Source of the DNA: Candidatus Accumulibacter adjunctus
GTDB taxonomy: Bacteria > Pseudomonadota > Gammaproteobacteria > Burkholderiales > Rhodocyclaceae
Assembly (NCBI GenBank): GCA_000585015.1
Contig: JFAX01000003.1
Location: forward strand, 5,576-69,575
Reading direction: 5' to 3'
Length of the DNA stretch: 64,000 nt
Positions 1-64,000 of this stretch are shown here, in pieces. Below the pieces are notes generated by a model. It searched no databases. It had not been told where the DNA came from and worked only from the letters and a program-made list of their open reading frames with translations. The position numbers and the translations under genes are program-made. The number at the start of each line of letters is the position of its first letter. Position 1 is the first letter of the stretch.

Positions 1-390
1 CGGCCGGCGACATCGAGACAACGCATTGCGTGATCCGGGCTGTGCGCCGCAAGCTGGAAGACGAGGGCGAAGCGGACGAAGCGTGAGAGGCAGCCGGCAG
101 CAGCGGCGCGCCCGACATCCGGGCGCTTCGGGGCAAGCCAACATCGCCGTGACGCCTGCTGCCCGCCGACGGGCGGCTGCTGCGGGAGACGCCCGAGCCA
201 CCGGCAGCAGGCGGGATGATCGCTCGCATCGTGGCGCTGCTGCTGGTGGTCCTCCGGGCGCACTGGGTCGGCGCCTTCGCGCATTTTTTTCGGCTGGCAG
301 CGCTGCACGCCGATCGCCGATCCGCATGCAGGCTCCCCGGGGGACTTTCTGTCTTTGCTGGTGGAAGCGGCAATTGAGTATACTGTCACC

Positions 391-423
391 GATTCGCGCA
401 CCGATTCGCGCACCGATTCGCGG
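391..423. repeat. Short direct repeat, CGATTCGCGCAC-type unit x ~2.8
   Basis: gattcgcgcaccgattcgcgcaccgattcgcg at the point where the GGDEF homology ends. Confidence 0.8.
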
Positions 424-425
424 TC

Positions 426-2354
426 GAGATCGAGGTAGCAGAGCGCATGCCGCGCGTCGTACTGGCGTGCGCTGTTCACCACCCGCTCGAGCCGCCGTTC
501 GAACTTCTGCCGGTTGATCAGGCCGGTGAGGGCGTCGTGTGTGGCGTCGTACTCCATCCGGCGCGCCAGCTGACGGTTCTCGGTCACGTCGTGGAAGACC
601 AGCACCGAGCCGAGCACCTGGCCGTCGCGGCCGCGGATCGGCGCCGCCGAGTCGTCGATGTGATGCTCGCGCCCATGCCGGCCGAGCAGGATCGAATGGT
701 TGGCCAGGCCGACGACCTTGCCTTCACGCAGGCAGCGCTCGACCGGGTCGGGCGCCGGCTGGCGCGTCCGCTCGTCGACGATGCGAAAGACTTCCTGCAG
801 CGGGCGACCGTTCGCATCGGCCGCACTCCAGCCGGTCAGCGTCTCGGCCACCGGATTGAGGTACTCGACGATTGCCCGCCCGTCGGTCGTGATCACCGCG
901 TCGCCGATCGAATCGAGTGTCACCTGGGCCCGTTCCTTGGCTTCGAACAAGGCCTCCTCGGCCAGCTTGCGGTCGGTGATGTCGCGCCCGACGCCGATGA
1001 TCGCCACCACCTGTCCGTCATCGTCGAGCACCGCGGTGTCCGCCCAGCCGAACCAGCGCCAGCCCGAGGCCGTGCAGGCTCGTTGTTCGTGATAATCCCG
1101 GTAGGGTGGCGGGAACAATTCCTCCATCGCTTTCGCCGTCGACGCCTGGTCATCCTCATGCACCAGCGGCATGAAGGTGTGCCCGAGAAGCTCCGATTCC
1201 GTCTTGCCGAAAACCTGGCAGTACGACGGGCTGACGAACAGGAAGCGATTCTCGGTGTCCACCTTGACCACCAGGTCGCTCTGGTTCTCGACGAGAAGCC
1301 GGTAGTTCTCCTCGCTCTGCTGCAGGGCGGCCTCGGCCCGCTCCTGCGCCGTGACGTCGAGACCGAGTATCAGCAGGTTGCCGGTGGCGCTGCCGTCCGC
1401 CGGCAGCTTGCCGGTGTACCAGAGCATTACCCTGCTATCGCCACTGCGGCAACGTATCGTCGTTTTCACGCCCGCTGCCGTTTCGCCCGCTTGCGCAGCG
1501 TCGAGCCGGGCGCGGGCCGCGTCGAGCCGCGCGCGATCGGGGTACAGCCAGCCGTCGACGTCGCCGTGGCCGACCACCTGCTCACTGGCATGACCGCTAA
1601 TCTCCGCTGCCGCCCGGTTCCAGATCAGGACCCGACCGTCTTCATCGCGTACCTCGATCCACACGCGGGCATTGCCGAGGATGCTTTCGAGCGGCTGGCT
1701 GAGCAGCTTCACCCGCTCCTCGGCGCGCTGCCGTTCGGCGCTCTCCCGGCGCAGTTGCTGCAGGGCGACCGCCATGTCGGCGCGCGTTGCGCGATCGCTC
1801 TGCAGGAGGCGCTCGATTTCCTCCTCGAGCGTGCGCGGCGACGGCGCGACGCGGAACTCGTCGCAATCGTCGCCGCGGGCGAGGAAGCGGGTCTGCTCCG
1901 CCCAGCAGTTGGTGCCAAACAGCCGCGAGCAATAGCCGGCAAGCTTGCCCGCCAGCATGCCGCTGCCCCAGCAGACCCGCAGGGCGCTCTGATAACGGCC
2001 TTCTCAGCCGTTCCACACGCGAAAACGGGCAACCTGTCCGGGCAGGTCGATTTCGACCAGACGCCAGTCGCCCCATCCCGCCACCGCCGCAATCTTCGCG
2101 ATGGCCGCAAAGCCGGTGGCGAAATCGGCAGCGGAGTCGATCACCTGCCAGTCGGCGTCGACGCTCTTGCGCCCCTCGCTCTGCAGCGCCAGGCCGAAGC
2201 GCTCGGCGCCGACCATCGCCTGCAGGCCAGCCATCAAGCCGGCCAGCGTCGTGTCGATCCACAACATGGCGACGGGCAAGCGCTCGAAGGTGCAGGTGCC
2301 GGCGAGCGCATCCCACGCAATCTCGATACCCGCGACGCGGATCAGGGGAGTCAT
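426..2354 (-). pseudogene. XylR_N/V4R-type sensor + PAS + GGDEF protein, interrupted by an in-frame TGA and truncated inside GGDEF
   Basis: - strand frame from 2354: MTPLIRVAGIEIAWDALAGTCTFERLP...RFRVWNG*EGRYQSALRVCWGSGMLAGKLAGYCSRLFGTNCWAEQ...(PAS)...LARRMEYDATHDALTGLINRQKFERRLERVV...HALCYLDLD. It then loses GGDEF homology at a 12-bp repeat. The frame has no further stop down to the window edge, so it is missing from the ORF track. Confidence 0.72.
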
Positions 2355-2641
2355 CGCGGACGCGCCGCGGGCTTGCGGCGAGTCGACCGCTGCGGAAGAG
2401 TCCCCGTCGCCTGCTTCGACTCAGCCTCTGTGTCGCCCAAGGGGACTGTCGGGTTCCCCGGCTCGCTGCCCTCCGCGCACACGCTTCGACCTGCTCGCCA
2501 CTGGTTTCTCCTCGGGTTCACTCGAGCCGCGCTGGAGGCTTGCCGGCCGACTGAACATCCATCGTGGGATCATAGCAATCGTCGCGCTGCACTCGTGTGG
2601 TCGTCGAGGTGGGCATGGCGAAGGCCGTGGCGAGCGCCACC

Positions 2642-5600
2642 TCAAGGCGGCACGGCGCCCCAGTTCGCTGCCGCCGGAGATGTGTCGGGGGCCTGCAGTG
2701 GCAACTGGAGGATGAAGGTGCTTCCTTCGCCGGGCGCGCTGCGCGCCTCGATGCGGCCACCGAGCACGCGGGTGGCGATACTGTAGACGATGTGCAGGCC
2801 GAGACCGCTGCCGCCCTGGCCGAGGCGGGTGGTGAAGAACGGATCGAAGATGCGCGGCAGGTGCGCGGCTGCAATGCCGCAACCGTTGTCGCTGATCCGC
2901 AGCGTCACGCGTCCGTTGTCGGGCTGACTCGCGACGATCTCGATGACGCCCGCTGCGGCATTCGCGAAGCCATGCACGAGCGCGTTGGTGGCCAGGTTGC
3001 CGATGATCTGGCCCAGCGGCCCGGGGAAGCTGTCCATGACGATGCCGTCCGGAATGTCGACCTGGATGCGGTGTGGCGTCTTCCTGTACTGTGGTCGCAG
3101 GGTGGCGACGATCTCGTCGATCGTCGCCGCCAGGTCGAACCGTCGGCGCTGCGCGCTGGTCTGGTCGACGGCGACCTGCTTGAAGTGTCCGATCAGGTCG
3201 TTCGCCTGCAGCAGGCTGCGCTCGATGAGGCCGGTGGCCTGCATCGCAGCGGCGACGAAGTCCCGCAGCGCCGTGCGCGACAGGCTGGCGCCCTCCGCCA
3301 GTTGCGAGAACTGGCGCGTCTTTCCGGACAGGGTGGTGGCCACCAGCAGGCTGTTGCCCAGCGGCGTTCCCATCTCGTGCGCCACGCCGGCCACCAGCGA
3401 GCCCAGCGAGGCCAGCTTCTCGCTGCGGATCAGTTCTTCCTGGGCGCGCCGCAAGGTGTCGAGCGTTTCCCGCAGCTGCGCGTTGGACGCGGCGAGTTCC
3501 TCGGTACGCAGCCGGACGCGCTCGTCGAGTTCCTCGTTCGCCCGCCGGAGGGCCTCCTCGGCCTGCTTGCGGGCGGTGATCTCGAGGGCGGCGCCGACCG
3601 TGCGCAGTGGCTGACGCGAGTCGCCGTCGCCGGCGAAAGACGTCTGCCCCATCGCCAGCACCCAGCGGACGACGCCCGAGCGGCCGACGATGCGGTACTC
3701 GGCCTCGTACTGACCGTCGCCGTTCGCGTCGTGGGCGCGGCGGATGGCCGCCAGGACGTGCTCGCGGTCATCGGCATGAACGACCTCGATGAACGAATCG
3801 ACACTGCGCGGCTCGTCGGCTCCCCAGCCGAACATCGCACGCAACTCGGGCGACCAGTAGATCGTGTCGGCCCGGTGATCGCGGTCGAAGATGCCGATCC
3901 CGGAGACGCGGATCGCCTGCAGCAGGCGTTGCTCGCTCTGGCGCACCGCTTCTTCGGCGCGCCTGCGCTCGGAGACGTCGCGCACGAAGGCGAAGCCGTA
4001 GACCCGTCCGCCGAAAGCGATGACTCGCGACGATACTTCGACCGGAAAGCTGCTGCCGTCCTTGCGCCGGTGCCGCGTGCCCTCGCGCAGCGAGCCCGCC
4101 AGTCCGGAGCCGGGCGCCGATTCGCGCCAGCCCGCTTCGCTGCTGTCCGTGTCGACATCCCAGAGGTGCAGCCGCAGCAGCTCTTCGCGCGTGTAGCCGA
4201 GCGAACGGCAGGCTTGCTCGTTGGCATGGACGAAACGGCCGTCCCGGTCGAGCCAGAAGATGGCGTCGGACGCGTGCTCGACCGAGAGGCTGGTCAGCTC
4301 GAGCATCTCTTCCGACTGCTTGCGGCTGCTGATGTCGGCGTGCGTGCCGAGCAGCCTGAGCGGCCGCCCCTGCGCGTCGCAGGCGACCACCCTGCCGACC
4401 GATTGGATCCACCGCCATTCGCCCGACTTGGTCTGCAGCCGGTACTCCAGCTGATACTCGGTGCGCGTGCCGGCGATGCACTCGTGCAGGGTGCGTCCGG
4501 CGAGGTCGCGGTCTTCCGGGTGCACGCGCTCGAGCCAGTTCGCCGCATTCAACTCCAGTTCGCCGTCTGCGTAGCCCAGCATGCCGGCATACTCGGTGCT
4601 GACCAGCGCTTTGCCGCTGCCGAGGTCGAGGTCATAGAAGCCGAGCTTCCCCGCGACCAGGGCGAGGCGCAGTCGTTCCTCGTTGCTCCTCAATGCCGCT
4701 TCGGCATCGCGACGCCTCCTGTTTTCGCGCACGGCCTCGGTGAGACTCGCGCAGTTGTTCAGGAAGGGTGCGAGCTGGGTCGCCATGGCCTCGCTGTAGC
4801 CGCCTTGACGGTTGGCGACGCCGATCATTCCGACCAGTTCGTCGCCACGGAAGAAGGGCAGTCCCATGAACGCGTTCAGCGGCGGATGGCCGGGCGGACG
4901 GCCATGTCGCCGTGGATCGCTGTCGGGATCGTTGGCGATCACCGGCCTGGCGCTGGTCATGACGGCGCCGAAGAGCGAGTTCAGGTTGCGGAACTCCAAT
5001 CCCTTTGGCGCGTGCTGCGCGTAGAACGCCCGTGTCTCGTCGTTCCAGGCGATGTTGCTGATCGCCTGGGTGCGCAGGAAGGGCGAGCCGTCGTCGTTGC
5101 GGTGAACCTCGCCGATGAAGCCGTACTCGCTCTCGGTCAGTGCCAGCAGTGAGGACAACATGCGCTCGAAGACGTCACGGGTATCGGCGCCAGCGATGTA
5201 CAGGGCCTGCGTCTGGCTGACGGCATGGCTCAGGGCATTGGAGCGGCGCAACGACTGTTCCGCGCCCTTGCGCCGCCGGATGTTGTTGACCAGCACGAGC
5301 ACGGCGAGCGCCAGGGCGAGGACCACCGCCGTCGTCAGCCAGACGGCACCGCGATACTGGTCGTACAACGTCGGCGGCTTGCCGACGACGACGCTGCCTG
5401 CGGGCAGTTCGTGTTCGCCGATGCCGTGGCGCTGCATCCGGCCATGGTTGAAGAGGTAGGCGAGCGGCGCCGCTTGCACCGGAATGCTCCGCGCGTCCTC
5501 GCCCGCCAGGATGCGCACCGCCATCGCCGCCGCCAGCCGACCGACCTCGGTGCCGTCCGCGACCTTGCCGCCGAGGGTCAGGCCGCCACGGACGCGCTGG

Positions 5601-6469
5601 CTGGTGATGTCGAAGAGTGGCGCCGGCGACACGGCGCTGACCCGTTCGACGACTTCCGCCGGACCATGGTGGTGGCCCCCGGCGTCCCTGGCGGAGGCGA
5701 GGACGAAGACGATGTCCTCGGCCGACAGCGCGGCGGCGCTGGCGACGATCTCCTCGAGATCGAGATCGTGCTTGATCCGGATCGGAATGTCCGTCTGCAG
5801 GCTGGCGAGTGCGTCGCGCGCATGGTCGAGACCGGAACCGGAATCGGCCCGATTGGCGTACACGACGACCTGCGTGGCCCTGGGTCGCAGGCGCTGCGCC
5901 GCCTGCAGGGTCGACGGGACGTCGATCCGCTCGCTCACGCCCGTGATGGCGATTTCCGGCGGAAACGCCTGCACGTCGAAGGCCGCTGCATCGCTGAAGA
6001 CGACCGGCGTGCCGGCGAAGAGCGATGGCTGATGCCTGGCGAGGAAGGAAAGCGCTGCGTCGTCGGTGGCGATGATCAGGTCGAAGTGCTGCGAGCGGTA
6101 ATGGCGCCCGAGGTATTCGGCGAAGCCACGCTGGTCGTCGGGGGCCGGCAGCCGCAGGACATCCATGTACTCCAGGAAAATCTCGGGACGCGGGTGGCTC
6201 GCCTTGAGCACCGCCGTGATTCCCTCGACCTGCGCGTCGGTCCAGCCGAAGCCCTGGTGGTATGAGTTCAGCACCAGAACAGCCTGGCGATCGGGGGCAG
6301 CCTGGACGCTGTCGGTGGCGATCAGGCAGGTCGCCCCGATCGCTGCCAGGCCGAGCATCCGGATGCCGTTCAGGATGCGCATGGCAGCCGCGAGCATTCG
6401 TGCCAGATGCTGCGCGGCAGGATGGAAGCGGTCGGCGGTGGCGCCGCGCTGCGGCCTCATGCCGTCCAT
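2642..6469 (-). CDS. Sensor histidine kinase with N-terminal ABC-substrate-binding-like domain, TM, GAF and several PAS domains
   Basis: 1275 aa. N-term AVLVLNSYHQGFGWTDAQVEGI... (ABC_sub_bind-like), GAF-like segment, PAS/PAC repeats, HAMGTPLGNSLL H-box region, C-term DNGCGIAAAHLPRIFDPFFTTR...GSGLGLHIV (HATPase). The start may be the internal Met near 6381. Confidence 0.9.
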   Translation of the reverse strand: MDGMRPQRGATADRFHPAAQHLARMLAAAMRILNGIRMLGLAAIGATCLIATDSVQAAPDRQAVLVLNSYHQGFGWTDAQVEGITAVLKASHPRPEIFLEYMDVLRLPAPDDQRGFAEYLGRHYRSQHFDLIIATDDAALSFLARHQPSLFAGTPVVFSDAAAFDVQAFPPEIAITGVSERIDVPSTLQAAQRLRPRATQVVVYANRADSGSGLDHARDALASLQTDIPIRIKHDLDLEEIVASAAALSAEDIVFVLASARDAGGHHHGPAEVVERVSAVSPAPLFDITSQRVRGGLTLGGKVADGTEVGRLAAAMAVRILAGEDARSIPVQAAPLAYLFNHGRMQRHGIGEHELPAGSVVVGKPPTLYDQYRGAVWLTTAVVLALALAVLVLVNNIRRRKGAEQSLRRSNALSHAVSQTQALYIAGADTRDVFERMLSSLLALTESEYGFIGEVHRNDDGSPFLRTQAISNIAWNDETRAFYAQHAPKGLEFRNLNSLFGAVMTSARPVIANDPDSDPRRHGRPPGHPPLNAFMGLPFFRGDELVGMIGVANRQGGYSEAMATQLAPFLNNCASLTEAVRENRRRRDAEAALRSNEERLRLALVAGKLGFYDLDLGSGKALVSTEYAGMLGYADGELELNAANWLERVHPEDRDLAGRTLHECIAGTRTEYQLEYRLQTKSGEWRWIQSVGRVVACDAQGRPLRLLGTHADISSRKQSEEMLELTSLSVEHASDAIFWLDRDGRFVHANEQACRSLGYTREELLRLHLWDVDTDSSEAGWRESAPGSGLAGSLREGTRHRRKDGSSFPVEVSSRVIAFGGRVYGFAFVRDVSERRRAEEAVRQSEQRLLQAIRVSGIGIFDRDHRADTIYWSPELRAMFGWGADEPRSVDSFIEVVHADDREHVLAAIRRAHDANGDGQYEAEYRIVGRSGVVRWVLAMGQTSFAGDGDSRQPLRTVGAALEITARKQAEEALRRANEELDERVRLRTEELAASNAQLRETLDTLRRAQEELIRSEKLASLGSLVAGVAHEMGTPLGNSLLVATTLSGKTRQFSQLAEGASLSRTALRDFVAAAMQATGLIERSLLQANDLIGHFKQVAVDQTSAQRRRFDLAATIDEIVATLRPQYRKTPHRIQVDIPDGIVMDSFPGPLGQIIGNLATNALVHGFANAAAGVIEIVASQPDNGRVTLRISDNGCGIAAAHLPRIFDPFFTTRLGQGGSGLGLHIVYSIATRVLGGRIEARSAPGEGSTFILQLPLQAPDTSPAAANWGAVPP

Positions 6470-6747
6470 CCGGATCGTCCCGGAGCCGCTCGGCGATTGA
6501 CGCTCGTTGCCTGCAGCGCCGACACTGGCGCCCGTGTTTTCCGGGAGGGAGCCGACGACCCGCTGGCGGCCGCGGTCGACGCATTGCTCGCAGCCGGGCA
6601 GGAAGTGGCGAACGGGATCGACTGCTTCCCAGCATCTCGCTCACCGTTCCTCCGGGCCGCTCGATCGCGACCGCGCTGATGCCCGCGTCGGGCGGGCCGG
6701 GCGTCAGCCACTTCGCTCATTCATCGCTCCACGGGCATGACGACGAC

Positions 6748-8331
6748 TCACTGCTTGCTGCCGAAGTGGACGGTCGGCGCCACCGGGAACGCCGAGAGCG
6801 TGACGACGCGTGGCGCCGACGGGGTGTCGCCGGCAGCTTCGGGTGGTGTCGGCGGCATGTTCTGGCGGCCCCACCAGGCGTCGAGGAAAGCGCCGAGCGC
6901 CTGCGAGTCGCGCAGCAGGTGGTCGAGCTTGCGGTCGAAGAAGAGCAGGGTCGACGTGCCCCTGCCACCGATTTCGTGGATCGAGCCCGGCGCCACCGGC
7001 TGCAGCGGTGGCCGGTTGCGGGCGCGCCAGAGATAGGCGCCGGATTCGCCTGCCGGTGACGGGGGTTCGATGTCGACGATCAGGTTCCAGCGCTCGCTGC
7101 TGGCGAGCTTCAGTTCGATTCGTGCCGGTAGCGCGTGCAGCGGGATGGTCGCCGGCTTCGTCTCGAGTGCTGCGACATCGACGCTGGCAAGCGGCTCCGC
7201 GAGCCCACGGATGGCACCGCTGGCGCGCAGCACCGGCATCAGGGCGCCGACGAGGAAGACCCCGAGGATGGCGGCGCAGATCGTCAGCCGCTGGCTGTCG
7301 GCTGCCGCTTCGCGGGCGCAGGGAACACGGGCGTCGATCCAGGCGTAGGCGCCGGCGAGACCGAAGCAGATTGGTAGCCACCAGATCCAGACCTGCGAAC
7401 AGACGCTGCCGCTGATGCCATGGAAGAGGCCGGTGGCGAGGGTGACGCAGACGAGGCCGGCAGCGGCGCCGATGACGCTGGCGAAGCCACCGCCAACGAG
7501 ACGCCGGCAGCTGCCGAGAGCGCCGTCCGCGGCGATGGTGCCGGCGCGGATGGCGCCGGCGGCGATCGGCGGCAGCAGGAGAAGCATGCCGGCAATGACC
7601 CAGTCTTCCGGGTCGGCGAGGGCGCCTCTGGCGTTGTCGAGGAGGATCGCGGCGACGCAGATGATGCCTGGCGCGGCCGTATGCAGGCAGGCCCAGGCGA
7701 TTTCCGCCAGCGCGCCACTGCTGCGGCGAGCATGCAGGCGGTACGGCGTCGTTCGCCAGGTGCCGAAGGCGATCAGCGGGCCGGCGATGAACAGCAGGCT
7801 GGCAACCAGCGGGCCGACGACATCGTGCTCGCTGCGCAGGCTGATTTCGGCCAGCCACTGCAGGTAGGCGAGCGCGGCGAGGACGCCGAGGACGGCGGTG
7901 AAGAGTCCCGGCACCATCGCGCGGACGGAGCGTGACCACCAGCCGGCCGTACCGCGTGCCTGCCGGAACAGCGACAGCGCGAGGTGCAGCCAGGGCAGTG
8001 TGGCCGGCAGCGGCGGCAGGCGGGCGCCCTGCGCCTGCAGGCGGCCGAACAGTGCATAGGCTGGCGGCGCCTGTCCGGGGCTGCCGAGCGTCGCCGCCAT
8101 CGCCGGCCCGAGATTCGCCGGCGACTGTTGGCAAAGCGTCGCCAGCTCGGCTTCGGCGGTGCTGCGCACGCCCGCGTCGCCGTCGCTGATGGCGAGCTGC
8201 AGCAGTTTTTGCAGCGCCGTGTCGTCGGCGATGGTGGCGAGCGCGACGGCGGCGTTGCGCCGCGCCTGCGCGCTGCTGTCTTCCGCCTGCAGGAATTCGT
8301 CGATGATCTGATGGGCGGGATGATGGTTCAT
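6748..8331 (-). CDS. HEAT-like N-terminus + multi-pass membrane protein, third component of the TIR-SIR2/STAND operon
   Basis: 527 aa. N-term ARRNAAVALATIADDTALQKLLQLAISDGDAGVRSTAEAEL (HEAT-like), then about 7 hydrophobic segments. Start overlaps the upstream stop by 4 nt (ATGA). Confidence 0.8.
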   Translation of the reverse strand: MNHHPAHQIIDEFLQAEDSSAQARRNAAVALATIADDTALQKLLQLAISDGDAGVRSTAEAELATLCQQSPANLGPAMAATLGSPGQAPPAYALFGRLQAQGARLPPLPATLPWLHLALSLFRQARGTAGWWSRSVRAMVPGLFTAVLGVLAALAYLQWLAEISLRSEHDVVGPLVASLLFIAGPLIAFGTWRTTPYRLHARRSSGALAEIAWACLHTAAPGIICVAAILLDNARGALADPEDWVIAGMLLLLPPIAAGAIRAGTIAADGALGSCRRLVGGGFASVIGAAAGLVCVTLATGLFHGISGSVCSQVWIWWLPICFGLAGAYAWIDARVPCAREAAADSQRLTICAAILGVFLVGALMPVLRASGAIRGLAEPLASVDVAALETKPATIPLHALPARIELKLASSERWNLIVDIEPPSPAGESGAYLWRARNRPPLQPVAPGSIHEIGGRGTSTLLFFDRKLDHLLRDSQALGAFLDAWWGRQNMPPTPPEAAGDTPSAPRVVTLSAFPVAPTVHFGSKQ

Positions 8332-10439
8332 TGCATCACCTGCTGGGTCCAGTGGCGCACGTCGGCATGCTCCTCGGCGGTGGCGCGCAGGAGTTCGCTG
8401 CGCAGGATCGCCTGTCGCTCGGCGGGGGTGAAGGCCTGTCGGTCACGGTTGGCATTGATCTGCTGCAGCTCGGGGCGCGAAAGGAAGCCCGGTCCGGCGG
8501 CGCTGCCGGCGAGCCGCTGGCGGATGGTGCCGAGGTCGGCGATCGCGGCGAGGCCGTTGGCGGCGTCCAGCCAGTAACGCAGCGTCGGCCGCTGCTCGCC
8601 GCCGCTGCCGTGGCAGAGCCACGCGCGCAGCATCTGCTCGACCGCCCAGCCGTTCCATTGCACGCGCTGCCGGTTGCGGTCGAGGATGGCGAACTCGGCG
8701 CGGTTGATCACCGAGTCCGTGGCCGAGGCAGCGGGATCGCGCTGGCTCTCTGCCAGGGCGCGCAGCGCGACGCGAAACTGCTGATACTCGACGTTGCCAT
8801 AGAGATATTTCTGCAGCGCCTCCTGGATCGCCGGGATGAGGAATTCGTGCGTGATCTCGATGAACTGGCCGCCAAGGCGTGGCTCGATGCGCACCAGCGT
8901 GCGGTTGACCAGCTTGTCGAGCAGGGCCGTCCGTCGCGTCGGGTCGCGGAATGGAAAGTGGATCAGTTGCCGACGTTCGACGATGTTGCGCGTGCCGCTG
9001 CCGGTGATCAGCGGCTCGATCAGCTCGAGTGCCTCTCGCCGCTCGTCGTCGTCGGCCAGGGCGACGAGGAAGTCGTGCAGGAAGTCGCGCAGGATTCCGC
9101 GCGCGCCGTGCAGGCGCTCGGCGTAGGTCGCGAGCGGCACGGTCGGCAGCTCGCCGGCGGCAGCCGGGGCAGCGCGACTGACGAGTTGGCGGCCGGACTC
9201 GAGCCAGAGCTTCTCGCACACCAGCGACAGGTGGGCCGGTTCGATGTAGCGCTCTTCCTTCAACAGGTCGGCGAGGATCTGGTTGAAGCACTCTTCTTCG
9301 TAGGTATAGCCGTAGAGCACCGCTGGCTCCTCGATCGCCTGCCGTGCGCTGGCCTGTGTCAGCAGTTCGAGCTGGCAGGCCGAGCGATCGAGTTCGGGAA
9401 CGAACTCGCGGATCGGCCGCAGCTGCGCGATGTACTCGCTGCGCATCGAGAGCAGGAAGCGGACCGGCAGTGGCGACCGCCGGCCACGACGACGGCGCCC
9501 GTCCTCTGCCGGTGGCTCGCGGCAGAGCGTGCGCAGTTCGTCGATGAACTCGACGCGCAGGCGCCAGTCGGGCATGTCGTGGCTGCCGGGCGCGTGCAGT
9601 GAGCCGGCGTCGACGAAGCGCGTGAACAGCTCCTCGAACTGGTCGAAGAGCAGGACGAGGCAGAAACCTGGCCGCACCGAGCCGTAGATGCGCAGCAGGT
9701 TGTCGATGAAGGGTCGCAGCTCGCGGACCGGCAGGTCGAGGTAGTCCAGCGTCGTCGCGTAGGCCGCGCGACAGGCGGGACCGTCGAGGATGTGCAGCAA
9801 CTGCCGCACGCGCGTGTCGCCGCGAACCGGCTGCCAGGATTCGCTGCCGGTACCACAGGCGGTGGCGATCGCCGCCAGATGGTCGGCGACGGTCGCCAGA
9901 TCGAGGCTGGAGCGCAGCAGGCGGCAGATGTAGGGCGTCACCTTGCCGCCGTCGAGCGCCGGGTAGCGGGCGCACGACCCTTCGAGCGGCACGGGCGCGA
10001 TCAGGCAGCGCTTGCGCGGATCATGCAGCGGCAGAATCTCCCGATCGTCGTAGCGCGCCAGCAATTCGTCGAGAGTCGGATCGTCGGTGGCGGCGAAGAG
10101 GCCGTCCAGCGCGCGGCGCAGCGCAAGCGCCTCGGCTTCCGGCGGTGGCAGGACGTATTGCAGGCAGGCAATCCGCGTCGCGCGCACCGGATCGTTCTGC
10201 GGCAGGATGCGCACCGGTGTCCAGCCGCGCTGCTCGAGCTGCGGGATCACCAGAGCGTTGAGCAGCGAGGTCTTGCCGGCACCCGACTGGGCATGCAGCA
10301 GGCTCATCTGCGCCGAGAGCACATGCGCGACGATCTGGTCGGCCACTTCCCGGCGACCGAAGAAGAAGGCGGCGTCTTCGACCTGGTAGCTCTCCGGGCC
10401 CTTGTACGGCTTGTACTGTTCGATCATCGGCGTCGTCAC
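8328..10439 (-). CDS. Novel STAND-type P-loop NTPase
   Basis: 703 aa. FFFGRREVADQIVAHV...SLLHAQSGAGKTSLLNALVIPQLE (Walker A) and CLVLLFDQFEELFTRF (Walker B), in the nSTAND order. GTG start overlaps the upstream stop (GTGA). Confidence 0.88.
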   Translation of the reverse strand: MTTPMIEQYKPYKGPESYQVEDAAFFFGRREVADQIVAHVLSAQMSLLHAQSGAGKTSLLNALVIPQLEQRGWTPVRILPQNDPVRATRIACLQYVLPPPEAEALALRRALDGLFAATDDPTLDELLARYDDREILPLHDPRKRCLIAPVPLEGSCARYPALDGGKVTPYICRLLRSSLDLATVADHLAAIATACGTGSESWQPVRGDTRVRQLLHILDGPACRAAYATTLDYLDLPVRELRPFIDNLLRIYGSVRPGFCLVLLFDQFEELFTRFVDAGSLHAPGSHDMPDWRLRVEFIDELRTLCREPPAEDGRRRRGRRSPLPVRFLLSMRSEYIAQLRPIREFVPELDRSACQLELLTQASARQAIEEPAVLYGYTYEEECFNQILADLLKEERYIEPAHLSLVCEKLWLESGRQLVSRAAPAAAGELPTVPLATYAERLHGARGILRDFLHDFLVALADDDERREALELIEPLITGSGTRNIVERRQLIHFPFRDPTRRTALLDKLVNRTLVRIEPRLGGQFIEITHEFLIPAIQEALQKYLYGNVEYQQFRVALRALAESQRDPAASATDSVINRAEFAILDRNRQRVQWNGWAVEQMLRAWLCHGSGGEQRPTLRYWLDAANGLAAIADLGTIRQRLAGSAAGPGFLSRPELQQINANRDRQAFTPAERQAILRSELLRATAEEHADVRHWTQQVMQ

Positions 10440-11986
10440 GGGGAAGCTCCGCGCAATTGCCTGAGGAAGCGTTCGCTGGGCATGTCGAGCATCTCGACAC
10501 CGTAGCGCGTCGTCGCCCAGTTCGCCAGCCGGCTCCAGGCCCGCAACCCCATCTGGTGGCTGCAGTCGCGCTGGTCACCGAGGTCGCGCGGATGCACGGC
10601 GAAGCGCCGGATCTGTCCGCGGCGGACGTCGAGGCACTCGCGCAGCAGGTAGTAGCTGAGGCGGAAATCCGGGTCGAGGATGCGGCTGCCGAGGCAGACG
10701 ATCGGCGTGTTGGAGAGTATCTGTCCGATCTGCTCCGGTACCGCCTTGTGCGACGGCGAGCGCGACACGGCTTCGTAGTACTGTTCGGTCGAGAGGGTGA
10801 AGCTGTCGCGAACGTCGAGTGAACCGTGCAGTTTGTAGAGGATCGGCTCGCGCAGATCGGCAAAGATGCTCGCCAGCTGCGTGCCATCGGGCGAGCCGGC
10901 GCTGGCCTGCTCGAGGCTGACACTGCGCGCGTCGCATTCCTCGATGACGCGGTCCATGTCGTCGCTGCTGTCGAGCGGGAAGGAGTGGTGGTAGCCACTG
11001 CGTTCGCCGACGCGGATGAAACCACTCCCGCTCAGCTCCACCTGGTCGTAGAGGTTGATGTCGAGCCGCCTGCCCGAGGCCGATTGGACGAAGCGTGTGA
11101 ATCCCATGCCGGCACGCAGGAAGGCCTGCTCGATCGTCGTGTCGAGCACCGAGGTGATGACGAGGTGGCGGTAGCGCCGGCGTCCGCGGCCGGCGGGGCG
11201 GGCGCAGAGCTGCCGCAGCAGCAGCGCGAGCTCGTCATAGGCCGCCGGTATCTGCAGGTGGCCCTGGCGCAGGATGCTCGCGACATCGGTCTGCAAGCGG
11301 TTCTCGTCGCTCTTGACGGCGTAGTAGTTGGCCGCGAGGTCGAGCGAGGGGAGCATCGCCGGCGCCTCCTCGCCGATCAGTTCGAGCGATCGCAACAGTT
11401 TCTCGCTGATGTCGCAGGGGGTGAGTGCCGACATGAGTCCGCGGCCGACGAAGAACGAGATGGCGTCGTTCTCGAGGTGTCCCTGCAGATAGGCGATCGC
11501 CTCGCGGTTCGGGTCGATCGGCGCGGGCGTCGTCGCCGCCGGACGTGCCGCCTGCGCCGCGCGGGCGAAGCGCGGATGGACGCCGGTGATGCCGGCGACG
11601 AGGCGCTCGAAGTTCGGTTGGTCGTCGAGCGAACGCAGGAGGCAGAAGTCGAGGTTCTTGAGGAACAGCGGGATGCGCTCGTCGCGGACGTCGACGCCGG
11701 GCAGCGCAACGGGTACCACGCGCATCTTGCGTTCGGCATTGCGGTTCAGCGCCGCCCGCACCTCCGGCGCCTGCCAGTTGCCCAGCCCCTTGCGGCCGAT
11801 GAAGACGACGCTGGTGTTGAGCTGGCGCAGGGCCTCCTCGAGCTTCTCCTGCCACGGGTCGCCCGGGACGAGTTCCCAGCGATCGAACCATACCTGCAGG
11901 TTGGCCTCGTCGCGCAGGCGCTCGGCGATCCGCGTCACCTCGTCTTCGTCCTCCCTGCTGTAGCTCAGGAAAGCGTCGTAGCTCAT
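10436..11986 (-). CDS. TIR-SIR2-like fusion protein
   Basis: 516 aa. N-term MSYDAFLSYSREDEDEV...VWFDRWELVPGDPWQEKLEEAL...VVFIGRKGLGNWQAPEVRAAL (TIR, W..E motif). C-term AISFFVGRGLMSAL...HLVITSVLDTTIEQAF...ILYKLHGSLD...PIVCLGSRILDPDFRLSYYLL (SIR2_2-like). Confidence 0.85.
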   Translation of the reverse strand: MSYDAFLSYSREDEDEVTRIAERLRDEANLQVWFDRWELVPGDPWQEKLEEALRQLNTSVVFIGRKGLGNWQAPEVRAALNRNAERKMRVVPVALPGVDVRDERIPLFLKNLDFCLLRSLDDQPNFERLVAGITGVHPRFARAAQAARPAATTPAPIDPNREAIAYLQGHLENDAISFFVGRGLMSALTPCDISEKLLRSLELIGEEAPAMLPSLDLAANYYAVKSDENRLQTDVASILRQGHLQIPAAYDELALLLRQLCARPAGRGRRRYRHLVITSVLDTTIEQAFLRAGMGFTRFVQSASGRRLDINLYDQVELSGSGFIRVGERSGYHHSFPLDSSDDMDRVIEECDARSVSLEQASAGSPDGTQLASIFADLREPILYKLHGSLDVRDSFTLSTEQYYEAVSRSPSHKAVPEQIGQILSNTPIVCLGSRILDPDFRLSYYLLRECLDVRRGQIRRFAVHPRDLGDQRDCSHQMGLRAWSRLANWATTRYGVEMLDMPSERFLRQLRGASP

Positions 11987-13176
11987 CTCTGCTGCAGCCG
12001 TGAAACGAGGATCTGCCGCAGTTCGTCGTCACTGAGGACGATCGGGTTGCTCTTCATGCTGCCGCCGCGACTGGCGGCGACGATGCGCGGCAGGTCGTCC
12101 TCGCCGATGCCGTAAGCCGACAGTCGGGGCAGTTCGAGTTCGCTCTCCCAGCGGCGCAGCGTGTCGATGAGGAAGCGGCGCGCGTCGCGACCGTTGAGGC
12201 CTTTCTGCATGGCAAAGCGGCGGCCGATCTCGGCGTACTTCGGCAGTGCGGGGTTGTCCGGCTCGCGCGCCTCGAGGGCGGCGATGTTGCACGCGGTCGC
12301 GCTCGCCACCAGCGTACCGCAGACGACGCCATGCGGGATCGGGAAGAAGGCGCCGAGCGGCGAGGCGAGGCCATGCACGGCGCCGAGCCCGGTCTGCGCG
12401 AGGCAGATTCCCGAGCACAGCGAGGCATGGGCCATCTGCGCGCGGGCCGTCGCCGACTGCTCGCGATGGAGCGCGAGCAGCGAATCGCGCGCGGCCATGA
12501 TACCGGAGCGGGCGAGGGCGTCGGTCAGCGGGTTGGCACGCGTGGCGACGAAGGCCTCGAGGAGCTGGGTGAAGGCGTCGAGGCCGTCGGCGGCGATCAG
12601 CGCCGGCGGACAGGTGGCGAGCAGGTCGGGATCGACGATCGCCCATTCCGCCACCAGCCGCTCATCGCGGAATGACTTCTTGAAGCCGCCGGGCGCCGTC
12701 AGGACGGCGTTGCGCGTCGCCTCCGAACCGGTGCCGGCGGTCGTCGGGACGGCGATGAACGGCGTTGCCGGCCCGCGGTAGGGGAGTTCGGGGCCGACTC
12801 CCTCGAGATGGTCGAGCACCGAATTCCCGGGCCGCAGCAGGCCGGCGACCGCTTTCGCCGCATCGAGCGCGCTGCCGCCGCCGATGCCGACGACGCAATC
12901 CCAGGTGGTGCCGCGCAGTGCGGCGACGCTGTCATCGACGAACTCCGGCGACGGCTCGCCGGACACCGGCAGCCGTTGCCAACCGAGGCCAAGCTGCTGG
13001 AACTGCGCGAACAACCGGCCGGCGGCTGCCGACTCGACGAACGAGCGCTCGCCGGTGACGAGCAGCACCCGGCTACCGTAACTGGCGGCGATCGCCGGCA
13101 GCCGGTCCACAGCGCCACTGCCGAACTCGATGCGCGGCAGGCGTGAGATCGAGAAGGGGGCGAAGGCGTCGCTCAC
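11983..13176 (-). CDS. Iron-containing alcohol dehydrogenase
   Basis: 397 aa. IEFGSGAVDRLP, GIGGGSALDAAKAVA, VPTTAGTGSEATRNAVL, HGLASPLGAFFPIPHGVVCGTL. Confidence 0.93.
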   Translation of the reverse strand: MSDAFAPFSISRLPRIEFGSGAVDRLPAIAASYGSRVLLVTGERSFVESAAAGRLFAQFQQLGLGWQRLPVSGEPSPEFVDDSVAALRGTTWDCVVGIGGGSALDAAKAVAGLLRPGNSVLDHLEGVGPELPYRGPATPFIAVPTTAGTGSEATRNAVLTAPGGFKKSFRDERLVAEWAIVDPDLLATCPPALIAADGLDAFTQLLEAFVATRANPLTDALARSGIMAARDSLLALHREQSATARAQMAHASLCSGICLAQTGLGAVHGLASPLGAFFPIPHGVVCGTLVASATACNIAALEAREPDNPALPKYAEIGRRFAMQKGLNGRDARRFLIDTLRRWESELELPRLSAYGIGEDDLPRIVAASRGGSMKSNPIVLSDDELRQILVSRLQQR

Positions 13177-13466
13177 GCCGGGAACAGCCCGTTCATCGGC
13201 TCACCACGGCGCGGCTCGGCCATCATCCCGGCGACGGCGTCGCGCCAGGCGAGGTAGTGCGCCGTCTGCTTGTGCGCGGCGGCGTCGGCGGCCGAGGCGT
13301 AGGCTTCGTAGAGGATGAAGCGGGTGGCGTCTTCGGGCGCCTGCAGGACGTCGAAACGCCGGTTTCCCGGCTCGCCGACCGAGGCTTCGTGATTCGCCCG
13401 CGTGGCGGCGATGAAGGCGTCGACCGACTCCGGACGGACGCGGACATGGACGAGGGTGACCTGCAT
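13173..13466 (-). CDS. ABM-family (antibiotic biosynthesis/quinol) monooxygenase, LsrG-like
   Basis: 97 aa. MQVTLVHVRVRPESVDAFIAATRANHEASVGEPGNRRFDVLQAPEDATRFILYEAYASAADAAAHKQTAHYLAWRDAV. AAGGAG ribosome-binding site upstream. Confidence 0.9.
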   Translation of the reverse strand: MQVTLVHVRVRPESVDAFIAATRANHEASVGEPGNRRFDVLQAPEDATRFILYEAYASAADAAAHKQTAHYLAWRDAVAGMMAEPRRGEPMNGLFPA

Positions 13467-13525
13467 GCTGATCTCCTTGGATGGCAGCGGCTGCCTGATG
13501 AATGGACCGGATCGTGTGCGCGCCG

Positions 13526-14050
13526 TCAGGACCGGATCGCCTCGTCAAGGGTGATGTCGACCATCAGGTCGTTCGACAGATGCTCGAGATCGCCGGTCAG
13601 CTGGTGGACGTCGAGGGTCGCTGCCGCGGTCAGCTCGGCGGTCGCGTGGAAAAGGATGCCCGCCGACATCGGCGCGCTGGCGGTGTGCGTGCTGAGATCC
13701 TCGACGTTGATCGCGTGCCGCGCGAGCACCTGCGACACTTCGCGGACGATGCCGATGCGGTCGTGGCCGACGAGTGACAGCTTGAGCCGCCGCGTGGCAG
13801 CCGGTGCGGCCGCTGCTCGCGAGACCTCACAGCCGACGCGCAGGCCGGGCAGCGCGGCAAGGTCGGCTTCGAGCGCCGGCAGATCGCCTTCGCCGATGCT
13901 GACGCAGACGATGCCGGCGAACTTGCCGGAAAGATTCGACATCGATGACTCGAGCCAGTTGCCGTGGTGCCGGCTGATGGCGGTGGCAAGCTGCTCGACG
14001 AGACCGGGGCGATCATCGCCGATGACGGTGAGAACCAGGGAAACGTTCAT
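13526..14050 (-). CDS. Tandem ACT-domain protein, GcvR-like
   Basis: 174 aa. LVLTVIGDDRPGLVEQLATAISRHHGNWLESSMSNLSGKFAGIVCVS...LSLVGHDRIGIVREVSQVLARHAINVEDL. Confidence 0.88.
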   Translation of the reverse strand: MNVSLVLTVIGDDRPGLVEQLATAISRHHGNWLESSMSNLSGKFAGIVCVSIGEGDLPALEADLAALPGLRVGCEVSRAAAAPAATRRLKLSLVGHDRIGIVREVSQVLARHAINVEDLSTHTASAPMSAGILFHATAELTAAATLDVHQLTGDLEHLSNDLMVDITLDEAIRS

Positions 14051-14162
14051 GAGGTGGCGCTCCGGGGACGGTGAGCCCTCATTCTAACGCGCGACCGCGA
14101 GCCGGAGCAGGGTGCGCCGGCTCGCACTGCGTCGGCAGAGGGCGGCCGCTGCTGGCGCCCGG

Positions 14163-14504
14163 TCACCAGCCGCCGGCTTCGGGGCAGCGCCGATAGGGCG
14201 GCGGTGGGTGCTGCGTCGGACGGCATGGCAGGTCGCGGCCGTCGCGCGACGGCTCGCTGCGCGGTGGACGCCACCAGGGGTCCTGCCAGTCCGGGCGCTG
14301 CGGATGGCGGGGGGCGAAGGGCGGCTCGAGCGGTGGTTGCAGGTAGCTGCGCAGCCACAACTGCTCGCTGCGCGCCCGCTCGCGCTGTGCGAACATCTCC
14401 AGCACTTCCTGCGTCGGCACGGTGGCCGTCGCCGCTTCGGCGGCGCCGACGATCGCCTGCACGAGGCTGGCGAGGAGCGCGGTGCTGCTGATGAGCGTTC
14501 TCAT
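14163..14504 (-). CDS. Small secreted proline-rich protein
   Basis: MRTLISSTALLASLVQAIVGAAEA signal-like start; 113 aa in the frame after the CsgG-like gene. Confidence 0.5.
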   Translation of the reverse strand: MRTLISSTALLASLVQAIVGAAEAATATVPTQEVLEMFAQRERARSEQLWLRSYLQPPLEPPFAPRHPQRPDWQDPWWRPPRSEPSRDGRDLPCRPTQHPPPPYRRCPEAGGW

Positions 14505-14523
14505 GGGCTTCGTCGATCGGCGG

Positions 14524-16641
14524 CTAGTCGTGCCGGAAGTACTTCTTCGGCGTGCTGTTGATGATGTATTCGCTCGCCTGCTGCACGCAGTCGCGGATCG
14601 CGGCTTCCATCGGCGTGTTGCGAAAGCCGCCGAGGCTGACCGGGATGGCGGTCCCGCGGCGCGACAGCGTCGCGCCGATGTTGGTCTGCGATGCGCTCGC
14701 CTTGCCCTCGATCCTCTTTGCCCCGAGCACGCGACCGGTCGCGATGTCGATGACGCGGACGTCGATCGCCAGGTGGGCGTTGCGGGATTGATGGCCGAAA
14801 GTGAGCGGAATCTTCGGCACGCCGAGCTCGAGTCCGCCGCCCGACGCTTCGAGCTCGAACTCGGTGACGGCGGCGGAGACCATGATCTCGGCGACATCCA
14901 TCTGCCTTTCGGCAATGATCGCGTCGGGGCGTGCCAGCGGCGACCGCGAGAGCGCCTGTTCGGCAGCAAGGCCCTGCAGATCGAGACGTTCGACGACGAT
15001 GAAGCGACCGTTTTCGTGCATCGTCGTCATCATCATTTCCCGCAGGCCATCGCCGACGAATTGCCCGGCACCCGCCGCCTTGACCATGAATTCGCCGATC
15101 GCGATCATCGCCTTCCTGCCCGGCGGCACGGTTTCGGCAGGCGCCGCGCCGGTGGCCCGGGCGGCCGGGCGCGCCGCCGCTTCGGCGCCTGCTCCTGTCG
15201 CCATCGGCGGTGCCGTTGGCTGGCTGGCCGCGGTGTCGGTCGTCGCCGCGACGGGCGCCGCCGTCACCGCGCTGGGCGTCGTCAGCTCGCCCTGTCGTTG
15301 CCGCAGCACCTCCAGCATCTGGCGGTGGCTGGCGTTGCCGGGGTCGCGTTCGAGCGCCAGGCGGTAGTATTTCTCGGCCTCTGGCCAATCCTGGCGGGTG
15401 TAGTGGACGAGGGCCAGTCCGGCGTAGGGCAGCGGCCATTGCGGGGCCGTCTCGATGGCCTTGAGATAGGCGTCCCGCGCCTGCGCCTGGGCTCCGAGTC
15501 CGACGTATGCGAGGGCGAGATTGTTCAGTGTTTCCGCCCGTGGCCCCGCGAGGTCGAGCGCCTTGCGGCAGGCGCGTACGGCGTCGGCATGACGCTGCTG
15601 CATCAGCAGGCCATGGCCGAGCCTGGCCCAGCTCTGAGCCTCGCTGGGCACGCGCGCAGTCGCCTGCCGGTAATGGCGTTCGGCTTCCTGCCAGCGGCCG
15701 CTGTCGTAGGCGGCGTCGGCCAGCTCGAGGTCGCTCTTGTAGGCGCGGTAGCTGGCTTCGTCCAGCGCCAGCAGCTCGGCGCGCACCTGCGCGGCTGCCG
15801 CGGTGTCGGCCGCCGGCGCGCCCGCTGCGCGGTCTGCAGCCGACCGGCTCGCGGCGGCGGGAGCCGGTACCGCAGCCGCAACAAGCCGGTCGGCAGCGTC
15901 CCACTCGGCGCTGGTCATCGCGGCCGCTGGCGCGGCGGCACTGAGCAGCACTTCCTTCTCCCAGCCGTCGCGCCGGACGACGAGACGCAAGGGGCGGTTG
16001 GCGGCAGCGGCCCCGTGCAGCAGCCGGACGAGCCCGCTCGCGCCGCCGGGGGGACGGCCGTCGACGCGTGTCACGAGGTCGCCCGGCTGCAGGCCGGCGG
16101 CGGCCGCTGCCGTGTCGGCGAGCACGGCAGCGATCGCGACGCTGCCGGCGGGCTGGGTGCCCGCAGCCGGCTCGGCCAGGCGCAGGCCGAATCGTCGCGC
16201 TGGCGCCGGGCGGGCTGCCTGCGGCGGCAGCACGATGTCGCGTTCCCAGCCCTGGCGCGAAACGCGCAGCGTCACGGCCTCGCCGGCAGGCACGCTGCGG
16301 GCGCGCAGGGAAAACTGGGCGGCGCCGCCGATCGGCGTCTGCTGCAGACGGCGGACGATGTCGCCGGGCTGGATGCCCGCTGCCGCCGCGCTGCTGTCCG
16401 GGGCCACCGTCGCCACCTCGGCACCGCTCGCGTCGCCCGTATCGCGCAGCTCGAGGCCGAACTCGCCTGCTGCGGCGAGAGTCGCCGCCGCCAGCAACAG
16501 GCCCGCCAGCAGGCGGAAGCAACTCGTCAGGCAGCGGCCGACGGCGCTGCTGCGTCGCTGGCCGAAGTCTGCGCCGGTCAGCGGGGGTGGGCTCGGCGGG
16601 TCACCGCGGGCGGTTGGCGGCGTCTGTGCAGCGGCTTGCAT
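14524..16641 (-). CDS. Exported two-PDZ + TPR + CsgG-like protein
   Basis: 705 aa. Two PDZ-like segments (AAAAGIQPGDIVRRLQQTPIGG and AAAGLQPGDLVTRVDGRPPGG), TPR region (AQSWARLGHGLLMQQRHADAVRACRKAL...), C-term IGEFMVKAAGAGQFVGDGLREMMMTTMHENGRFIVVERLDLQG (CsgG-like). Confidence 0.82.
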   Translation of the reverse strand: MQAAAQTPPTARGDPPSPPPLTGADFGQRRSSAVGRCLTSCFRLLAGLLLAAATLAAAGEFGLELRDTGDASGAEVATVAPDSSAAAAGIQPGDIVRRLQQTPIGGAAQFSLRARSVPAGEAVTLRVSRQGWERDIVLPPQAARPAPARRFGLRLAEPAAGTQPAGSVAIAAVLADTAAAAAGLQPGDLVTRVDGRPPGGASGLVRLLHGAAAANRPLRLVVRRDGWEKEVLLSAAAPAAAMTSAEWDAADRLVAAAVPAPAAASRSAADRAAGAPAADTAAAAQVRAELLALDEASYRAYKSDLELADAAYDSGRWQEAERHYRQATARVPSEAQSWARLGHGLLMQQRHADAVRACRKALDLAGPRAETLNNLALAYVGLGAQAQARDAYLKAIETAPQWPLPYAGLALVHYTRQDWPEAEKYYRLALERDPGNASHRQMLEVLRQRQGELTTPSAVTAAPVAATTDTAASQPTAPPMATGAGAEAAARPAARATGAAPAETVPPGRKAMIAIGEFMVKAAGAGQFVGDGLREMMMTTMHENGRFIVVERLDLQGLAAEQALSRSPLARPDAIIAERQMDVAEIMVSAAVTEFELEASGGGLELGVPKIPLTFGHQSRNAHLAIDVRVIDIATGRVLGAKRIEGKASASQTNIGATLSRRGTAIPVSLGGFRNTPMEAAIRDCVQQASEYIINSTPKKYFRHD

Positions 16642-16696
16642 CGTGCTCCTTTCTCGTCGTCGGCCGTCTGGCTGCCGGTGGTGCGCGTTTTTGCGC

Positions 16697-19600
16697 TCAG
16701 TGGCATTCGCAGCGGTGGCGGGCGCCGCCGAGCACCGCCACGCCCTTGCGGCCGTCCTCGGCGCAGCGCGCCTGGCAGGTCTGCTGCACCCAGGCGTCGC
16801 GGCCCTGGTCCAGCTTGCGCTGCGCCTGGCGTTGGCAGTCGGCGCCCCGCTCGCGTCGCCCGGGTTTGCCGTCGGCGAGGAACTGGGCGATGCAGGTGCC
16901 GATCTCGGCGACGAAGCCCGTCAGGCCGGAGCTCACCTTCGCCTGATAAGCGGGGTGCAGGCTGCACCAGGCGATGTAGTTGCCGAAATGGCCGCCACAG
17001 CCCGGGCAGTCGAGGGCGCAGCCCGAGTAGCCGCCGCCCGAGCAGTTGCGGCGGTTGCAGTCCTCCGACATCTGGCGACAGCGTGCCTCCATCTGCTGCC
17101 CGACCTGCAGGCATGCCTGACCGTTCCCCTTCGGTTCGTAGACTCCGGGCGGCGGGCTGCCCGCCGCAGTCGACGGGGTGGCCGCTGTGGTGGCCGCTGT
17201 GGCGGCCGCTGTGGCGGCCGCTGCGCTGGCTCCGGTGACGGCGGGAGTCGCGACAGCAGCCGGCCGGCTGGACGTATCGCGGGTCGTGGCGCCGGCTGGC
17301 TGCTGGCCGTCGCCGGCCGTTACCGGCAGACAGTGGCCGCCCTGGCAGCTGTACCCGGCGGGACACGTGGCGTCGCTGGCACAGTGGCTCTCGCCGCCAG
17401 CGCTGCGACCGTCGCCGTCGCGCGACGTGGACAGCGTCTGTCCGTCACGCGCCATCTGTTGCCGCAGGGTGTCGGACGAGAAGCGTCCACCCGGTCCCCA
17501 ATAAGGCCCTAGGCTGCCGCTGCCGGCACCCTGGCGGCTTCTCTCGCGCTGTCCGTAGAGGTCGAGCACGCTGCCTGTCGGCACCTCACTGGGTCGCTGC
17601 TGGGCGGATGGCGCGGTGGCCGGGCCGCCGGGCAGGCAGCGACCATCCCGGTCGCAGCGCTCACTCGGGCAGTTGGCGGCCAGCCAGTTGCGGGCATCGC
17701 CGTCGCTCAGCAGATGTTCGACCCAGACCCAGCTGTCGACGCGATTCGGGTACTCGGTGAAGCCGACGCCACCGTGCTGCCGACTGCAGACCACAGCCCA
17801 GCGGCCACCGCTGCGGATCGCTCCGGCGCGGGCGCAGGCGCCGTCGGGAGTGCACGTCCAGGAAGGGCAGTTCTGCTCGATCCACCAGCGCGCACTGGCC
17901 TCGCCGGCGAGTGCCGGCGACATCGGGCGGTGCCCGGGCAGGGTGCCGGAGCGGCCGATGACGACGTGTCCCGTCGGATCGCAGAGTGCCTGGTAGCCGT
18001 CACCAGCGGCTGCCGCCGGCGGTGGCTCGCGGGCGCACAGGCCGTGTGTGCCTTCGATCGTGCACACGGTTCGCGGACAGTTCTCCCCGATCCACTGCTC
18101 GGCGCGTCGCGGTCCCATGAACGGGCCAGCGATGATGCCGAAGAGGGCAGGGGTCGTGTCCTCGCCGTATACGACGCGGCCACTCCGGTCGCAGAGGACA
18201 TACCAGGTCGGACGCCAGGGTTCGCTTCCCGGTTCACCCGGCCGGCGATCGTCGGCGTGGCTCAGGGGCGGTGTCCATGCGGCCGCCTGCAGGTCGACGG
18301 TGGCCTTCCCCGCACAGCCGTCCCAGCGTGCGCTGACGAGCACGCGCTCGTCGAAGCGCACCTCCGGCGGCGCGCCATAGGTGTTCGCCGGCCCCGGCTG
18401 CCAGCTCGCGAGACGTGTCACATCGGTCTCGGAGCCGTCGTCGAAGACGGCGGTCGCCGTGAAGCTGAGCTGACCGCCCGCGCCGATCTGCACCTGCTCC
18501 GGCTTCAGCCGCAGGTAGAGGCAGTTCTTGCGCCGCGTCTGCGACCCTGCGCTGGCAGGAGCCGGCTCGCTTGTGTCGCCCTCTGCCGGCCCGGCGCGCG
18601 AGCCTCCCGGAAGCGCTTGTCCGGGATCCACCGGCGCTCGCTGCAGATTGACGGTGACCGTCGCCGGACGGACGACCTCGGCGCCGCCGGACGGATTGGC
18701 GAGCGTGACGGTGAAGCTTGCCATCGCGCCGCCGCCGGAAGCGGCCAGGATGGGAACGTCGATGCTGCGGATGCCCTTGTCGCTCTCGGCCCAGCTGAGC
18801 GTGCCGGTGACCGGGGTGTAGTCGACCCCGGGTCGGGCGCTGCCCGGCTGCGTCTGATAGTCGACCGTCACTTCCCCCTTGCTGAAGCCGTCGCGGGTGA
18901 CGATGAGCCGCACCTGGCGGTCGGCCGGAGCGGCGCTGACCGCGTCCTCGACGAAGCTGATCTCGCCGCCCATCCGCGAGCGATCGCGGCTCGCCGCTGC
19001 GCGCTTGAGGACGAGCGTCGTCTCCGGCCAGCGATCGGGGCGGGCATCGCCGCGCTTGACGGCGATACCGAGCAGCAGCGCGCGGTCACCGGGTTCGGCA
19101 TCACTGTTCAGGATCTCGATTTCGACGGTTTTCCTGCCGACCTCGCCGTCGGCCCAGTCGAGGGTGTCGCTGGCGAGCCGGTAACTGACACCCGCCGATG
19201 CCGTTGCCAGATACGACGGGCTGCCGCGGGGAACGATCTGCACGCTGAGCGCGCCCCGGCCACTGCCGGTCCTGTGGACGGCAAGGCTCACCTGGCCGAC
19301 ATCCTTGCCGACCTCGCCCCAGGATTCGACGAAGCCGATGGTGTCCGGGCTGCCCTTGCGCCAGATCTCGATCTGATCCTCGCGATAGCTCCGGTGTGCC
19401 TGCAGGATGCGCTCGACGGTCCAGCCCTTGAAAAGGGTTCTCTGGTAGTCGAGGTCGCGTGGATCGACCACCTCGCTCTTGCGTGGCAGGCTGTTGCCGA
19501 CGAAATTCTGGAAGTAGTGGTCGATCGTTCCGGCTGCGTTGACGACGCCCGAGTGACTGTCGCCGAAGAGCAGCGCGTCGCCCGGGCGGTAGCGCTGCTT

Positions 19601-19891
19601 TTCGTCGAGCCGGCCGACGGCGGCCGACGCACTGTACCGGTACTTCGTGTAGCCGCGCGCGGCGAGGCGGCTGCGCAGTTCGCCGGCACTCAGCATGTTG
19701 CCGTCCTCGCCGGTCAGGGCATGGTAGGTGTAGTCGTGGCAGTTCTGGATGGCGCTCGCCAGGCGGGGCCAGGAAATGGCCAGCAGCGACAGGACGACCA
19801 GGGCGAGGAGGGCGGGCAGGGTGAAGGCGCGCTGCCGCAGCGCGTACCCGCAACGACCCGGTGGCCTCCGTTGCTGCGCCAGCGAACTCAT
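16697..19891 (-). CDS. Large exported Calx-beta protein with N-terminal CHAP/NlpC-like segment and three ~60-aa Cys repeats
   Basis: 1064 aa. TM/signal anchor, NCHDYTYHAL...GDALLFGDSHSGVVN, Calx-beta blocks (VDYQTQPGSARPGVDYTPVTGTLSWAESDKG), Cys-rich repeats ending NCPxxxC. Confidence 0.75.
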   Translation of the reverse strand: MSSLAQQRRPPGRCGYALRQRAFTLPALLALVVLSLLAISWPRLASAIQNCHDYTYHALTGEDGNMLSAGELRSRLAARGYTKYRYSASAAVGRLDEKQRYRPGDALLFGDSHSGVVNAAGTIDHYFQNFVGNSLPRKSEVVDPRDLDYQRTLFKGWTVERILQAHRSYREDQIEIWRKGSPDTIGFVESWGEVGKDVGQVSLAVHRTGSGRGALSVQIVPRGSPSYLATASAGVSYRLASDTLDWADGEVGRKTVEIEILNSDAEPGDRALLLGIAVKRGDARPDRWPETTLVLKRAAASRDRSRMGGEISFVEDAVSAAPADRQVRLIVTRDGFSKGEVTVDYQTQPGSARPGVDYTPVTGTLSWAESDKGIRSIDVPILAASGGGAMASFTVTLANPSGGAEVVRPATVTVNLQRAPVDPGQALPGGSRAGPAEGDTSEPAPASAGSQTRRKNCLYLRLKPEQVQIGAGGQLSFTATAVFDDGSETDVTRLASWQPGPANTYGAPPEVRFDERVLVSARWDGCAGKATVDLQAAAWTPPLSHADDRRPGEPGSEPWRPTWYVLCDRSGRVVYGEDTTPALFGIIAGPFMGPRRAEQWIGENCPRTVCTIEGTHGLCAREPPPAAAAGDGYQALCDPTGHVVIGRSGTLPGHRPMSPALAGEASARWWIEQNCPSWTCTPDGACARAGAIRSGGRWAVVCSRQHGGVGFTEYPNRVDSWVWVEHLLSDGDARNWLAANCPSERCDRDGRCLPGGPATAPSAQQRPSEVPTGSVLDLYGQRERSRQGAGSGSLGPYWGPGGRFSSDTLRQQMARDGQTLSTSRDGDGRSAGGESHCASDATCPAGYSCQGGHCLPVTAGDGQQPAGATTRDTSSRPAAVATPAVTGASAAAATAAATAATTAATPSTAAGSPPPGVYEPKGNGQACLQVGQQMEARCRQMSEDCNRRNCSGGGYSGCALDCPGCGGHFGNYIAWCSLHPAYQAKVSSGLTGFVAEIGTCIAQFLADGKPGRRERGADCQRQAQRKLDQGRDAWVQQTCQARCAEDGRKGVAVLGGARHRCECH
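17178..17226. repeat. 12-bp tandem repeat (GTGGCCGCTGTG-type, 4 copies) encoding an Ala/Thr linker
   Basis: gtggccgctgtggtggccgctgtggcggccgctgtggcggccgctgcg. Confidence 0.85.
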
Positions 19892-20150
19892 TGCAAGCCT
19901 GTCCCGTCACCTCGTGGGCGACCGCCGTCGCCCGCTGCGAATGGCTGGCGGCAGGAGCCACGACGGGCCGCTGCCGATGCCGACACGACACTCCCTGATC
20001 CCGCGCAGCTTGCCGGTGGCCGCGGCTGTCCAGCAGCGGCATGACGATCAGGGTGTGCGGGCGGGAGCGGTCTGTAGACAGTATAGGTGGCCCCACGGCC
20101 AGCGGTGGCAATCGTTGATCGCCGGCGGCCGTGCTGCCGCCGGCGCCCGC

Positions 20151-22661
20151 TCACTGGCTGCTGGCGAGCACTTGCGCCAGCGGCAGCCGCGTCGCCTGGC
20201 GCGCGGCCTGGCGGCTGGCGAGGATGGCAGCGGCCAGCGTCGCGGCGGCGCCGGCGAGCAGGGCCAGCCAGGGAACGTCGAGCGGCATCCGCCAGTGGAA
20301 GGCCTGCGGATTGACCACGTGCGTCAGCACGGCGCCGATGGCGATGCCGCAGGCGAGGCCCAGCAGCAGTCCGATGCCGGCGATCAGCGCGCCTTCGAGC
20401 ATCAGCGAGTGGCGCAGCATGCGCTGGTCGAAGCCCAGCGCGGCCAGCGTCGCCAGCTCGCGCGCGCGCAACCAGACGCTGGCGGTGAGCGTGACGGCGA
20501 GACCGAAGACGCCGATGACCATCGCTGCCGCCTCGAGGGCATAGGTGACGGCGAAGCTCTTGTCGAAGATCGACAGGCTCAACCGGCGGATGGCGCCGCT
20601 GCTTGCGACTTCCAGCCCGTGCGCGGCGACCTGCGCCGCCAGCCAGTCGCCGGCGGCGCCTTCCTGCCCTGGTCGTGGCCAGAGCGCGAGATCGTTTGGA
20701 CGGAAGTCGCCACCGAGTCGCTGATGATCCTCGCGGCTGATCACGATGGCGCCGAACTGGCGCGCGTAGTCACGCCAGATGCCGCCGACGAAGACCTCGA
20801 CCTCGCGTCCGAGCACGGGCAGGCGCAGGGTCTGGCCGGGGCGGCTGCCGTAGATCTCGTGCATCGCCTCGCTGATCCAGACCACCGGCATCTCCGCCGG
20901 CGGGACGAGAACTGCTCCCGTGAACGGCAGGCGCGCGGCCGGGTCGTCACGGTCGAGCTCGCGCACCAGCAGCGCCACGGGCGGTCGCCGCGGGTCGAGC
21001 GTCAGGCTGCCGTGGGCGCTTCGTTCGACGCGCAGGAACGGCGCTTCGGGGCGCTCGAGGGCCGTCAGCAGCTCCTGCGGCAGCGGGCTCGCCTTGCCGC
21101 GCAGGTAGAGCGGTGCCGGCAGGACATGGTCGAGCCACTGGTCCACCGCGACGCGGAAGCTCGACACCATGATCACCATGCTGGCGGTCAGCGCGAAACT
21201 GACGATCAGCCCGCTGGCCGCCACCTGCGCCATCAGCGGCGCCTGTGCGACGTTCTGCAGGGCGATGCGCTGCGGCGCCGGCAGCCGCAATCCGGCAGCC
21301 CGTCCGAAGATCTCCTGCGTCAGCAGCGGCGCACCGGCGACGCCGATGAAGAGGACGAGCGCGATGGCGATGTAGGCCGCCAGTGGCACGCCGGACAGCG
21401 CCGGCAGCTGCAGCAGCCCGCCGGCGAGCAGTGCCAGCGCGGCCGGCAGCAGCAGCTGCCGGCCGCGCTCGCGCGCTCGCTGCGGGTGCGCGGTGAAGCC
21501 GTTGTTGAGCGCTGCGACGAGCGGCTGGCGCAGGTTCAGCCAGGCCGGGTAGGCGGCACCGGCCAGGCTGGCGGCGCAGCCGAGAAGCAGGAAGCCGGCT
21601 GCCGGCAGGAGGCGTGGCACGATCACCGGCACGTTGCCGGCAAAATAGCCGCCGCCGAGGTCGCCACCGAGCAAGCGGGTGAAGGCCATGGCCAGCGCGT
21701 AACCGAGGACGAGGCCGAACAGGGCGCCCGGCAGGCCGATCGCCAGCCCTTCGAGCAGCACCTGCAGCAGGCGCATGCGCGGCGGCAGGCCGAGCACGCC
21801 GAGCAGCGCGAACTGCGTCGAGCGCTGCGCAACGGCGGTGAGCTGGGTCGCGAAGACGAGGAAGGCGCCGGTCAGCAGGGCGACGAGGGCGAGCACGTTG
21901 AGGTTCACGCGATAGGCACGCGACAGGTTGGACGCACGCTCGCCGTCGTCCTCTGCGACGCGCAGCAGCAGGGCTGGCGGCAGGCTCGCCGCGACGCGTT
22001 CCCGCCAGCCAGCCAGATCGCTGTCGGCTGCCAGCCGGATGCGGATCTCGCTGACCGCGTCGGCTGGTCCGAAGTGTTCCTGCACCCAGGCGATGTCGGC
22101 GACCAGCAGGAGATCGTCGCGGCCGGCGGCGGGCAGGTCGCCGCGGATCGTCGCCACCCAGCGTTGATCGCCGCGCAGCAGGGTCAGCGTCGCGCCGGCC
22201 TGCAGGCCGAGTTCGCCGAGCAGGGCTGGCGAGGCGTACAGCCCGCCATCGAGGATGCCGCCGGTCGCCGCTCGCTCCGCATCGCGCGGCAGCAGTGCGG
22301 GCATCAGGGCCGGCGCGCTGAAGACGTCGATGCCGATCAGGCGCAGCGGCGTGCGCTGGCTGCCGATGCGCACGCGGGTTTCGATCACCGGCGCGGCGAT
22401 GAGCACTGCCGGGTCGCTGCTGATCTCGTCGAGCAGCGGCAGAGGCACGCCGCCGGCGCTGTCGCGGGCGGCGATGACGGCGTCCGGCTCGCCCTGGACG
22501 GTCTTCATGGCGCGCGCGAAGTCGGCGAGGGCCGCCTCGTTGATCAGGTGGATCGAGTAGCCGAGTGCCACACCGAGGGCGATCGCCAGCATCGACAGCA
22601 GCGTCGCCGCCCGCCGCGTACGGAACTGGGCGCGGATCAGCCAGGCGGCGAGGATCCTCAT
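20151..22661 (-). CDS. ABC transporter permease, FtsX/YbbP-like
   Basis: 836 aa with two sets of TM segments: FRTRRAATLLSMLAIALGVALGYSIHLINEAAL; C-term AMVIGVFGLAVTLTASVWLRARELATLAALGFDQRMLRHSLMLEGALIAGIGLLLG. Confidence 0.9.
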   Translation of the reverse strand: MRILAAWLIRAQFRTRRAATLLSMLAIALGVALGYSIHLINEAALADFARAMKTVQGEPDAVIAARDSAGGVPLPLLDEISSDPAVLIAAPVIETRVRIGSQRTPLRLIGIDVFSAPALMPALLPRDAERAATGGILDGGLYASPALLGELGLQAGATLTLLRGDQRWVATIRGDLPAAGRDDLLLVADIAWVQEHFGPADAVSEIRIRLAADSDLAGWRERVAASLPPALLLRVAEDDGERASNLSRAYRVNLNVLALVALLTGAFLVFATQLTAVAQRSTQFALLGVLGLPPRMRLLQVLLEGLAIGLPGALFGLVLGYALAMAFTRLLGGDLGGGYFAGNVPVIVPRLLPAAGFLLLGCAASLAGAAYPAWLNLRQPLVAALNNGFTAHPQRARERGRQLLLPAALALLAGGLLQLPALSGVPLAAYIAIALVLFIGVAGAPLLTQEIFGRAAGLRLPAPQRIALQNVAQAPLMAQVAASGLIVSFALTASMVIMVSSFRVAVDQWLDHVLPAPLYLRGKASPLPQELLTALERPEAPFLRVERSAHGSLTLDPRRPPVALLVRELDRDDPAARLPFTGAVLVPPAEMPVVWISEAMHEIYGSRPGQTLRLPVLGREVEVFVGGIWRDYARQFGAIVISREDHQRLGGDFRPNDLALWPRPGQEGAAGDWLAAQVAAHGLEVASSGAIRRLSLSIFDKSFAVTYALEAAAMVIGVFGLAVTLTASVWLRARELATLAALGFDQRMLRHSLMLEGALIAGIGLLLGLACGIAIGAVLTHVVNPQAFHWRMPLDVPWLALLAGAAATLAAAILASRQAARQATRLPLAQVLASSQ

Positions 22662-23320
22662 TCGAGCCCCTGCGGGGTCAGCGTCAGGATGCGGTCACAG
22701 GACTCGGCAACGTGCCGCGAATGGGTGACGATCAGCGCGCTCGCCCCCTGCTCGCGGACCCGTTCGAGCAGCAGCGCCAGCACCTGGCCGGCGGTGCGCG
22801 GGTCGAGGTTGCCGGTCGGCTCGTCGGCGAGGATCAGCCGTGGCCGGTGCACCAGCGCGCGCGCGATGGCCACCCGCTGCAGCTCGCCACCCGAGAGCGA
22901 CGCCGGCCAGCGATCGGCGAAGCCCGCCAGGCCGACGTCGTCGAGCAGCGCCTGCGTGCGCGGTGCGTGTTCGGCCGGCAGCACGCCGGCGAGGAGCAGC
23001 GGCACGCCGATGTTCTGGGCGACGGTCAGCGTCGGCAGGACATGAAAGGCCTGGAAGACGAAGCCGATGCTGCGCGCGCGCAGCGCTGCCCGTGCGGCCT
23101 CGTCGAGGCGGACGATGTCCACCGCCGGCGAGCCGATCGCGATCGAGCCGCTGTCCGGCGTGTCGAGGCCGGCGATGCAGTTGAGCAGGGTGCTCTTGCC
23201 GATCCCGGATTCACCGACCAGCGCGACGATCTCGCCGGCGGCGACGCTCAGCGCGAGGTCGGTGAACAGCGCGCGGCTGGCTTGGCGGTGTCGCCTGGCC
23301 AGGCCGGTGACCGTCAGCAT
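22658..23320 (-). CDS. ABC transporter ATP-binding protein, LolD/YbbA-like
   Basis: IVALVGESGIGKSTLLNCIAGLD, LSGGELQRVAIARALVHRPRLILADEPTGNLD; overlaps the permease start by 4 nt. Confidence 0.95.
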   Translation of the reverse strand: MLTVTGLARRHRQASRALFTDLALSVAAGEIVALVGESGIGKSTLLNCIAGLDTPDSGSIAIGSPAVDIVRLDEAARAALRARSIGFVFQAFHVLPTLTVAQNIGVPLLLAGVLPAEHAPRTQALLDDVGLAGFADRWPASLSGGELQRVAIARALVHRPRLILADEPTGNLDPRTAGQVLALLLERVREQGASALIVTHSRHVAESCDRILTLTPQGLE

Positions 23321-24636
23321 CGCCGCTCGGACAGGTGGCACCAGTTGATCCTGCGTCGCGGCAGCAGGTAGTCGAGCTCCTCGGGGCTGCGTTCCTGCAG
23401 ACGCAGGGCACGCTCGATGGCGGGGCCGTCGATTCGTGCCAGGTCGATGATGATCGACTGCTGGCGTGGAATCTCCGGCGTGTAGACCATGACCGTCGGC
23501 AGGAGCGGCTTGTCTGCCGCTGCCGCGGCGACGACGGCGGCGATGCGGCCATCGGTCAGGCGGACGATCGATCCCGGCGGGTAGACGCCCATGGCGCGGA
23601 TGAAGAACTGCAGCAGGTGCTCGTCGAAGGCCGGGCGCTCGCGGGTCCACATCACCGACAAGGCTTCCGAGGGCGACAGCGCGCGCCCGGGTTCGAGCGG
23701 ATTGACGAGGTTGTCGAAGCGGTTGGCGATGGCGACGATGCGTGCGGTCAGGGGAATCGCGCTGCCGCTGAGGCGGTCCGGAAAGCCACGGCCGTCGCAG
23801 CGTTCGTGGTGGTGCCGGATCGCGTCGAGCACGGGCGCTGCAAGGGTTCCGGCGCGCTTTGCCGCCGCGTGGCCGCTCGCGCCGTGTGACTGGTAGATTG
23901 CCTCCTCGTGCCGGTTGCGCTCGCTGCTGCGCAGGATCGACGGACTGATCTGCAGTTTGCCGATGTCGTGCAGCAGCGCACCGCTGGCGATCGCCGGCAG
24001 AGCTGCCGGCGGTATCTGCGCCTGTTTGCCGATGAGCAGCGCCAGCGTCATCACCGCCAGCGAGTGCGCGGCGAGCCGGTCGTCGTGCGCTCTTTCGGCG
24101 ATCAGCACGAGCGCGCTGTCGGTGTCGCCGAGCAGCGCGGCCGTCGAGTCGGCGCTGAGGCGCAGCACCTCGGCGACAGCCGCCTGCGGGCGAGCGGGCA
24201 AGTCGCGGAGGGCACCCGACACCGTCGTCGCCGCCTGGAAGTAGAGCTTCTGTGCCTTGTCGAGGCCCTCCCGGTGGCGCTGCATGACGCGGCTCCGCTC
24301 CTGCTTTTCGGCCATAGCCGCTGCCGCCACGGCCGCCAGGCGAGCCTCCTCGGCGGCGGCTGCGGCGGTTGCATTCGGGTCGACTGTGTCAGCCGCGGGT
24401 CGCGGCAGCGGTTCGACCCGGCAGCGACGCGGATCGCAGAACAGTTCCGGTAGCCGCATGGCGGCGATGAGCCGGACCTGCTCCTCATCGGCGATGACGA
24501 AGGAGCTGAACAGGAACTGATGCTGCATCCACGGCACCGGCAGGCGGACGTGCACGCCGGGGCGCAGCTGCGACGCGACGATGGCGATCTCGCCCTCCTG
24601 GATGTCGCCGTCGCCGCGAGCTGGGGCAGTCGCCAT
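23314..24636 (-). CDS. HD-GYP domain protein with DUF3391-like N-terminus
   Basis: GALLHDIGKLQISPSILRSSERNRHEEAIYQSH...IRHHHERCDGRGFPDRLSGSAIPLTARIVAIANRFDNL. Confidence 0.92.
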   Translation of the reverse strand: MATAPARGDGDIQEGEIAIVASQLRPGVHVRLPVPWMQHQFLFSSFVIADEEQVRLIAAMRLPELFCDPRRCRVEPLPRPAADTVDPNATAAAAAEEARLAAVAAAAMAEKQERSRVMQRHREGLDKAQKLYFQAATTVSGALRDLPARPQAAVAEVLRLSADSTAALLGDTDSALVLIAERAHDDRLAAHSLAVMTLALLIGKQAQIPPAALPAIASGALLHDIGKLQISPSILRSSERNRHEEAIYQSHGASGHAAAKRAGTLAAPVLDAIRHHHERCDGRGFPDRLSGSAIPLTARIVAIANRFDNLVNPLEPGRALSPSEALSVMWTRERPAFDEHLLQFFIRAMGVYPPGSIVRLTDGRIAAVVAAAAADKPLLPTVMVYTPEIPRQQSIIIDLARIDGPAIERALRLQERSPEELDYLLPRRRINWCHLSERRC

Positions 24637-24705
24637 CTGTTCGTGGTCAGCCGGCGAGCACGACGAGCGGTGCTCTCGCGGGTGCGGCAGCCATGGCGGT
24701 GGCAC

Positions 24706-25953
24706 TCATCGGCTGCCGCCGGCAGTGGCGGACGCGTCCGGCACGGCAGCCGGCGGCGAACGCAGCGCGCGCAACAGCTTCTGTCCGGCACGGCCATTCA
24801 CCGTCATGCCGAGCCGCTTCTGCTCGGCCTGGATCGCCTGCCGCGAGTTGGCGCCGATCATGCCGTCGATCTCGCCGATCGGGTGGCCGCGGGCAGCGAG
24901 CAGTGTCTGCAGCTCGCGCCGCTCCTGGCGCGAGAGTCCCGCGTCGTCGGTCGGCCAGGGCGTGACGAAGGGCTTGCCGCCCTTGATGCGGTCGGCGAGG
25001 TGGGCAATCGCCAAGGCATAACTCTCGGCGGCGTTGTAGCCGTAGATCGCGTCGAAGTTGCGCAGGACGAGGAAGGCCGGGCCATTCGGCCCGGCCGGCA
25101 GGAGCAGTCCGGCCGGGGTGGCGGCTGCGTTCAGCGGCTGCCCGTCGGCACGGCGCAGGCCGCGCTCGCTCCAGTAGGACAGTGGTCGCCTGTTCGTCCG
25201 CCCGGCGACGCTGGCGTCGAAACCGGCCGGCAGCAGAACCTCGTAGCCCCAGGGCTCACCCGCTCGCCAGCCGGCCCGGTTGAGGAAGTTGGCGGTCGAG
25301 GCGAGGGCGTCGGGGACGCTGTCGATGAGGTCGCGCCTGCCGTCGCCGTCGCCATCGACGGCGAGGCGCAGGAAGGTGGACGGCATGAACTGGGTGTGGC
25401 CGAAGGCGCCGGCCCACGAGCCGACCAGCCGCTCGGGCGCGATGTCGCCGGCGTCGAGGATCTTCAGCGTGCTCAGGAACTCGCCGCGGAAAAACGGCTG
25501 TCGCCGCCCGTAGCAGGAGAGGGTGGCGAGCGAAGTGAGCAACGGCCGCTTGCCGAAGTTGCGCCCGAAGTTGCTCTCGACGCCCCAGACGGCGATCACC
25601 GTGTCGGCATCGACACGGTAGCGTTCGGCGGCCGCGGCGAGCGGCGCGGCCCATTGCTGGCGCATCGCCAGCGCGTCGGCGACGCGCTCCTCGTCGACCA
25701 GGGCGGCCAGGTAGTCCCAGATCGGCGTACGGAACTCCGGCTGGTAATCGAGCAGTTCGAGGACGCTCATGTCCGGCGTCAGCCCCTTCGTCAGGCGATC
25801 GAAGCTGGCCGTCGGCACGCCCTTCGCCGCCGCGTCGGCGCGCAATCCGGCCAGGCACGGAGCAAAGCGGTCGCCGGCAGCGGTGCTCTCGGCGGCAACG
25901 TGGCCAGCGATCAGGCCGAGGCTGGCGATGAGGGTGAGGTGGGCAGTCTTCAT
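24706..25953 (-). CDS. Lytic murein transglycosylase, MltB family, with C-terminal peptidoglycan-binding domain
   Basis: 415 aa. VIAVWGVESNFGRNFGKRPLLTSLATL, GSWAGAFGHTQFMPSTFLRLAVDGDGDGRRDL; C-term RGHPIGEIDGMIGANSRQAIQAEQKRLGM. Confidence 0.95.
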   Translation of the reverse strand: MKTAHLTLIASLGLIAGHVAAESTAAGDRFAPCLAGLRADAAAKGVPTASFDRLTKGLTPDMSVLELLDYQPEFRTPIWDYLAALVDEERVADALAMRQQWAAPLAAAAERYRVDADTVIAVWGVESNFGRNFGKRPLLTSLATLSCYGRRQPFFRGEFLSTLKILDAGDIAPERLVGSWAGAFGHTQFMPSTFLRLAVDGDGDGRRDLIDSVPDALASTANFLNRAGWRAGEPWGYEVLLPAGFDASVAGRTNRRPLSYWSERGLRRADGQPLNAAATPAGLLLPAGPNGPAFLVLRNFDAIYGYNAAESYALAIAHLADRIKGGKPFVTPWPTDDAGLSRQERRELQTLLAARGHPIGEIDGMIGANSRQAIQAEQKRLGMTVNGRAGQKLLRALRSPPAAVPDASATAGGSR

Positions 25954-26001
25954 GGGTGGGCGGTCGAGGACGAGTGAGGTCGGAGGAACGGCGTCGGAGT
26001 G

Positions 26002-26394
26002 TCAGCGCGCCCGCTCATCGCGTGGGTCTTCGGCAGGCGGCCCGTCGGCGGGGCGGGGCAGCCGTGCGGCTGCGCGGCTGGCGGCGGATGGCTCAGGCTG
26101 CCCCTCGTACTCGGCGCCGCCGAGCACCTCGCCATCGATCACCCGTCCGTCGCGTTGTTCGCGCTGTTGCGCCGCCTGCTGCATCTGCTCCTCGATATGG
26201 CGGCGCAGGTGGCGAGTCTTCCAGTACAGGTAGGCGTAAACGAGCACGCCGCCGACCACCAGGACGCCGAGCGCGACGAGCGAGAACATGAAGGCGGCGA
26301 TCAACAGCACGGCCCCGGCGAGCATGGTCAGGATGCGGCCGAGCAGCCCGTCGCCGGGTGTCGTCCGCGAGGAGCCTGGTGCGCTGGGTTTCAT
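26002..26394 (-). CDS. Small two-TM membrane protein, unknown function
   Basis: 130 aa. LLGRILTMLAGAVLLIAAFMFSLVALGVLVVGGVLVYAYLYWKTRHLRRHIEEQM. Confidence 0.75.
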   Translation of the reverse strand: MKPSAPGSSRTTPGDGLLGRILTMLAGAVLLIAAFMFSLVALGVLVVGGVLVYAYLYWKTRHLRRHIEEQMQQAAQQREQRDGRVIDGEVLGGAEYEGQPEPSAASRAAARLPRPADGPPAEDPRDERAR

Positions 26395-26653
26395 CGATGT
26401 CCTTGTGTCTGTCGCGTGTCAGTGAGCCCACGGCGGCATTGTAGACGATCGGCCATGGTCGTCACGCGGGCGCGAGTGGCTGGCGGCGACATGGGCCCAT
26501 TCCCGGCGCGGCGGATTCGCTCGGCGCCTCCTGATTCCTCGGCCATTTCGATGTCGGAGAATTTTACAGGCAGACGATGATGAAGTCCCTCGTTCTGCGC
26601 CCGGCTGATGCAAGTCACCGATATAAATGGTGTTGATTGATCGCTAAGGGTTC

Positions 26654-26669
26654 TGGCATGGGACTTGCT
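26654..26669 (+). promoter_or_regulatory. Putative sigma54 (RpoN) -24/-12 promoter upstream of the PEP-CTERM gene
   Basis: TGGCATGGGACTTGCT matches TGGCA[C/T]-N5-TTGC[A/T], about 49 bp upstream of the ATG. Confidence 0.7.
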
Positions 26670-26717
26670 CTTGTTGTGCCGTGCAAAGAAGGATTTCTTG
26701 ATTTCCCGGAGGACGAC

Positions 26718-27503
26718 ATGAAAACGACTGTATCTTCGCTGTGCAAGGCCGTGCTGCTGGCCATCACCCTGAGCGCGGGCGGCGCCTCGGCGGCCCCGAT
26801 CTTCTGGACCGACTGGACCGGCGGCGACCTCGATCCCGGCACCGGCTTCCAGGCCCAGGGCACGATCACCACTGGCAGCTCGACGGTCAGCGTGACCTAC
26901 ACGAACCCGCAGGGGATCTCCTTCTATCAGCCGAGCGGCGGCATCTACTATTACAGCAACGGTACGGACGGTCCCGGCGGAACGTCTCCCTACACGAGCA
27001 GTGCGGTTGACAACCGGCCGCCCACCACCGACATCATCGCCCTGAACCAGCAGGGGCAGCAAACCCTGACATTTTCGCAGGCGATCGCCAACCCGGTCTT
27101 CGCCTACGTGAGTCTGAACGGCAACGGTTATGCTTTCGACCGGGACTTCGACATCCTCAGCTTCGGCGATGCCAGCGACGGCAACGCATGCGGTTACTGG
27201 GGGTGCGGAACCTCGTACAAGCAGGTCGTGGGCGCCGAGTATCAGCTGCTGGGCACCGGCGAGCCGCATGGCGTGCTGCAGTTCAAGGGGACGTTCGACA
27301 CCGTGAGCTGGCGCAGTCTGAGCAACGAAAACTGGAACGGTTTCACGGTCGGCGTACAGGATACGGCGATCGATTTCTGCACCGCCAACCCGACTGCGCC
27401 GGGTTGCGCGCCGGCGGTCGGTGGTGTGCCGGAACCGGCTTCGCTCGCGCTGGTCGGCCTGGCGCTCGGCGCACTCGGCTGGCGGCGCCGCAGCCGCGGC
27501 TGA
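26718..27503 (+). CDS. PEP-CTERM sorting-domain protein
   Basis: Signal MKTTVSSLCKAVLLAITLSAGGASAA; C-term GGVPEPASLALVGLALGALGWRRRSRG. Shine-Dalgarno GGAGG upstream. Confidence 0.93.
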   Translation: MKTTVSSLCKAVLLAITLSAGGASAAPIFWTDWTGGDLDPGTGFQAQGTITTGSSTVSVTYTNPQGISFYQPSGGIYYYSNGTDGPGGTSPYTSSAVDNRPPTTDIIALNQQGQQTLTFSQAIANPVFAYVSLNGNGYAFDRDFDILSFGDASDGNACGYWGCGTSYKQVVGAEYQLLGTGEPHGVLQFKGTFDTVSWRSLSNENWNGFTVGVQDTAIDFCTANPTAPGCAPAVGGVPEPASLALVGLALGALGWRRRSRG

Positions 27504-27616
27504 TTCCGCGACGAGTTCGGCCCACGGCCCTGGCGGTTCACGCTGCCGGGGCCGTACTGCGTCAGCGTGCAGGTCGTGCGAGCGATTGGCGAATCTCCCC
27601 TCGCCCGCGCGCGGGG

Positions 27617-27666
27617 AACGGTCATGGCTTTCATCATCCGGAGTGTCTGGCAGAGCCATGACCGTT
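27617..27666. repeat. 13-bp perfect inverted repeat, aacggtcatggct...agccatgaccgtt
   Basis: Read directly; 24-nt loop. Related palindrome at 63968-63999. Confidence 0.85.
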
Positions 27667-27718
27667 GGCGGAGGTCGGTGTGCTCAGCGGCCCGGTGCGC
27701 CGGATTGGCGAGCTGTCG

Positions 27719-27967
27719 ATGCGTGAATGGGCATTGCAGGACGCGAAAGCGCGCCTGAGTGAAGTCGTGCGGCTGGCGATGGAGCACGAACCGCAGGAAA
27801 TCACCCTGCGCGGCGAGCCGGCGGTGGTGGTCCTGTCGGTGGAGGACTGCCGCCACCTGGCGCAGCCGAAACAGAGTTTCGTCGAGCTCATCCGCAACTC
27901 GCCCTTGACGGACGTGGACATCGACCTCAGCCGGGATCGGGCGGTGACGCGGGACATCGATCCGTGA
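27719..27967 (+). CDS. Phd/YefM-family antitoxin
   Basis: MREWALQDAKARLSEVVRLAMEHEPQEITLRGEPAVVVLSVEDCRHL. Confidence 0.9.
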   Translation: MREWALQDAKARLSEVVRLAMEHEPQEITLRGEPAVVVLSVEDCRHLAQPKQSFVELIRNSPLTDVDIDLSRDRAVTRDIDP

Positions 27968-28069
27968 GTGGCGGAGCTTTCCCGCTCGATCCTGGTCACG
28001 CGCAATCTGAGCGATTTCCAACTCCCTGGGGTCAGCGTCGTCAACCCGTGGTTGGAGAACCCGTCCTGA
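27968..28069 (+). pseudogene. C-terminal remnant of a PIN-domain (VapC/FitB-like) toxin
   Basis: VAELSRSILVTRNLSDFQLPGVSVVNPWLENPS* directly after the antitoxin stop; matches the PIN C-terminal pattern (LVTRNxxDF..xGvxvvNPW). Confidence 0.75.
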
Positions 28070-28249
28070 CCGAGCTGTCAACTACGGTCGCGACCGATGA
28101 GCGGGCGCCGGAACCATGGCATCGCCGCGAGCGCATCGAGGTGGTGGTTAACTTGGTCAGGGTTTTCGTCCACAATGCCGGCAACACCCCTCCGCCAGCC
28201 AGCGGCGAACACGGACTGGCCGAGTTTTCGAATCACTGCAGGAAGATCG

Positions 28250-29728
28250 ATGGCGAACGCAGGTTCCAGGATCCCCACGCTGCGGTCTCAGCGACAGCAG
28301 GTGGAAACCCGTTTTGTCGAGCTGATGAGCGAACTCTTCCAGCTCGACGAGGCCGAGGCGCTCGATTTCGGTCTGTATCGCGTCATCCGGCGACACAACC
28401 GTGAAGTCAGGGCCTTCCTCGGCGAGATCGTCGTCGACCATGAATCCAGAGAACTGCGGGGTGGGCGGCTGGGCGAGCTGCTCGATGCGGCCTTTGCGGC
28501 CATGGGGCACGAGGGTCTGGCCGAAGACCGATTGCGGGTGAGGGAAATCGCGGAACTGCTCGGCTTGAAACCGGGCATGACGCAGGCGCAGCGTGCCGAG
28601 GTGCTCGACCACGCCGAGCGAATGCCGGCAACCAAAGATCTCGTCAGCGAGTATCGCCGCCGCAGCGAAGCCCTGGGGCAGCAGCAGACGGTGCAGCAGG
28701 ATCGGGCCGAGGTACTCAATCGCCTCTACCAGTTCTTCTCGCGGCACTACCAGGACGGCGATTTCATTGTCGAGCGGCGCTACGGCAGGGGCGGTGCGCG
28801 CTACGTCAAATCCACCGGTGAGGACACCGAATTCCACTGGGCCACCGAGGACATGTACTACATCAAGTCGGGCGACATCTTCACCGACTTTCCGGTGTGC
28901 CTGAGCAATGGCCAACGCGTCGTTTTCAGCGTCGAACCGGAAAGCCTGCAGGCTACCCGATCGGCGCTGAAACCGAACGACAAGGCGCACTACGAACTGG
29001 ATGCTGCGACGAGGATCGGCGAAGTCGTCAAGGTGCGCTTCAAATACCTGAAAGGTGCGAAGAGCGAGAAGCAAAAGGATGAAATCGTCGCCGCCGTGCA
29101 GCAAGCCGGTGCCGGCGGGTCGGTGGAGATCGCTACCGACATCCGTCGCTGGCTCGGCCGCTTCATCGCCCGCAACCAGAGTGACTTCTTCATTCACAAG
29201 CGGCTGCAGGAGGCGCTGTCCGAAGACCTCGACATTTTCCTCAAGAGCGAAGTGCTGGACGTCGACCAGTTGCTTGGGGGAGCTGGCCAGGAACTCGACC
29301 TGCCGCGGCGAGCGTTGAAGGTCGCCCGTATCGTGCGCGAGGTGGGCCTGCAGATCATCGACTTCCTGGCGGCACTGGAGGATTTCCAGAAAGCGCTGTG
29401 GGAGAAGAAGAAGCTGGTGCTGGAAACCCGCTACGTCATCACCCTCGACCGCCTGGCGCGCTACTGCCCGGCATGGCTGGCACAAAACATCGATCGCATC
29501 GTCGAGCAGCAGCGCCGGGAGTGGAAGGAACTTGGCCTCGGCGACCATGCGGACGCTGCGGCGTGCATTCGTCGGACCGAAGGTGACCTGGCGACCCCTG
29601 CGACGGAACAGTATCTGCCGTTGCCGCTGGATACCGGCAACTTTGATGGCGAGTTCAAATGGTCCATGCTGGAGGCGGTGACGGCCGCCACGCCGCTCGA
29701 TGAGGTGCTGGATGGGGTGGCGATCTAG
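28250..29728 (+). pseudogene. N-terminal part of a type III-like Mod DNA methyltransferase, ending at an in-frame TAG
   Basis: MANAGSRIPTLRSQRQQVETRFVELMSELFQLDEAEALDFGLYRVIRRHNREV...LDEVLDGVAI*. The same frame resumes at once as SDNWQALNTLREKYRERVKCIYIDPPYNTGGD. Confidence 0.75.
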
Positions 29729-31300
29729 TCGGATAACTGGCAGGCGCTCAATACGCTACGCGAAAAATATCGCGAACGGGTGAAGTGCATCTACATCGAT
29801 CCCCCGTACAACACGGGTGGGGACGGATTTCCGTACAAGGATGCCTATCCGCATGCAAGCTGGACGGCGATGATGGATAACCGGCTGGAGGCAGGGCAAG
29901 CTTTGATGGCGCCGGACGCAGCCCTGTTCGTTTCGCTTGATGACCGAGAGCATTCCGCCTTTCGGCAACTGGCGAACTCGCGTCTGGGTGCGCGAAATTT
30001 TGTCGCCAACGTGATCTGGCAGAAGAATTTCTCTCCCAAGAATTCGGCGCGTCACTTTTCCGAAGACCACGACCACGTTCTTGTTTATGCGCGCGACGGA
30101 ACGCGCTGGCTACCCGCGCTCCTGCCGCGCACACCCGAGATGGAAGCCCGCTACGTCAACCACGGGAATGACGATAGAGGGGTATGGACATCCGGCGACT
30201 TGGCCGCAAGGAACCCGTACAGCGAAGGCATCTATCCTATTGTTTGTCCCTCGGGGAGAGTGATTCCCGGGCCGCCGCCAGGAACGTTCTGGCGGGTGTC
30301 CAAAGCCAGATTCGATGAACTGAACAAGGACGGTCGCGTGTGGTGGGGAACAGAGGGCAACAACGTTCCAAGGCTGAAGCGATTCCTCTCCGAGGTGAAG
30401 CAAGGCCGCGTTCCGCAAACCATCTGGCCGTATGAGGAAGTCGGCCACACGCAGGATGCCAAGAAAGAGTTGTTGGCCTACACCAACCTGGCCGCTGACG
30501 AGTCGGTCTTCAACACCCCAAAACCCACCGGCCTGATCCAGCAGATCCTGAAACTCGCCACCGATGCGGACCAGGATGGAGAATGGGTCGCGGATTTCTT
30601 TGCCGGATCCGGCACCAGCGGCCACGCCGTGCTGGCGCAAAACCATCTGGACAAGGCCGGCAGACGATTTCTGTTGGTCGAGTGCAATGCCCACTTCAAC
30701 AGCTTGCTTATCCCGCGTTTGAAGAAGGCAGCGGCTATCCCCGATTACAAGAAGCCGGAACGTTTGGATGGCTGCGGGTTGTTCATGCGCGTGCAGGGAA
30801 TCGAGCAGTACGACGACACGCTGGAGAGCCTTGACACCGAGATCAGCGACGGCGAGTCCGGCGAACTCTCGTTCGACAACCCGGCCTTCGCACTCCGTTA
30901 CCGCCTTGACCGAACCTCACGCGACCTGTACTGCAGCGTGGACCGTTTCTTTTCCCCCTTCAGCTATCAGTTGAAACGTGCCGACGGCGGGGGCGAGGCG
31001 AGATCCTGCGCAGTCGACCTCGTCGAAAGCCTGCCCTACCTGCTGGGCATGGATGTCGACCGCCTCCACCGCGAAACGCTGGGCGTGGTCATGCTGGGGC
31101 GCAACCGCCGCAGCCAATCCGTGGCCGTGTTCTTCCGCGAGTGCGCTGCGCGGGATTCAGCCCAATGGGTCGCCGACAAGCTGGCCCATCATCCGGCCGA
31201 TCGCGTCTACACCAACGATCCCGCCAGCCTGAGCTTCGAGGGATGCGATCGCTTCGAGGCCATCGAGGCAGTTTTCGCACTGCAATTCGGGAGGAACTGA
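29729..31300 (+). CDS. C-terminal catalytic part of Mod-like adenine DNA methyltransferase (annotatable start at 29780)
   Basis: KCIYIDPPYNTGGDGFPYKD (DPPY motif) and VADFFAGSGTSGHAVLAQN (AdoMet FxGxG motif) in beta-class order; in frame with 28250-29728. Confidence 0.85.
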   Translation, partial: SDNWQALNTLREKYRERVKCIYIDPPYNTGGDGFPYKDAYPHASWTAMMDNRLEAGQALMAPDAALFVSLDDREHSAFRQLANSRLGARNFVANVIWQKNFSPKNSARHFSEDHDHVLVYARDGTRWLPALLPRTPEMEARYVNHGNDDRGVWTSGDLAARNPYSEGIYPIVCPSGRVIPGPPPGTFWRVSKARFDELNKDGRVWWGTEGNNVPRLKRFLSEVKQGRVPQTIWPYEEVGHTQDAKKELLAYTNLAADESVFNTPKPTGLIQQILKLATDADQDGEWVADFFAGSGTSGHAVLAQNHLDKAGRRFLLVECNAHFNSLLIPRLKKAAAIPDYKKPERLDGCGLFMRVQGIEQYDDTLESLDTEISDGESGELSFDNPAFALRYRLDRTSRDLYCSVDRFFSPFSYQLKRADGGGEARSCAVDLVESLPYLLGMDVDRLHRETLGVVMLGRNRRSQSVAVFFRECAARDSAQWVADKLAHHPADRVYTNDPASLSFEGCDRFEAIEAVFALQFGRN

Positions 31301-31301
31301 G

Positions 31302-31571
31302 ATGCCAACCATCAGCATGTTTTTCGGAATCGTGATCTACATGTACTGCTATGACAACGAGCGTCACAAGGCGCCCCATGTCCATGCCAAATACCAGGGG
31401 CAGGACGCCTCGTTCTCGATTGTCGATGGCGAGTTGCTGGCTGGCGAGATTCCCACAGCCAAAGCCAGACTGGTGCAGGCCTGGATCGAGATTCATCGCG
31501 AAGAACTGATGGCCGACTGGGATCTGGCCATCAGCGGCGAACCGCCGTTTCGCATCGACCCGCTGCGTTGA
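31302..31571 (+). CDS. DUF4160 family protein
   Basis: MPTISMFFGIVIYMYCYDNERHKAPHVHAKYQGQDASFSIVDGELLAGEIP. Confidence 0.88.
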   Translation: MPTISMFFGIVIYMYCYDNERHKAPHVHAKYQGQDASFSIVDGELLAGEIPTAKARLVQAWIEIHREELMADWDLAISGEPPFRIDPLR

Positions 31572-31581
31572 GGAGAAAACC

Positions 31582-31839
31582 ATGGAATGCGTTACTCATG
31601 TCGTCGCTCGTGATGACCTGCATCTCGAATTGATGTTCAACACCGGGGAACAGCGGCTGTTCGATGCCCGCCCCTATCTAAACCGGGGAGCATTCGTGCG
31701 CCTGCAAGATCCCGCTCTGTTCCGGCAGGCCTATGTCGCGTTCGATACGGTGTGCTGGCCGGGTGAACTCGATATCGCACCGGAGACCCTCTATGACCGG
31801 TCGGTGACTGCCGAGCATGCCGCCTTGGAAGGCGCTTGA
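31582..31839 (+). CDS. DUF2442 family protein, copy 1
   Basis: MECVTHVVARDDLHLELMFNTGEQRLFDARPYLNRGAFVRLQDPALFRQAYVAFDTVCWPGELDIAPETLYDRS. Confidence 0.85.
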   Translation: MECVTHVVARDDLHLELMFNTGEQRLFDARPYLNRGAFVRLQDPALFRQAYVAFDTVCWPGELDIAPETLYDRSVTAEHAALEGA

Positions 31840-32095
31840 ATTGGACTGGGAAGTTGTCGAGGCCCGCGTTTTGGCGCATGGGGTGTTCAAGGTGAAATTC
31901 GCCGACGGTCTCGAAGGCGTGGTCCGCTTTGCGCCCAGCGCCTATCGCGGCGTGTTCGCGAAACTGCGCGATCCGGCGGAGTTCAACAAGCTCTACGTGA
32001 ATGACTATTTTGTCACTTGGCCCGGCGAGCTCGACCTGGCGCCCGATGCCATGCACCACTTCATCAAGGAGTCGGGCGAGTGGCTGCTGCAGTAA
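31817..32095 (+). CDS. DUF2442 family protein, copy 2
   Basis: VEARVLAHGVFKVKFADGLEGVVRFAPSAYRGVFAKLRDPAEFNKLYVNDYFVTWPGELDLAPDAMHHF; shares WPGELD[IL]AP with copy 1. Confidence 0.82.
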   Translation: MPPWKALELDWEVVEARVLAHGVFKVKFADGLEGVVRFAPSAYRGVFAKLRDPAEFNKLYVNDYFVTWPGELDLAPDAMHHFIKESGEWLLQ

Positions 32096-34587
32096 GGCGC
32101 TCCGGCCACGCGCGGCTGAAAGCGGCGCTGGTTTTGCGCGACGCGCTGGCGGCGGAGCTGGGCGTTTCGCTGCCGGCCGCGATGGCGCAGTTGCGCACGG
32201 TCGAGAACCACATCGGCGCGCCGCGTGCGCTGAGCGACGGCCGATATCTGGAGGCGATCGCTTCGGTGTGCCCCGATGGCGCGCACCATTTGTCCGCTCT
32301 CGATGACGAGGTACGCCAGGCTTGTGCAAGGGTCCGTTTGTCTCCGCGCTATGCGCAGTATCTGGCGCTGATGCTGTTTGCTCATTGGCTCGGTGCGCAA
32401 CGCGATGATGCGGCGGCGCTTCTGCTGCGCTTGAACGCCTGGCTGGAAGCGCATCCGCCGAAGGGCGAAGCGGTGCCCGCCTTTGTCGAGACGGACCTGC
32501 AACTGGCTGCCTTCTGGATGGCGACCGCCGCGGGCAAGACGCATGTCCTGCACGCCTGCCTGGCGCTGCTGGAAGACGGGCATGCCGGGTTTGGGCGCGG
32601 TCAGAAGGGCTGGTCGTGGGATCGGATCCTGCTGATCACGCCTTCCGAATCGCTGACCCGACAGCACGCCGACAAGTTGCGCGAACTGTCGGCGTGGGAG
32701 GTCTTCGCCTATCCGATGGACGGCGACGCTGCCGCCATTCCCCGCCTGCTCCCCGATGTGGTGATCGTGCTCGACGTCAACAAGCTGGCCAGCGAGAAGA
32801 AGGGTGACGGTGTGACCGTGCCGACTTCGGTGTTTGCCGACGGACGCAATCTGGTGTTTGTCGATGAAGGGCACAAGGGGCAGCGGTCCGAGGCCAGCGT
32901 GTGGAAGGCCCTGCAAGCCGATCTGGCCGGTATCGATGCGCCGATGCCGGCGCATCGGGGTCTGCTGATCGAGTTCTCTGCCACCTTCGGCCAGGTTGCC
33001 GAAGGCGAGCATGCCTTCGACCGCTATGCCAAGGCCGTGATCTTCGACTACGCCTACGACCGCTTCCACCAGGACCGCTACGGCAAGGACTTCTGGCACG
33101 TGCGGGTACAGGCGCGGGACGACGCCAGCGTCATGGCACAGCGGCAGACGCTGAGCGCCGCGCTGCTGGCCTTCTGGCATCAGGTGGCGTGTTTCCGGTC
33201 GGCCGCAGGGCAGGGGGCGGCAAAGAGCCTGGGGCTGCAGGTCGCCCCGCCGCTGTGGGTGCTGCTTGGCCTTTCGGTCATCGGCAGTCAGAAGAACGAG
33301 AGCGACAAGCAGCAGACCTCTGACGTGGTCGCTGTCCTGAGTTACCTGTCGACCATGCTGGCGCAGCCCGCCCGGCTGACCGAGAGCCTCGGTCAGTTGC
33401 TCACCGCGACGACCAGCGGCAGCGAAATGCTGCCCGCCGAAGTCCGCCAGGCGACGGTCGGATGGGCAGCACATGTCCTCGCGGAGCGGGTGCTCGCCGA
33501 TTGCTTCGCCTGGCAGCCCGGTGACCAGCCCGTCCTGCGGCTGATCAAGGCGGCAACCGGTGAACTGGGTTTGGGGCTGCTGCGCGGCGACAGCTCGCGT
33601 TACTACGGCGTGGTCAACGTCGGCGATGCTGCCGGGCTCAAGAAGGCGCTGGAATCGGCCAGTCTGCCAGTCGAGGAGGACGCGATGTCGGCTTCGCTCT
33701 TTGCGCAGCTCGATGCGCCGGCGACGGTGTCCAATGGCCTCAATGTGCTGATCGGATCGAGGCGCTTCGCCGAGGGCTGGGACAACTACCGCGCATCGAG
33801 TCTGACCTTGCTGCGTCTGGGCCAGGGCGAGGGCTCGCTGATCATCCAGATGTTCGGGCGTGTGGTGCGCTTCGCCGGCAAGGACGGCGATGGCAAGCGC
33901 CTGGACAGGCCGCCGGCGGAACTCGCGCCCCTGCAGACAGCGTACGTGTTTGGCCTCAAGTCGGGCTACCTCGATACCTTCCTGCAGAGCCTGATCGATA
34001 ACGGCGTGCCGGATCTGCAGCGGATCAGTTGCGCTGTTCGCAAGCATACGCCCCCGGTTCTCCGGGCCGTCCGCGCCATTGCCCCCGACGCGCGCGATTT
34101 CCAGGTGTCGGCGACCGGATCGGGCTGGCTGACCGGAATCAACAAGGTCACTGTGTCGCTGACTGCCTCGATTGCCACATCAAGGCTCAGGGATGGCGCG
34201 GTCGCGGTCGTGCAGGGAACGGTCGGCGAGGACATCACCGCGGACTTCAGGCGTTGGGCGGTATTGCTCGATCGCGACGGGGTGTATCGCGAAATGGTCG
34301 AATGGAAACGCAGCAAGCGCTGGTGGAATTTTGCCTTTGACCGACCGGCCATCGACGGCGCTCTTGCCAGCGAGAAGTACGAGATTCTTGGTCTGCCCGG
34401 GATGCTGAACGTGCGCGATGCCGCCGATCTGCTGCGTCTCAACCGCTTGGCGAGCAGCGTCGTGCGCCAATTGTTCGAAAGCGCGTATCGCAAACAGGAA
34501 GGCCGAAAGAGTCGCTACGCGCTGATCGACGCTGCGCAGAGCGGCATTCCCGAACAGTACTACAAGGAATTCCAGCATGCCCCGTAA
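32080..34587 (+). CDS. DEAD/DEAH-type helicase, Res-like, without its own nuclease domain
   Basis: FWMATAAGKTHVLHACLALL (Walker A), NLVFVDEGHKGQ (DEGH), FSATFGQV, IGSRRFAEGWDNYRASSLTLL, IIQMFGRVVRF. GTG at 32080 preferred over the ORF-track start at 32017. Confidence 0.88.
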   Translation: MAAAVRRSGHARLKAALVLRDALAAELGVSLPAAMAQLRTVENHIGAPRALSDGRYLEAIASVCPDGAHHLSALDDEVRQACARVRLSPRYAQYLALMLFAHWLGAQRDDAAALLLRLNAWLEAHPPKGEAVPAFVETDLQLAAFWMATAAGKTHVLHACLALLEDGHAGFGRGQKGWSWDRILLITPSESLTRQHADKLRELSAWEVFAYPMDGDAAAIPRLLPDVVIVLDVNKLASEKKGDGVTVPTSVFADGRNLVFVDEGHKGQRSEASVWKALQADLAGIDAPMPAHRGLLIEFSATFGQVAEGEHAFDRYAKAVIFDYAYDRFHQDRYGKDFWHVRVQARDDASVMAQRQTLSAALLAFWHQVACFRSAAGQGAAKSLGLQVAPPLWVLLGLSVIGSQKNESDKQQTSDVVAVLSYLSTMLAQPARLTESLGQLLTATTSGSEMLPAEVRQATVGWAAHVLAERVLADCFAWQPGDQPVLRLIKAATGELGLGLLRGDSSRYYGVVNVGDAAGLKKALESASLPVEEDAMSASLFAQLDAPATVSNGLNVLIGSRRFAEGWDNYRASSLTLLRLGQGEGSLIIQMFGRVVRFAGKDGDGKRLDRPPAELAPLQTAYVFGLKSGYLDTFLQSLIDNGVPDLQRISCAVRKHTPPVLRAVRAIAPDARDFQVSATGSGWLTGINKVTVSLTASIATSRLRDGAVAVVQGTVGEDITADFRRWAVLLDRDGVYREMVEWKRSKRWWNFAFDRPAIDGALASEKYEILGLPGMLNVRDAADLLRLNRLASSVVRQLFESAYRKQEGRKSRYALIDAAQSGIPEQYYKEFQHAP

Positions 34588-35704
34588 TGGATCGGTGCCG
34601 CCGCGGCAGGGCGGCCTGTTTGGCGCGTCCCTGTCCTGTCCCGACATCGACAATCTGCCGTTGATCGTCGAACCGCAGGGTGGCATCGAGGTGCTCGCAC
34701 CGGGCAGCGTGTACCAGCCCCTGCTGCTTTCTCCTCGGGATGACACGATCGATGTCGGTCCGGGCAAGCTCGATGAGCATGAAGAAGCCTTTGTTCGTGA
34801 CCTGATCCGTCGTCTCCATCCGGCAGGCAACCACCCGAGGAGCAGCCAGACGCCCCTCAAATGGGGCCAAAGGGAGATCTGGCTGAAGCGCAATATCGAG
34901 AAGCGCGACGATTCGTTTCGCCTGCGGGTGGACGACTCGGACTGGTTCTACCCGGACTTCATCGTCTGGATTGTGGACTACGAAACGCGGACGCAAGTGT
35001 TCGGTTTTGTCGATCCGAAAGGCCTCAGCTTGGGGGCGGGGGGCGGCTGGTCGGACGCCAAGGTCGTTTGCACGCTCTACATGCCGCATGTGGTTGAACG
35101 GCAGTTGGCAGCCAGCGGCCAGAAGGTGGAATTTGCCGGCCAGACATGGACTTTCCGGGTACGCGGGGTGCTGGTTTCGACTTCATCCCTGGCCAGCCTG
35201 TCAGCGCAGGCGAAGTTCAACGTGCGCGATGACGAGGGGCGGAATGCATCGCCCGGTGAGGCGGATTTCGGGCGAGCCCGCATCGTCTTTCCGAAGTCGG
35301 GTACGTCCTACATCGATGAAGTCCTGCACTTGCTGTGGCATGATTCGTCGCTCGACCACCTGCTGGCCGTGTCGGCGACGCTGTTCGACCACAGCGCTTA
35401 TTTCGCGCCCGCCGGCGAAGTGGAGCACGATCTGGCTCTGCGGCATCGGGAGATCGCTCATTCCGAGTCTGATTTCGTGGCTGCCGTGGTCGGCGATTAC
35501 CTCAAACCAGATGCGGCAGGCCACTACGGTGCATGGGTCAGCAAGAACCGGCGCCGGCAATTGATGGACTACGCGTCGGTGGGGAAATGGGGATTGGGCG
35601 GCGAAAAGGTGCCAGACATCCGCGAGCACCCGACGCCGTGCGAGGAGCTCTGGAAGCGCAAGCAGAAGGCAGGGGAGCTTGGCGGTGGTACCGGAGAAAG
35701 ATGA
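34577..35704 (+). CDS. Separate PD-(D/E)XK-like nuclease subunit
   Basis: 375 aa. DDSDWFYPDFIVWIVDYETRTQVFGFVDPKGLSLG resembles the PD...(D/E)xK core at the C-terminus of type III Res; overlaps the helicase end by 11 nt. Confidence 0.65.
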   Translation: MPRNGSVPPRQGGLFGASLSCPDIDNLPLIVEPQGGIEVLAPGSVYQPLLLSPRDDTIDVGPGKLDEHEEAFVRDLIRRLHPAGNHPRSSQTPLKWGQREIWLKRNIEKRDDSFRLRVDDSDWFYPDFIVWIVDYETRTQVFGFVDPKGLSLGAGGGWSDAKVVCTLYMPHVVERQLAASGQKVEFAGQTWTFRVRGVLVSTSSLASLSAQAKFNVRDDEGRNASPGEADFGRARIVFPKSGTSYIDEVLHLLWHDSSLDHLLAVSATLFDHSAYFAPAGEVEHDLALRHREIAHSESDFVAAVVGDYLKPDAAGHYGAWVSKNRRRQLMDYASVGKWGLGGEKVPDIREHPTPCEELWKRKQKAGELGGGTGER

Positions 35705-35793
35705 CTGCAGTCGTCATGCCGTGATCGTGCGGGATCCGGACCATGCGTGGCTGGAAGCATGGCCGCACGGCAAATCAAAGCGTCTGGTTTTTT

Positions 35794-35870
35794 TGGGGCG
35801 ATGTACGGGATTCGAACCCGTGACCACTGGAATCACAATCCAGTGCTCTACCAACTGAGCTAACACCGCC
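35794..35870 (-). tRNA. tRNA-His (GTG), CCA encoded
   Basis: GGCGGTGTTAGCTCAGTTGGTAGAGCACTGGATTGTGATTCCAGTGGTCACGGGTTCGAATCCCGTACATCGCCCCA; extra G-1 pairs with C73. Confidence 0.97.
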
Positions 35871-35877
35871 GTCATTC

Positions 35878-35954
35878 TGGCGCGCCCGGCGAGACTCGAA
35901 CTCACGACCCCCGGCTTAGAAGGCCGGTGCTCTATCCGGTTGAGCTACGGGCGC
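35878..35954 (-). tRNA. tRNA-Arg (TCT), CCA encoded
   Basis: GCGCCCGTAGCTCAACCGGATAGAGCACCGGCCTTCTAAGCCGGGGGTCGTGAGTTCGAGTCTCGCCGGGCGCGCCA. Confidence 0.97.
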
Positions 35955-36034
35955 GAGAGTGCGAGACCTGCTGGTTGCCTGCACTTTCCCCGGGTATCGC
36001 ATCCTGCTGCCTTGGCAACTGCTGCCTGTCCAAC

Positions 36035-36111
36035 TGGTCGGGGCGGTGGGATTCGAACTCACGACCCTCTGCTCCCAAAGCAGATGCGCTACCAGGCTGC
36101 GCTACGCCCCG
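36035..36111 (-). tRNA. tRNA-Pro (TGG), CCA encoded
   Basis: CGGGGCGTAGCGCAGCCTGGTAGCGCATCTGCTTTGGGAGCAGAGGGTCGTGAGTTCGAATCCCACCGCCCCGACCA; one apparent A-C mismatch in the T-stem. Confidence 0.96.
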
Positions 36112-36122
36112 AGGAAGGCGGC

Positions 36123-36151
36123 ATTCTACAAGCAGGCCGGAGCAGGGTCAA
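36123..36151 (-). promoter_or_regulatory. sigma70-like promoter of the tRNA-Pro/Arg/His operon
   Basis: - strand TTGACC-(17 bp)-TAGAAT, with the -10 about 12 bp upstream of the tRNA-Pro 5' end. Confidence 0.7.
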
Positions 36152-36380
36152 TGCGCCGCGTGCCATTTGTGTCCTTCGTCGGCTGGTCCGCGTGCCGGTG
36201 GCGGCTTGCTGCATCGCTGCTGCCGCGGGATTGGTGTGCCGGGCGACGACAGCGGTTGACCACGGGCGCGGCAGGCGGCATGCTGACAGCCGACTCGGGA
36301 GTCGAGCCTGGCGCCCGAGCTGCTGCCGGCGGCAGCACCCCGGCACCGTGATCATCACTGGCGCTGCAAAGGAGAATCAG

Positions 36381-37487
36381 ATGACGGACGATCCCCGGAA
36401 TCAGGAAGTGGCGGCGGTTGGCGACAGCGCAGGCGGTCTGCGTTATTGCTGCCAGCCGATCGTCGAAGCGCGCCAGTTCGATCCGGCGGTGGCGCCGGAG
36501 CGGGCGCGGGCGATCGTCGCCGGCGGCAAGAAGTGGGTCAACGGCACACAGTTGAGCTATCACTGCTTCCAGGCTGGCGACGATGTGCCTGCAGGCTGGA
36601 AGGGCAAGGCGAGTGACATCGAAGCCGTCCGCCAGGCATTCGCCGCCTGGTTCGGGTTGGGCATCGGCATCAGCTTCCGCGAGGTCGCGCAGCCGGCAGA
36701 CGCCAGCCTGCGTATCGGCTTCGATCAGACGGGCGGATCCTGGTCCTACGTCGGCCGCGACAATCTGACGATTCGCGATCCGCGGCAGCGGACGATGAAC
36801 TTCGGCTGGCCGCTCGATACGCCCTATGGCCGCGACACGGCGATGCACGAGATCGGCCACGCGCTCGGTCTCGAGCATGAGCACCAGAACCCGTTCGCCG
36901 GCATCAGCTGGGATGTCGATGCGGTGCGGCGCTACTTCCGGGGTCCGCCGAACAAGTGGGACGACCGGTACATCGACTTCAACATCCTGCGCAAGATCAG
37001 CCCGGCGGAGGTCAAGGGAAGCACCTGGGATCCCGATTCGGTGATGGAATATGCCTTCGGCGCCGGGCTGATCATCGAGCCGGCCGCCTATCGCGCCGGC
37101 CTGCAGCCGAAAGGCGGGCTGTCCGATGCCGACCGTGAGTGGATTCGGCAGACCTACCCCGGCGCGGCTGTCCAGCCGGCGGCTCCGGCGCTGACGGTCG
37201 GCGTCGCGCAGAAGCTGACGCTGGGCAGCGGCGAGACCCGCGTCTTCGATTTCCTGCCACCGGCGACGCGCAGTTACCGGCTGCAGACCAGCGGCAGCTC
37301 GGACACCGTCATGGTGCTGTTCGAGGTGACGCCGGCCGGCAACGTGCAGATCGCCGCCGATGACGACAGCGGCACCGACGCCAATGCGCGCATCGATCGG
37401 GTCCTGCAGGCCGGGCGTCTGCATCGGGTTGGCGTTCGCCTCTATTACGCCACTGCCAGCGCGCCGACTTCGCTGCTGATCAGCTGA
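36381..37487 (+). CDS. Metzincin-type zinc metalloprotease with C-terminal PPC-like domain
   Basis: DTAMHEIGHALGLEHEHQNP (HExxHxxGxxH), SVMEYAFG (Met-turn-like); start preceded by AAGGAGA. Confidence 0.85.
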   Translation: MTDDPRNQEVAAVGDSAGGLRYCCQPIVEARQFDPAVAPERARAIVAGGKKWVNGTQLSYHCFQAGDDVPAGWKGKASDIEAVRQAFAAWFGLGIGISFREVAQPADASLRIGFDQTGGSWSYVGRDNLTIRDPRQRTMNFGWPLDTPYGRDTAMHEIGHALGLEHEHQNPFAGISWDVDAVRRYFRGPPNKWDDRYIDFNILRKISPAEVKGSTWDPDSVMEYAFGAGLIIEPAAYRAGLQPKGGLSDADREWIRQTYPGAAVQPAAPALTVGVAQKLTLGSGETRVFDFLPPATRSYRLQTSGSSDTVMVLFEVTPAGNVQIAADDDSGTDANARIDRVLQAGRLHRVGVRLYYATASAPTSLLIS

Positions 37488-37536
37488 GCCGTCGGCGCGG
37501 GCCGCCGCGCCGGTGGCTGTGGCCGCTCCGGCGGGC

Positions 37537-37926
37537 TCAGTTGAGGTCGATCGCGTGCCTTTTCAGGTCGTCGAGACCGACGATCAGCAGGCACGCCTCG
37601 TTGGTCGCAGCGAGGACGACGCGCGGCGCCACGCCGGCCTGCAGCGCTTCGCGCCAGCGCGCGGCACAGAGGCACCAGCGGTCGCCCGGCTTGAGTCCGG
37701 GGAAGGCGAACTCGGGGCGCGGCGTCGACAGGTCGTTGCCGCGCCGTTTCGAGAAATCGAGGAAGTCGGCGGTCAGCACGACGCAGACGGTGTGGCTGCC
37801 GAGGTCTTCGTCGCTGGTGTTGCAACAGCCATCGCGGAAGAAACCGGTCATCGGCTGCTCGCTGCACGAGCCGAGGATGCCGCCGAGGACGTTGCGCTGC
37901 CGGCCGCCGAAGTCGTCGGGTTTCAT
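37537..37926 (-). CDS. DUF2237 family protein
   Basis: NVLGGILGSCSEQPMTGFFRDGCCNTSDEDLGSHTVCVVLTADFLDFSKRRGNDLSTPRPEFAFPGLKPGDRWCLC. Confidence 0.93.
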   Translation of the reverse strand: MKPDDFGGRQRNVLGGILGSCSEQPMTGFFRDGCCNTSDEDLGSHTVCVVLTADFLDFSKRRGNDLSTPRPEFAFPGLKPGDRWCLCAARWREALQAGVAPRVVLAATNEACLLIVGLDDLKRHAIDLN

Positions 37927-38117
37927 GCCAGCTCGTCGATCCAGGCCTGCTGGATCGCCTCGAGGATCTTCTCGCCACAGTGCCGGGAATCGTCCTCGAA
38001 ACCGGGCAGCGCGAGGACCCAGTTCATCAGGTCGACGAAATTGACGCGCAGCGGGTCGACCTCGGGATGTGCTTCGGCCAGTTCGACGGCCACTTCATTG
38101 ATGTCGGTCCATCTCAT
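37923..38117 (-). CDS. iscX: Fe-S cluster assembly protein IscX
   Basis: [43 protein letters not shown]. Confidence 0.95.
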   Translation of the reverse strand: MRWTDINEVAVELAEAHPEVDPLRVNFVDLMNWVLALPGFEDDSRHCGEKILEAIQQAWIDELA

Positions 38118-38451
38118 CGCTTGCCGTCCTTGACCATGTTGATCGAGTAACGCGGGATCTCGATGACCAGCGGTGTCTGCCCGACGATCGCCTGGCACGA
38201 GAGGCGGGAGTCGGGCTCGAGTCCCCAGGCCTTGTCGAGCAGGTCGTCCTCCACCTCGTCGGATGGCTCGAGCGAGGCGAAGCCTTCGCGAACGATGACG
38301 TGGCAGGTCGTGCAGGCGCACGACATCTCGCAGGCGTGCTCGATGGCGATGCCGTTCTCGAGCAGGTTCTGGCAGATCGACTCGCCGGCGCGGGCGTCGA
38401 ACAGCGCGCCATCGGGACAGAGCTCGACGTGCGGCAGGACGATCATCTGGG

Positions 38452-38455
<4 letters not shown>
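38114..38455 (-). CDS. fdx: ISC-system 2Fe-2S ferredoxin
   Basis: [25 protein letters not shown]...[23 protein letters not shown]. Confidence 0.96.
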
Positions 38456-40353
<1,898 letters not shown>

Positions 40354-40411
40354 GAAGAAACGGGATCCTGAGGCTGGTTGCGGGTGCCGGCGGCTGCCGA
40401 CGGGGCTGCGG

Positions 40412-40939
40412 TCATTCTTCGCCGGCAGCGATCGCGTCGTCGATCTCCGACAGCAGCTTTTCTTCGAACATCAGCCGTCGCACCTGATCGGCGGCCTGTT
40501 CGAGATCGCGCTGCTCGTCGAGAAGAGCGGCGATCTCCTCCTCGCGTGCTGCCAGTTCGCGCTGCAGGCGATGATGCAGTCGCTCGAGTTCGTGGTGGTC
40601 GCCGGCGGCGCGTGCTTCAGCAACGGCTTCGCGCCACTCCATCTGTTCGACGAGAAAATCGGCCGGCATCGCGCTGTTGTTCTCGCTGCCGACATCGTGC
40701 CGCGCGAGTTGGAGCAGGTACCTGGCGCGCGGCAGCGGTCTGCGCAGCGTCTGGTACGCCTCGTTGACCCGCGTCGCCCATTGCTGCGACAGGCGCTTCG
40801 CACCTTCGCCGGCGCTGGCAAAGCGGTCGGGGTGCACCTGCGTCTGCAATTCGATGTAGCGCCGGTCGAGCAGCAGCGGATCGATCCGGAAGGCGGCCGG
40901 AAGACCGAAAAGCGAAAAATGGTCGGCTGCGAAGTCCAT
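40412..40939 (-). CDS. hscB: J-domain co-chaperone HscB
   Basis: [35 protein letters not shown] (HPD motif). Confidence 0.95.
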
Positions 40940-41033
40940 AGCTGTGCGCGTCAGGCGTTCCGGCAAGCAGCGCGGGCCCCGCCCGTGCGCCATCTGCCGG
41001 CCGGGCGCGGGCGGCAGCGGCAAGCCGCCAACC

Positions 41034-41357
41034 TCATACGTTGAAGCTCTCGCCGCAGCCGCAGGCGTCCCTGACGTTCGGATTGTTGAAGCGGAAGCCT
41101 TCGTTGAGCCCCTCTCGCGCGTAGTCGAGCTCGGTGCCGTCGAGGTAGGGCAGGCTCTTGGGGTCGATCAGGACCTTGACGCCATGCGACTCGAACTGGA
41201 TGTCGTCAGGCTGCGCGGCATCGGCGAACTCGAGCTTGTAGGCCATTCCCGAGCAACCACTGGTGCGTACGCCGAGGCGCAGACCGATTCCCTTGCCACG
41301 TTTGACGATATAGCGCGCGACGTGCGTCGCCGCCCGCTCAGAAAGCGTCACTGCCAT
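41034..41357 (-). CDS. iscA: Fe-S assembly protein IscA
   Basis: [42 protein letters not shown]...DACGCGESF. Confidence 0.96.
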
Positions 41358-41392
41358 GAAAGCCGTCTCCTTTCGTCTCTGTCGCCAATCTC

Positions 41393-41782
41393 TCAGGCCT
41401 GCTCGCCGTGCTTCTTCCGGTAATCGGCCACCGCCGCCTTGATCGCGTCCTCGGCAAGGATCGAGCAATGGATCTTGACCGGTGGCAGCGCCAGCTCCTC
41501 GGCGATCTGCGTGTTGCGGATGTCCATCGCCTGGTCGATCGTCCGGCCCTTGACCCATTCGGTGACCAGCGACGACGAAGCGATCGCCGAGCCGCAGCCG
41601 TAGGTCTTGAACTTGGCGTCCTCGATGACGCCGCCCTTGCCGACCTTGATCTGCAGCTTCATCACGTCGCCGCAGGCGGGGGCGCCCACCATTCCCGTCG
41701 CCACGCCTTCCTCGTCCTTGGCGAAGGAACCGACGTTGCGCGGGTTCTCGTAGTGGTCCAGAACCTTGACACTGTATGCCAT
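41393..41782 (-). CDS. iscU: Fe-S scaffold IscU
   Basis: [14 protein letters not shown]...[15 protein letters not shown]...[21 protein letters not shown]...[19 protein letters not shown]. Confidence 0.98.
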
Positions 41783-41810
41783 GTTGCTACTCCTTCAGTT
41801 CAGTACTGCA

Positions 41811-43022
41811 TCAATGAGCGGCCCACTGGACCGTGTTCAGGTCGACACCATCCTGGACCATCTCCCAGAGCGGCGACAGCTCGCGCAGGCGGCTGATCTT
41901 GTCGTGCAACAGCCGGATCGCGTGGTCTACCTCCTCCTCGGTCGTGAAGCGGCCGAGGGTGAAGCGGATCGAGCTGTGCGCCAGCTCATCGTTGCGCCCG
42001 AGCGCGCGCAGGACATAGGAAGGTTCGAGCGACGCCGAGGTGCAGGCCGATCCCGACGACACCGCCAGATCCTTGATCGCCATCAGCAGCGACTCACCTT
42101 CGACATAGGCGAAGCTGAGGTTCAGGTTGTGCGGCACGCGATGCTCCATGTCGCCGTTGACATAGACTTCCTCGATGTCCGACAGGCCGCGCAGCAGGCG
42201 GTCGCGCAGCATGCGGATGCGTTCGTTCTCGGCACCCATTTCCAGCCGCGCCAGGCGGAACGCCTCGCCCATGCCGACGATCTGGTGCGTCGGCAGGGTT
42301 CCGGAACGAAAACCACGCTCGTGCCCGCCGCCATGCATCTGCGCGTTCAGGCGGACGCGCGGCTTGCGCCGCACGTAGAGGGCGCCGACTCCCTTGGGTC
42401 CGTAGGTCTTGTGGGCGGAGAAGCTCATCAGGTCGACCTTCAGCGTCTCCAGATCGATCGCCACCTTGCCCGTCGCCTGCGCCGCGTCGACATGCAGCAG
42501 GATGCCGCGACTGCGGCAGATTTCACCCATCTCGGCGATCGGCTGGATGACGCCGATCTCGTTGTTGACGAACATCACCGAGGCGAGGGTGGTGTCCGGT
42601 CGCAGGGCCGCGGTGAAGGCTGCGAGGTCGACCAGTCCGTTCTCCTGCACATCGAGGTAGGTGACGGTGAAGCCCTGCCGCTCGAGTTCGCGACAGGTGT
42701 CGAGGACCGCCTTGTGCTCGGTCTTGACCGTCACCAGGTGTTTTCCCTTGCCGGAATAGAACTGTGCCGCCCCTTTCAGCGCCAGATTGTTCGACTCGGT
42801 GGCGCCGGAGGTCCAGACGATCTCCTTCGGATCGGCATGGACCAGCTTCGCCACTTCCTCGCGCGCCTCCTCGACCGCCGCTTCGGCTTCCCAGCCGAAG
42901 GAATGCGAGCGCGAAGCGGGGTTGCCGAACTTCTCGACGAGATAGGGGATCATCCTCTCCGCCACTCGCGGATCCACCGGCGTGGTGGCCGAGTAGTCGA
43001 GGTAGATGGGCAGCTTCAACAT
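41811..43022 (-). CDS. iscS: Cysteine desulfurase IscS
   Basis: [24 protein letters not shown]...[18 protein letters not shown]...[21 protein letters not shown]. Confidence 0.98.
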
Positions 43023-43109
43023 GGTTCTTGCTCCGGGTTGTGGAAATCGGCGTCCGGCTCGTCGCCGCTGCCGTCGTTGCCGGCAGGCGTCGGCCAACTC
43101 ACTCGCCGC

Positions 43110-44267
43110 TCAGACAGCCATGGCCGTCAATCGTTGCAGCCGGTCGACGGTCGATCGCAGGGTGGCGAGAAAGCCTGCCACCTGTTCCTCGGTGTTGCCA
43201 CGGCCCAGGCTGACACGTACCGCGCCGCGCGCCAGTTCATCGGCGACGCCCATCGCGCGCAGCACGTGCGAGGGTTCCGGGTTCGCGCTCGAGCAGGCGG
43301 CGCCGCTGGCCACGGCGTAGCCGGCGCGGTCGAGATGGCCGACCAGCGTCTCGCCATCGACGCCGGCGAAGGCGAAATAGACGGTGTTCGGCAGGCGTTT
43401 TGCAGCGAGCCCGAAGATCTGCCCACCGAACGCGACCAGTCCTTCCTCGAGCTGCGTCCGCAGCCGGTCGAGCTGGCTGGCAAGCGCGGCGCGTCGCTCG
43501 ATCGCGAGTTGGCAGGCGACGCCGAAACCGACGATCGCGGCGACGTTCTCGGTCCCCGAACGCAGGCCGCGCTCATGGCCACCACCGGCGATCAGCGGTT
43601 CGAGCTCGAGGCGCTTGTCGAGGATCAGCGCCGCTGCGCCCTTCGGTCCGCCCATCTTGTGCGCCGACAGCGTCAGCGCGTGCACGCCGCAACCGTTGAG
43701 GCGACGGAAATCGAGCGGCACCTTGCCAAAGGCCTGTACCGCGTCGCTGTGAAACCAGGCACCGGCGGCCCGGGCGCTCGCGGCCAGCGGCTCGACGTCC
43801 TCGATGACACCGGTTTCGTTGTTGGCGAGCAGGAGCGAGACGATCTTCGGCTTGCGCGCCATCACCGCTGCGTAGCGCTCGCGATCGATCCGACCGGCAG
43901 GGTCTGTCGGCAGCTTCTCCAGGTTCCAGCCGCGCCGTGCGAGTTGCTCGGCCGGTCTGAGAACGCACGGGTGATCGGCGGCACCGACGGCCAGCAGGCC
44001 CGGCCTGAGGCAGGCGGCGGCGCCCTTGAGCAGCAGGTTGTTGGCTTCGGAGCCGCCGCTGGTGAAGACGACTTCGCTGGCGTGGGCGCCGACCGCGGCC
44101 GCCACCTGCGCCCGCGCCTCATCGATCGCCCGTCGCGCCGCCCGGCCATACTCGTGCCGGCTGGAGGCATTGCCGAACTGCTGCGAGAAGTAGGGCAACA
44201 TCGCCTCGACCACCGCCGGGTCGACCGGGGTCGTGGCGTTGTGGTCGAAATAGACGGGCGCGAACAT
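43110..44267 (-). CDS. Second cysteine desulfurase, NifS/IscS-like
   Basis: VYFDHNATTPVDPAVVEAMLPYF...LTLSAHKMGGPKGAAALIL...ASGAACSSANPEPSHVLRAMG. Confidence 0.95.
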   Translation of the reverse strand: MFAPVYFDHNATTPVDPAVVEAMLPYFSQQFGNASSRHEYGRAARRAIDEARAQVAAAVGAHASEVVFTSGGSEANNLLLKGAAACLRPGLLAVGAADHPCVLRPAEQLARRGWNLEKLPTDPAGRIDRERYAAVMARKPKIVSLLLANNETGVIEDVEPLAASARAAGAWFHSDAVQAFGKVPLDFRRLNGCGVHALTLSAHKMGGPKGAAALILDKRLELEPLIAGGGHERGLRSGTENVAAIVGFGVACQLAIERRAALASQLDRLRTQLEEGLVAFGGQIFGLAAKRLPNTVYFAFAGVDGETLVGHLDRAGYAVASGAACSSANPEPSHVLRAMGVADELARGAVRVSLGRGNTEEQVAGFLATLRSTVDRLQRLTAMAV

Positions 44268-44323
44268 GAAGCTGCGAATGCTCAGCAGTCGTCGATCAAC
44301 CGACTCGATCCCTTCTCCGCCTC

Positions 44324-44815
44324 TCAGCCGCCGACCGCCATGGTCTTGGCGTTGCGCGACTTCTGCCGGCTGCGCCGCGCATCCTGCAGGATCGCGACGT
44401 GGCCGCTCCGGCGTATCTGCTGGTCGACGAGTTCGGACAGGCTGACCGAACTGAGATACTCGTACATCTTGTCGTTCAGCGTGGCCCACAGTTCGTGCGT
44501 CATGCAGCGCTCGTCGTCGTGACAGTTCTCCCGGCCACCACACTGCGTCGCATCGAGCGGTTCATCGACGGCGCGGATGATGTCGGTGACGGTCATCTGG
44601 GTGGTTGGGCGGGCCAGGCAGTAACCACCGCCGGGGCCGCGCACGCTCTCGACCAGGCCGTAGCGGCGCAGTTTGCCGAACAGTTGCTCGAGATAGGAAA
44701 GGGAAATCTTCTGGCGGTCGCTGATGCCGGCCAGAGAAACCGGACCGTCGCTGCAGCGCAGCGCCAGGTCAATCATCGCTGTGACGGCGAAACGTCCTTT
44801 TGTTGTCAGTCGCAT
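44324..44815 (-). CDS. iscR: Rrf2-family regulator IscR
   Basis: MRLTTKGRFAVTAMIDLALRCSDGPVSLAGISDRQKISLSYLEQLFGKLRRYGLVESVRGPGGGY; three-Cys motif CGGRENCHDDERCMTH. Confidence 0.97.
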   Translation of the reverse strand: MRLTTKGRFAVTAMIDLALRCSDGPVSLAGISDRQKISLSYLEQLFGKLRRYGLVESVRGPGGGYCLARPTTQMTVTDIIRAVDEPLDATQCGGRENCHDDERCMTHELWATLNDKMYEYLSSVSLSELVDQQIRRSGHVAILQDARRSRQKSRNAKTMAVGG

Positions 44816-44851
44816 GGCTCCTCCTTGTAGAGCGGTTGTTCGGACAATTGA

Positions 44852-44880
44852 AATATAGTGCAACGGCGGCGATTAGTCAA
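44852..44880 (-). promoter_or_regulatory. iscR promoter with an overlapping IscR half-site
   Basis: TTGACT-(17 bp)-TATATT; upstream ATAGTTGACTA (44874-44884) matches the ATASYYGACTR half-site. Confidence 0.7.
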
Positions 44881-45625
44881 CTATTTTACTCAGGTATTGC
44901 GGGTCGAACGGGTCACTGCGCAGCAGTTCGCCGTCAACCTCGACTCCGGCTGCCTCGACCCGCGTCAGCAACAGGGCAAAACGGCGGTCCACCTCGACGG
45001 CATGGTCGAGCAGGCCGTGAATCGCCTTCGCCAGCGGATCGTCCTGATCCGCCGCCAGGGCATAGGCGGAAAAGCCGAGTTGCCCGGCCATCTCCTCCCG
45101 CTTCTGCGCCTGCGCCGGGTCGATGATGCGGGCAGGGTTGCCAACGGCGGTGGCGCCCGCTGGAACATTCTTGACGACCACCGCATTCGAGCCCACCTTG
45201 GCCGATGCGCCGACCGTGATCGGTCCGAGCACCTTGGCGCCGGCGCCGACGACGACGCCGTTTTCGAGAGTCGGATGTCGTCTGCCCTTGTTCCACGAGG
45301 TGCCGCCGAGGGTGACGCCGTGGTAGAGGGTGACGTCGTCGCCGATCACCGCCGTCTCGCCGATGACGACACCCATGCCGTGATCGATGAACAGGCGGCG
45401 GCCGATCTCCGCCCCCGGGTGAATCTCGATGCCGGTCAGGAAACGCCCGAAATGCGAGACCAGGCGGCCGAACCAGCGCAGTCGATGGGTCCACAGCCAG
45501 TGCGCGAGGCGATGCGAGGCCATGGCATGGACGCCCGGGTAACAGGTCAGCACCTCCCAGAAGGTCCGGGCAGCGGGATCGCGGTCGAAAACCGACTGGA
45601 TGTCTTCGCGCAGGTGGCTGAACAT
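44873..45625 (-). CDS. cysE: Serine O-acetyltransferase CysE
   Basis: [45 protein letters not shown]...[65 protein letters not shown]. Confidence 0.97.
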
Positions 45626-45676
45626 GGGGTGGAAGTCCTTGAGCGGGGCAACGGAAAAGCTTGGCGCCATTGTACA

Positions 45677-45701
45677 ATAGCCGACCAATTTAGTCACCTA
45701 T
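45677..45701 (-). promoter_or_regulatory. Candidate type-1 IscR box upstream of cysE
   Basis: - strand ATAGGTGACTAAATTGGTCGGCTAT vs ATASYYGACTRWWWYAGTCRRSTAT: about 2 mismatches over 25 bp; overlaps a GTGACT-17-TACAAT promoter-like sequence. Confidence 0.65.
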
Positions 45702-46490
45702 GCCTTCGCGGCGATCGACGTGCCCGGCGTTGCTCTGCCGTTCGACCGCATCGAGCAGGCCGCGCAGGATGTTGATCTCGTCGCGTTCGAGTGCGGCGCG
45801 CCCGAACAGGCGCCGCAGCTTGGGCAGCAGCCGGCGTGGGCGTTGCGGGTCGAGGAAGCCGCTGTGCACCATCACCCGTTCGAGATGTTGATAGAAGCGC
45901 TCGATGTCTTGGTGGCTCGCCGGTGGCGACGCGAAGGCGACGGTCCTGGTGCACGGCGGCGGGTCATTGTCGAAGGCCGCGAGGCGCAGCTCATAGGCGA
46001 GGACCTGCACCGCTGCCGCGAGGTTGAGCGAGCCATAGTCCGGGTTTGCCGGGATGAACACCGTGCGCTGGCAGCGTTGCACCTCGACATTCGACAGGCC
46101 AGCACTCTCGTTGCCAAAAAGCAGTGCCACCTCGCCATCGCCGGTCCTTGCCAGGATCTCTGCCGCCGCGGCGCGCGCCGCCAGCGGTGGCGGTCCGAGA
46201 TTTCGCTGGCGCGCCGTCACGGCGCAGGCGAAGCGGGTATCCGCGAGGGCCTCGTCGACGCTGCTGCACACCCGTGCGGCAGCGAGCAGATCGTCGGCGC
46301 CAGCCGAGCGGGCGCGCGCTTCGTCGTCCGGGAAACGCTTCGGGTTGACCAGCAGCAGGCGCGTCAGTCCCATCGTCTTCATGGCCCGGGCGGCGGCGCC
46401 GATGTTGCCGGGATGGCTGGTGTGCGAGAGGACGACGCGGACACGCTCGAGCGGCAGCTGCGAAGGATCGGCCCCGGCGGCGCGGTTCAT
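45690..46490 (-). CDS. trmJ: tRNA (Cm32/Um32) methyltransferase TrmJ
   Basis: [53 protein letters not shown]...[49 protein letters not shown]. Confidence 0.96.
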
Positions 46491-46556
46491 ATTAGAATCG
46501 GGGCTCCTCCACCCCAACCGGGCGACCGCGGCCGCCCGTCAGGTTCACCAGCAGAC

Positions 46557-47366
46557 ATGCATCCAGCTCTGAACATCATCATCAAGGCGGCGCGCCGCGC
46601 CAGCCAGATCATCAATCGTGCCGCGCTGGACATCGAGCACCTGCAGGTCACCAGCAAGCGCCAGAACGACTTCGTCACCGAGGTGGACAAGGCGGCGGAG
46701 GCGGCGATCATCGACATCCTGCGCGAGGCCTATCCGGAGTACGGGATTCTAGCAGAAGAGTCTGGCCAGGTCGCCGGCAGGGCTGCCGGCAGCGAGTACC
46801 AGTGGATCATCGATCCGCTCGATGGCACGACCAACTTCATACATGGCTTTCCGCAATATGCCATCTCGATCGCACTGGCGCATCGTGGACAGGTCACTCA
46901 GGCGGTCGTCTACGACACGGTGCGCAACGAGATGTTCAGCGCCAGCAAGGGTGGCGGTGCCTTCCTCAACGATCGCCGCATCCGGGTCAGCAAGTGCCTG
47001 CGCCTCGAAGAGGCGCTGATCGGGACCGGTTTTCCCTATCGGGTCTACGAGCACATCGACACCTATCTCGCCATCTTCAAGGATCTGGCGCGCCGGTCGG
47101 CGGGAATCCGGCGGCCGGGAGCCGCGTCGCTCGATCTCGCCTACGTCGCCTGCGGTCGTTTCGATGGCTTCTGGGAATTCGGCCTGTCGCCGTGGGACAT
47201 CGCCGGTGGGGCGCTCCTGATCAGTGAAGCCGGTGGCCTGATCGGTGATCTGGCGGGCAACGAAGGCTACCTGCAGACCGGCAACGTGGTTGCCGGCACG
47301 CCGAAGGTCTTCGCCCAGCTGCTGCAGGTGATCGACGCCCACCGGACGCCGCTGCTGCCGGCCTGA
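46557..47366 (+). CDS. suhB: Inositol-1-monophosphatase family protein, SuhB-like
   Basis: MHPALNIIIKAARRASQIINRAALDIEHLQVTSKRQNDFVTEVDKAAEAAIIDILREAYPEYGILAEESG...WIIDPLDGTTNFIHGFPQYAISIAL. Confidence 0.95.
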   Translation: MHPALNIIIKAARRASQIINRAALDIEHLQVTSKRQNDFVTEVDKAAEAAIIDILREAYPEYGILAEESGQVAGRAAGSEYQWIIDPLDGTTNFIHGFPQYAISIALAHRGQVTQAVVYDTVRNEMFSASKGGGAFLNDRRIRVSKCLRLEEALIGTGFPYRVYEHIDTYLAIFKDLARRSAGIRRPGAASLDLAYVACGRFDGFWEFGLSPWDIAGGALLISEAGGLIGDLAGNEGYLQTGNVVAGTPKVFAQLLQVIDAHRTPLLPA

Positions 47367-47432
47367 GTGGCTTGAGGTGGTCGTCGCGCGCCGGACGCAG
47401 CGTGCGCAAACGATCGCTGCGCGACGCGCCCG

Positions 47433-47897
47433 TCAACCGTCGTTGATGCCCCAGGTTCCCGGAGCTGGCGGCGGTGATCCCGGCTGTTGCGGAGGGGTCA
47501 TCGGCGGGCGCACATCGGCAGGACGACGGTAATCGTAGCTACGCCGCTGCTCCTCGCGACGGCGCCACTCGTCACGCGCCTCGCGCTCGCGGCGCTCTTC
47601 CTTGGCGGCACGCTTGTTTTCGCGCTCCGCCTCCTGTCGTCCGCGCTCATAGCCGCGCTCGTAGTCCTGGCCGCCGTAGCGGTTGTAGCCCTGCTGCCGC
47701 TGCGCGTCGCGGTAACCTCGATCGTAGGCGTCACGCTGGTCGTACGACGGCTGCCCGTAGCCCGGCTGGCGGCCGTAGGAATAGCCGTCGTAAGGGCGAT
47801 CGTATTGATCGTATTGGGGATTGGAGTCGCAACCGGTGACGGCGACGAGGCCGCCCATGACGGCGGCCAGGGAGAGGCGTCTGAGGTCAGGGTACAT
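47433..47897 (-). CDS. Small Tyr/Arg/Gln-rich lipoprotein
   Basis: MYPDLRRLSLAAVMGGLVAVTGCDSNPQYDQYDRPYDGYSYGRQ (lipobox-like LVAVTGC). Confidence 0.8.
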   Translation of the reverse strand: MYPDLRRLSLAAVMGGLVAVTGCDSNPQYDQYDRPYDGYSYGRQPGYGQPSYDQRDAYDRGYRDAQRQQGYNRYGGQDYERGYERGRQEAERENKRAAKEERREREARDEWRRREEQRRSYDYRRPADVRPPMTPPQQPGSPPPAPGTWGINDG

Positions 47898-48099
47898 GCT
47901 GGAATTCCTCCGGGGTCGTTGCTGCGAATTGGGCATGTGGCTGGCGGGAAGGTTCGCAATCACCGCCTTCCGCCCGCCCGGCAAGTCGAGCGAAGAACGC
48001 GCCCGTCGTCGGCAGGACAGCTCGTCGCATGCCGGCAAGGATAAACCATCCTCGGCGCTTGGTGGGCGTGGCCGGCCAGTCACGCTCTCCCGCCGCGGC

Positions 48100-49725
48100 T
48101 CAGGCGCTGCGCAGCCGGCACAGGCGAGTCAGCCAGATGGCCGCGAAGGGCAGCACCAGCCCGAGGACGATGGCAGTCAGGAAAAGGCTGCCGAGTTCGC
48201 CGTAGTCGGCCGCCACCTTGATGGCCTGGGTCGCCGGGTCGCGTACCTCGCGGCTGACCTGGTAGATCTGGTTGAGGTACTTGGTTCCAAGCTGCGAAGC
48301 CGACAGCGCCAGGTTGGTGAACGAGGCCATCACCGCGAAGTAGGTCGCCTTCAGGCCGGCGGGCGCCGAGTTGGCGATCCACGCCAGCATCGGGACCATC
48401 GCGATCTGCCCGAGAGGCGACTCGAGTGCCGTATCGATCAGCGCGATGAAGCGGGCGTCGACGATGCCGCCAGTGTGCGCCGCAGTCCATTCGTGCAGGC
48501 CGTGGTACATGCCGAGCGTCGGCAGGCTGAGCAGTGTTCCGGCGACGGTGAGGAAAGCGACGATGTGGGCGATCGACCGTTCGCCCATGAAGCGGCGGAA
48601 GAGGAAGAGTCCAAGCAGCGTCAGCACGCTCGAGAGCAGCGACAGCCTGGCGAGGAAGGACTGGTCGAAGCCGAGGACGTCGATCATCCACCAGGTCGAG
48701 CCGGCGCCGGGACCGGGGATGGCGCGGAAGACGAAGATGATGATCGCCGTCCCGAGCAGCGTTCGCCGCGCATCCTGGTCCAGTTCGCGCATCAGCCGCG
48801 CCATCAGGAAGCTGATGATGGCGAAGGATCCGAAGAAGATGATCTCCTGCCCGAACTCGAACTGCGCCAGGCCGACGCCCAGGCTGAAGGCGACGAAGGC
48901 CGCACTGCCGCCGAGAATCCACCAGTTCGGTCGCACCGCTTCGAGCGGTGGCTCGAGCAACGCCCGCAGGCGCTCCTCGTCGAAGCCGCGCGCGCGCAGC
49001 CGTCGCTCGTCGCGCCGGCGGAGCAACGCGGCGAGCACGACGCCGGCCACCGAGACCGGCGGAATCAGCAGCGCCATGCCATAGACCTCGGCATAGACGG
49101 CGACCTTTGCCGTCTGCGGCAGCGTCTCTACGCCCTGGAACATGAGGACGTTGATGACCGACACGAGCACGCCGCCGCCGATGATCGCCACCCGGCCGAG
49201 GGTCTGCAGCGTCGTGTTCATCAGTCGCCGCGTCTCCGCAGGCAGCGGCTGCCCGTGTTCGTCGACGCGCGGCACCGCCTCGACGGTCATCGCATCGGCG
49301 ACGACGTCCTGGATGACATAGCCGACCGGTGACAGCAGTGCCGAGACGACGAACCATGCTTCGAGCGACATGATGGCGCCCATGCGCAGCGGTTCGGCCA
49401 CCAGCCCGTACATGATCAGCAGGCTGCTGGCGATCAGCGCCGCACCGAGCCATACCAGGGCCGCCTTGTGGCGCCAGATCAGGTCGACCAGGTGCCCGAC
49501 CGGCATCTTCAGTGCCCATGGGATTCCCGCCCAGAAGCCGAGGGCGGCGAGGAATGCGGCCGACAGTCCGAGGTGCTCCTTGACGAAGAAGGTGCCGACG
49601 ATGCCGGTCAGCCCGGATACGCCGGCAGCGACGTAAACCATCAGTGGCGGCAGGAAGGAGAGCCGCATCTCGCGGCCGAGTTCGAGGATGTTGCGGTCGA
49701 GCCAGTGGCGGATGGTCGTGAGCAA
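48100..49725 (-). CDS. MFS/BT1-like multi-pass transporter
   Basis: About 12 hydrophobic segments; MRLSFLPPLMVYVAAGVSGLTGIVGTFFVKEHLGLSAAFLAALGFWAGIPWALKMPVGHLVDL. Start uncertain (TTG 49725 or ATG 49669). Confidence 0.85.
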   Translation of the reverse strand: MLTTIRHWLDRNILELGREMRLSFLPPLMVYVAAGVSGLTGIVGTFFVKEHLGLSAAFLAALGFWAGIPWALKMPVGHLVDLIWRHKAALVWLGAALIASSLLIMYGLVAEPLRMGAIMSLEAWFVVSALLSPVGYVIQDVVADAMTVEAVPRVDEHGQPLPAETRRLMNTTLQTLGRVAIIGGGVLVSVINVLMFQGVETLPQTAKVAVYAEVYGMALLIPPVSVAGVVLAALLRRRDERRLRARGFDEERLRALLEPPLEAVRPNWWILGGSAAFVAFSLGVGLAQFEFGQEIIFFGSFAIISFLMARLMRELDQDARRTLLGTAIIIFVFRAIPGPGAGSTWWMIDVLGFDQSFLARLSLLSSVLTLLGLFLFRRFMGERSIAHIVAFLTVAGTLLSLPTLGMYHGLHEWTAAHTGGIVDARFIALIDTALESPLGQIAMVPMLAWIANSAPAGLKATYFAVMASFTNLALSASQLGTKYLNQIYQVSREVRDPATQAIKVAADYGELGSLFLTAIVLGLVLPFAAIWLTRLCRLRSA

Positions 49726-49985
49726 GGCGGAGCTCCGGGAATTCTCGTGCGGCGTCGGGCGCGGCGGGCGCAGCGCGTGCGGGGGGTGCGGCGGCGGCCG
49801 TTGGTGTCGCCATTGTGCACCAAGCAGGCGCCGCGCGGGGAACAGGGCGCGCCGGCGCCGCTGCTTCACCTGCCGGGCGAATGGCCGTAGACTAGGGCGC
49901 GCGCGGTCTGCCGGCCGCATCCCGATGCCGGACGGGCTGGCAGGGGAGGGCACGAAGCCGGTGGGCGCAGAGTGCGGAGGCGCGG

Positions 49986-52754
49986 ATGTGGTTTCTCGGT
50001 GCGGTACTCGGAGCGTTGCTCGCCGGCGAGCTTTACTCGGGGCTGTGGCTGCTCGGTGCGCTCCTCGGTGGCATCGTCGGCTGGTCGGTCGGCAGTCGCG
50101 CGCGCCAGCGGCAGGAAGAGCGCCACCGCCTGCTCGAGGAGCGCTTGCAGCGGCTCGAAAGCGCCGTCGATCGCCTGCTGCGGTCGCCTCAGTCGCCGCC
50201 GGCAGAGCCGCAGCCGTCGGCGGTCCCGGCGCCGGCCGCGGCAGCATCGGTCGACGCGACCCCGCCGCGCCTTGCCGGCGGCGACGAGCGGCTTGCCGGC
50301 GAACTGCCGGCCGAGGCGACGACCCCGCTGCTGTCGCCGGCGGCAGCCGCGCTGTTCGTCGTCGCGCCGGCCGCCGCCGGCGACTCGACGGCGCCACCAG
50401 CGCTCGCCGCACAGCCGGCGAGCGGCTGGGTGGCGGCCGGCGTGGAGTGGTTGCTGCGCGGCAACCTGATGGCGCGCGCCGGGGTCATCGTCCTCTTCTT
50501 CGGTGTCGCCTTCCTGCTCAAGTACAGCTACCAGCACCTGCAGGTACCGCTCGAGCTGCGACTGAGCGGCGTCGCGCTGGCGGCCGTGGTCCTGCTGCTG
50601 CTCGGTTGGCGCCTGCGAACGACCCGCGAGGCCTACGCCCTGGCGCTGCAGGGCGGCGCCATCGGTCTTCTCTACCTGACGATCTTCAGTGCGCTGCGGC
50701 TGTTCGGGCTGCTCGAGGCAGCGCCGGCGTTCATCATGCTGCTCGCCGTCGCAGCGCTGGCGGCGACGCTGGCGGTGCTGCAGGATGCCTTGATCCTGGC
50801 GGTGCTCGGCGTGGTCGGCGGCTTTCTCGCACCGATCATCGCCGCGACGGGCGCCGGCAATCATGTGATGTTGTTCGGCTACTACGCCGTGCTCAACGTC
50901 GGCATCCTGGCGATCGCCTTCTTCAAGGCGTGGCGGCTGCTCAACCTGGTCGGTTTCGTCTTCACCTTCGCCATCGCCACGGTCTGGGGCGCGCTGCGCT
51001 ACCGGCCGGAGCACTTCGCTTCCACCGAGCCTTTCCTGATCCTCTTCTTCCTGATCTACGCCGCGATGCCGCTGCTGTTCGCCCGGCGCGCCGGCGGACC
51101 GCGCGCGAGTCGCCTCGACACGACGCTGGTCTTTGCCCTGCCGCTGATCGCCTTCGCGCTGCAGGTCGCGCTGGTGCGCGACTTCGCCTACGGTTCGGCG
51201 TGGAGTGCCCTGACCCTCGGCGCCTTCTACCTGATGCTGGCGCGCACCCTGTGGTCGCGTCTCGGCGAGGGGCAGCGCCTGCTGGTCGAAGCCTTCCTCG
51301 CCCTCGGCATCGGCTTCACCACGCTGGCCATCCCGCTCGCCTTCGACGGCCGCTGGACCGCAGCTGCCTGGGCGATCGAGGGGGCTGCACTGGTCTGGGT
51401 CGGCGTCCGCCAGCAGCGGCTGCCGGCACGGCTGTTCGGCATCCTGCTGCAGCTCCTCGCCGGCCTGTTCCAGCTCGCCGAACTGCCTGCGCGCACCGGC
51501 GGATGGCCGCTGCTCAACGGCGTCTTCCTCGGCGGCGTGCTGCTGACGCTGGCCGGCCTGTCCGGCGCCTGGCTGCTGCAGCGCGCGTGGCGGCAGGAGC
51601 CGCGGCCCCTGCGGTCGGCCGAGCGCGTGCTGGCGCCGCTGCTCTTCGTCTGGGGCGTCGCCTGGTGGAGTGGCAGCGGCCTGCACGAGATCGACCGCTT
51701 CCTGCCGCAGTCGCTGCAGCTCAACGCGGCGATCGTCTTCTTCACCGCTTCGTGCCTGCTCTTCTCCTGGCTCGAGAGGCGCTGCGACTGGCCGGCGGCG
51801 CGGCACGCTGCGCTCGCCCTGTTGCCGCTCTTGTTCCCGCTCGCATTGCTCGCCGCCGGGCACCTGCCGCATCCTTTTGCGCACCTCGGATACCTGGCCT
51901 GGCCGGTCGCCTTTGCCGCCCATTTCCGGCTCCTGCAGCGACACGAGGCCGATGGATCCCGGCATGTCGATTGGCTGCATGCCGCCGGCCTGTGGCTGCT
52001 GGCGGCGATCGGCGCCTGGGAGCTGGCGTGGAACATCGATCGCTGGGTCGGCGGTCGCGCCGCCTGGCCGCTGCTCGGCTGGGCACTGTGGCCGGCGGCG
52101 CTGCTGGCCGCGCTGGCACTGCGTGGCGAGCGCCTGCGCTGGCCGGTGGCCGCGCACCGCGCCGCCTATTTCGTCGTCGGCGGCACGCCGCTGGCGGTCT
52201 TCCTCGCCGTCTGGTTCTTCGCCGGCAATGTCCTCTCCGACGGCAACCCGTGGCCCTTGCCGTACCTGCCACTGCTCAACCCGCTCGACCTGGCGCAGGC
52301 CGGCGTCCTCCTGCTGCTCGCCACCTGGTTCAGCGAGCTGCGTCGCCTGCAGCTGCCGCCGTACGCCACGGCGCCGCTGCCGCTGGCCTGGGGAATCCTC
52401 GGCGGCGCCGCCTTCATCTGGGCCAATGCCGTCCTCCTGCGTGCCCTGCATCACTGGGCCGGGGTGCCGCTGCAGCTGGCGGCGATGCTGCGCTCGGAAC
52501 TCGTGCAGGCCTCGCTGTCGCTGTTCTGGACCCTGCTCGCTCTGGCGGCGATGGTCGTCGCGACGCGTCGTCGCTGGCGAGCGTTGTGGCTCGCCGGCGC
52601 GGCGCTGATGGCGGTCGTCGTCGGCAAGCTCCTGCTCGTCGATCTGTCGAATGCCGGCACCATCGAACGGATCGTCTCGTTCGTCGGCGTCGGCCTGTTG
52701 ATGCTGGTGATCGGCTACCTTGCGCCGGCGCCGCCGAAGGAGGATGCGCCATGA
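49986..52754 (+). CDS. DUF2339 multi-pass membrane protein
   Basis: 922 aa. GAVLGALLAGELYSGLWLLGALLGGIVGWSVGSRARQRQ, then many TM helices; WLLRGNLMARAGVIVLFFGVAFLLKYSYQ. Confidence 0.92.
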   Translation: MWFLGAVLGALLAGELYSGLWLLGALLGGIVGWSVGSRARQRQEERHRLLEERLQRLESAVDRLLRSPQSPPAEPQPSAVPAPAAAASVDATPPRLAGGDERLAGELPAEATTPLLSPAAAALFVVAPAAAGDSTAPPALAAQPASGWVAAGVEWLLRGNLMARAGVIVLFFGVAFLLKYSYQHLQVPLELRLSGVALAAVVLLLLGWRLRTTREAYALALQGGAIGLLYLTIFSALRLFGLLEAAPAFIMLLAVAALAATLAVLQDALILAVLGVVGGFLAPIIAATGAGNHVMLFGYYAVLNVGILAIAFFKAWRLLNLVGFVFTFAIATVWGALRYRPEHFASTEPFLILFFLIYAAMPLLFARRAGGPRASRLDTTLVFALPLIAFALQVALVRDFAYGSAWSALTLGAFYLMLARTLWSRLGEGQRLLVEAFLALGIGFTTLAIPLAFDGRWTAAAWAIEGAALVWVGVRQQRLPARLFGILLQLLAGLFQLAELPARTGGWPLLNGVFLGGVLLTLAGLSGAWLLQRAWRQEPRPLRSAERVLAPLLFVWGVAWWSGSGLHEIDRFLPQSLQLNAAIVFFTASCLLFSWLERRCDWPAARHAALALLPLLFPLALLAAGHLPHPFAHLGYLAWPVAFAAHFRLLQRHEADGSRHVDWLHAAGLWLLAAIGAWELAWNIDRWVGGRAAWPLLGWALWPAALLAALALRGERLRWPVAAHRAAYFVVGGTPLAVFLAVWFFAGNVLSDGNPWPLPYLPLLNPLDLAQAGVLLLLATWFSELRRLQLPPYATAPLPLAWGILGGAAFIWANAVLLRALHHWAGVPLQLAAMLRSELVQASLSLFWTLLALAAMVVATRRRWRALWLAGAALMAVVVGKLLLVDLSNAGTIERIVSFVGVGLLMLVIGYLAPAPPKEDAP

Positions 52755-54148
52755 AGCAGACCCTTGCCGGCTGCCTGTGCCTGCTGTGGTCGGTCCTGGC
52801 TCTCGCCGAAGCGCCGGGCGACTTCGCTTTCGGCATGCTGCTGCAGGCGGACGGCCCACAGCCACTGCTGCGCGTCGAGCTGCCGGCGGCGGTCCATGCC
52901 GGCGTCCGCCGTCCGGATCTCGGCGACCTGCGGGTGTTCAACGCTGCCGGCGAGGCGGTGCCGCACGCCTGGCTGCCGCAGCCGCCGGCAGCGCGCGCCC
53001 GGCCGACGCTGCTGCCGCTGCCCCTGTTCGCGCTGCGCGGTGCCGCGACCGCCGGCGTCGAGGGCGTCGAGGTCCGCATCGAGCGGCAGGGGGGCAGGGC
53101 GGTGCTGCGCATGGACGAGCGGGCAGGGGCGAGCGCGCCGACGCTGCTGCTCGGCTACCTCGTCGACGCCAGCGCCGTCGAACAGCCATTGCAGGCCTTC
53201 GCGCTCGAACTGCCGGCGACGGGCGAGGATGTCGTCGCGCGCGTACGGGTCGAGGCGAGTGACGATCTTGCCCGCTGGACGACGCTGGTCGGCGACGCGC
53301 CGGTTCTCCGCCTGGCTGCCGGCGGACAGCGGCTCGAGGTCCGGCGGATCGAGTTCGCGCCGCGGCGGGCGAAGTACTTCCGCCTGAGCTGGGCGGCCGA
53401 CACCCCGGCGCTGCGACTGTCGGCCGTCGGCGGCGAGCCGGCGGCGACCGTCGTCGAGCTGCCGCGACAGTGGCGGCAGGTGGCGGGCAGCGCCGTGCCG
53501 GACGAGAAGGGCAGCCATCGCTTCGACCTTGCCGGCCAGTTCCCGGCCGACCGCCTGCGCCTGTTGCTGCCACAAGCCAACAGCGTCGCCGCCGTCGAGC
53601 TGCTGTCGCGCGCGCGCGAAGCGGATCCGTGGCGGCGGGTGACGACGGCCACCGTCTACCGGCTCGGCAGCGCCGGGCAGGAGATCGTCAGTCCCGAGAT
53701 CGCCATCGCGCCGACCGGCGACCGCCATTGGCTGCTGCGCGTCGATCAGCGCGGCGGCGGTCTCGGTGCCGGCGTTCCCGAACTGGCCGCCGGCTGGCTG
53801 ACGCAGGGGCTGGTATTCGCTGCGCGCGGACCGGCACCGTTCCAGCTCGCCTTCGGCAGCGACCGTGCACAACCGACCGCCTACCCGATCAGCACCCTGG
53901 TACCGGGCTACCGCATCGGCGACGACGGGCAGCCGGTCGCCGCCGCCGACAGCGGCCTGGAGATCGGCCGCGCGACGCCAGCCGCGGTGCACCCGCTGGC
54001 TGGCGAGGGGGCCGGCCGCTTCCGAATCGACTGGCGGCTCTGGGGGCTCTGGGCCAGCCTGCTGCTCGGTGTCGGCGTGCTCGCCGGGATGGCCTGGCGG
54101 CTGGCGCGGCAGCTCGCGCGCCCGCCGCGCGACGGGCCTGCCGCTTGA
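52751..54148 (+). CDS. DUF3999 family protein
   Basis: Signal peptide MKQTLAGCLCLLWSVLALA; FAFGMLLQADGPQPLLRVELPAAVHAGVRRPDLGDLRVFNAAGEAVPHAW; C-term TM. ATGA overlap with the DUF2339 gene. Confidence 0.9.
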   Translation: MKQTLAGCLCLLWSVLALAEAPGDFAFGMLLQADGPQPLLRVELPAAVHAGVRRPDLGDLRVFNAAGEAVPHAWLPQPPAARARPTLLPLPLFALRGAATAGVEGVEVRIERQGGRAVLRMDERAGASAPTLLLGYLVDASAVEQPLQAFALELPATGEDVVARVRVEASDDLARWTTLVGDAPVLRLAAGGQRLEVRRIEFAPRRAKYFRLSWAADTPALRLSAVGGEPAATVVELPRQWRQVAGSAVPDEKGSHRFDLAGQFPADRLRLLLPQANSVAAVELLSRAREADPWRRVTTATVYRLGSAGQEIVSPEIAIAPTGDRHWLLRVDQRGGGLGAGVPELAAGWLTQGLVFAARGPAPFQLAFGSDRAQPTAYPISTLVPGYRIGDDGQPVAAADSGLEIGRATPAAVHPLAGEGAGRFRIDWRLWGLWASLLLGVGVLAGMAWRLARQLARPPRDGPAA

Positions 54149-54304
54149 GTGCCCGCGCAGGCAGCGACAGTCGACGAGGATGCGGCGGCCGCTGGCGCGC
54201 GACCGGAACGATCCGCCGCCGCCCCGGGTCCATCACAGCAGGTGCCGGCGACTCGCGCTCGCCGGCGAGATCGAAACGGGCGCCTGGCGCTGACTGGAGG
54301 AGAC

Positions 54305-55885
54305 ATGAAGCGAATCACACTCATCTTGCTGGGCATCGCGACGCTGCTCGGCAGCGGCCGCGTGTTCGGCGATGCCGACGTCGACCGGGCGGTGCGGGCG
54401 CTCGGCGGCAGCGACGCGCTGGCTGCCGTCCGCAGCGTGCAGATCCGCGGTACGGTGAAGCACTGGGAACCCGAGCAGTCACGGGTGCCGGGTGGCGAGA
54501 AACGCTTCGCCGGCGAGTCGGCCTTCACCCTGACGCGCGACTTCGCCAGCGGCGCCGCCCGCATCGACTGGCAGCGTCAGCTGGCGTACCCGGGAGCGCG
54601 TGAGTATCGCTTCAGCGAAGTGATGACCAGCGAGGGCGGTCAGGTCTACGGCATCGACAGCAGCACGCGGACGAGCCAGAGCCGGGCGGCCGATCCGCCC
54701 GGTCATGCGATGTCCGGCCTGCGCTTGCAGGCGGCGCTGCGCGAGCTGGCACGCAGTTCGCCGCTGCTGGCGCTCGACATGCAGCGCGCGGCTGCACGGA
54801 CGCAGGCGCTGCCGGCGATCCCGGTCGGCGGGCGCAGCCTGCCGGCCGTGCGCTACGCCGCTGCCGGGCGAGACTTCATCGTCCTCTTCGATCCGGAGAG
54901 CGGCCTGCCGACGCGCGTGCGCAGCCTCGATTACGATTTCGTCCGCGGCGACCTCGACTTCGACCTGGTCCTCTCCGACTGGCGTCCGGTCGGCGGCATC
55001 CAGGTCGCGCACAGGCAGGTCTACGAACTGGCGGGAGAGGTGGTCGCCGACACCGTCCTCAGCGAAGTGACGATCGATCCGCCGCCGGTCGCCGGCCAGT
55101 TCGAGCTGCCGGCCGGTCGGCGGCCGGCAGCGCTCGCCGGCGGGCCGGGCATTCCCGCCTACCAGTGGGTGCTGCGCCGCCAGTACATCGGCGTCTTCCT
55201 CGACTCCGACATGCTCGGCTGGGACGCGGGCGCCAGCCGCGGTCTGGCGTTGCAGGAGATCGCTCCCGGCGTGCTGCTCGTCCAGGGTGGCTCGCACAAC
55301 AGCATGGTCGTCGAGCTGGCGGACTCGCTCGTCGTCTTCGACGCACCGATCAATGATGCGCAGGCGCAATGGACGCTCGACGCGCTGCGCGAGAAGTTCC
55401 CACACAAGCGCGTCCGTCATCTGGTGCTGACGCATCACCACCACGACCATATCGCCGGCGCCCGCAGCTTCATCGCCGCCGGCGCGACGCTGGTCGTCGG
55501 CGCCGGCGCGGCCGATCACTACCGGCGGATGGCGCTCGTCCCGCATCGCCGCAACCCGCTGCTGCCGGGCGCCGTCGGCGAGCCGCGCATCATCGAGGTG
55601 AACGATCGCCTGCGGATCAGCGACGGTGCGCGCGAGGTGCTGGTGCTCGAGGTCGACAATCCGCACGCCAGCGCGATGCTCATCGGCCATGTTCCCGATG
55701 TCCGGCTCGGCTTCGTCACCGATCTCTGGAGCCCTGGTCGCGACCCGCTCGGCAGCCGCCTCAACGCCGGCCAGGCAGCGCTGCGGGCGGCGGTGGCGCG
55801 CTACGGCATCGACCCCGAGCGCTTTGCCGGCGGCCACGGCAGCGTTGCGCCCTACGCGCCGCTGGCGCAACTCGCCGGCAACTGA
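54305..55885 (+). CDS. Secreted metallo-beta-lactamase-fold hydrolase
   Basis: MKRITLILLGIATLLGSGRVFG signal; VRHLVLTHHHHDHIAGARSFIAAGATLVVG; C-term FAGGHG. Confidence 0.93.
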   Translation: MKRITLILLGIATLLGSGRVFGDADVDRAVRALGGSDALAAVRSVQIRGTVKHWEPEQSRVPGGEKRFAGESAFTLTRDFASGAARIDWQRQLAYPGAREYRFSEVMTSEGGQVYGIDSSTRTSQSRAADPPGHAMSGLRLQAALRELARSSPLLALDMQRAAARTQALPAIPVGGRSLPAVRYAAAGRDFIVLFDPESGLPTRVRSLDYDFVRGDLDFDLVLSDWRPVGGIQVAHRQVYELAGEVVADTVLSEVTIDPPPVAGQFELPAGRRPAALAGGPGIPAYQWVLRRQYIGVFLDSDMLGWDAGASRGLALQEIAPGVLLVQGGSHNSMVVELADSLVVFDAPINDAQAQWTLDALREKFPHKRVRHLVLTHHHHDHIAGARSFIAAGATLVVGAGAADHYRRMALVPHRRNPLLPGAVGEPRIIEVNDRLRISDGAREVLVLEVDNPHASAMLIGHVPDVRLGFVTDLWSPGRDPLGSRLNAGQAALRAAVARYGIDPERFAGGHGSVAPYAPLAQLAGN

Positions 55886-55921
55886 GCGGCGAGGCGATCG
55901 TCGCCGCCGGCGACGGTCGCC

Positions 55922-56731
55922 TCAGCAGCCGTCCGTCCGCGCCGCTGGCGGTGTGCCGCGGGTGGCGGGCAGACGCAGCGCATGGCGCACTTCGCCTGCC
56001 GCCGACGAGTTTCCAGGGGCGGCGCAGCGCAGGCGGCGAATCTGCAGATGGCCATCGACGTGCGCCGCCGCGAGGGCGAAATCGAAGCGGTCGGGCTGCG
56101 CACAGAGGTGGAGATCGCGTGCCGGCAGATTGGGGTTGTCGTCGGCGAGGAAACGGCGGCCGAAATCCGATTCGCGGACCCGCGCCGCGTAATGTTCGGG
56201 ATCGGGCTGCTCGCCCTGCAGCAGGGCATCGATGTAGTCGGCGCAGGCGACATCCTCGTCGCCATCGCGGTCGACCCACTCGCCGGTGATGACGAAACAC
56301 ACTTCCGCCGGCTGCAGCTCGAGCAGCGCGCTGGCCGTGGCGCGCGCGAGCACCAGGCTGCCGGCGAACAGCGCCCGCGCGTGGCGGAAGCGCGTCAGTC
56401 CGCGCACGCCGGCAGCCGTGGTCTGGATCAGTGGCCGGCCCGCCAGGTGGACGTGCTGCAACTCGGCGGGCGAGTTGCCGAAATCGAAGCCGGGTATCGG
56501 GTCGCCGCCGCCGACGGCACCGGTCGTCACGGCATCCGGCAGCTGCCGCTGCAGGCGGAAGGCAGCGGCGATCGTCTCCACCGGGTAGATCGTTCCGGCG
56601 CCGGCCACGAAGGCGTAGGCCGCAGTACTGAAGGAGCGCAGGACGTCGATCACCACCACCGCGTCAACCGGCTCGCGGATCGGATCAAGGCGATTCAGGA
56701 AGACGCGGCGGGTACGCATGGCGGCGTGCAA
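55922..56731 (-). CDS. comB: 2-phosphosulfolactate phosphatase-like protein (ComB family)
   Basis: DAVVVIDVLRSFSTAAYAFVAGAGTIYPVETIAAAFRL...FDFGNSPAELQHVHLAGRPLIQTTAAGVRGL. Confidence 0.92.
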   Translation of the reverse strand: MHAAMRTRRVFLNRLDPIREPVDAVVVIDVLRSFSTAAYAFVAGAGTIYPVETIAAAFRLQRQLPDAVTTGAVGGGDPIPGFDFGNSPAELQHVHLAGRPLIQTTAAGVRGLTRFRHARALFAGSLVLARATASALLELQPAEVCFVITGEWVDRDGDEDVACADYIDALLQGEQPDPEHYAARVRESDFGRRFLADDNPNLPARDLHLCAQPDRFDFALAAAHVDGHLQIRRLRCAAPGNSSAAGEVRHALRLPATRGTPPAARTDGC

Positions 56732-56827
56732 CTCCTCTGGTCGTGGTGGATCGGAACCGGCCGCCGAGTATCCCCGATGTCCGGCGACCCGTCAAACGCC
56801 GACCGCCGTCGCCGCGGGGCATTGGGC

Positions 56828-57271
56828 TCAGGGGCGGCGCAGCTCGTTCTCCGACCACCAGCGGAGTTGCGAAACCTTGCCGCTGCCCTGCAGGATCGAC
56901 TCGATCGCGCTCGCCAGCCGCTCGACCGTCGGCGCGTTCGGCAGCTTGCGGAACCATTTGCGGACGGTTGGCGTGGCCGGCTCGATGAAGCAGAGGAAGC
57001 CGTTCTCATGCGCTTCGTAGTTGCCGCAACCGACCCACAACGGATAATCGGCGTGCTGCAGGCCGACGCGGACGCCCCACATCTCGACCGTCACCGACTC
57101 GACCGGAAAGCCGTGCGCCGGCAGTTCCTGTGCCAGGAACTCCGCCAGACGGATGCCGTAACGGCCGGGGTTGAGCTGCTGGTCCTCGCCGGGGTAGGGC
57201 GGGAAGTCGGCGGAAACGAACTCCACCTGGGCACGCATCGACAATGGATCGACTCCTTCCGGAACTTGCAT
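56828..57271 (-). CDS. Conserved hypothetical protein
   Basis: MQVPEGVDPLSMRAQVEFVSADFPPYPGEDQQLNPGRYGIRLAEFLAQEL...; coding-like composition. Confidence 0.7.
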   Translation of the reverse strand: MQVPEGVDPLSMRAQVEFVSADFPPYPGEDQQLNPGRYGIRLAEFLAQELPAHGFPVESVTVEMWGVRVGLQHADYPLWVGCGNYEAHENGFLCFIEPATPTVRKWFRKLPNAPTVERLASAIESILQGSGKVSQLRWWSENELRRP

Positions 57272-58034
57272 CAAAAGTGTGGTGGCGACCGCGCCCGGGC
57301 CGCCCGGCGCCCGCCTGCCGGCGGCGCCGTGGCTTGCCTCCAGGCCTCGGCGAGGCGCCTTCACCGCCGCCGCGGGCCGCGCGATCGGCGACCAGCCGCA
57401 ACCAGAGCTGCGCATCGTAAGGCAGCGTGCGGCGCATGTCAGCAGGTGCCGGTGCGCTGCCGCCGGGCGACAGAAGCAGCACCTTCTCGACGACCACGGC
57501 GTGCACCCGGTAGATGCTGGCGGTGAAGGGTGCATCGAGGCGCTGCAGGAAGTCCGGCGCGGCGAGCAGCCGGGCGACGAAGCGGTTGTGTTCGGCGGCG
57601 GTGGCGCGCGCCAGCCGTGGCGTCCATTCACTGCTCCGGGCGGCCGCCTCGACCAGGTGGCGAGAAATCCACGGGTGCTCGACGGCGCGGCCGAGAGCGA
57701 GCGACGAAAGCGCCGGGGCGTCGTTGCCGCGGCTCGCCAGCCACTCGCCGACGACCCGCCGGTAGTCCGCCTCGCCCAGCGTGCAGTGCGGAGAGGCCGA
57801 GCGGTCGGCGCGCAGCACGGCGTGCGCCGGGTCGGCCAGCGCCTCGACATGCGGTTCGCAGGCCAGCAGCGGCAGTGCCCAGGCGAGCGGCAGTGCGAGC
57901 AGGAGGCTGCCGCCGCGGCGCCGGTGTCGGCCTTTGGGGTGACCGATGGCCGCCAGCCGGCCGCACCCCGCTCTGTTGTCGTTGCTCGACGACCCTGCAC
58001 CGCCGTCGCTGACGGCGCCTTCCTGAATCTTCAT
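57006..58034 (-). CDS. Hypothetical membrane-associated protein; 3' end doubtful
   Basis: GGSLLLALPLAWALPLLACEPHVEALADPAHAVLRADRSASPHCTLGEADYRRVVGEW. The tail becomes shadow-like and overlaps the next gene by about 265 nt. Confidence 0.45.
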   Translation of the reverse strand: MKIQEGAVSDGGAGSSSNDNRAGCGRLAAIGHPKGRHRRRGGSLLLALPLAWALPLLACEPHVEALADPAHAVLRADRSASPHCTLGEADYRRVVGEWLASRGNDAPALSSLALGRAVEHPWISRHLVEAAARSSEWTPRLARATAAEHNRFVARLLAAPDFLQRLDAPFTASIYRVHAVVVEKVLLLSPGGSAPAPADMRRTLPYDAQLWLRLVADRAARGGGEGASPRPGGKPRRRRQAGAGRPGRGRHHTFDASSGRSRSIVDACPGGVRFRRLPALPRRGPAAQPRPLRHPSGGVPGTGTAGARLSGRVGDGRDVGRPRRPAARRLSVVGRLRQLRSA

Positions 58035-58249
58035 GCGCTCCCTCGATGCGACCATCGCTGCAGCGACTCGCGAGTCGGCGCCGCCGGTCGCACAGCGGCC
58101 ATGGCAGACGACGATTGGAACCTGCGGCACGGCTCCCCTGACTCTCCTGCGCGGCGATTATCGGCGGCGCCCGGCAGCGTGTCAAAGCGCGCGTCAGGCA
58201 GCCGACGTGCTACCATCGCCGGCGTCATTTTTTCGCGGAGGGGTAGACG

Positions 58250-59077
58250 ATGCAGCGAGCACGAGTTCTTCAAGTTCTTCATCGGGCGGGCAGTCGCCGC
58301 AGCCTGCGGGCCTTCGCCGTGGCCGGGTGCGCACTCCTCGCCGGTTGCGCCGGTGACGGCGGCAGCCTGCTGGGCAGCGGTACGACGACCGTCGCCACGG
58401 ACAAGGCGCGGCTGACGCAGAGCGGCTTTCTCTCCGACTATGCCCGGCTGCGGCCGACCGCCTGGGGGCACGGGATCGAGTGCTGGCGCGATCCGGCACT
58501 CGATGCCACGCGCTACAACGCGGTCCTGGTCTCGCGCATCGACGTCTCGCTCAGGTCGCGCGATGGTGGACCGCAGACCTTCGATCCGAAGGACATCGCG
58601 ACCCTCACCGACTACTTCCATCACGCGCTCGTCAAGGCGCTGCGGCCGCAGATGCAGATCGTCAACCAGCCGGGACCGGGGGTCGTCGTCCTGCGCGTGG
58701 CACTCACCGATCTCGTGCCGACCAAGGTCACCGACAGCGTGGCGGGGACGCTGATTCCCTACGGCTTCGTCGCCGAGGCGGGTTCCGGTGCGGCCACCGG
58801 CCGGCCGGCGGGATCGACTCCGTACATGGGCGAGACCGGCATGGAGATGCAGTTCCGCGACGGCGCGTCGGGCCGGATTCTCGGCGAGTGCCGCGACACC
58901 GAGATCGGCCGCAAGTACGCGGTCGATGTCAACTCCTCGGCGGTCGGTGCGGCGCAGACCTGGGCCAATGGCTACCTCAGCTCCTTCCAGGCATGGACCT
59001 ATGCCAAGGATGCCTTCGACAAGTGGTCGCTGCAGGTGGCCGAGCGTCTCGCCAAACTGCGCGCCGGCCAGCCGTAG
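58250..59077 (+). CDS. DUF3313-like lipoprotein
   Basis: LRAFAVAGCALLAGCAGDGGSLLG lipobox; QSGFLSDYARLRP...YNAVLVSRIDVSL; DSVAGTLIPYGF. Confidence 0.87.
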   Translation: MQRARVLQVLHRAGSRRSLRAFAVAGCALLAGCAGDGGSLLGSGTTTVATDKARLTQSGFLSDYARLRPTAWGHGIECWRDPALDATRYNAVLVSRIDVSLRSRDGGPQTFDPKDIATLTDYFHHALVKALRPQMQIVNQPGPGVVVLRVALTDLVPTKVTDSVAGTLIPYGFVAEAGSGAATGRPAGSTPYMGETGMEMQFRDGASGRILGECRDTEIGRKYAVDVNSSAVGAAQTWANGYLSSFQAWTYAKDAFDKWSLQVAERLAKLRAGQP

Positions 59078-59105
59078 CGTTTCGCGGCGCGCTGCGCCGG
59101 GGGCT

Positions 59106-60881
59106 TCAGGATGCCATCCCGAAGCCCAGCGCGCGCACCCGCTCGCGGAAGCGGGCGAGCTGGTTGCTGCGCACCACCAGCGTCCTGGGCCCGGCGCGCA
59201 GACAGAGAGCGGAGGTTTCCGGCCGGCCGGCAATCTGCGCGGTGGTCTCCGCGTCGCGGCACTCGATCAGCACGGCGTTGCCGAGCATCTTCAGCGCCGT
59301 GCCATTGTGCTCGCAGAGCGCGATGAAGGATGCGAACGGCGCCGGCAGCGGCTGGCCACCGGCGCTTTCGAGAAAGCCCTTCAGTTCGCTGATGGCGTGG
59401 CCCTTCTCGATCGCCGCCAGCGACCTGTCGCGGTCGAGGCGCCAGCTTCCCGGCTGCAAGGGCACGGCCCAGTTGTCGAGCAGCAGCGCTTCCTCGCCCG
59501 CGAGGGCGCCTCTGACGATATCGAGCTGCAGTTCCGGGGAGAATGACAGGGCGACGCTGCTGGCAATGGCGGGTGGCTGGTAGGCCGGCTCGCGACCCAG
59601 GATATACGCGCCGAGCAGCGTCAGACGAAAGGCTCTGAGACCGTCGTAGCGGCTCAGGAACGACAGGTCGTCGGTGCCCCACTGGTCACGAAAGTCCGAG
59701 CGCGCCTGCGCCGGATGGACGTAGGCGACGTCGACCAGCCCGAGCGTGGCCGCGTACTCGAACAGGAAAGCGAAGATGTAGCGTTCCTGCAGGATGTTCC
59801 AGCCGCCCCACCCGGCATGACCGAGGCTGCCATACTGGCGGTCGCAGAGGTAGAGCTTCCAGGCATCGTGGGTCACCGCGAAGACGCGGTCGGTCGCCTG
59901 CATGAAGCGCGAGAAGTCATCGACGGCGATCCACTGGCCGATCGGGCAGGCCTGCAACGTCTCCTCGATGGCCGCCCGCCGCGGCGCGACGGCGGTCATC
60001 ACGCGTCCCTTGGCATTCTGCCCCTTGACCGCTTCGACGCGGCTGAACTCGTCGAACAGGGTGCTTTTCAGCCACTTCTGCCAGAGTCCGCGCAGCACCT
60101 GTGCCGGCGGCGTGGCGAGGGCCTTGACGCCGCCCGGGCTGAGTTGCAGGCGGCCTGACACCACCGCCGCGAGACCGCCGGCCTGCAACAGCATCGGCCA
60201 GGCGAAGGCCTTGATCGCGCCGATTTCCTGGCTCCAGTCGTACTGCTTCACCTCATGCGGGTAATGGTCGCCACCCGCCAGCCTGTCGCTCAGCAGGCGC
60301 AGGCTGGCGGCGCCCGGCAGCGCCGTCTTGTCGCTGACCGGCACGCGCTCCTGCTCGACGGTGCGCAGCATGATCAGCACTTCCTGCAAGGCTTCGCGTT
60401 CGGTCAGGCGGACGGTCAGGAGCGGGTCTTCGGGCAGTGCTTCCGAGCTTGCGATGCCTGGCGGTGCGGGCGGCGGAACGAAGGCCACCAGGTGCGGCCG
60501 CAGGTCGGTCGGCACGACGTAGCAGCCTTCATTCGGCGAGTACAGGATGAACAGGCACAAGGCGGTCTTCTTGCCTGCGGAATGGCTGTACGATCTCACC
60601 GGAGCGATGTGAAAGGCCGGTGCGCGCTGGTACTTGGCGCGGAACCGCCGGTCGGAGTACTCGCCCAGCGGGTGATGCGCCGCTTCGCGGACGGCAAGTT
60701 GCTGCGTCTCGTCCAGCAGCGCCCAGACTGCCTTCAGCTCGGGCCCGAACATCGCGGCGACGATGCGTTCGACCAGATCGTCCTTGCGCGGGCTCGAGGC
60801 GCCGCTCGGCAGGAAGCCCAGCAGCTCCTTCAAATCCGGCACGGTGAGGCATGCCAGCAAATCTCTCAGAGTCATCGACAT
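59106..60881 (-). CDS. XPB/Ssl2 N-terminal-like protein without a helicase core
   Basis: MSMTLRDLLACLTVPDLKELLGFLPSGASSPRKDDLVERIVAAMFGPELKAVWALLDETQQLAVREAAHH: SAP-like start as in helicase-associated N-terminal domains; no Walker motifs. Confidence 0.6.
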   Translation of the reverse strand: MSMTLRDLLACLTVPDLKELLGFLPSGASSPRKDDLVERIVAAMFGPELKAVWALLDETQQLAVREAAHHPLGEYSDRRFRAKYQRAPAFHIAPVRSYSHSAGKKTALCLFILYSPNEGCYVVPTDLRPHLVAFVPPPAPPGIASSEALPEDPLLTVRLTEREALQEVLIMLRTVEQERVPVSDKTALPGAASLRLLSDRLAGGDHYPHEVKQYDWSQEIGAIKAFAWPMLLQAGGLAAVVSGRLQLSPGGVKALATPPAQVLRGLWQKWLKSTLFDEFSRVEAVKGQNAKGRVMTAVAPRRAAIEETLQACPIGQWIAVDDFSRFMQATDRVFAVTHDAWKLYLCDRQYGSLGHAGWGGWNILQERYIFAFLFEYAATLGLVDVAYVHPAQARSDFRDQWGTDDLSFLSRYDGLRAFRLTLLGAYILGREPAYQPPAIASSVALSFSPELQLDIVRGALAGEEALLLDNWAVPLQPGSWRLDRDRSLAAIEKGHAISELKGFLESAGGQPLPAPFASFIALCEHNGTALKMLGNAVLIECRDAETTAQIAGRPETSALCLRAGPRTLVVRSNQLARFRERVRALGFGMAS

Positions 60882-60924
60882 CTCCAATGGCACGGCAACG
60901 GGGGTGAAATCCTGCGCTGAATGA

Positions 60925-62772
60925 TCAATCGCCGGCGCCGGCGCGCACGTCGAACTCGACCTTCCAGCGCTGCGGACCATCGTGCGGCAGCGCCTCGAGC
61001 TCGAGCGTGCCGGCTTCGGTGACGCGCGCGTGCAGGCGGACGCGCACCACCTCGCCGGCGGCGCGGCCGTCGGCCGGCAGCGTCGTCTGGATCTCGTCGA
61101 GTTCCTGCAGTTCGTCCGGCTCCCACTCTTCGAGCAGCGTGCCGACCTGGTCCTGGCGGCGCACCGACGAACCGAAGAAGCGGAAGCGCACCTGCTCGCC
61201 GACGACGAGACCGAACTCCATCGCCGGCAACGCCGCCTCGCTCCCTTCCTCCATGCCGAAAGGCGCCAGGCAGAGCGCCTGCACCGGCGGCTGCATGCCG
61301 GGAACGGCCGGCATCACCGACTCGACGGCGACGTAGTAGGCGCGCGCCGTGCCGCCGCGGATGCGCACCCCCTGGCCGCGCCGGACGTAGCCGTAGTAAG
61401 CGGCGCCGCGGGCGACGGCGAGGTCGAGGTCAGCGCCTTCGAGCAGGCGTGCGGCCGCTGCACCTTCGGCGGCGAGCCACGAGTTGATGATCGTCAGCGT
61501 CCGCTCGGCGAGCAGATCGGACTTGAAGACGCCACCGTTGAAGAGGACGGCGGTCGGATGCAGGAAGCTGGCGCCGTCCGGCAGCCGGCCGCTGAAGCCC
61601 TCGAGGTCGGCGGTCGCCGCCACCTGGCGGGCGAGAAAGGCGGCGAGGTGGCGGCTGACCGCGGCGTCCTGCGCGTACGGCAGGCCGAGCTGCGTCAGGC
61701 CGGCGCGGCCGCGGCCCTGCGGCCGGTCGCCGATCGCCGCCGGCGGGAAGAAGCCGTCGACCAGCGTCGCGCCCAGTTCCTCGCGCGTCAGCTCGCTGCG
61801 CAGCGAACCGCCGATCAGCCGGGCGCCGCGGCTGGCGATGACCAGCGGCACGGACGCCAGATCGGGGTCGCCGAGCAGCGCCTCCTTGGCCGACCGGCAG
61901 GCGTGCGTCAGCGCCCGCAACTGCCAGGCGTCGAGCTTGCTGCCCTGCGCCGACAGCTTGCCGGCGACGGCGTAGGCGAGTGCCAGGTCCATGTTGTCGC
62001 CACCGAGCAGGATGTGCTCGCCGACGGCGACGCGGTGCAGTTCGAGGTTGCCGTCGCGCTCGACGACGGCGATCAGCGAGAAGTCGCTGGTGCCGCCGCC
62101 GACATCGACGACGAGGATGATGTCACCGGGCTGCACCTGCTTGCGCCAGCCGCCGCCGCTCTTCTCGATCCAGCTGTAGAGCGCCGCCTGCGGCTCCTCG
62201 AGCAGGATCATCCGCTCGCAGCCGGCGGCCCGCGCCGCCTCGGCAGTCAGCTCGCGCGCCGCCGGGTCGAAGGATGCCGGGATGGTGACGACGACTTCCT
62301 GCTCGACGAAGGGCGCCGCGGGCCGCGCGTGGTCCCAGGCGGCGCGCAGATGGGCGAGATAGCGCAGCGAGGCCTCGAGCGGCGACAGGCGGGCGACTTC
62401 CGGCGGTGCGTCGCTCGGCAGGATCGCGGCGCGACGGTCGACGCCGGCGTGGCAAAGCCAGCTCTTGGCGCTCGACACCAGACGGATCGGCGTCGCCGCG
62501 CCGCGGCTGCGCGCCATTTCGCCGACGGCGTAGTCCTGCTCGGCCGTCCACGGCAGGCTGAGATCGCCGCTGGCGAGTTCGCTGGCGTGCGGCAGGTAGA
62601 TGAACGAGGGCAGCAGTCCGGGTGACTCGACCGTGCCGGGCGCGGTGAGCTGCGGGATCGGCAGCACCTGCTGGCTGACCTGCTCGCCGTCGCAGGCCGC
62701 GAGCTCCACATAGGAGAGCGCGCAGTGGGTGGTGCCGAGGTCGATGCCGATCGAGAATCTGGCTTCGCTCAC
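60925..62772 (-). CDS. Non-canonical Hsp70 family protein
   Basis: FSIGIDLGTTHCALSYVEL (phosphate 1), ILVVDVGGGTSDFSLIAV (phosphate 2), VLFNGGVFKSDLLAERTL; C-terminal region unlike DnaK. Confidence 0.92.
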   Translation of the reverse strand: MSEARFSIGIDLGTTHCALSYVELAACDGEQVSQQVLPIPQLTAPGTVESPGLLPSFIYLPHASELASGDLSLPWTAEQDYAVGEMARSRGAATPIRLVSSAKSWLCHAGVDRRAAILPSDAPPEVARLSPLEASLRYLAHLRAAWDHARPAAPFVEQEVVVTIPASFDPAARELTAEAARAAGCERMILLEEPQAALYSWIEKSGGGWRKQVQPGDIILVVDVGGGTSDFSLIAVVERDGNLELHRVAVGEHILLGGDNMDLALAYAVAGKLSAQGSKLDAWQLRALTHACRSAKEALLGDPDLASVPLVIASRGARLIGGSLRSELTREELGATLVDGFFPPAAIGDRPQGRGRAGLTQLGLPYAQDAAVSRHLAAFLARQVAATADLEGFSGRLPDGASFLHPTAVLFNGGVFKSDLLAERTLTIINSWLAAEGAAAARLLEGADLDLAVARGAAYYGYVRRGQGVRIRGGTARAYYVAVESVMPAVPGMQPPVQALCLAPFGMEEGSEAALPAMEFGLVVGEQVRFRFFGSSVRRQDQVGTLLEEWEPDELQELDEIQTTLPADGRAAGEVVRVRLHARVTEAGTLELEALPHDGPQRWKVEFDVRAGAGD

Positions 62773-63341
62773 AGTTCCACCTCCGCCGCGGCAACGATGC
62801 GCAGGTCGTGGCCGCTCGCCAGCTGCGGCAGGCGCGTTTCGCGCACCCGCCAGCCGCGATGCGTCAGGCTGCCGGTAAACGGCGGCTGGCCGACGACGTT
62901 GCCGGTGACGCGGATCGCTGCGGCGTCGAAGCCTGCCGGCAGCGTCAGGCGGCTGCCTTCGGGCTCGTCGCGCACCGGCTCGATGCGGAAGTTCTCGCGC
63001 AGGACCTTGCGGCAGCCTTCATGGACGACGCGCGCGGCGGCTCCGATGTCGGCGTCGCCGTAGGCGGCGACATCCTCCTGGATGAAGTCGATGAAGCGGG
63101 CTTCGCGCTGCAGCAGCCCGAGGAGCTGCAGCGCGCCGTCGGGCGCCGCGGCGAGCAGCGGCGGCGGCGCCGGTCTGGCGGCGGCGGCAGGCGGGGCCGG
63201 CGGCGCCGCTGGTTCGCGGCGCTGCTCGCCACTGCGCAAGGCCTGGATGCGGGCAGCGAGGTCGCCGTCGGCCAGGACGGCGAAGAAGGTGCCGAAGGCA
63301 ATCGAGATTCTGCTCAACAGGGATGGGTGGGCTGCTTTCAT
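62769..63341 (-). CDS. DUF2760 family protein
   Basis: MKAAHPSLLSRISIAFGTFFAVLADGDLAARIQAL...DGALQLLGLLQREARFIDFIQEDVAAYGDADIGAAARVVHEGCRKVLRENF. Confidence 0.9.
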   Translation of the reverse strand: MKAAHPSLLSRISIAFGTFFAVLADGDLAARIQALRSGEQRREPAAPPAPPAAAARPAPPPLLAAAPDGALQLLGLLQREARFIDFIQEDVAAYGDADIGAAARVVHEGCRKVLRENFRIEPVRDEPEGSRLTLPAGFDAAAIRVTGNVVGQPPFTGSLTHRGWRVRETRLPQLASGHDLRIVAAAEVEL

Positions 63342-63673
63342 GGATGGTTCCTGGTGTCTGCCGCGCGGGCGGCGCGGTCGGGTGTTCGCGGGTTCGGCCG
63401 TGGCTAGGCGACGGCCGCCAGACGGGCCCGGCGCCGGTCTGCTGCCGGTGGCGACGGGGCTCGGGCGCTCTGGCGTGCGCATGGTAGCGATGGCCGGGGT
63501 GAGACGCAACGCCGGCCGGCGGACCGCAGCCAGCTCGATGGCCGGCCGCCGGTGCTGCGACGGGCGCGTCTGTTGCGGCGCAATATAAACCATTTTGCCG
63601 AAATTCGGTAGCGCGCGGCCACGCGCCGGCCCGCTGCCACGGGCGCGACGCTGCCGGCACCGTGCACGTTGCA

Positions 63674-63899
63674 GCCAGGGACGTGTGAGATGAAGCCAGG
63701 GGTGTGCGAGATGAAGCCAGGGATGTGCGAGATGGAGCGAGGGATGTGCGAGATGAAGCCAGGGGCGTGCGAGATGAAGCCAGGGACGTGCGAGATGGAG
63801 CCAGGGACGTGCGCGATGAAGCCAGGGACGTGTAAGCTGAAGCCACGGACGTGCAAGATGAAGCGAGGGCCGTGCGAGTTGGAGCGTGGTGCGTGCGAG
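63674..63899. repeat. 21-bp tandem repeat, about 10.8 copies, consensus GCCAGGGACGTGCGAGATGAA
   Basis: Units start at 63674, 63695, 63716 ... with constant 21-bp spacing; substitutions but no indels. Confidence 0.95.
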
Positions 63900-63967
63900 C
63901 CCGATCCTGGAGCCGGTCGGGCGAGCCCTGGCAGGGGACGCGCGGGAGAAGGGCCGGGGATGACGGA

Positions 63968-63999
63968 GACGGTCATGAGCCGCATCAGTCATGACCGTC
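63968..63999. repeat. 11-bp inverted repeat, gacggtcatga-N10-tcatgaccgtc
   Basis: Read directly at the right edge; related to the palindrome at 27617-27666. Confidence 0.85.
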
Positions 64000-64000
64000 G

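What the first reader, a model, noticed from the sequence alone, without database searches (positions are those of the whole stretch)
6748..13466. Candidate undescribed defence-like operon: ABM monooxygenase, Fe-ADH, TIR-SIR2 fusion, STAND NTPase, HEAT/multi-TM protein
Sequence: five - strand genes, each overlapping the next by exactly 4 nt (GTGA at 13173, ATGA at 11983, GTGA at 10436, ATGA at 8328). The core combines a TIR-SIR2 fusion, an nSTAND-type NTPase and a membrane protein. Established: TIR and SIR2 domains act as NAD-processing effectors in Thoeris, SIR2- and TIR-containing Argonaute systems and DSR systems; STAND NTPases are phage sensors in Avs systems. Inference: one operon joins a STAND sensor/switch, an NAD-targeting effector and a membrane effector, and the two oxidoreductase-type genes may be redox or NAD(H) accessories. 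I do not recognise this five-gene layout. Caution: 4-nt overlaps also occur in the isc, ABC-transporter and Hsp70 clusters here, so coupling alone is not evidence of function.
Basis: partly seen in the sequence, partly recalled or inferred. Interest (0 to 1): 0.87.

Follow-up and report, generated by a model that had tools for sequence, protein, structure and literature searches.

The report
STAND-switch operon with TIR–pseudo-sirtuin partner

Summary
The five minus-strand ORFs and four 4-nt overlaps are real. The five-gene operon is not supported. In all six other loci carrying the system, Fe-ADH and TIR-SIR2 are separated by 195-257 nt holding a conserved promoter-like block and ribosome-binding site; the window genome lacks that stretch, so its ADH/TIR overlap is private. 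Fe-ADH occurs in ten genus genomes without the trio, visibly with ABM in eight. The core is TIR-SIR2 / nSTAND1 / HEAT-7TM, always together with 4-nt overlaps, in 6 of 28 Accumulibacter genomes forming one rpoB clade (support 1.0); not detected elsewhere.

The SIR2 half is degenerate: GRGLM for GAGxS and TSVLD for TTNxD in all seven copies, His kept. The TIR Glu is intact. Other Burkholderiales carry SIR2*-TIR beside nSTAND1. Of ten further SIR2-like genes found beside nSTAND1, eight lack the catalytic Asn; no canonical TTNxD protein had nSTAND1 within 1.5 kb. Best reading: an nSTAND1 switch controlling a TIR NADase, with a non-catalytic sirtuin as regulatory or docking module and a membrane partner. 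PADLOC names no such system; antiphage activity is untested.

The parts
10436..11986 (-). Gene 1 of the core: TIR (residues 6-130) fused to a degenerate SIR2-like domain (about 170-482), 516 aa
   Evidence: Pfam TIR_2 3.5e-22, SIR2_2 1.5e-10, matched in all 7 orthologues; orthologues 91-97% identical
11762..11764 (-). Codon of TIR Glu75 (GNWQAPEVRAAL), candidate catalytic residue
   Evidence: Invariant in 7 orthologues; aligns with the Glu of the solved TIR 7uxr; catalytic role from established TIR biochemistry
11147..11149 (-). Codon of SIR2 Val280 (TSVLD), at the place of the catalytic Asn of TTNxD
   Evidence: TSVLD invariant in 7 orthologues; canonical SIR2_2 proteins of the same genus read TTNYD/TTNFD/TTNWD there
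10826..10828 (-). Codon of SIR2 His387 (KLHGS), the one canonical sirtuin catalytic His, kept
   Evidence: Invariant in 7 orthologues
8328..10439 (-). Gene 2 of the core: nSTAND1 NTPase, 703 aa, no recognised C-terminal sensor repeats
   Evidence: Pfam nSTAND1 1.1e-38 and nothing recognised after residue 563; orthologues 88-94% identical
10266..10286 (-). Walker A of nSTAND1 (SGAGKTS, residues 52-58)
   Evidence: Invariant in 5 orthologues
6748..8331 (-). Gene 3 of the core: N-terminal HEAT-like helices (about 1-100), seven predicted TM segments (139-368), C-terminal soluble domain (369-527)
   Evidence: HEAT_2 1.3e-5, below its Pfam cut-off; hydropathy gives 7 TM, positive-inside favours N-in/C-out; AF2 pLDDT 65-84 for the first 110 residues, low elsewhere; found only with the trio
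11983..12012 (-). Private junction: Fe-ADH end fused to the TIR-SIR2 start where the six other trio loci have a 195-257 nt spacer with a conserved promoter-like block and ribosome-binding site
   Evidence: block absent from the whole window genome
11983..13176 (-). Neighbour, judged not part of the system: iron-containing alcohol dehydrogenase
   Evidence: Present without the trio in 10 genus genomes
13173..13466 (-). Neighbour, judged not part of the system: ABM-domain protein, LsrG-like
   Evidence: Pfam ABM 6e-19; NCBIfam PRK10486 88.9 bits, below its cut-off of 135; overlaps ADH by 4 nt in 7 of 7 trio loci

Best explanation
The core is a chromosomal three-gene STAND-switch module: TIR-SIR2*, nSTAND1 and HEAT-7TM. 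Shown: the three genes always occur together with 4-nt overlaps, are under purifying selection, have a conserved promoter-like upstream region of their own in six of seven loci, and lie in one Accumulibacter clade. Shown by motif: the TIR active-site Glu and the nSTAND1 Walker A are intact, while the SIR2 domain has lost the GAGxS loop and the TTNxD Asn. Inferred: nSTAND1 is the nucleotide-dependent switch; when triggered it assembles with and activates the TIR half, which cleaves NAD+; the sirtuin-like half no longer catalyses and instead binds NAD+, ADP-ribose or the STAND as a regulatory or docking module; the HEAT-7TM protein is the membrane-side sensor or second effector, standing in for the WD40 sensor that some related nSTAND1 proteins carry. 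Most likely use: cell suicide or growth arrest that protects a clonal microcolony from phage or another invader. ABM-ADH is a neighbour.
For: Strict co-occurrence: TIR-SIR2, nSTAND1 and HEAT-TM orthologues in the same 6 of 28 genus genomes. Overlaps of 4 nt in every readable locus, ADH>TIR gap 195-257 nt in six of seven. Conserved block TTGC..TGCCCAT..C.CTGTTAAATAATGG plus AGGA(A/G)CGGA in the spacer. Mean dN/dS 0.14, 0.16, 0.36. Sister arrangements: X-SIR2* overlapping nSTAND1-WD40 by 4 nt; SIR2*-TIR followed by nSTAND1 in five other Burkholderiales genomes, in G003 (L110) and in Paraburkholderia. Asn lost in every SIR2* of these pairs while the TIR Glu is kept. No canonical TTNxD SIR2_2 had nSTAND1 within 1.5 kb. 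nSTAND1 and TIR as parts of predicted conflict systems, and Accumulibacter named among microcolony-formers with such loci: PMC8195603, PMC10907252.
Against: The trio is vertically inherited in one clade with no mobile-element or viral link found, unlike most phage-defence genes. Neither PADLOC nor NCBIfam names it. The neighbours identified so far are ordinary chromosomal genes, not a defence island. AlphaFold models were too poor to test the SIR2 fold or any contact. No activity data exist. PaAvs5 works with NG in place of HG (PMC12931631), so an unusual sirtuin can still be active.
Confidence: 0.5

Rival explanations
1. Five-gene NAD/redox defence operon: ABM and Fe-ADH supply or spend NAD(H) for the TIR-SIR2/STAND core.
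For: ABM-ADH lies directly upstream of the trio in 7 of 7 loci; in the window all five genes overlap by 4 nt.
Against: Fe-ADH occurs without the trio in 10 genus genomes; a 195-257 nt spacer with a conserved promoter-like block parts them in all six other loci; all seven loci belong to one clade, so shared position needs no functional cause.
Confidence: 0.1
2. A clade-specific regulatory or stress module, not immunity: the STAND with its TIR and membrane partner responds to an internal or envelope signal.
For: Perfect vertical inheritance in one clade; no hits in viral contigs; purifying selection without rapid change except in HEAT-TM.
Against: TIR plus STAND sets are predicted conflict systems (PMC8195603, PMC7159879); the sister SIR2*-TIR/nSTAND1 pairs show the same effector-switch layout.
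Confidence: 0.27
3. Both TIR and SIR2 act as NADases, a double NAD-depleting effector.
For: SIR2 His387 and the Asp of TSVLD are kept; unusual sirtuin sites can be active, as PaAvs5 with NG (PMC12931631).
Against: GAGxS and Asn are both lost, invariantly, in seven orthologues, and Asn is lost in all sister SIR2*-TIR proteins, which lost the His of HGS too; N110A in PaAvs5 and N142A in SPARSA abolish function (PMC12931631, PMC10781750).
Confidence: 0.08

Closest known systems
SIR2*-TIR + nSTAND1 gene pairs of Burkholderiales (found here: L110, L119/L128, L121/L129, L122/L130, L125/L132, L126/L131, L164) and X-SIR2* + nSTAND1-WD40 (L111)
   Same: A degenerate SIR2 domain, in most fused to TIR, encoded directly before an nSTAND1 NTPase, with a 4-nt overlap in L111 and L129
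   Different: Domain order is reversed (SIR2*-TIR); the nSTAND1 proteins read are longer (1150-1576 aa), two of the three scanned with WD40; no HEAT-7TM gene seen
nSTAND1 conflict systems predicted by Kaur and colleagues (PMC8195603; EACC1-linked, PMC7159879)
   Same: nSTAND1 NTPase in systems with TIR or SIR2 among the predicted effectors; enriched in aggregate-forming bacteria
   Different: Those use effector-associated adaptor domains and fused effectors; the passages read do not describe this three-gene layout or a pseudo-sirtuin
Avs5 (SIR2-STAND; PMC12931631)
   Same: Sirtuin-like domain linked to a STAND NTPase
   Different: Avs5 is one protein with an essential catalytic TTNxD and a C-terminal sensor; here SIR2 is on another gene, fused to TIR, and lacks Asn
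Thoeris (ThsA SIR2-SLOG, ThsB TIR)
   Same: TIR and SIR2 domains in one system
   Different: No SLOG or macro domain, TIR and SIR2 in one protein, SIR2 not catalytic by motif, STAND present
TIR-STAND fusion proteins (TIR-NLR type; from general knowledge)
   Same: TIR effector governed by a STAND switch
   Different: Split over two genes with a sirtuin-like module between, plus a membrane partner

Membership tests
Thoeris | ThsA with catalytic SIR2 plus SLOG or macro sensor domain | tested here: not met
   No ThsA model hit at E 0.01; no SLOG or macro domain in Pfam; GAGxS and TTNxD lost
Thoeris | ThsB TIR protein as a separate gene | tested here: not met
   TIR is fused to SIR2; ThsB models match only weakly, E 0.0016-0.0055
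Avs (AVAST) | STAND protein with fused effector and C-terminal sensor repeats | tested here: not met
   No PADLOC hit for the STAND; nothing recognised after residue 563; effector on another gene
Avs (AVAST) | Recognition of a phage protein | not testable with these tools
   Needs infection or co-expression
SPARTA/SPARSA (short Argonaute with TIR or SIR2) | Short Argonaute and APAZ in the operon | tested here: not met
   No Argonaute or APAZ among the five genes or the adjacent genes scanned
nSTAND1-centred conflict system | nSTAND1 NTPase with intact Walker A | tested here: met
   Pfam 1.1e-38, SGAGKTS invariant
nSTAND1-centred conflict system | Linked effector domain such as TIR | tested here: met
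   TIR-SIR2* next to nSTAND1 in 7 of 7 loci; related pairs elsewhere
nSTAND1-centred conflict system | Protection against phage or invaders | not testable with these tools
   No experiment available
Catalytic SIR2 NADase | GAGxS and TTNxD motifs with catalytic Asn and His | tested here: not met
   GRGLM and TSVLD in all 7; only the His (KLHGS) is kept
TIR NADase | Catalytic Glu | tested here: met
   Glu75 invariant and aligned to the Glu of the solved TIR 7uxr

The most novel reading that the evidence does not exclude
A wider class of STAND systems uses a dead sirtuin domain as the NAD- or ADP-ribose-reading regulator of an adjoining TIR NADase, so that the switch senses the substrate or product of its own effector; the Accumulibacter trio is a derived form in which a HEAT-7TM protein replaces the WD40 sensor.
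Probability: 0.22. Interest if true: 0.75.

Novelty: new variant of a known kind. Interest (0 to 1): 0.5.

Why it matters
It separates a real conserved unit from a neighbour, and points to a recurring pairing (nSTAND1 with a TIR and a sirtuin domain that has lost its catalytic Asn) found here in several Burkholderiales genomes and not named in the defence library searched. If the pseudo-sirtuin is a regulator, sirtuin folds in bacterial immunity are not only NADases, and SIR2 hits should be checked for the Asn before being called effectors.

Tried and rejected
AlphaFold of TIR-SIR2 (mean pLDDT 36) and HEAT-TM (46) was too poor for fold search, so none was run. Profile search of the SIR2 half against PDB sequences: no match at E 10. 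Genome-contig scan with the SIR2 half used two narrow peptide patterns and returned only Accumulibacter. Viral-contig scans with the SIR2 half and with the SIR2*-TIR family: no relative. Plasmid searches: TIR-only hits for TIR-SIR2, nothing for the SIR2 half, remote nSTAND hits. Class and family searches: no further trio. The consensus promoter scan did not flag the conserved block, so 'promoter-like' rests on conservation and position only. The 46%-identical TIRs in other Accumulibacter genomes are separate proteins with no match to the trio's other genes in the fetched regions. Considered and rejected: Thoeris, Avs, SPARSA membership; five-gene operon.
Full report
Observation. The five minus-strand ORFs lie exactly where the finding says, each overlapping the next by 4 nt. 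Pfam confirms ABM, Fe-ADH, TIR_2 plus SIR2_2, nSTAND1, and a HEAT_2 match just below its cut-off. The 527-aa protein has seven hydrophobic segments; the positive-inside pattern favours HEAT inside and the C-terminal domain outside. The AlphaFold model is usable only for the first 110 residues, which are helical.

Host.

Unit. Full-length TIR-SIR2 is found in 6 of 28 genus genomes, 91-97% identical. Close nSTAND1 and HEAT-TM orthologues occur in the same six and nowhere else in the genus. Family-wide (299 genomes) and class-wide (369 genomes) samples, whose first look scores few candidates per genome, added none. An rpoB tree puts the six in one clade with support 1.0. The simplest account is one gain and vertical descent. 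G003, a 72% complete MAG, holds two copies, one of them 98% identical in DNA to that of G026, so it may be a mixed bin.

Boundary. Gene spacing was measured in seven loci. TIR-SIR2>nSTAND1 is -4 in 7 of 7 and nSTAND1>HEAT-TM -4 in 6 of 6. ABM>ADH is -4 in 7 of 7. ADH>TIR-SIR2 is -4 only in the window and 195, 217, 222, 222, 230 and 257 nt in the others. The spacer varies except for one block, TTGCATTGCCCAT(GG/AA)CACTGTTAAATAATGG with few changes, and the ribosome-binding region. A -35-like TTGCAT, 17 nt, and a -10-like AATAAT can be read in it; the consensus scan does not flag it. The block is absent from the window and from the whole window genome, and from the fetched ABM-ADH loci without the trio. 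The window genome has thus lost about 0.2 kb including this element, either truly or by assembly. ABM-ADH stands without the trio in G013, G018, G022, G025, G020, G004, G008 and G010; G027 (ADH at a contig end) and G015 (broken ADH) show ADH only. So ABM-ADH is judged a neighbour, not a part. Its constant adjacency within one clade does not by itself show a functional link, but does not exclude one.

Selection. Mean pairwise dN/dS: TIR-SIR2 0.14, nSTAND1 0.16, HEAT-TM 0.36, ADH 0.19, ABM 0.10; mean dS 0.29-0.36 for all. The trio diverged at the pace of its neighbours. HEAT-TM changes fastest, as expected for a sensor or a loosely constrained part. Two loci have a broken nSTAND1 frame: L018 through a run of N, L015 through a frameshift.

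The sirtuin half. Characterised sirtuins carry a GAG-type loop and TTNxD; alanine at the Asn abolishes PaAvs5 immunity (PMC12931631) and SPARSA NADase activity (PMC10781750). Here the motifs read GRGLM and TSVLD in all seven copies; the His of KLHGS remains. Canonical SIR2_2 proteins of the same genus read TTNYD, TTNFD or TTNWD at the start of the Pfam match. Catalysis by this half is therefore unlikely but not excluded. The TIR Glu75 is invariant and aligns with the Glu of the solved TIR 7uxr.

Relatives. A SIR2* protein overlapping an nSTAND1-WD40 gene by 4 nt lies in G022. A search with a profile including it found SIR2*-TIR fusions followed by nSTAND1 in five other Burkholderiales genomes; two more are in G003 (L110) and a Paraburkholderia megaplasmid. 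Pfam confirms SIR2_2, TIR_2, nSTAND1 and WD40 in L129. Their TTNxD sites read SLSFD, STTFD, TTTFD, SLTFD, TMTCD or STGFD: Asn is missing in all, Asp kept, and the TIR Glu kept where TIR is present. An nSTAND1 N-terminal profile run over all SIR2 loci hit ten: the eight Asn-less ones and two orthologous CHAT-like SIR2 proteins reading TANFN. No locus with a canonical TTNxD had nSTAND1 within its 1.5 kb flanks. Five Asn-less small SIR2 proteins (L117, L118, L123, L124, L127) had no nSTAND1, so the rule runs one way only. Several loci are orthologous and four pairs shaped or fed the profile, so these are not independent counts.

Mechanism. Inference: nSTAND1 as switch, TIR as NADase, SIR2* as regulator or dock, HEAT-7TM as membrane sensor or second effector. 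nSTAND1 and TIR belong to predicted conflict systems of aggregate-forming bacteria (PMC8195603, PMC7159879), and Accumulibacter is named among such organisms (PMC10907252). Against a classic defence role stand vertical inheritance, an ordinary chromosomal setting and the lack of any viral or mobile link. No test of phage protection exists.

Known systems. PADLOC-DB 2023 has no model for this set; TIR matches are generic. Sister proteins likewise match only generic TIR, ThsA and repeat models. DefenseFinder was not available. A literature search for the words TIR-SIR2 or SIR2-TIR found no paper in the held library, which lacks most subscription papers. The verdict is a new variant of predicted nSTAND1 conflict systems.

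Noticed in passing
L111:5942-11127 (G022:C2): Another Accumulibacter genome has a 578-aa protein with a degenerate SIR2 (STGFD, HGS kept) overlapping by 4 nt an nSTAND1-WD40 gene; its N-terminus looks DUF4062-like by eye but had no Pfam hit.
   Followed up: yes
L112:5048-6418 (G003:C199): SIR2*-TIR fusion with nSTAND1 directly downstream, next to ABC-transporter genes; an IS66-like transposase remnant (by eye) lies at the contig start.
   Followed up: partly
L089 and L090 (G023:C38, G015:C16): Large proteins with a CHAT-like N-terminus (by eye) and a SIR2 reading TANFN, followed by an nSTAND1-like gene: a further version of the pairing.
   Followed up: partly
L123, L124, L127, L117, L118: Small (about 290-315 aa) SIR2-like proteins with LGxGxL and VWYD or SWYD in place of GAGxS and TTNxD; no nSTAND1 nearby.
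   Followed up: no
window 2642-6469 (-): PAS/GAF histidine kinase with an ABC_sub_bind-like N-terminus downstream of the trio; its start is kept at 93% identity in G003 (L015), while other trio genomes show no such gene there.
   Followed up: partly
window 14524-19891 (-): PDZ-TPR-CsgG protein followed by a Calx-beta protein, shared in order with G014 (L013) only and missing next to ACT in L015-L018.
   Followed up: no
window 13526-14050 (-): GcvR-like two-ACT-domain gene directly upstream of ABM in all trio loci with that region, but not next to ABM-ADH in trio-less genomes.
   Followed up: partly
L134 (G006:C213): G006 carries a second, very divergent rpoB (62% identity), pointing to contamination of that MAG.
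   Followed up: no
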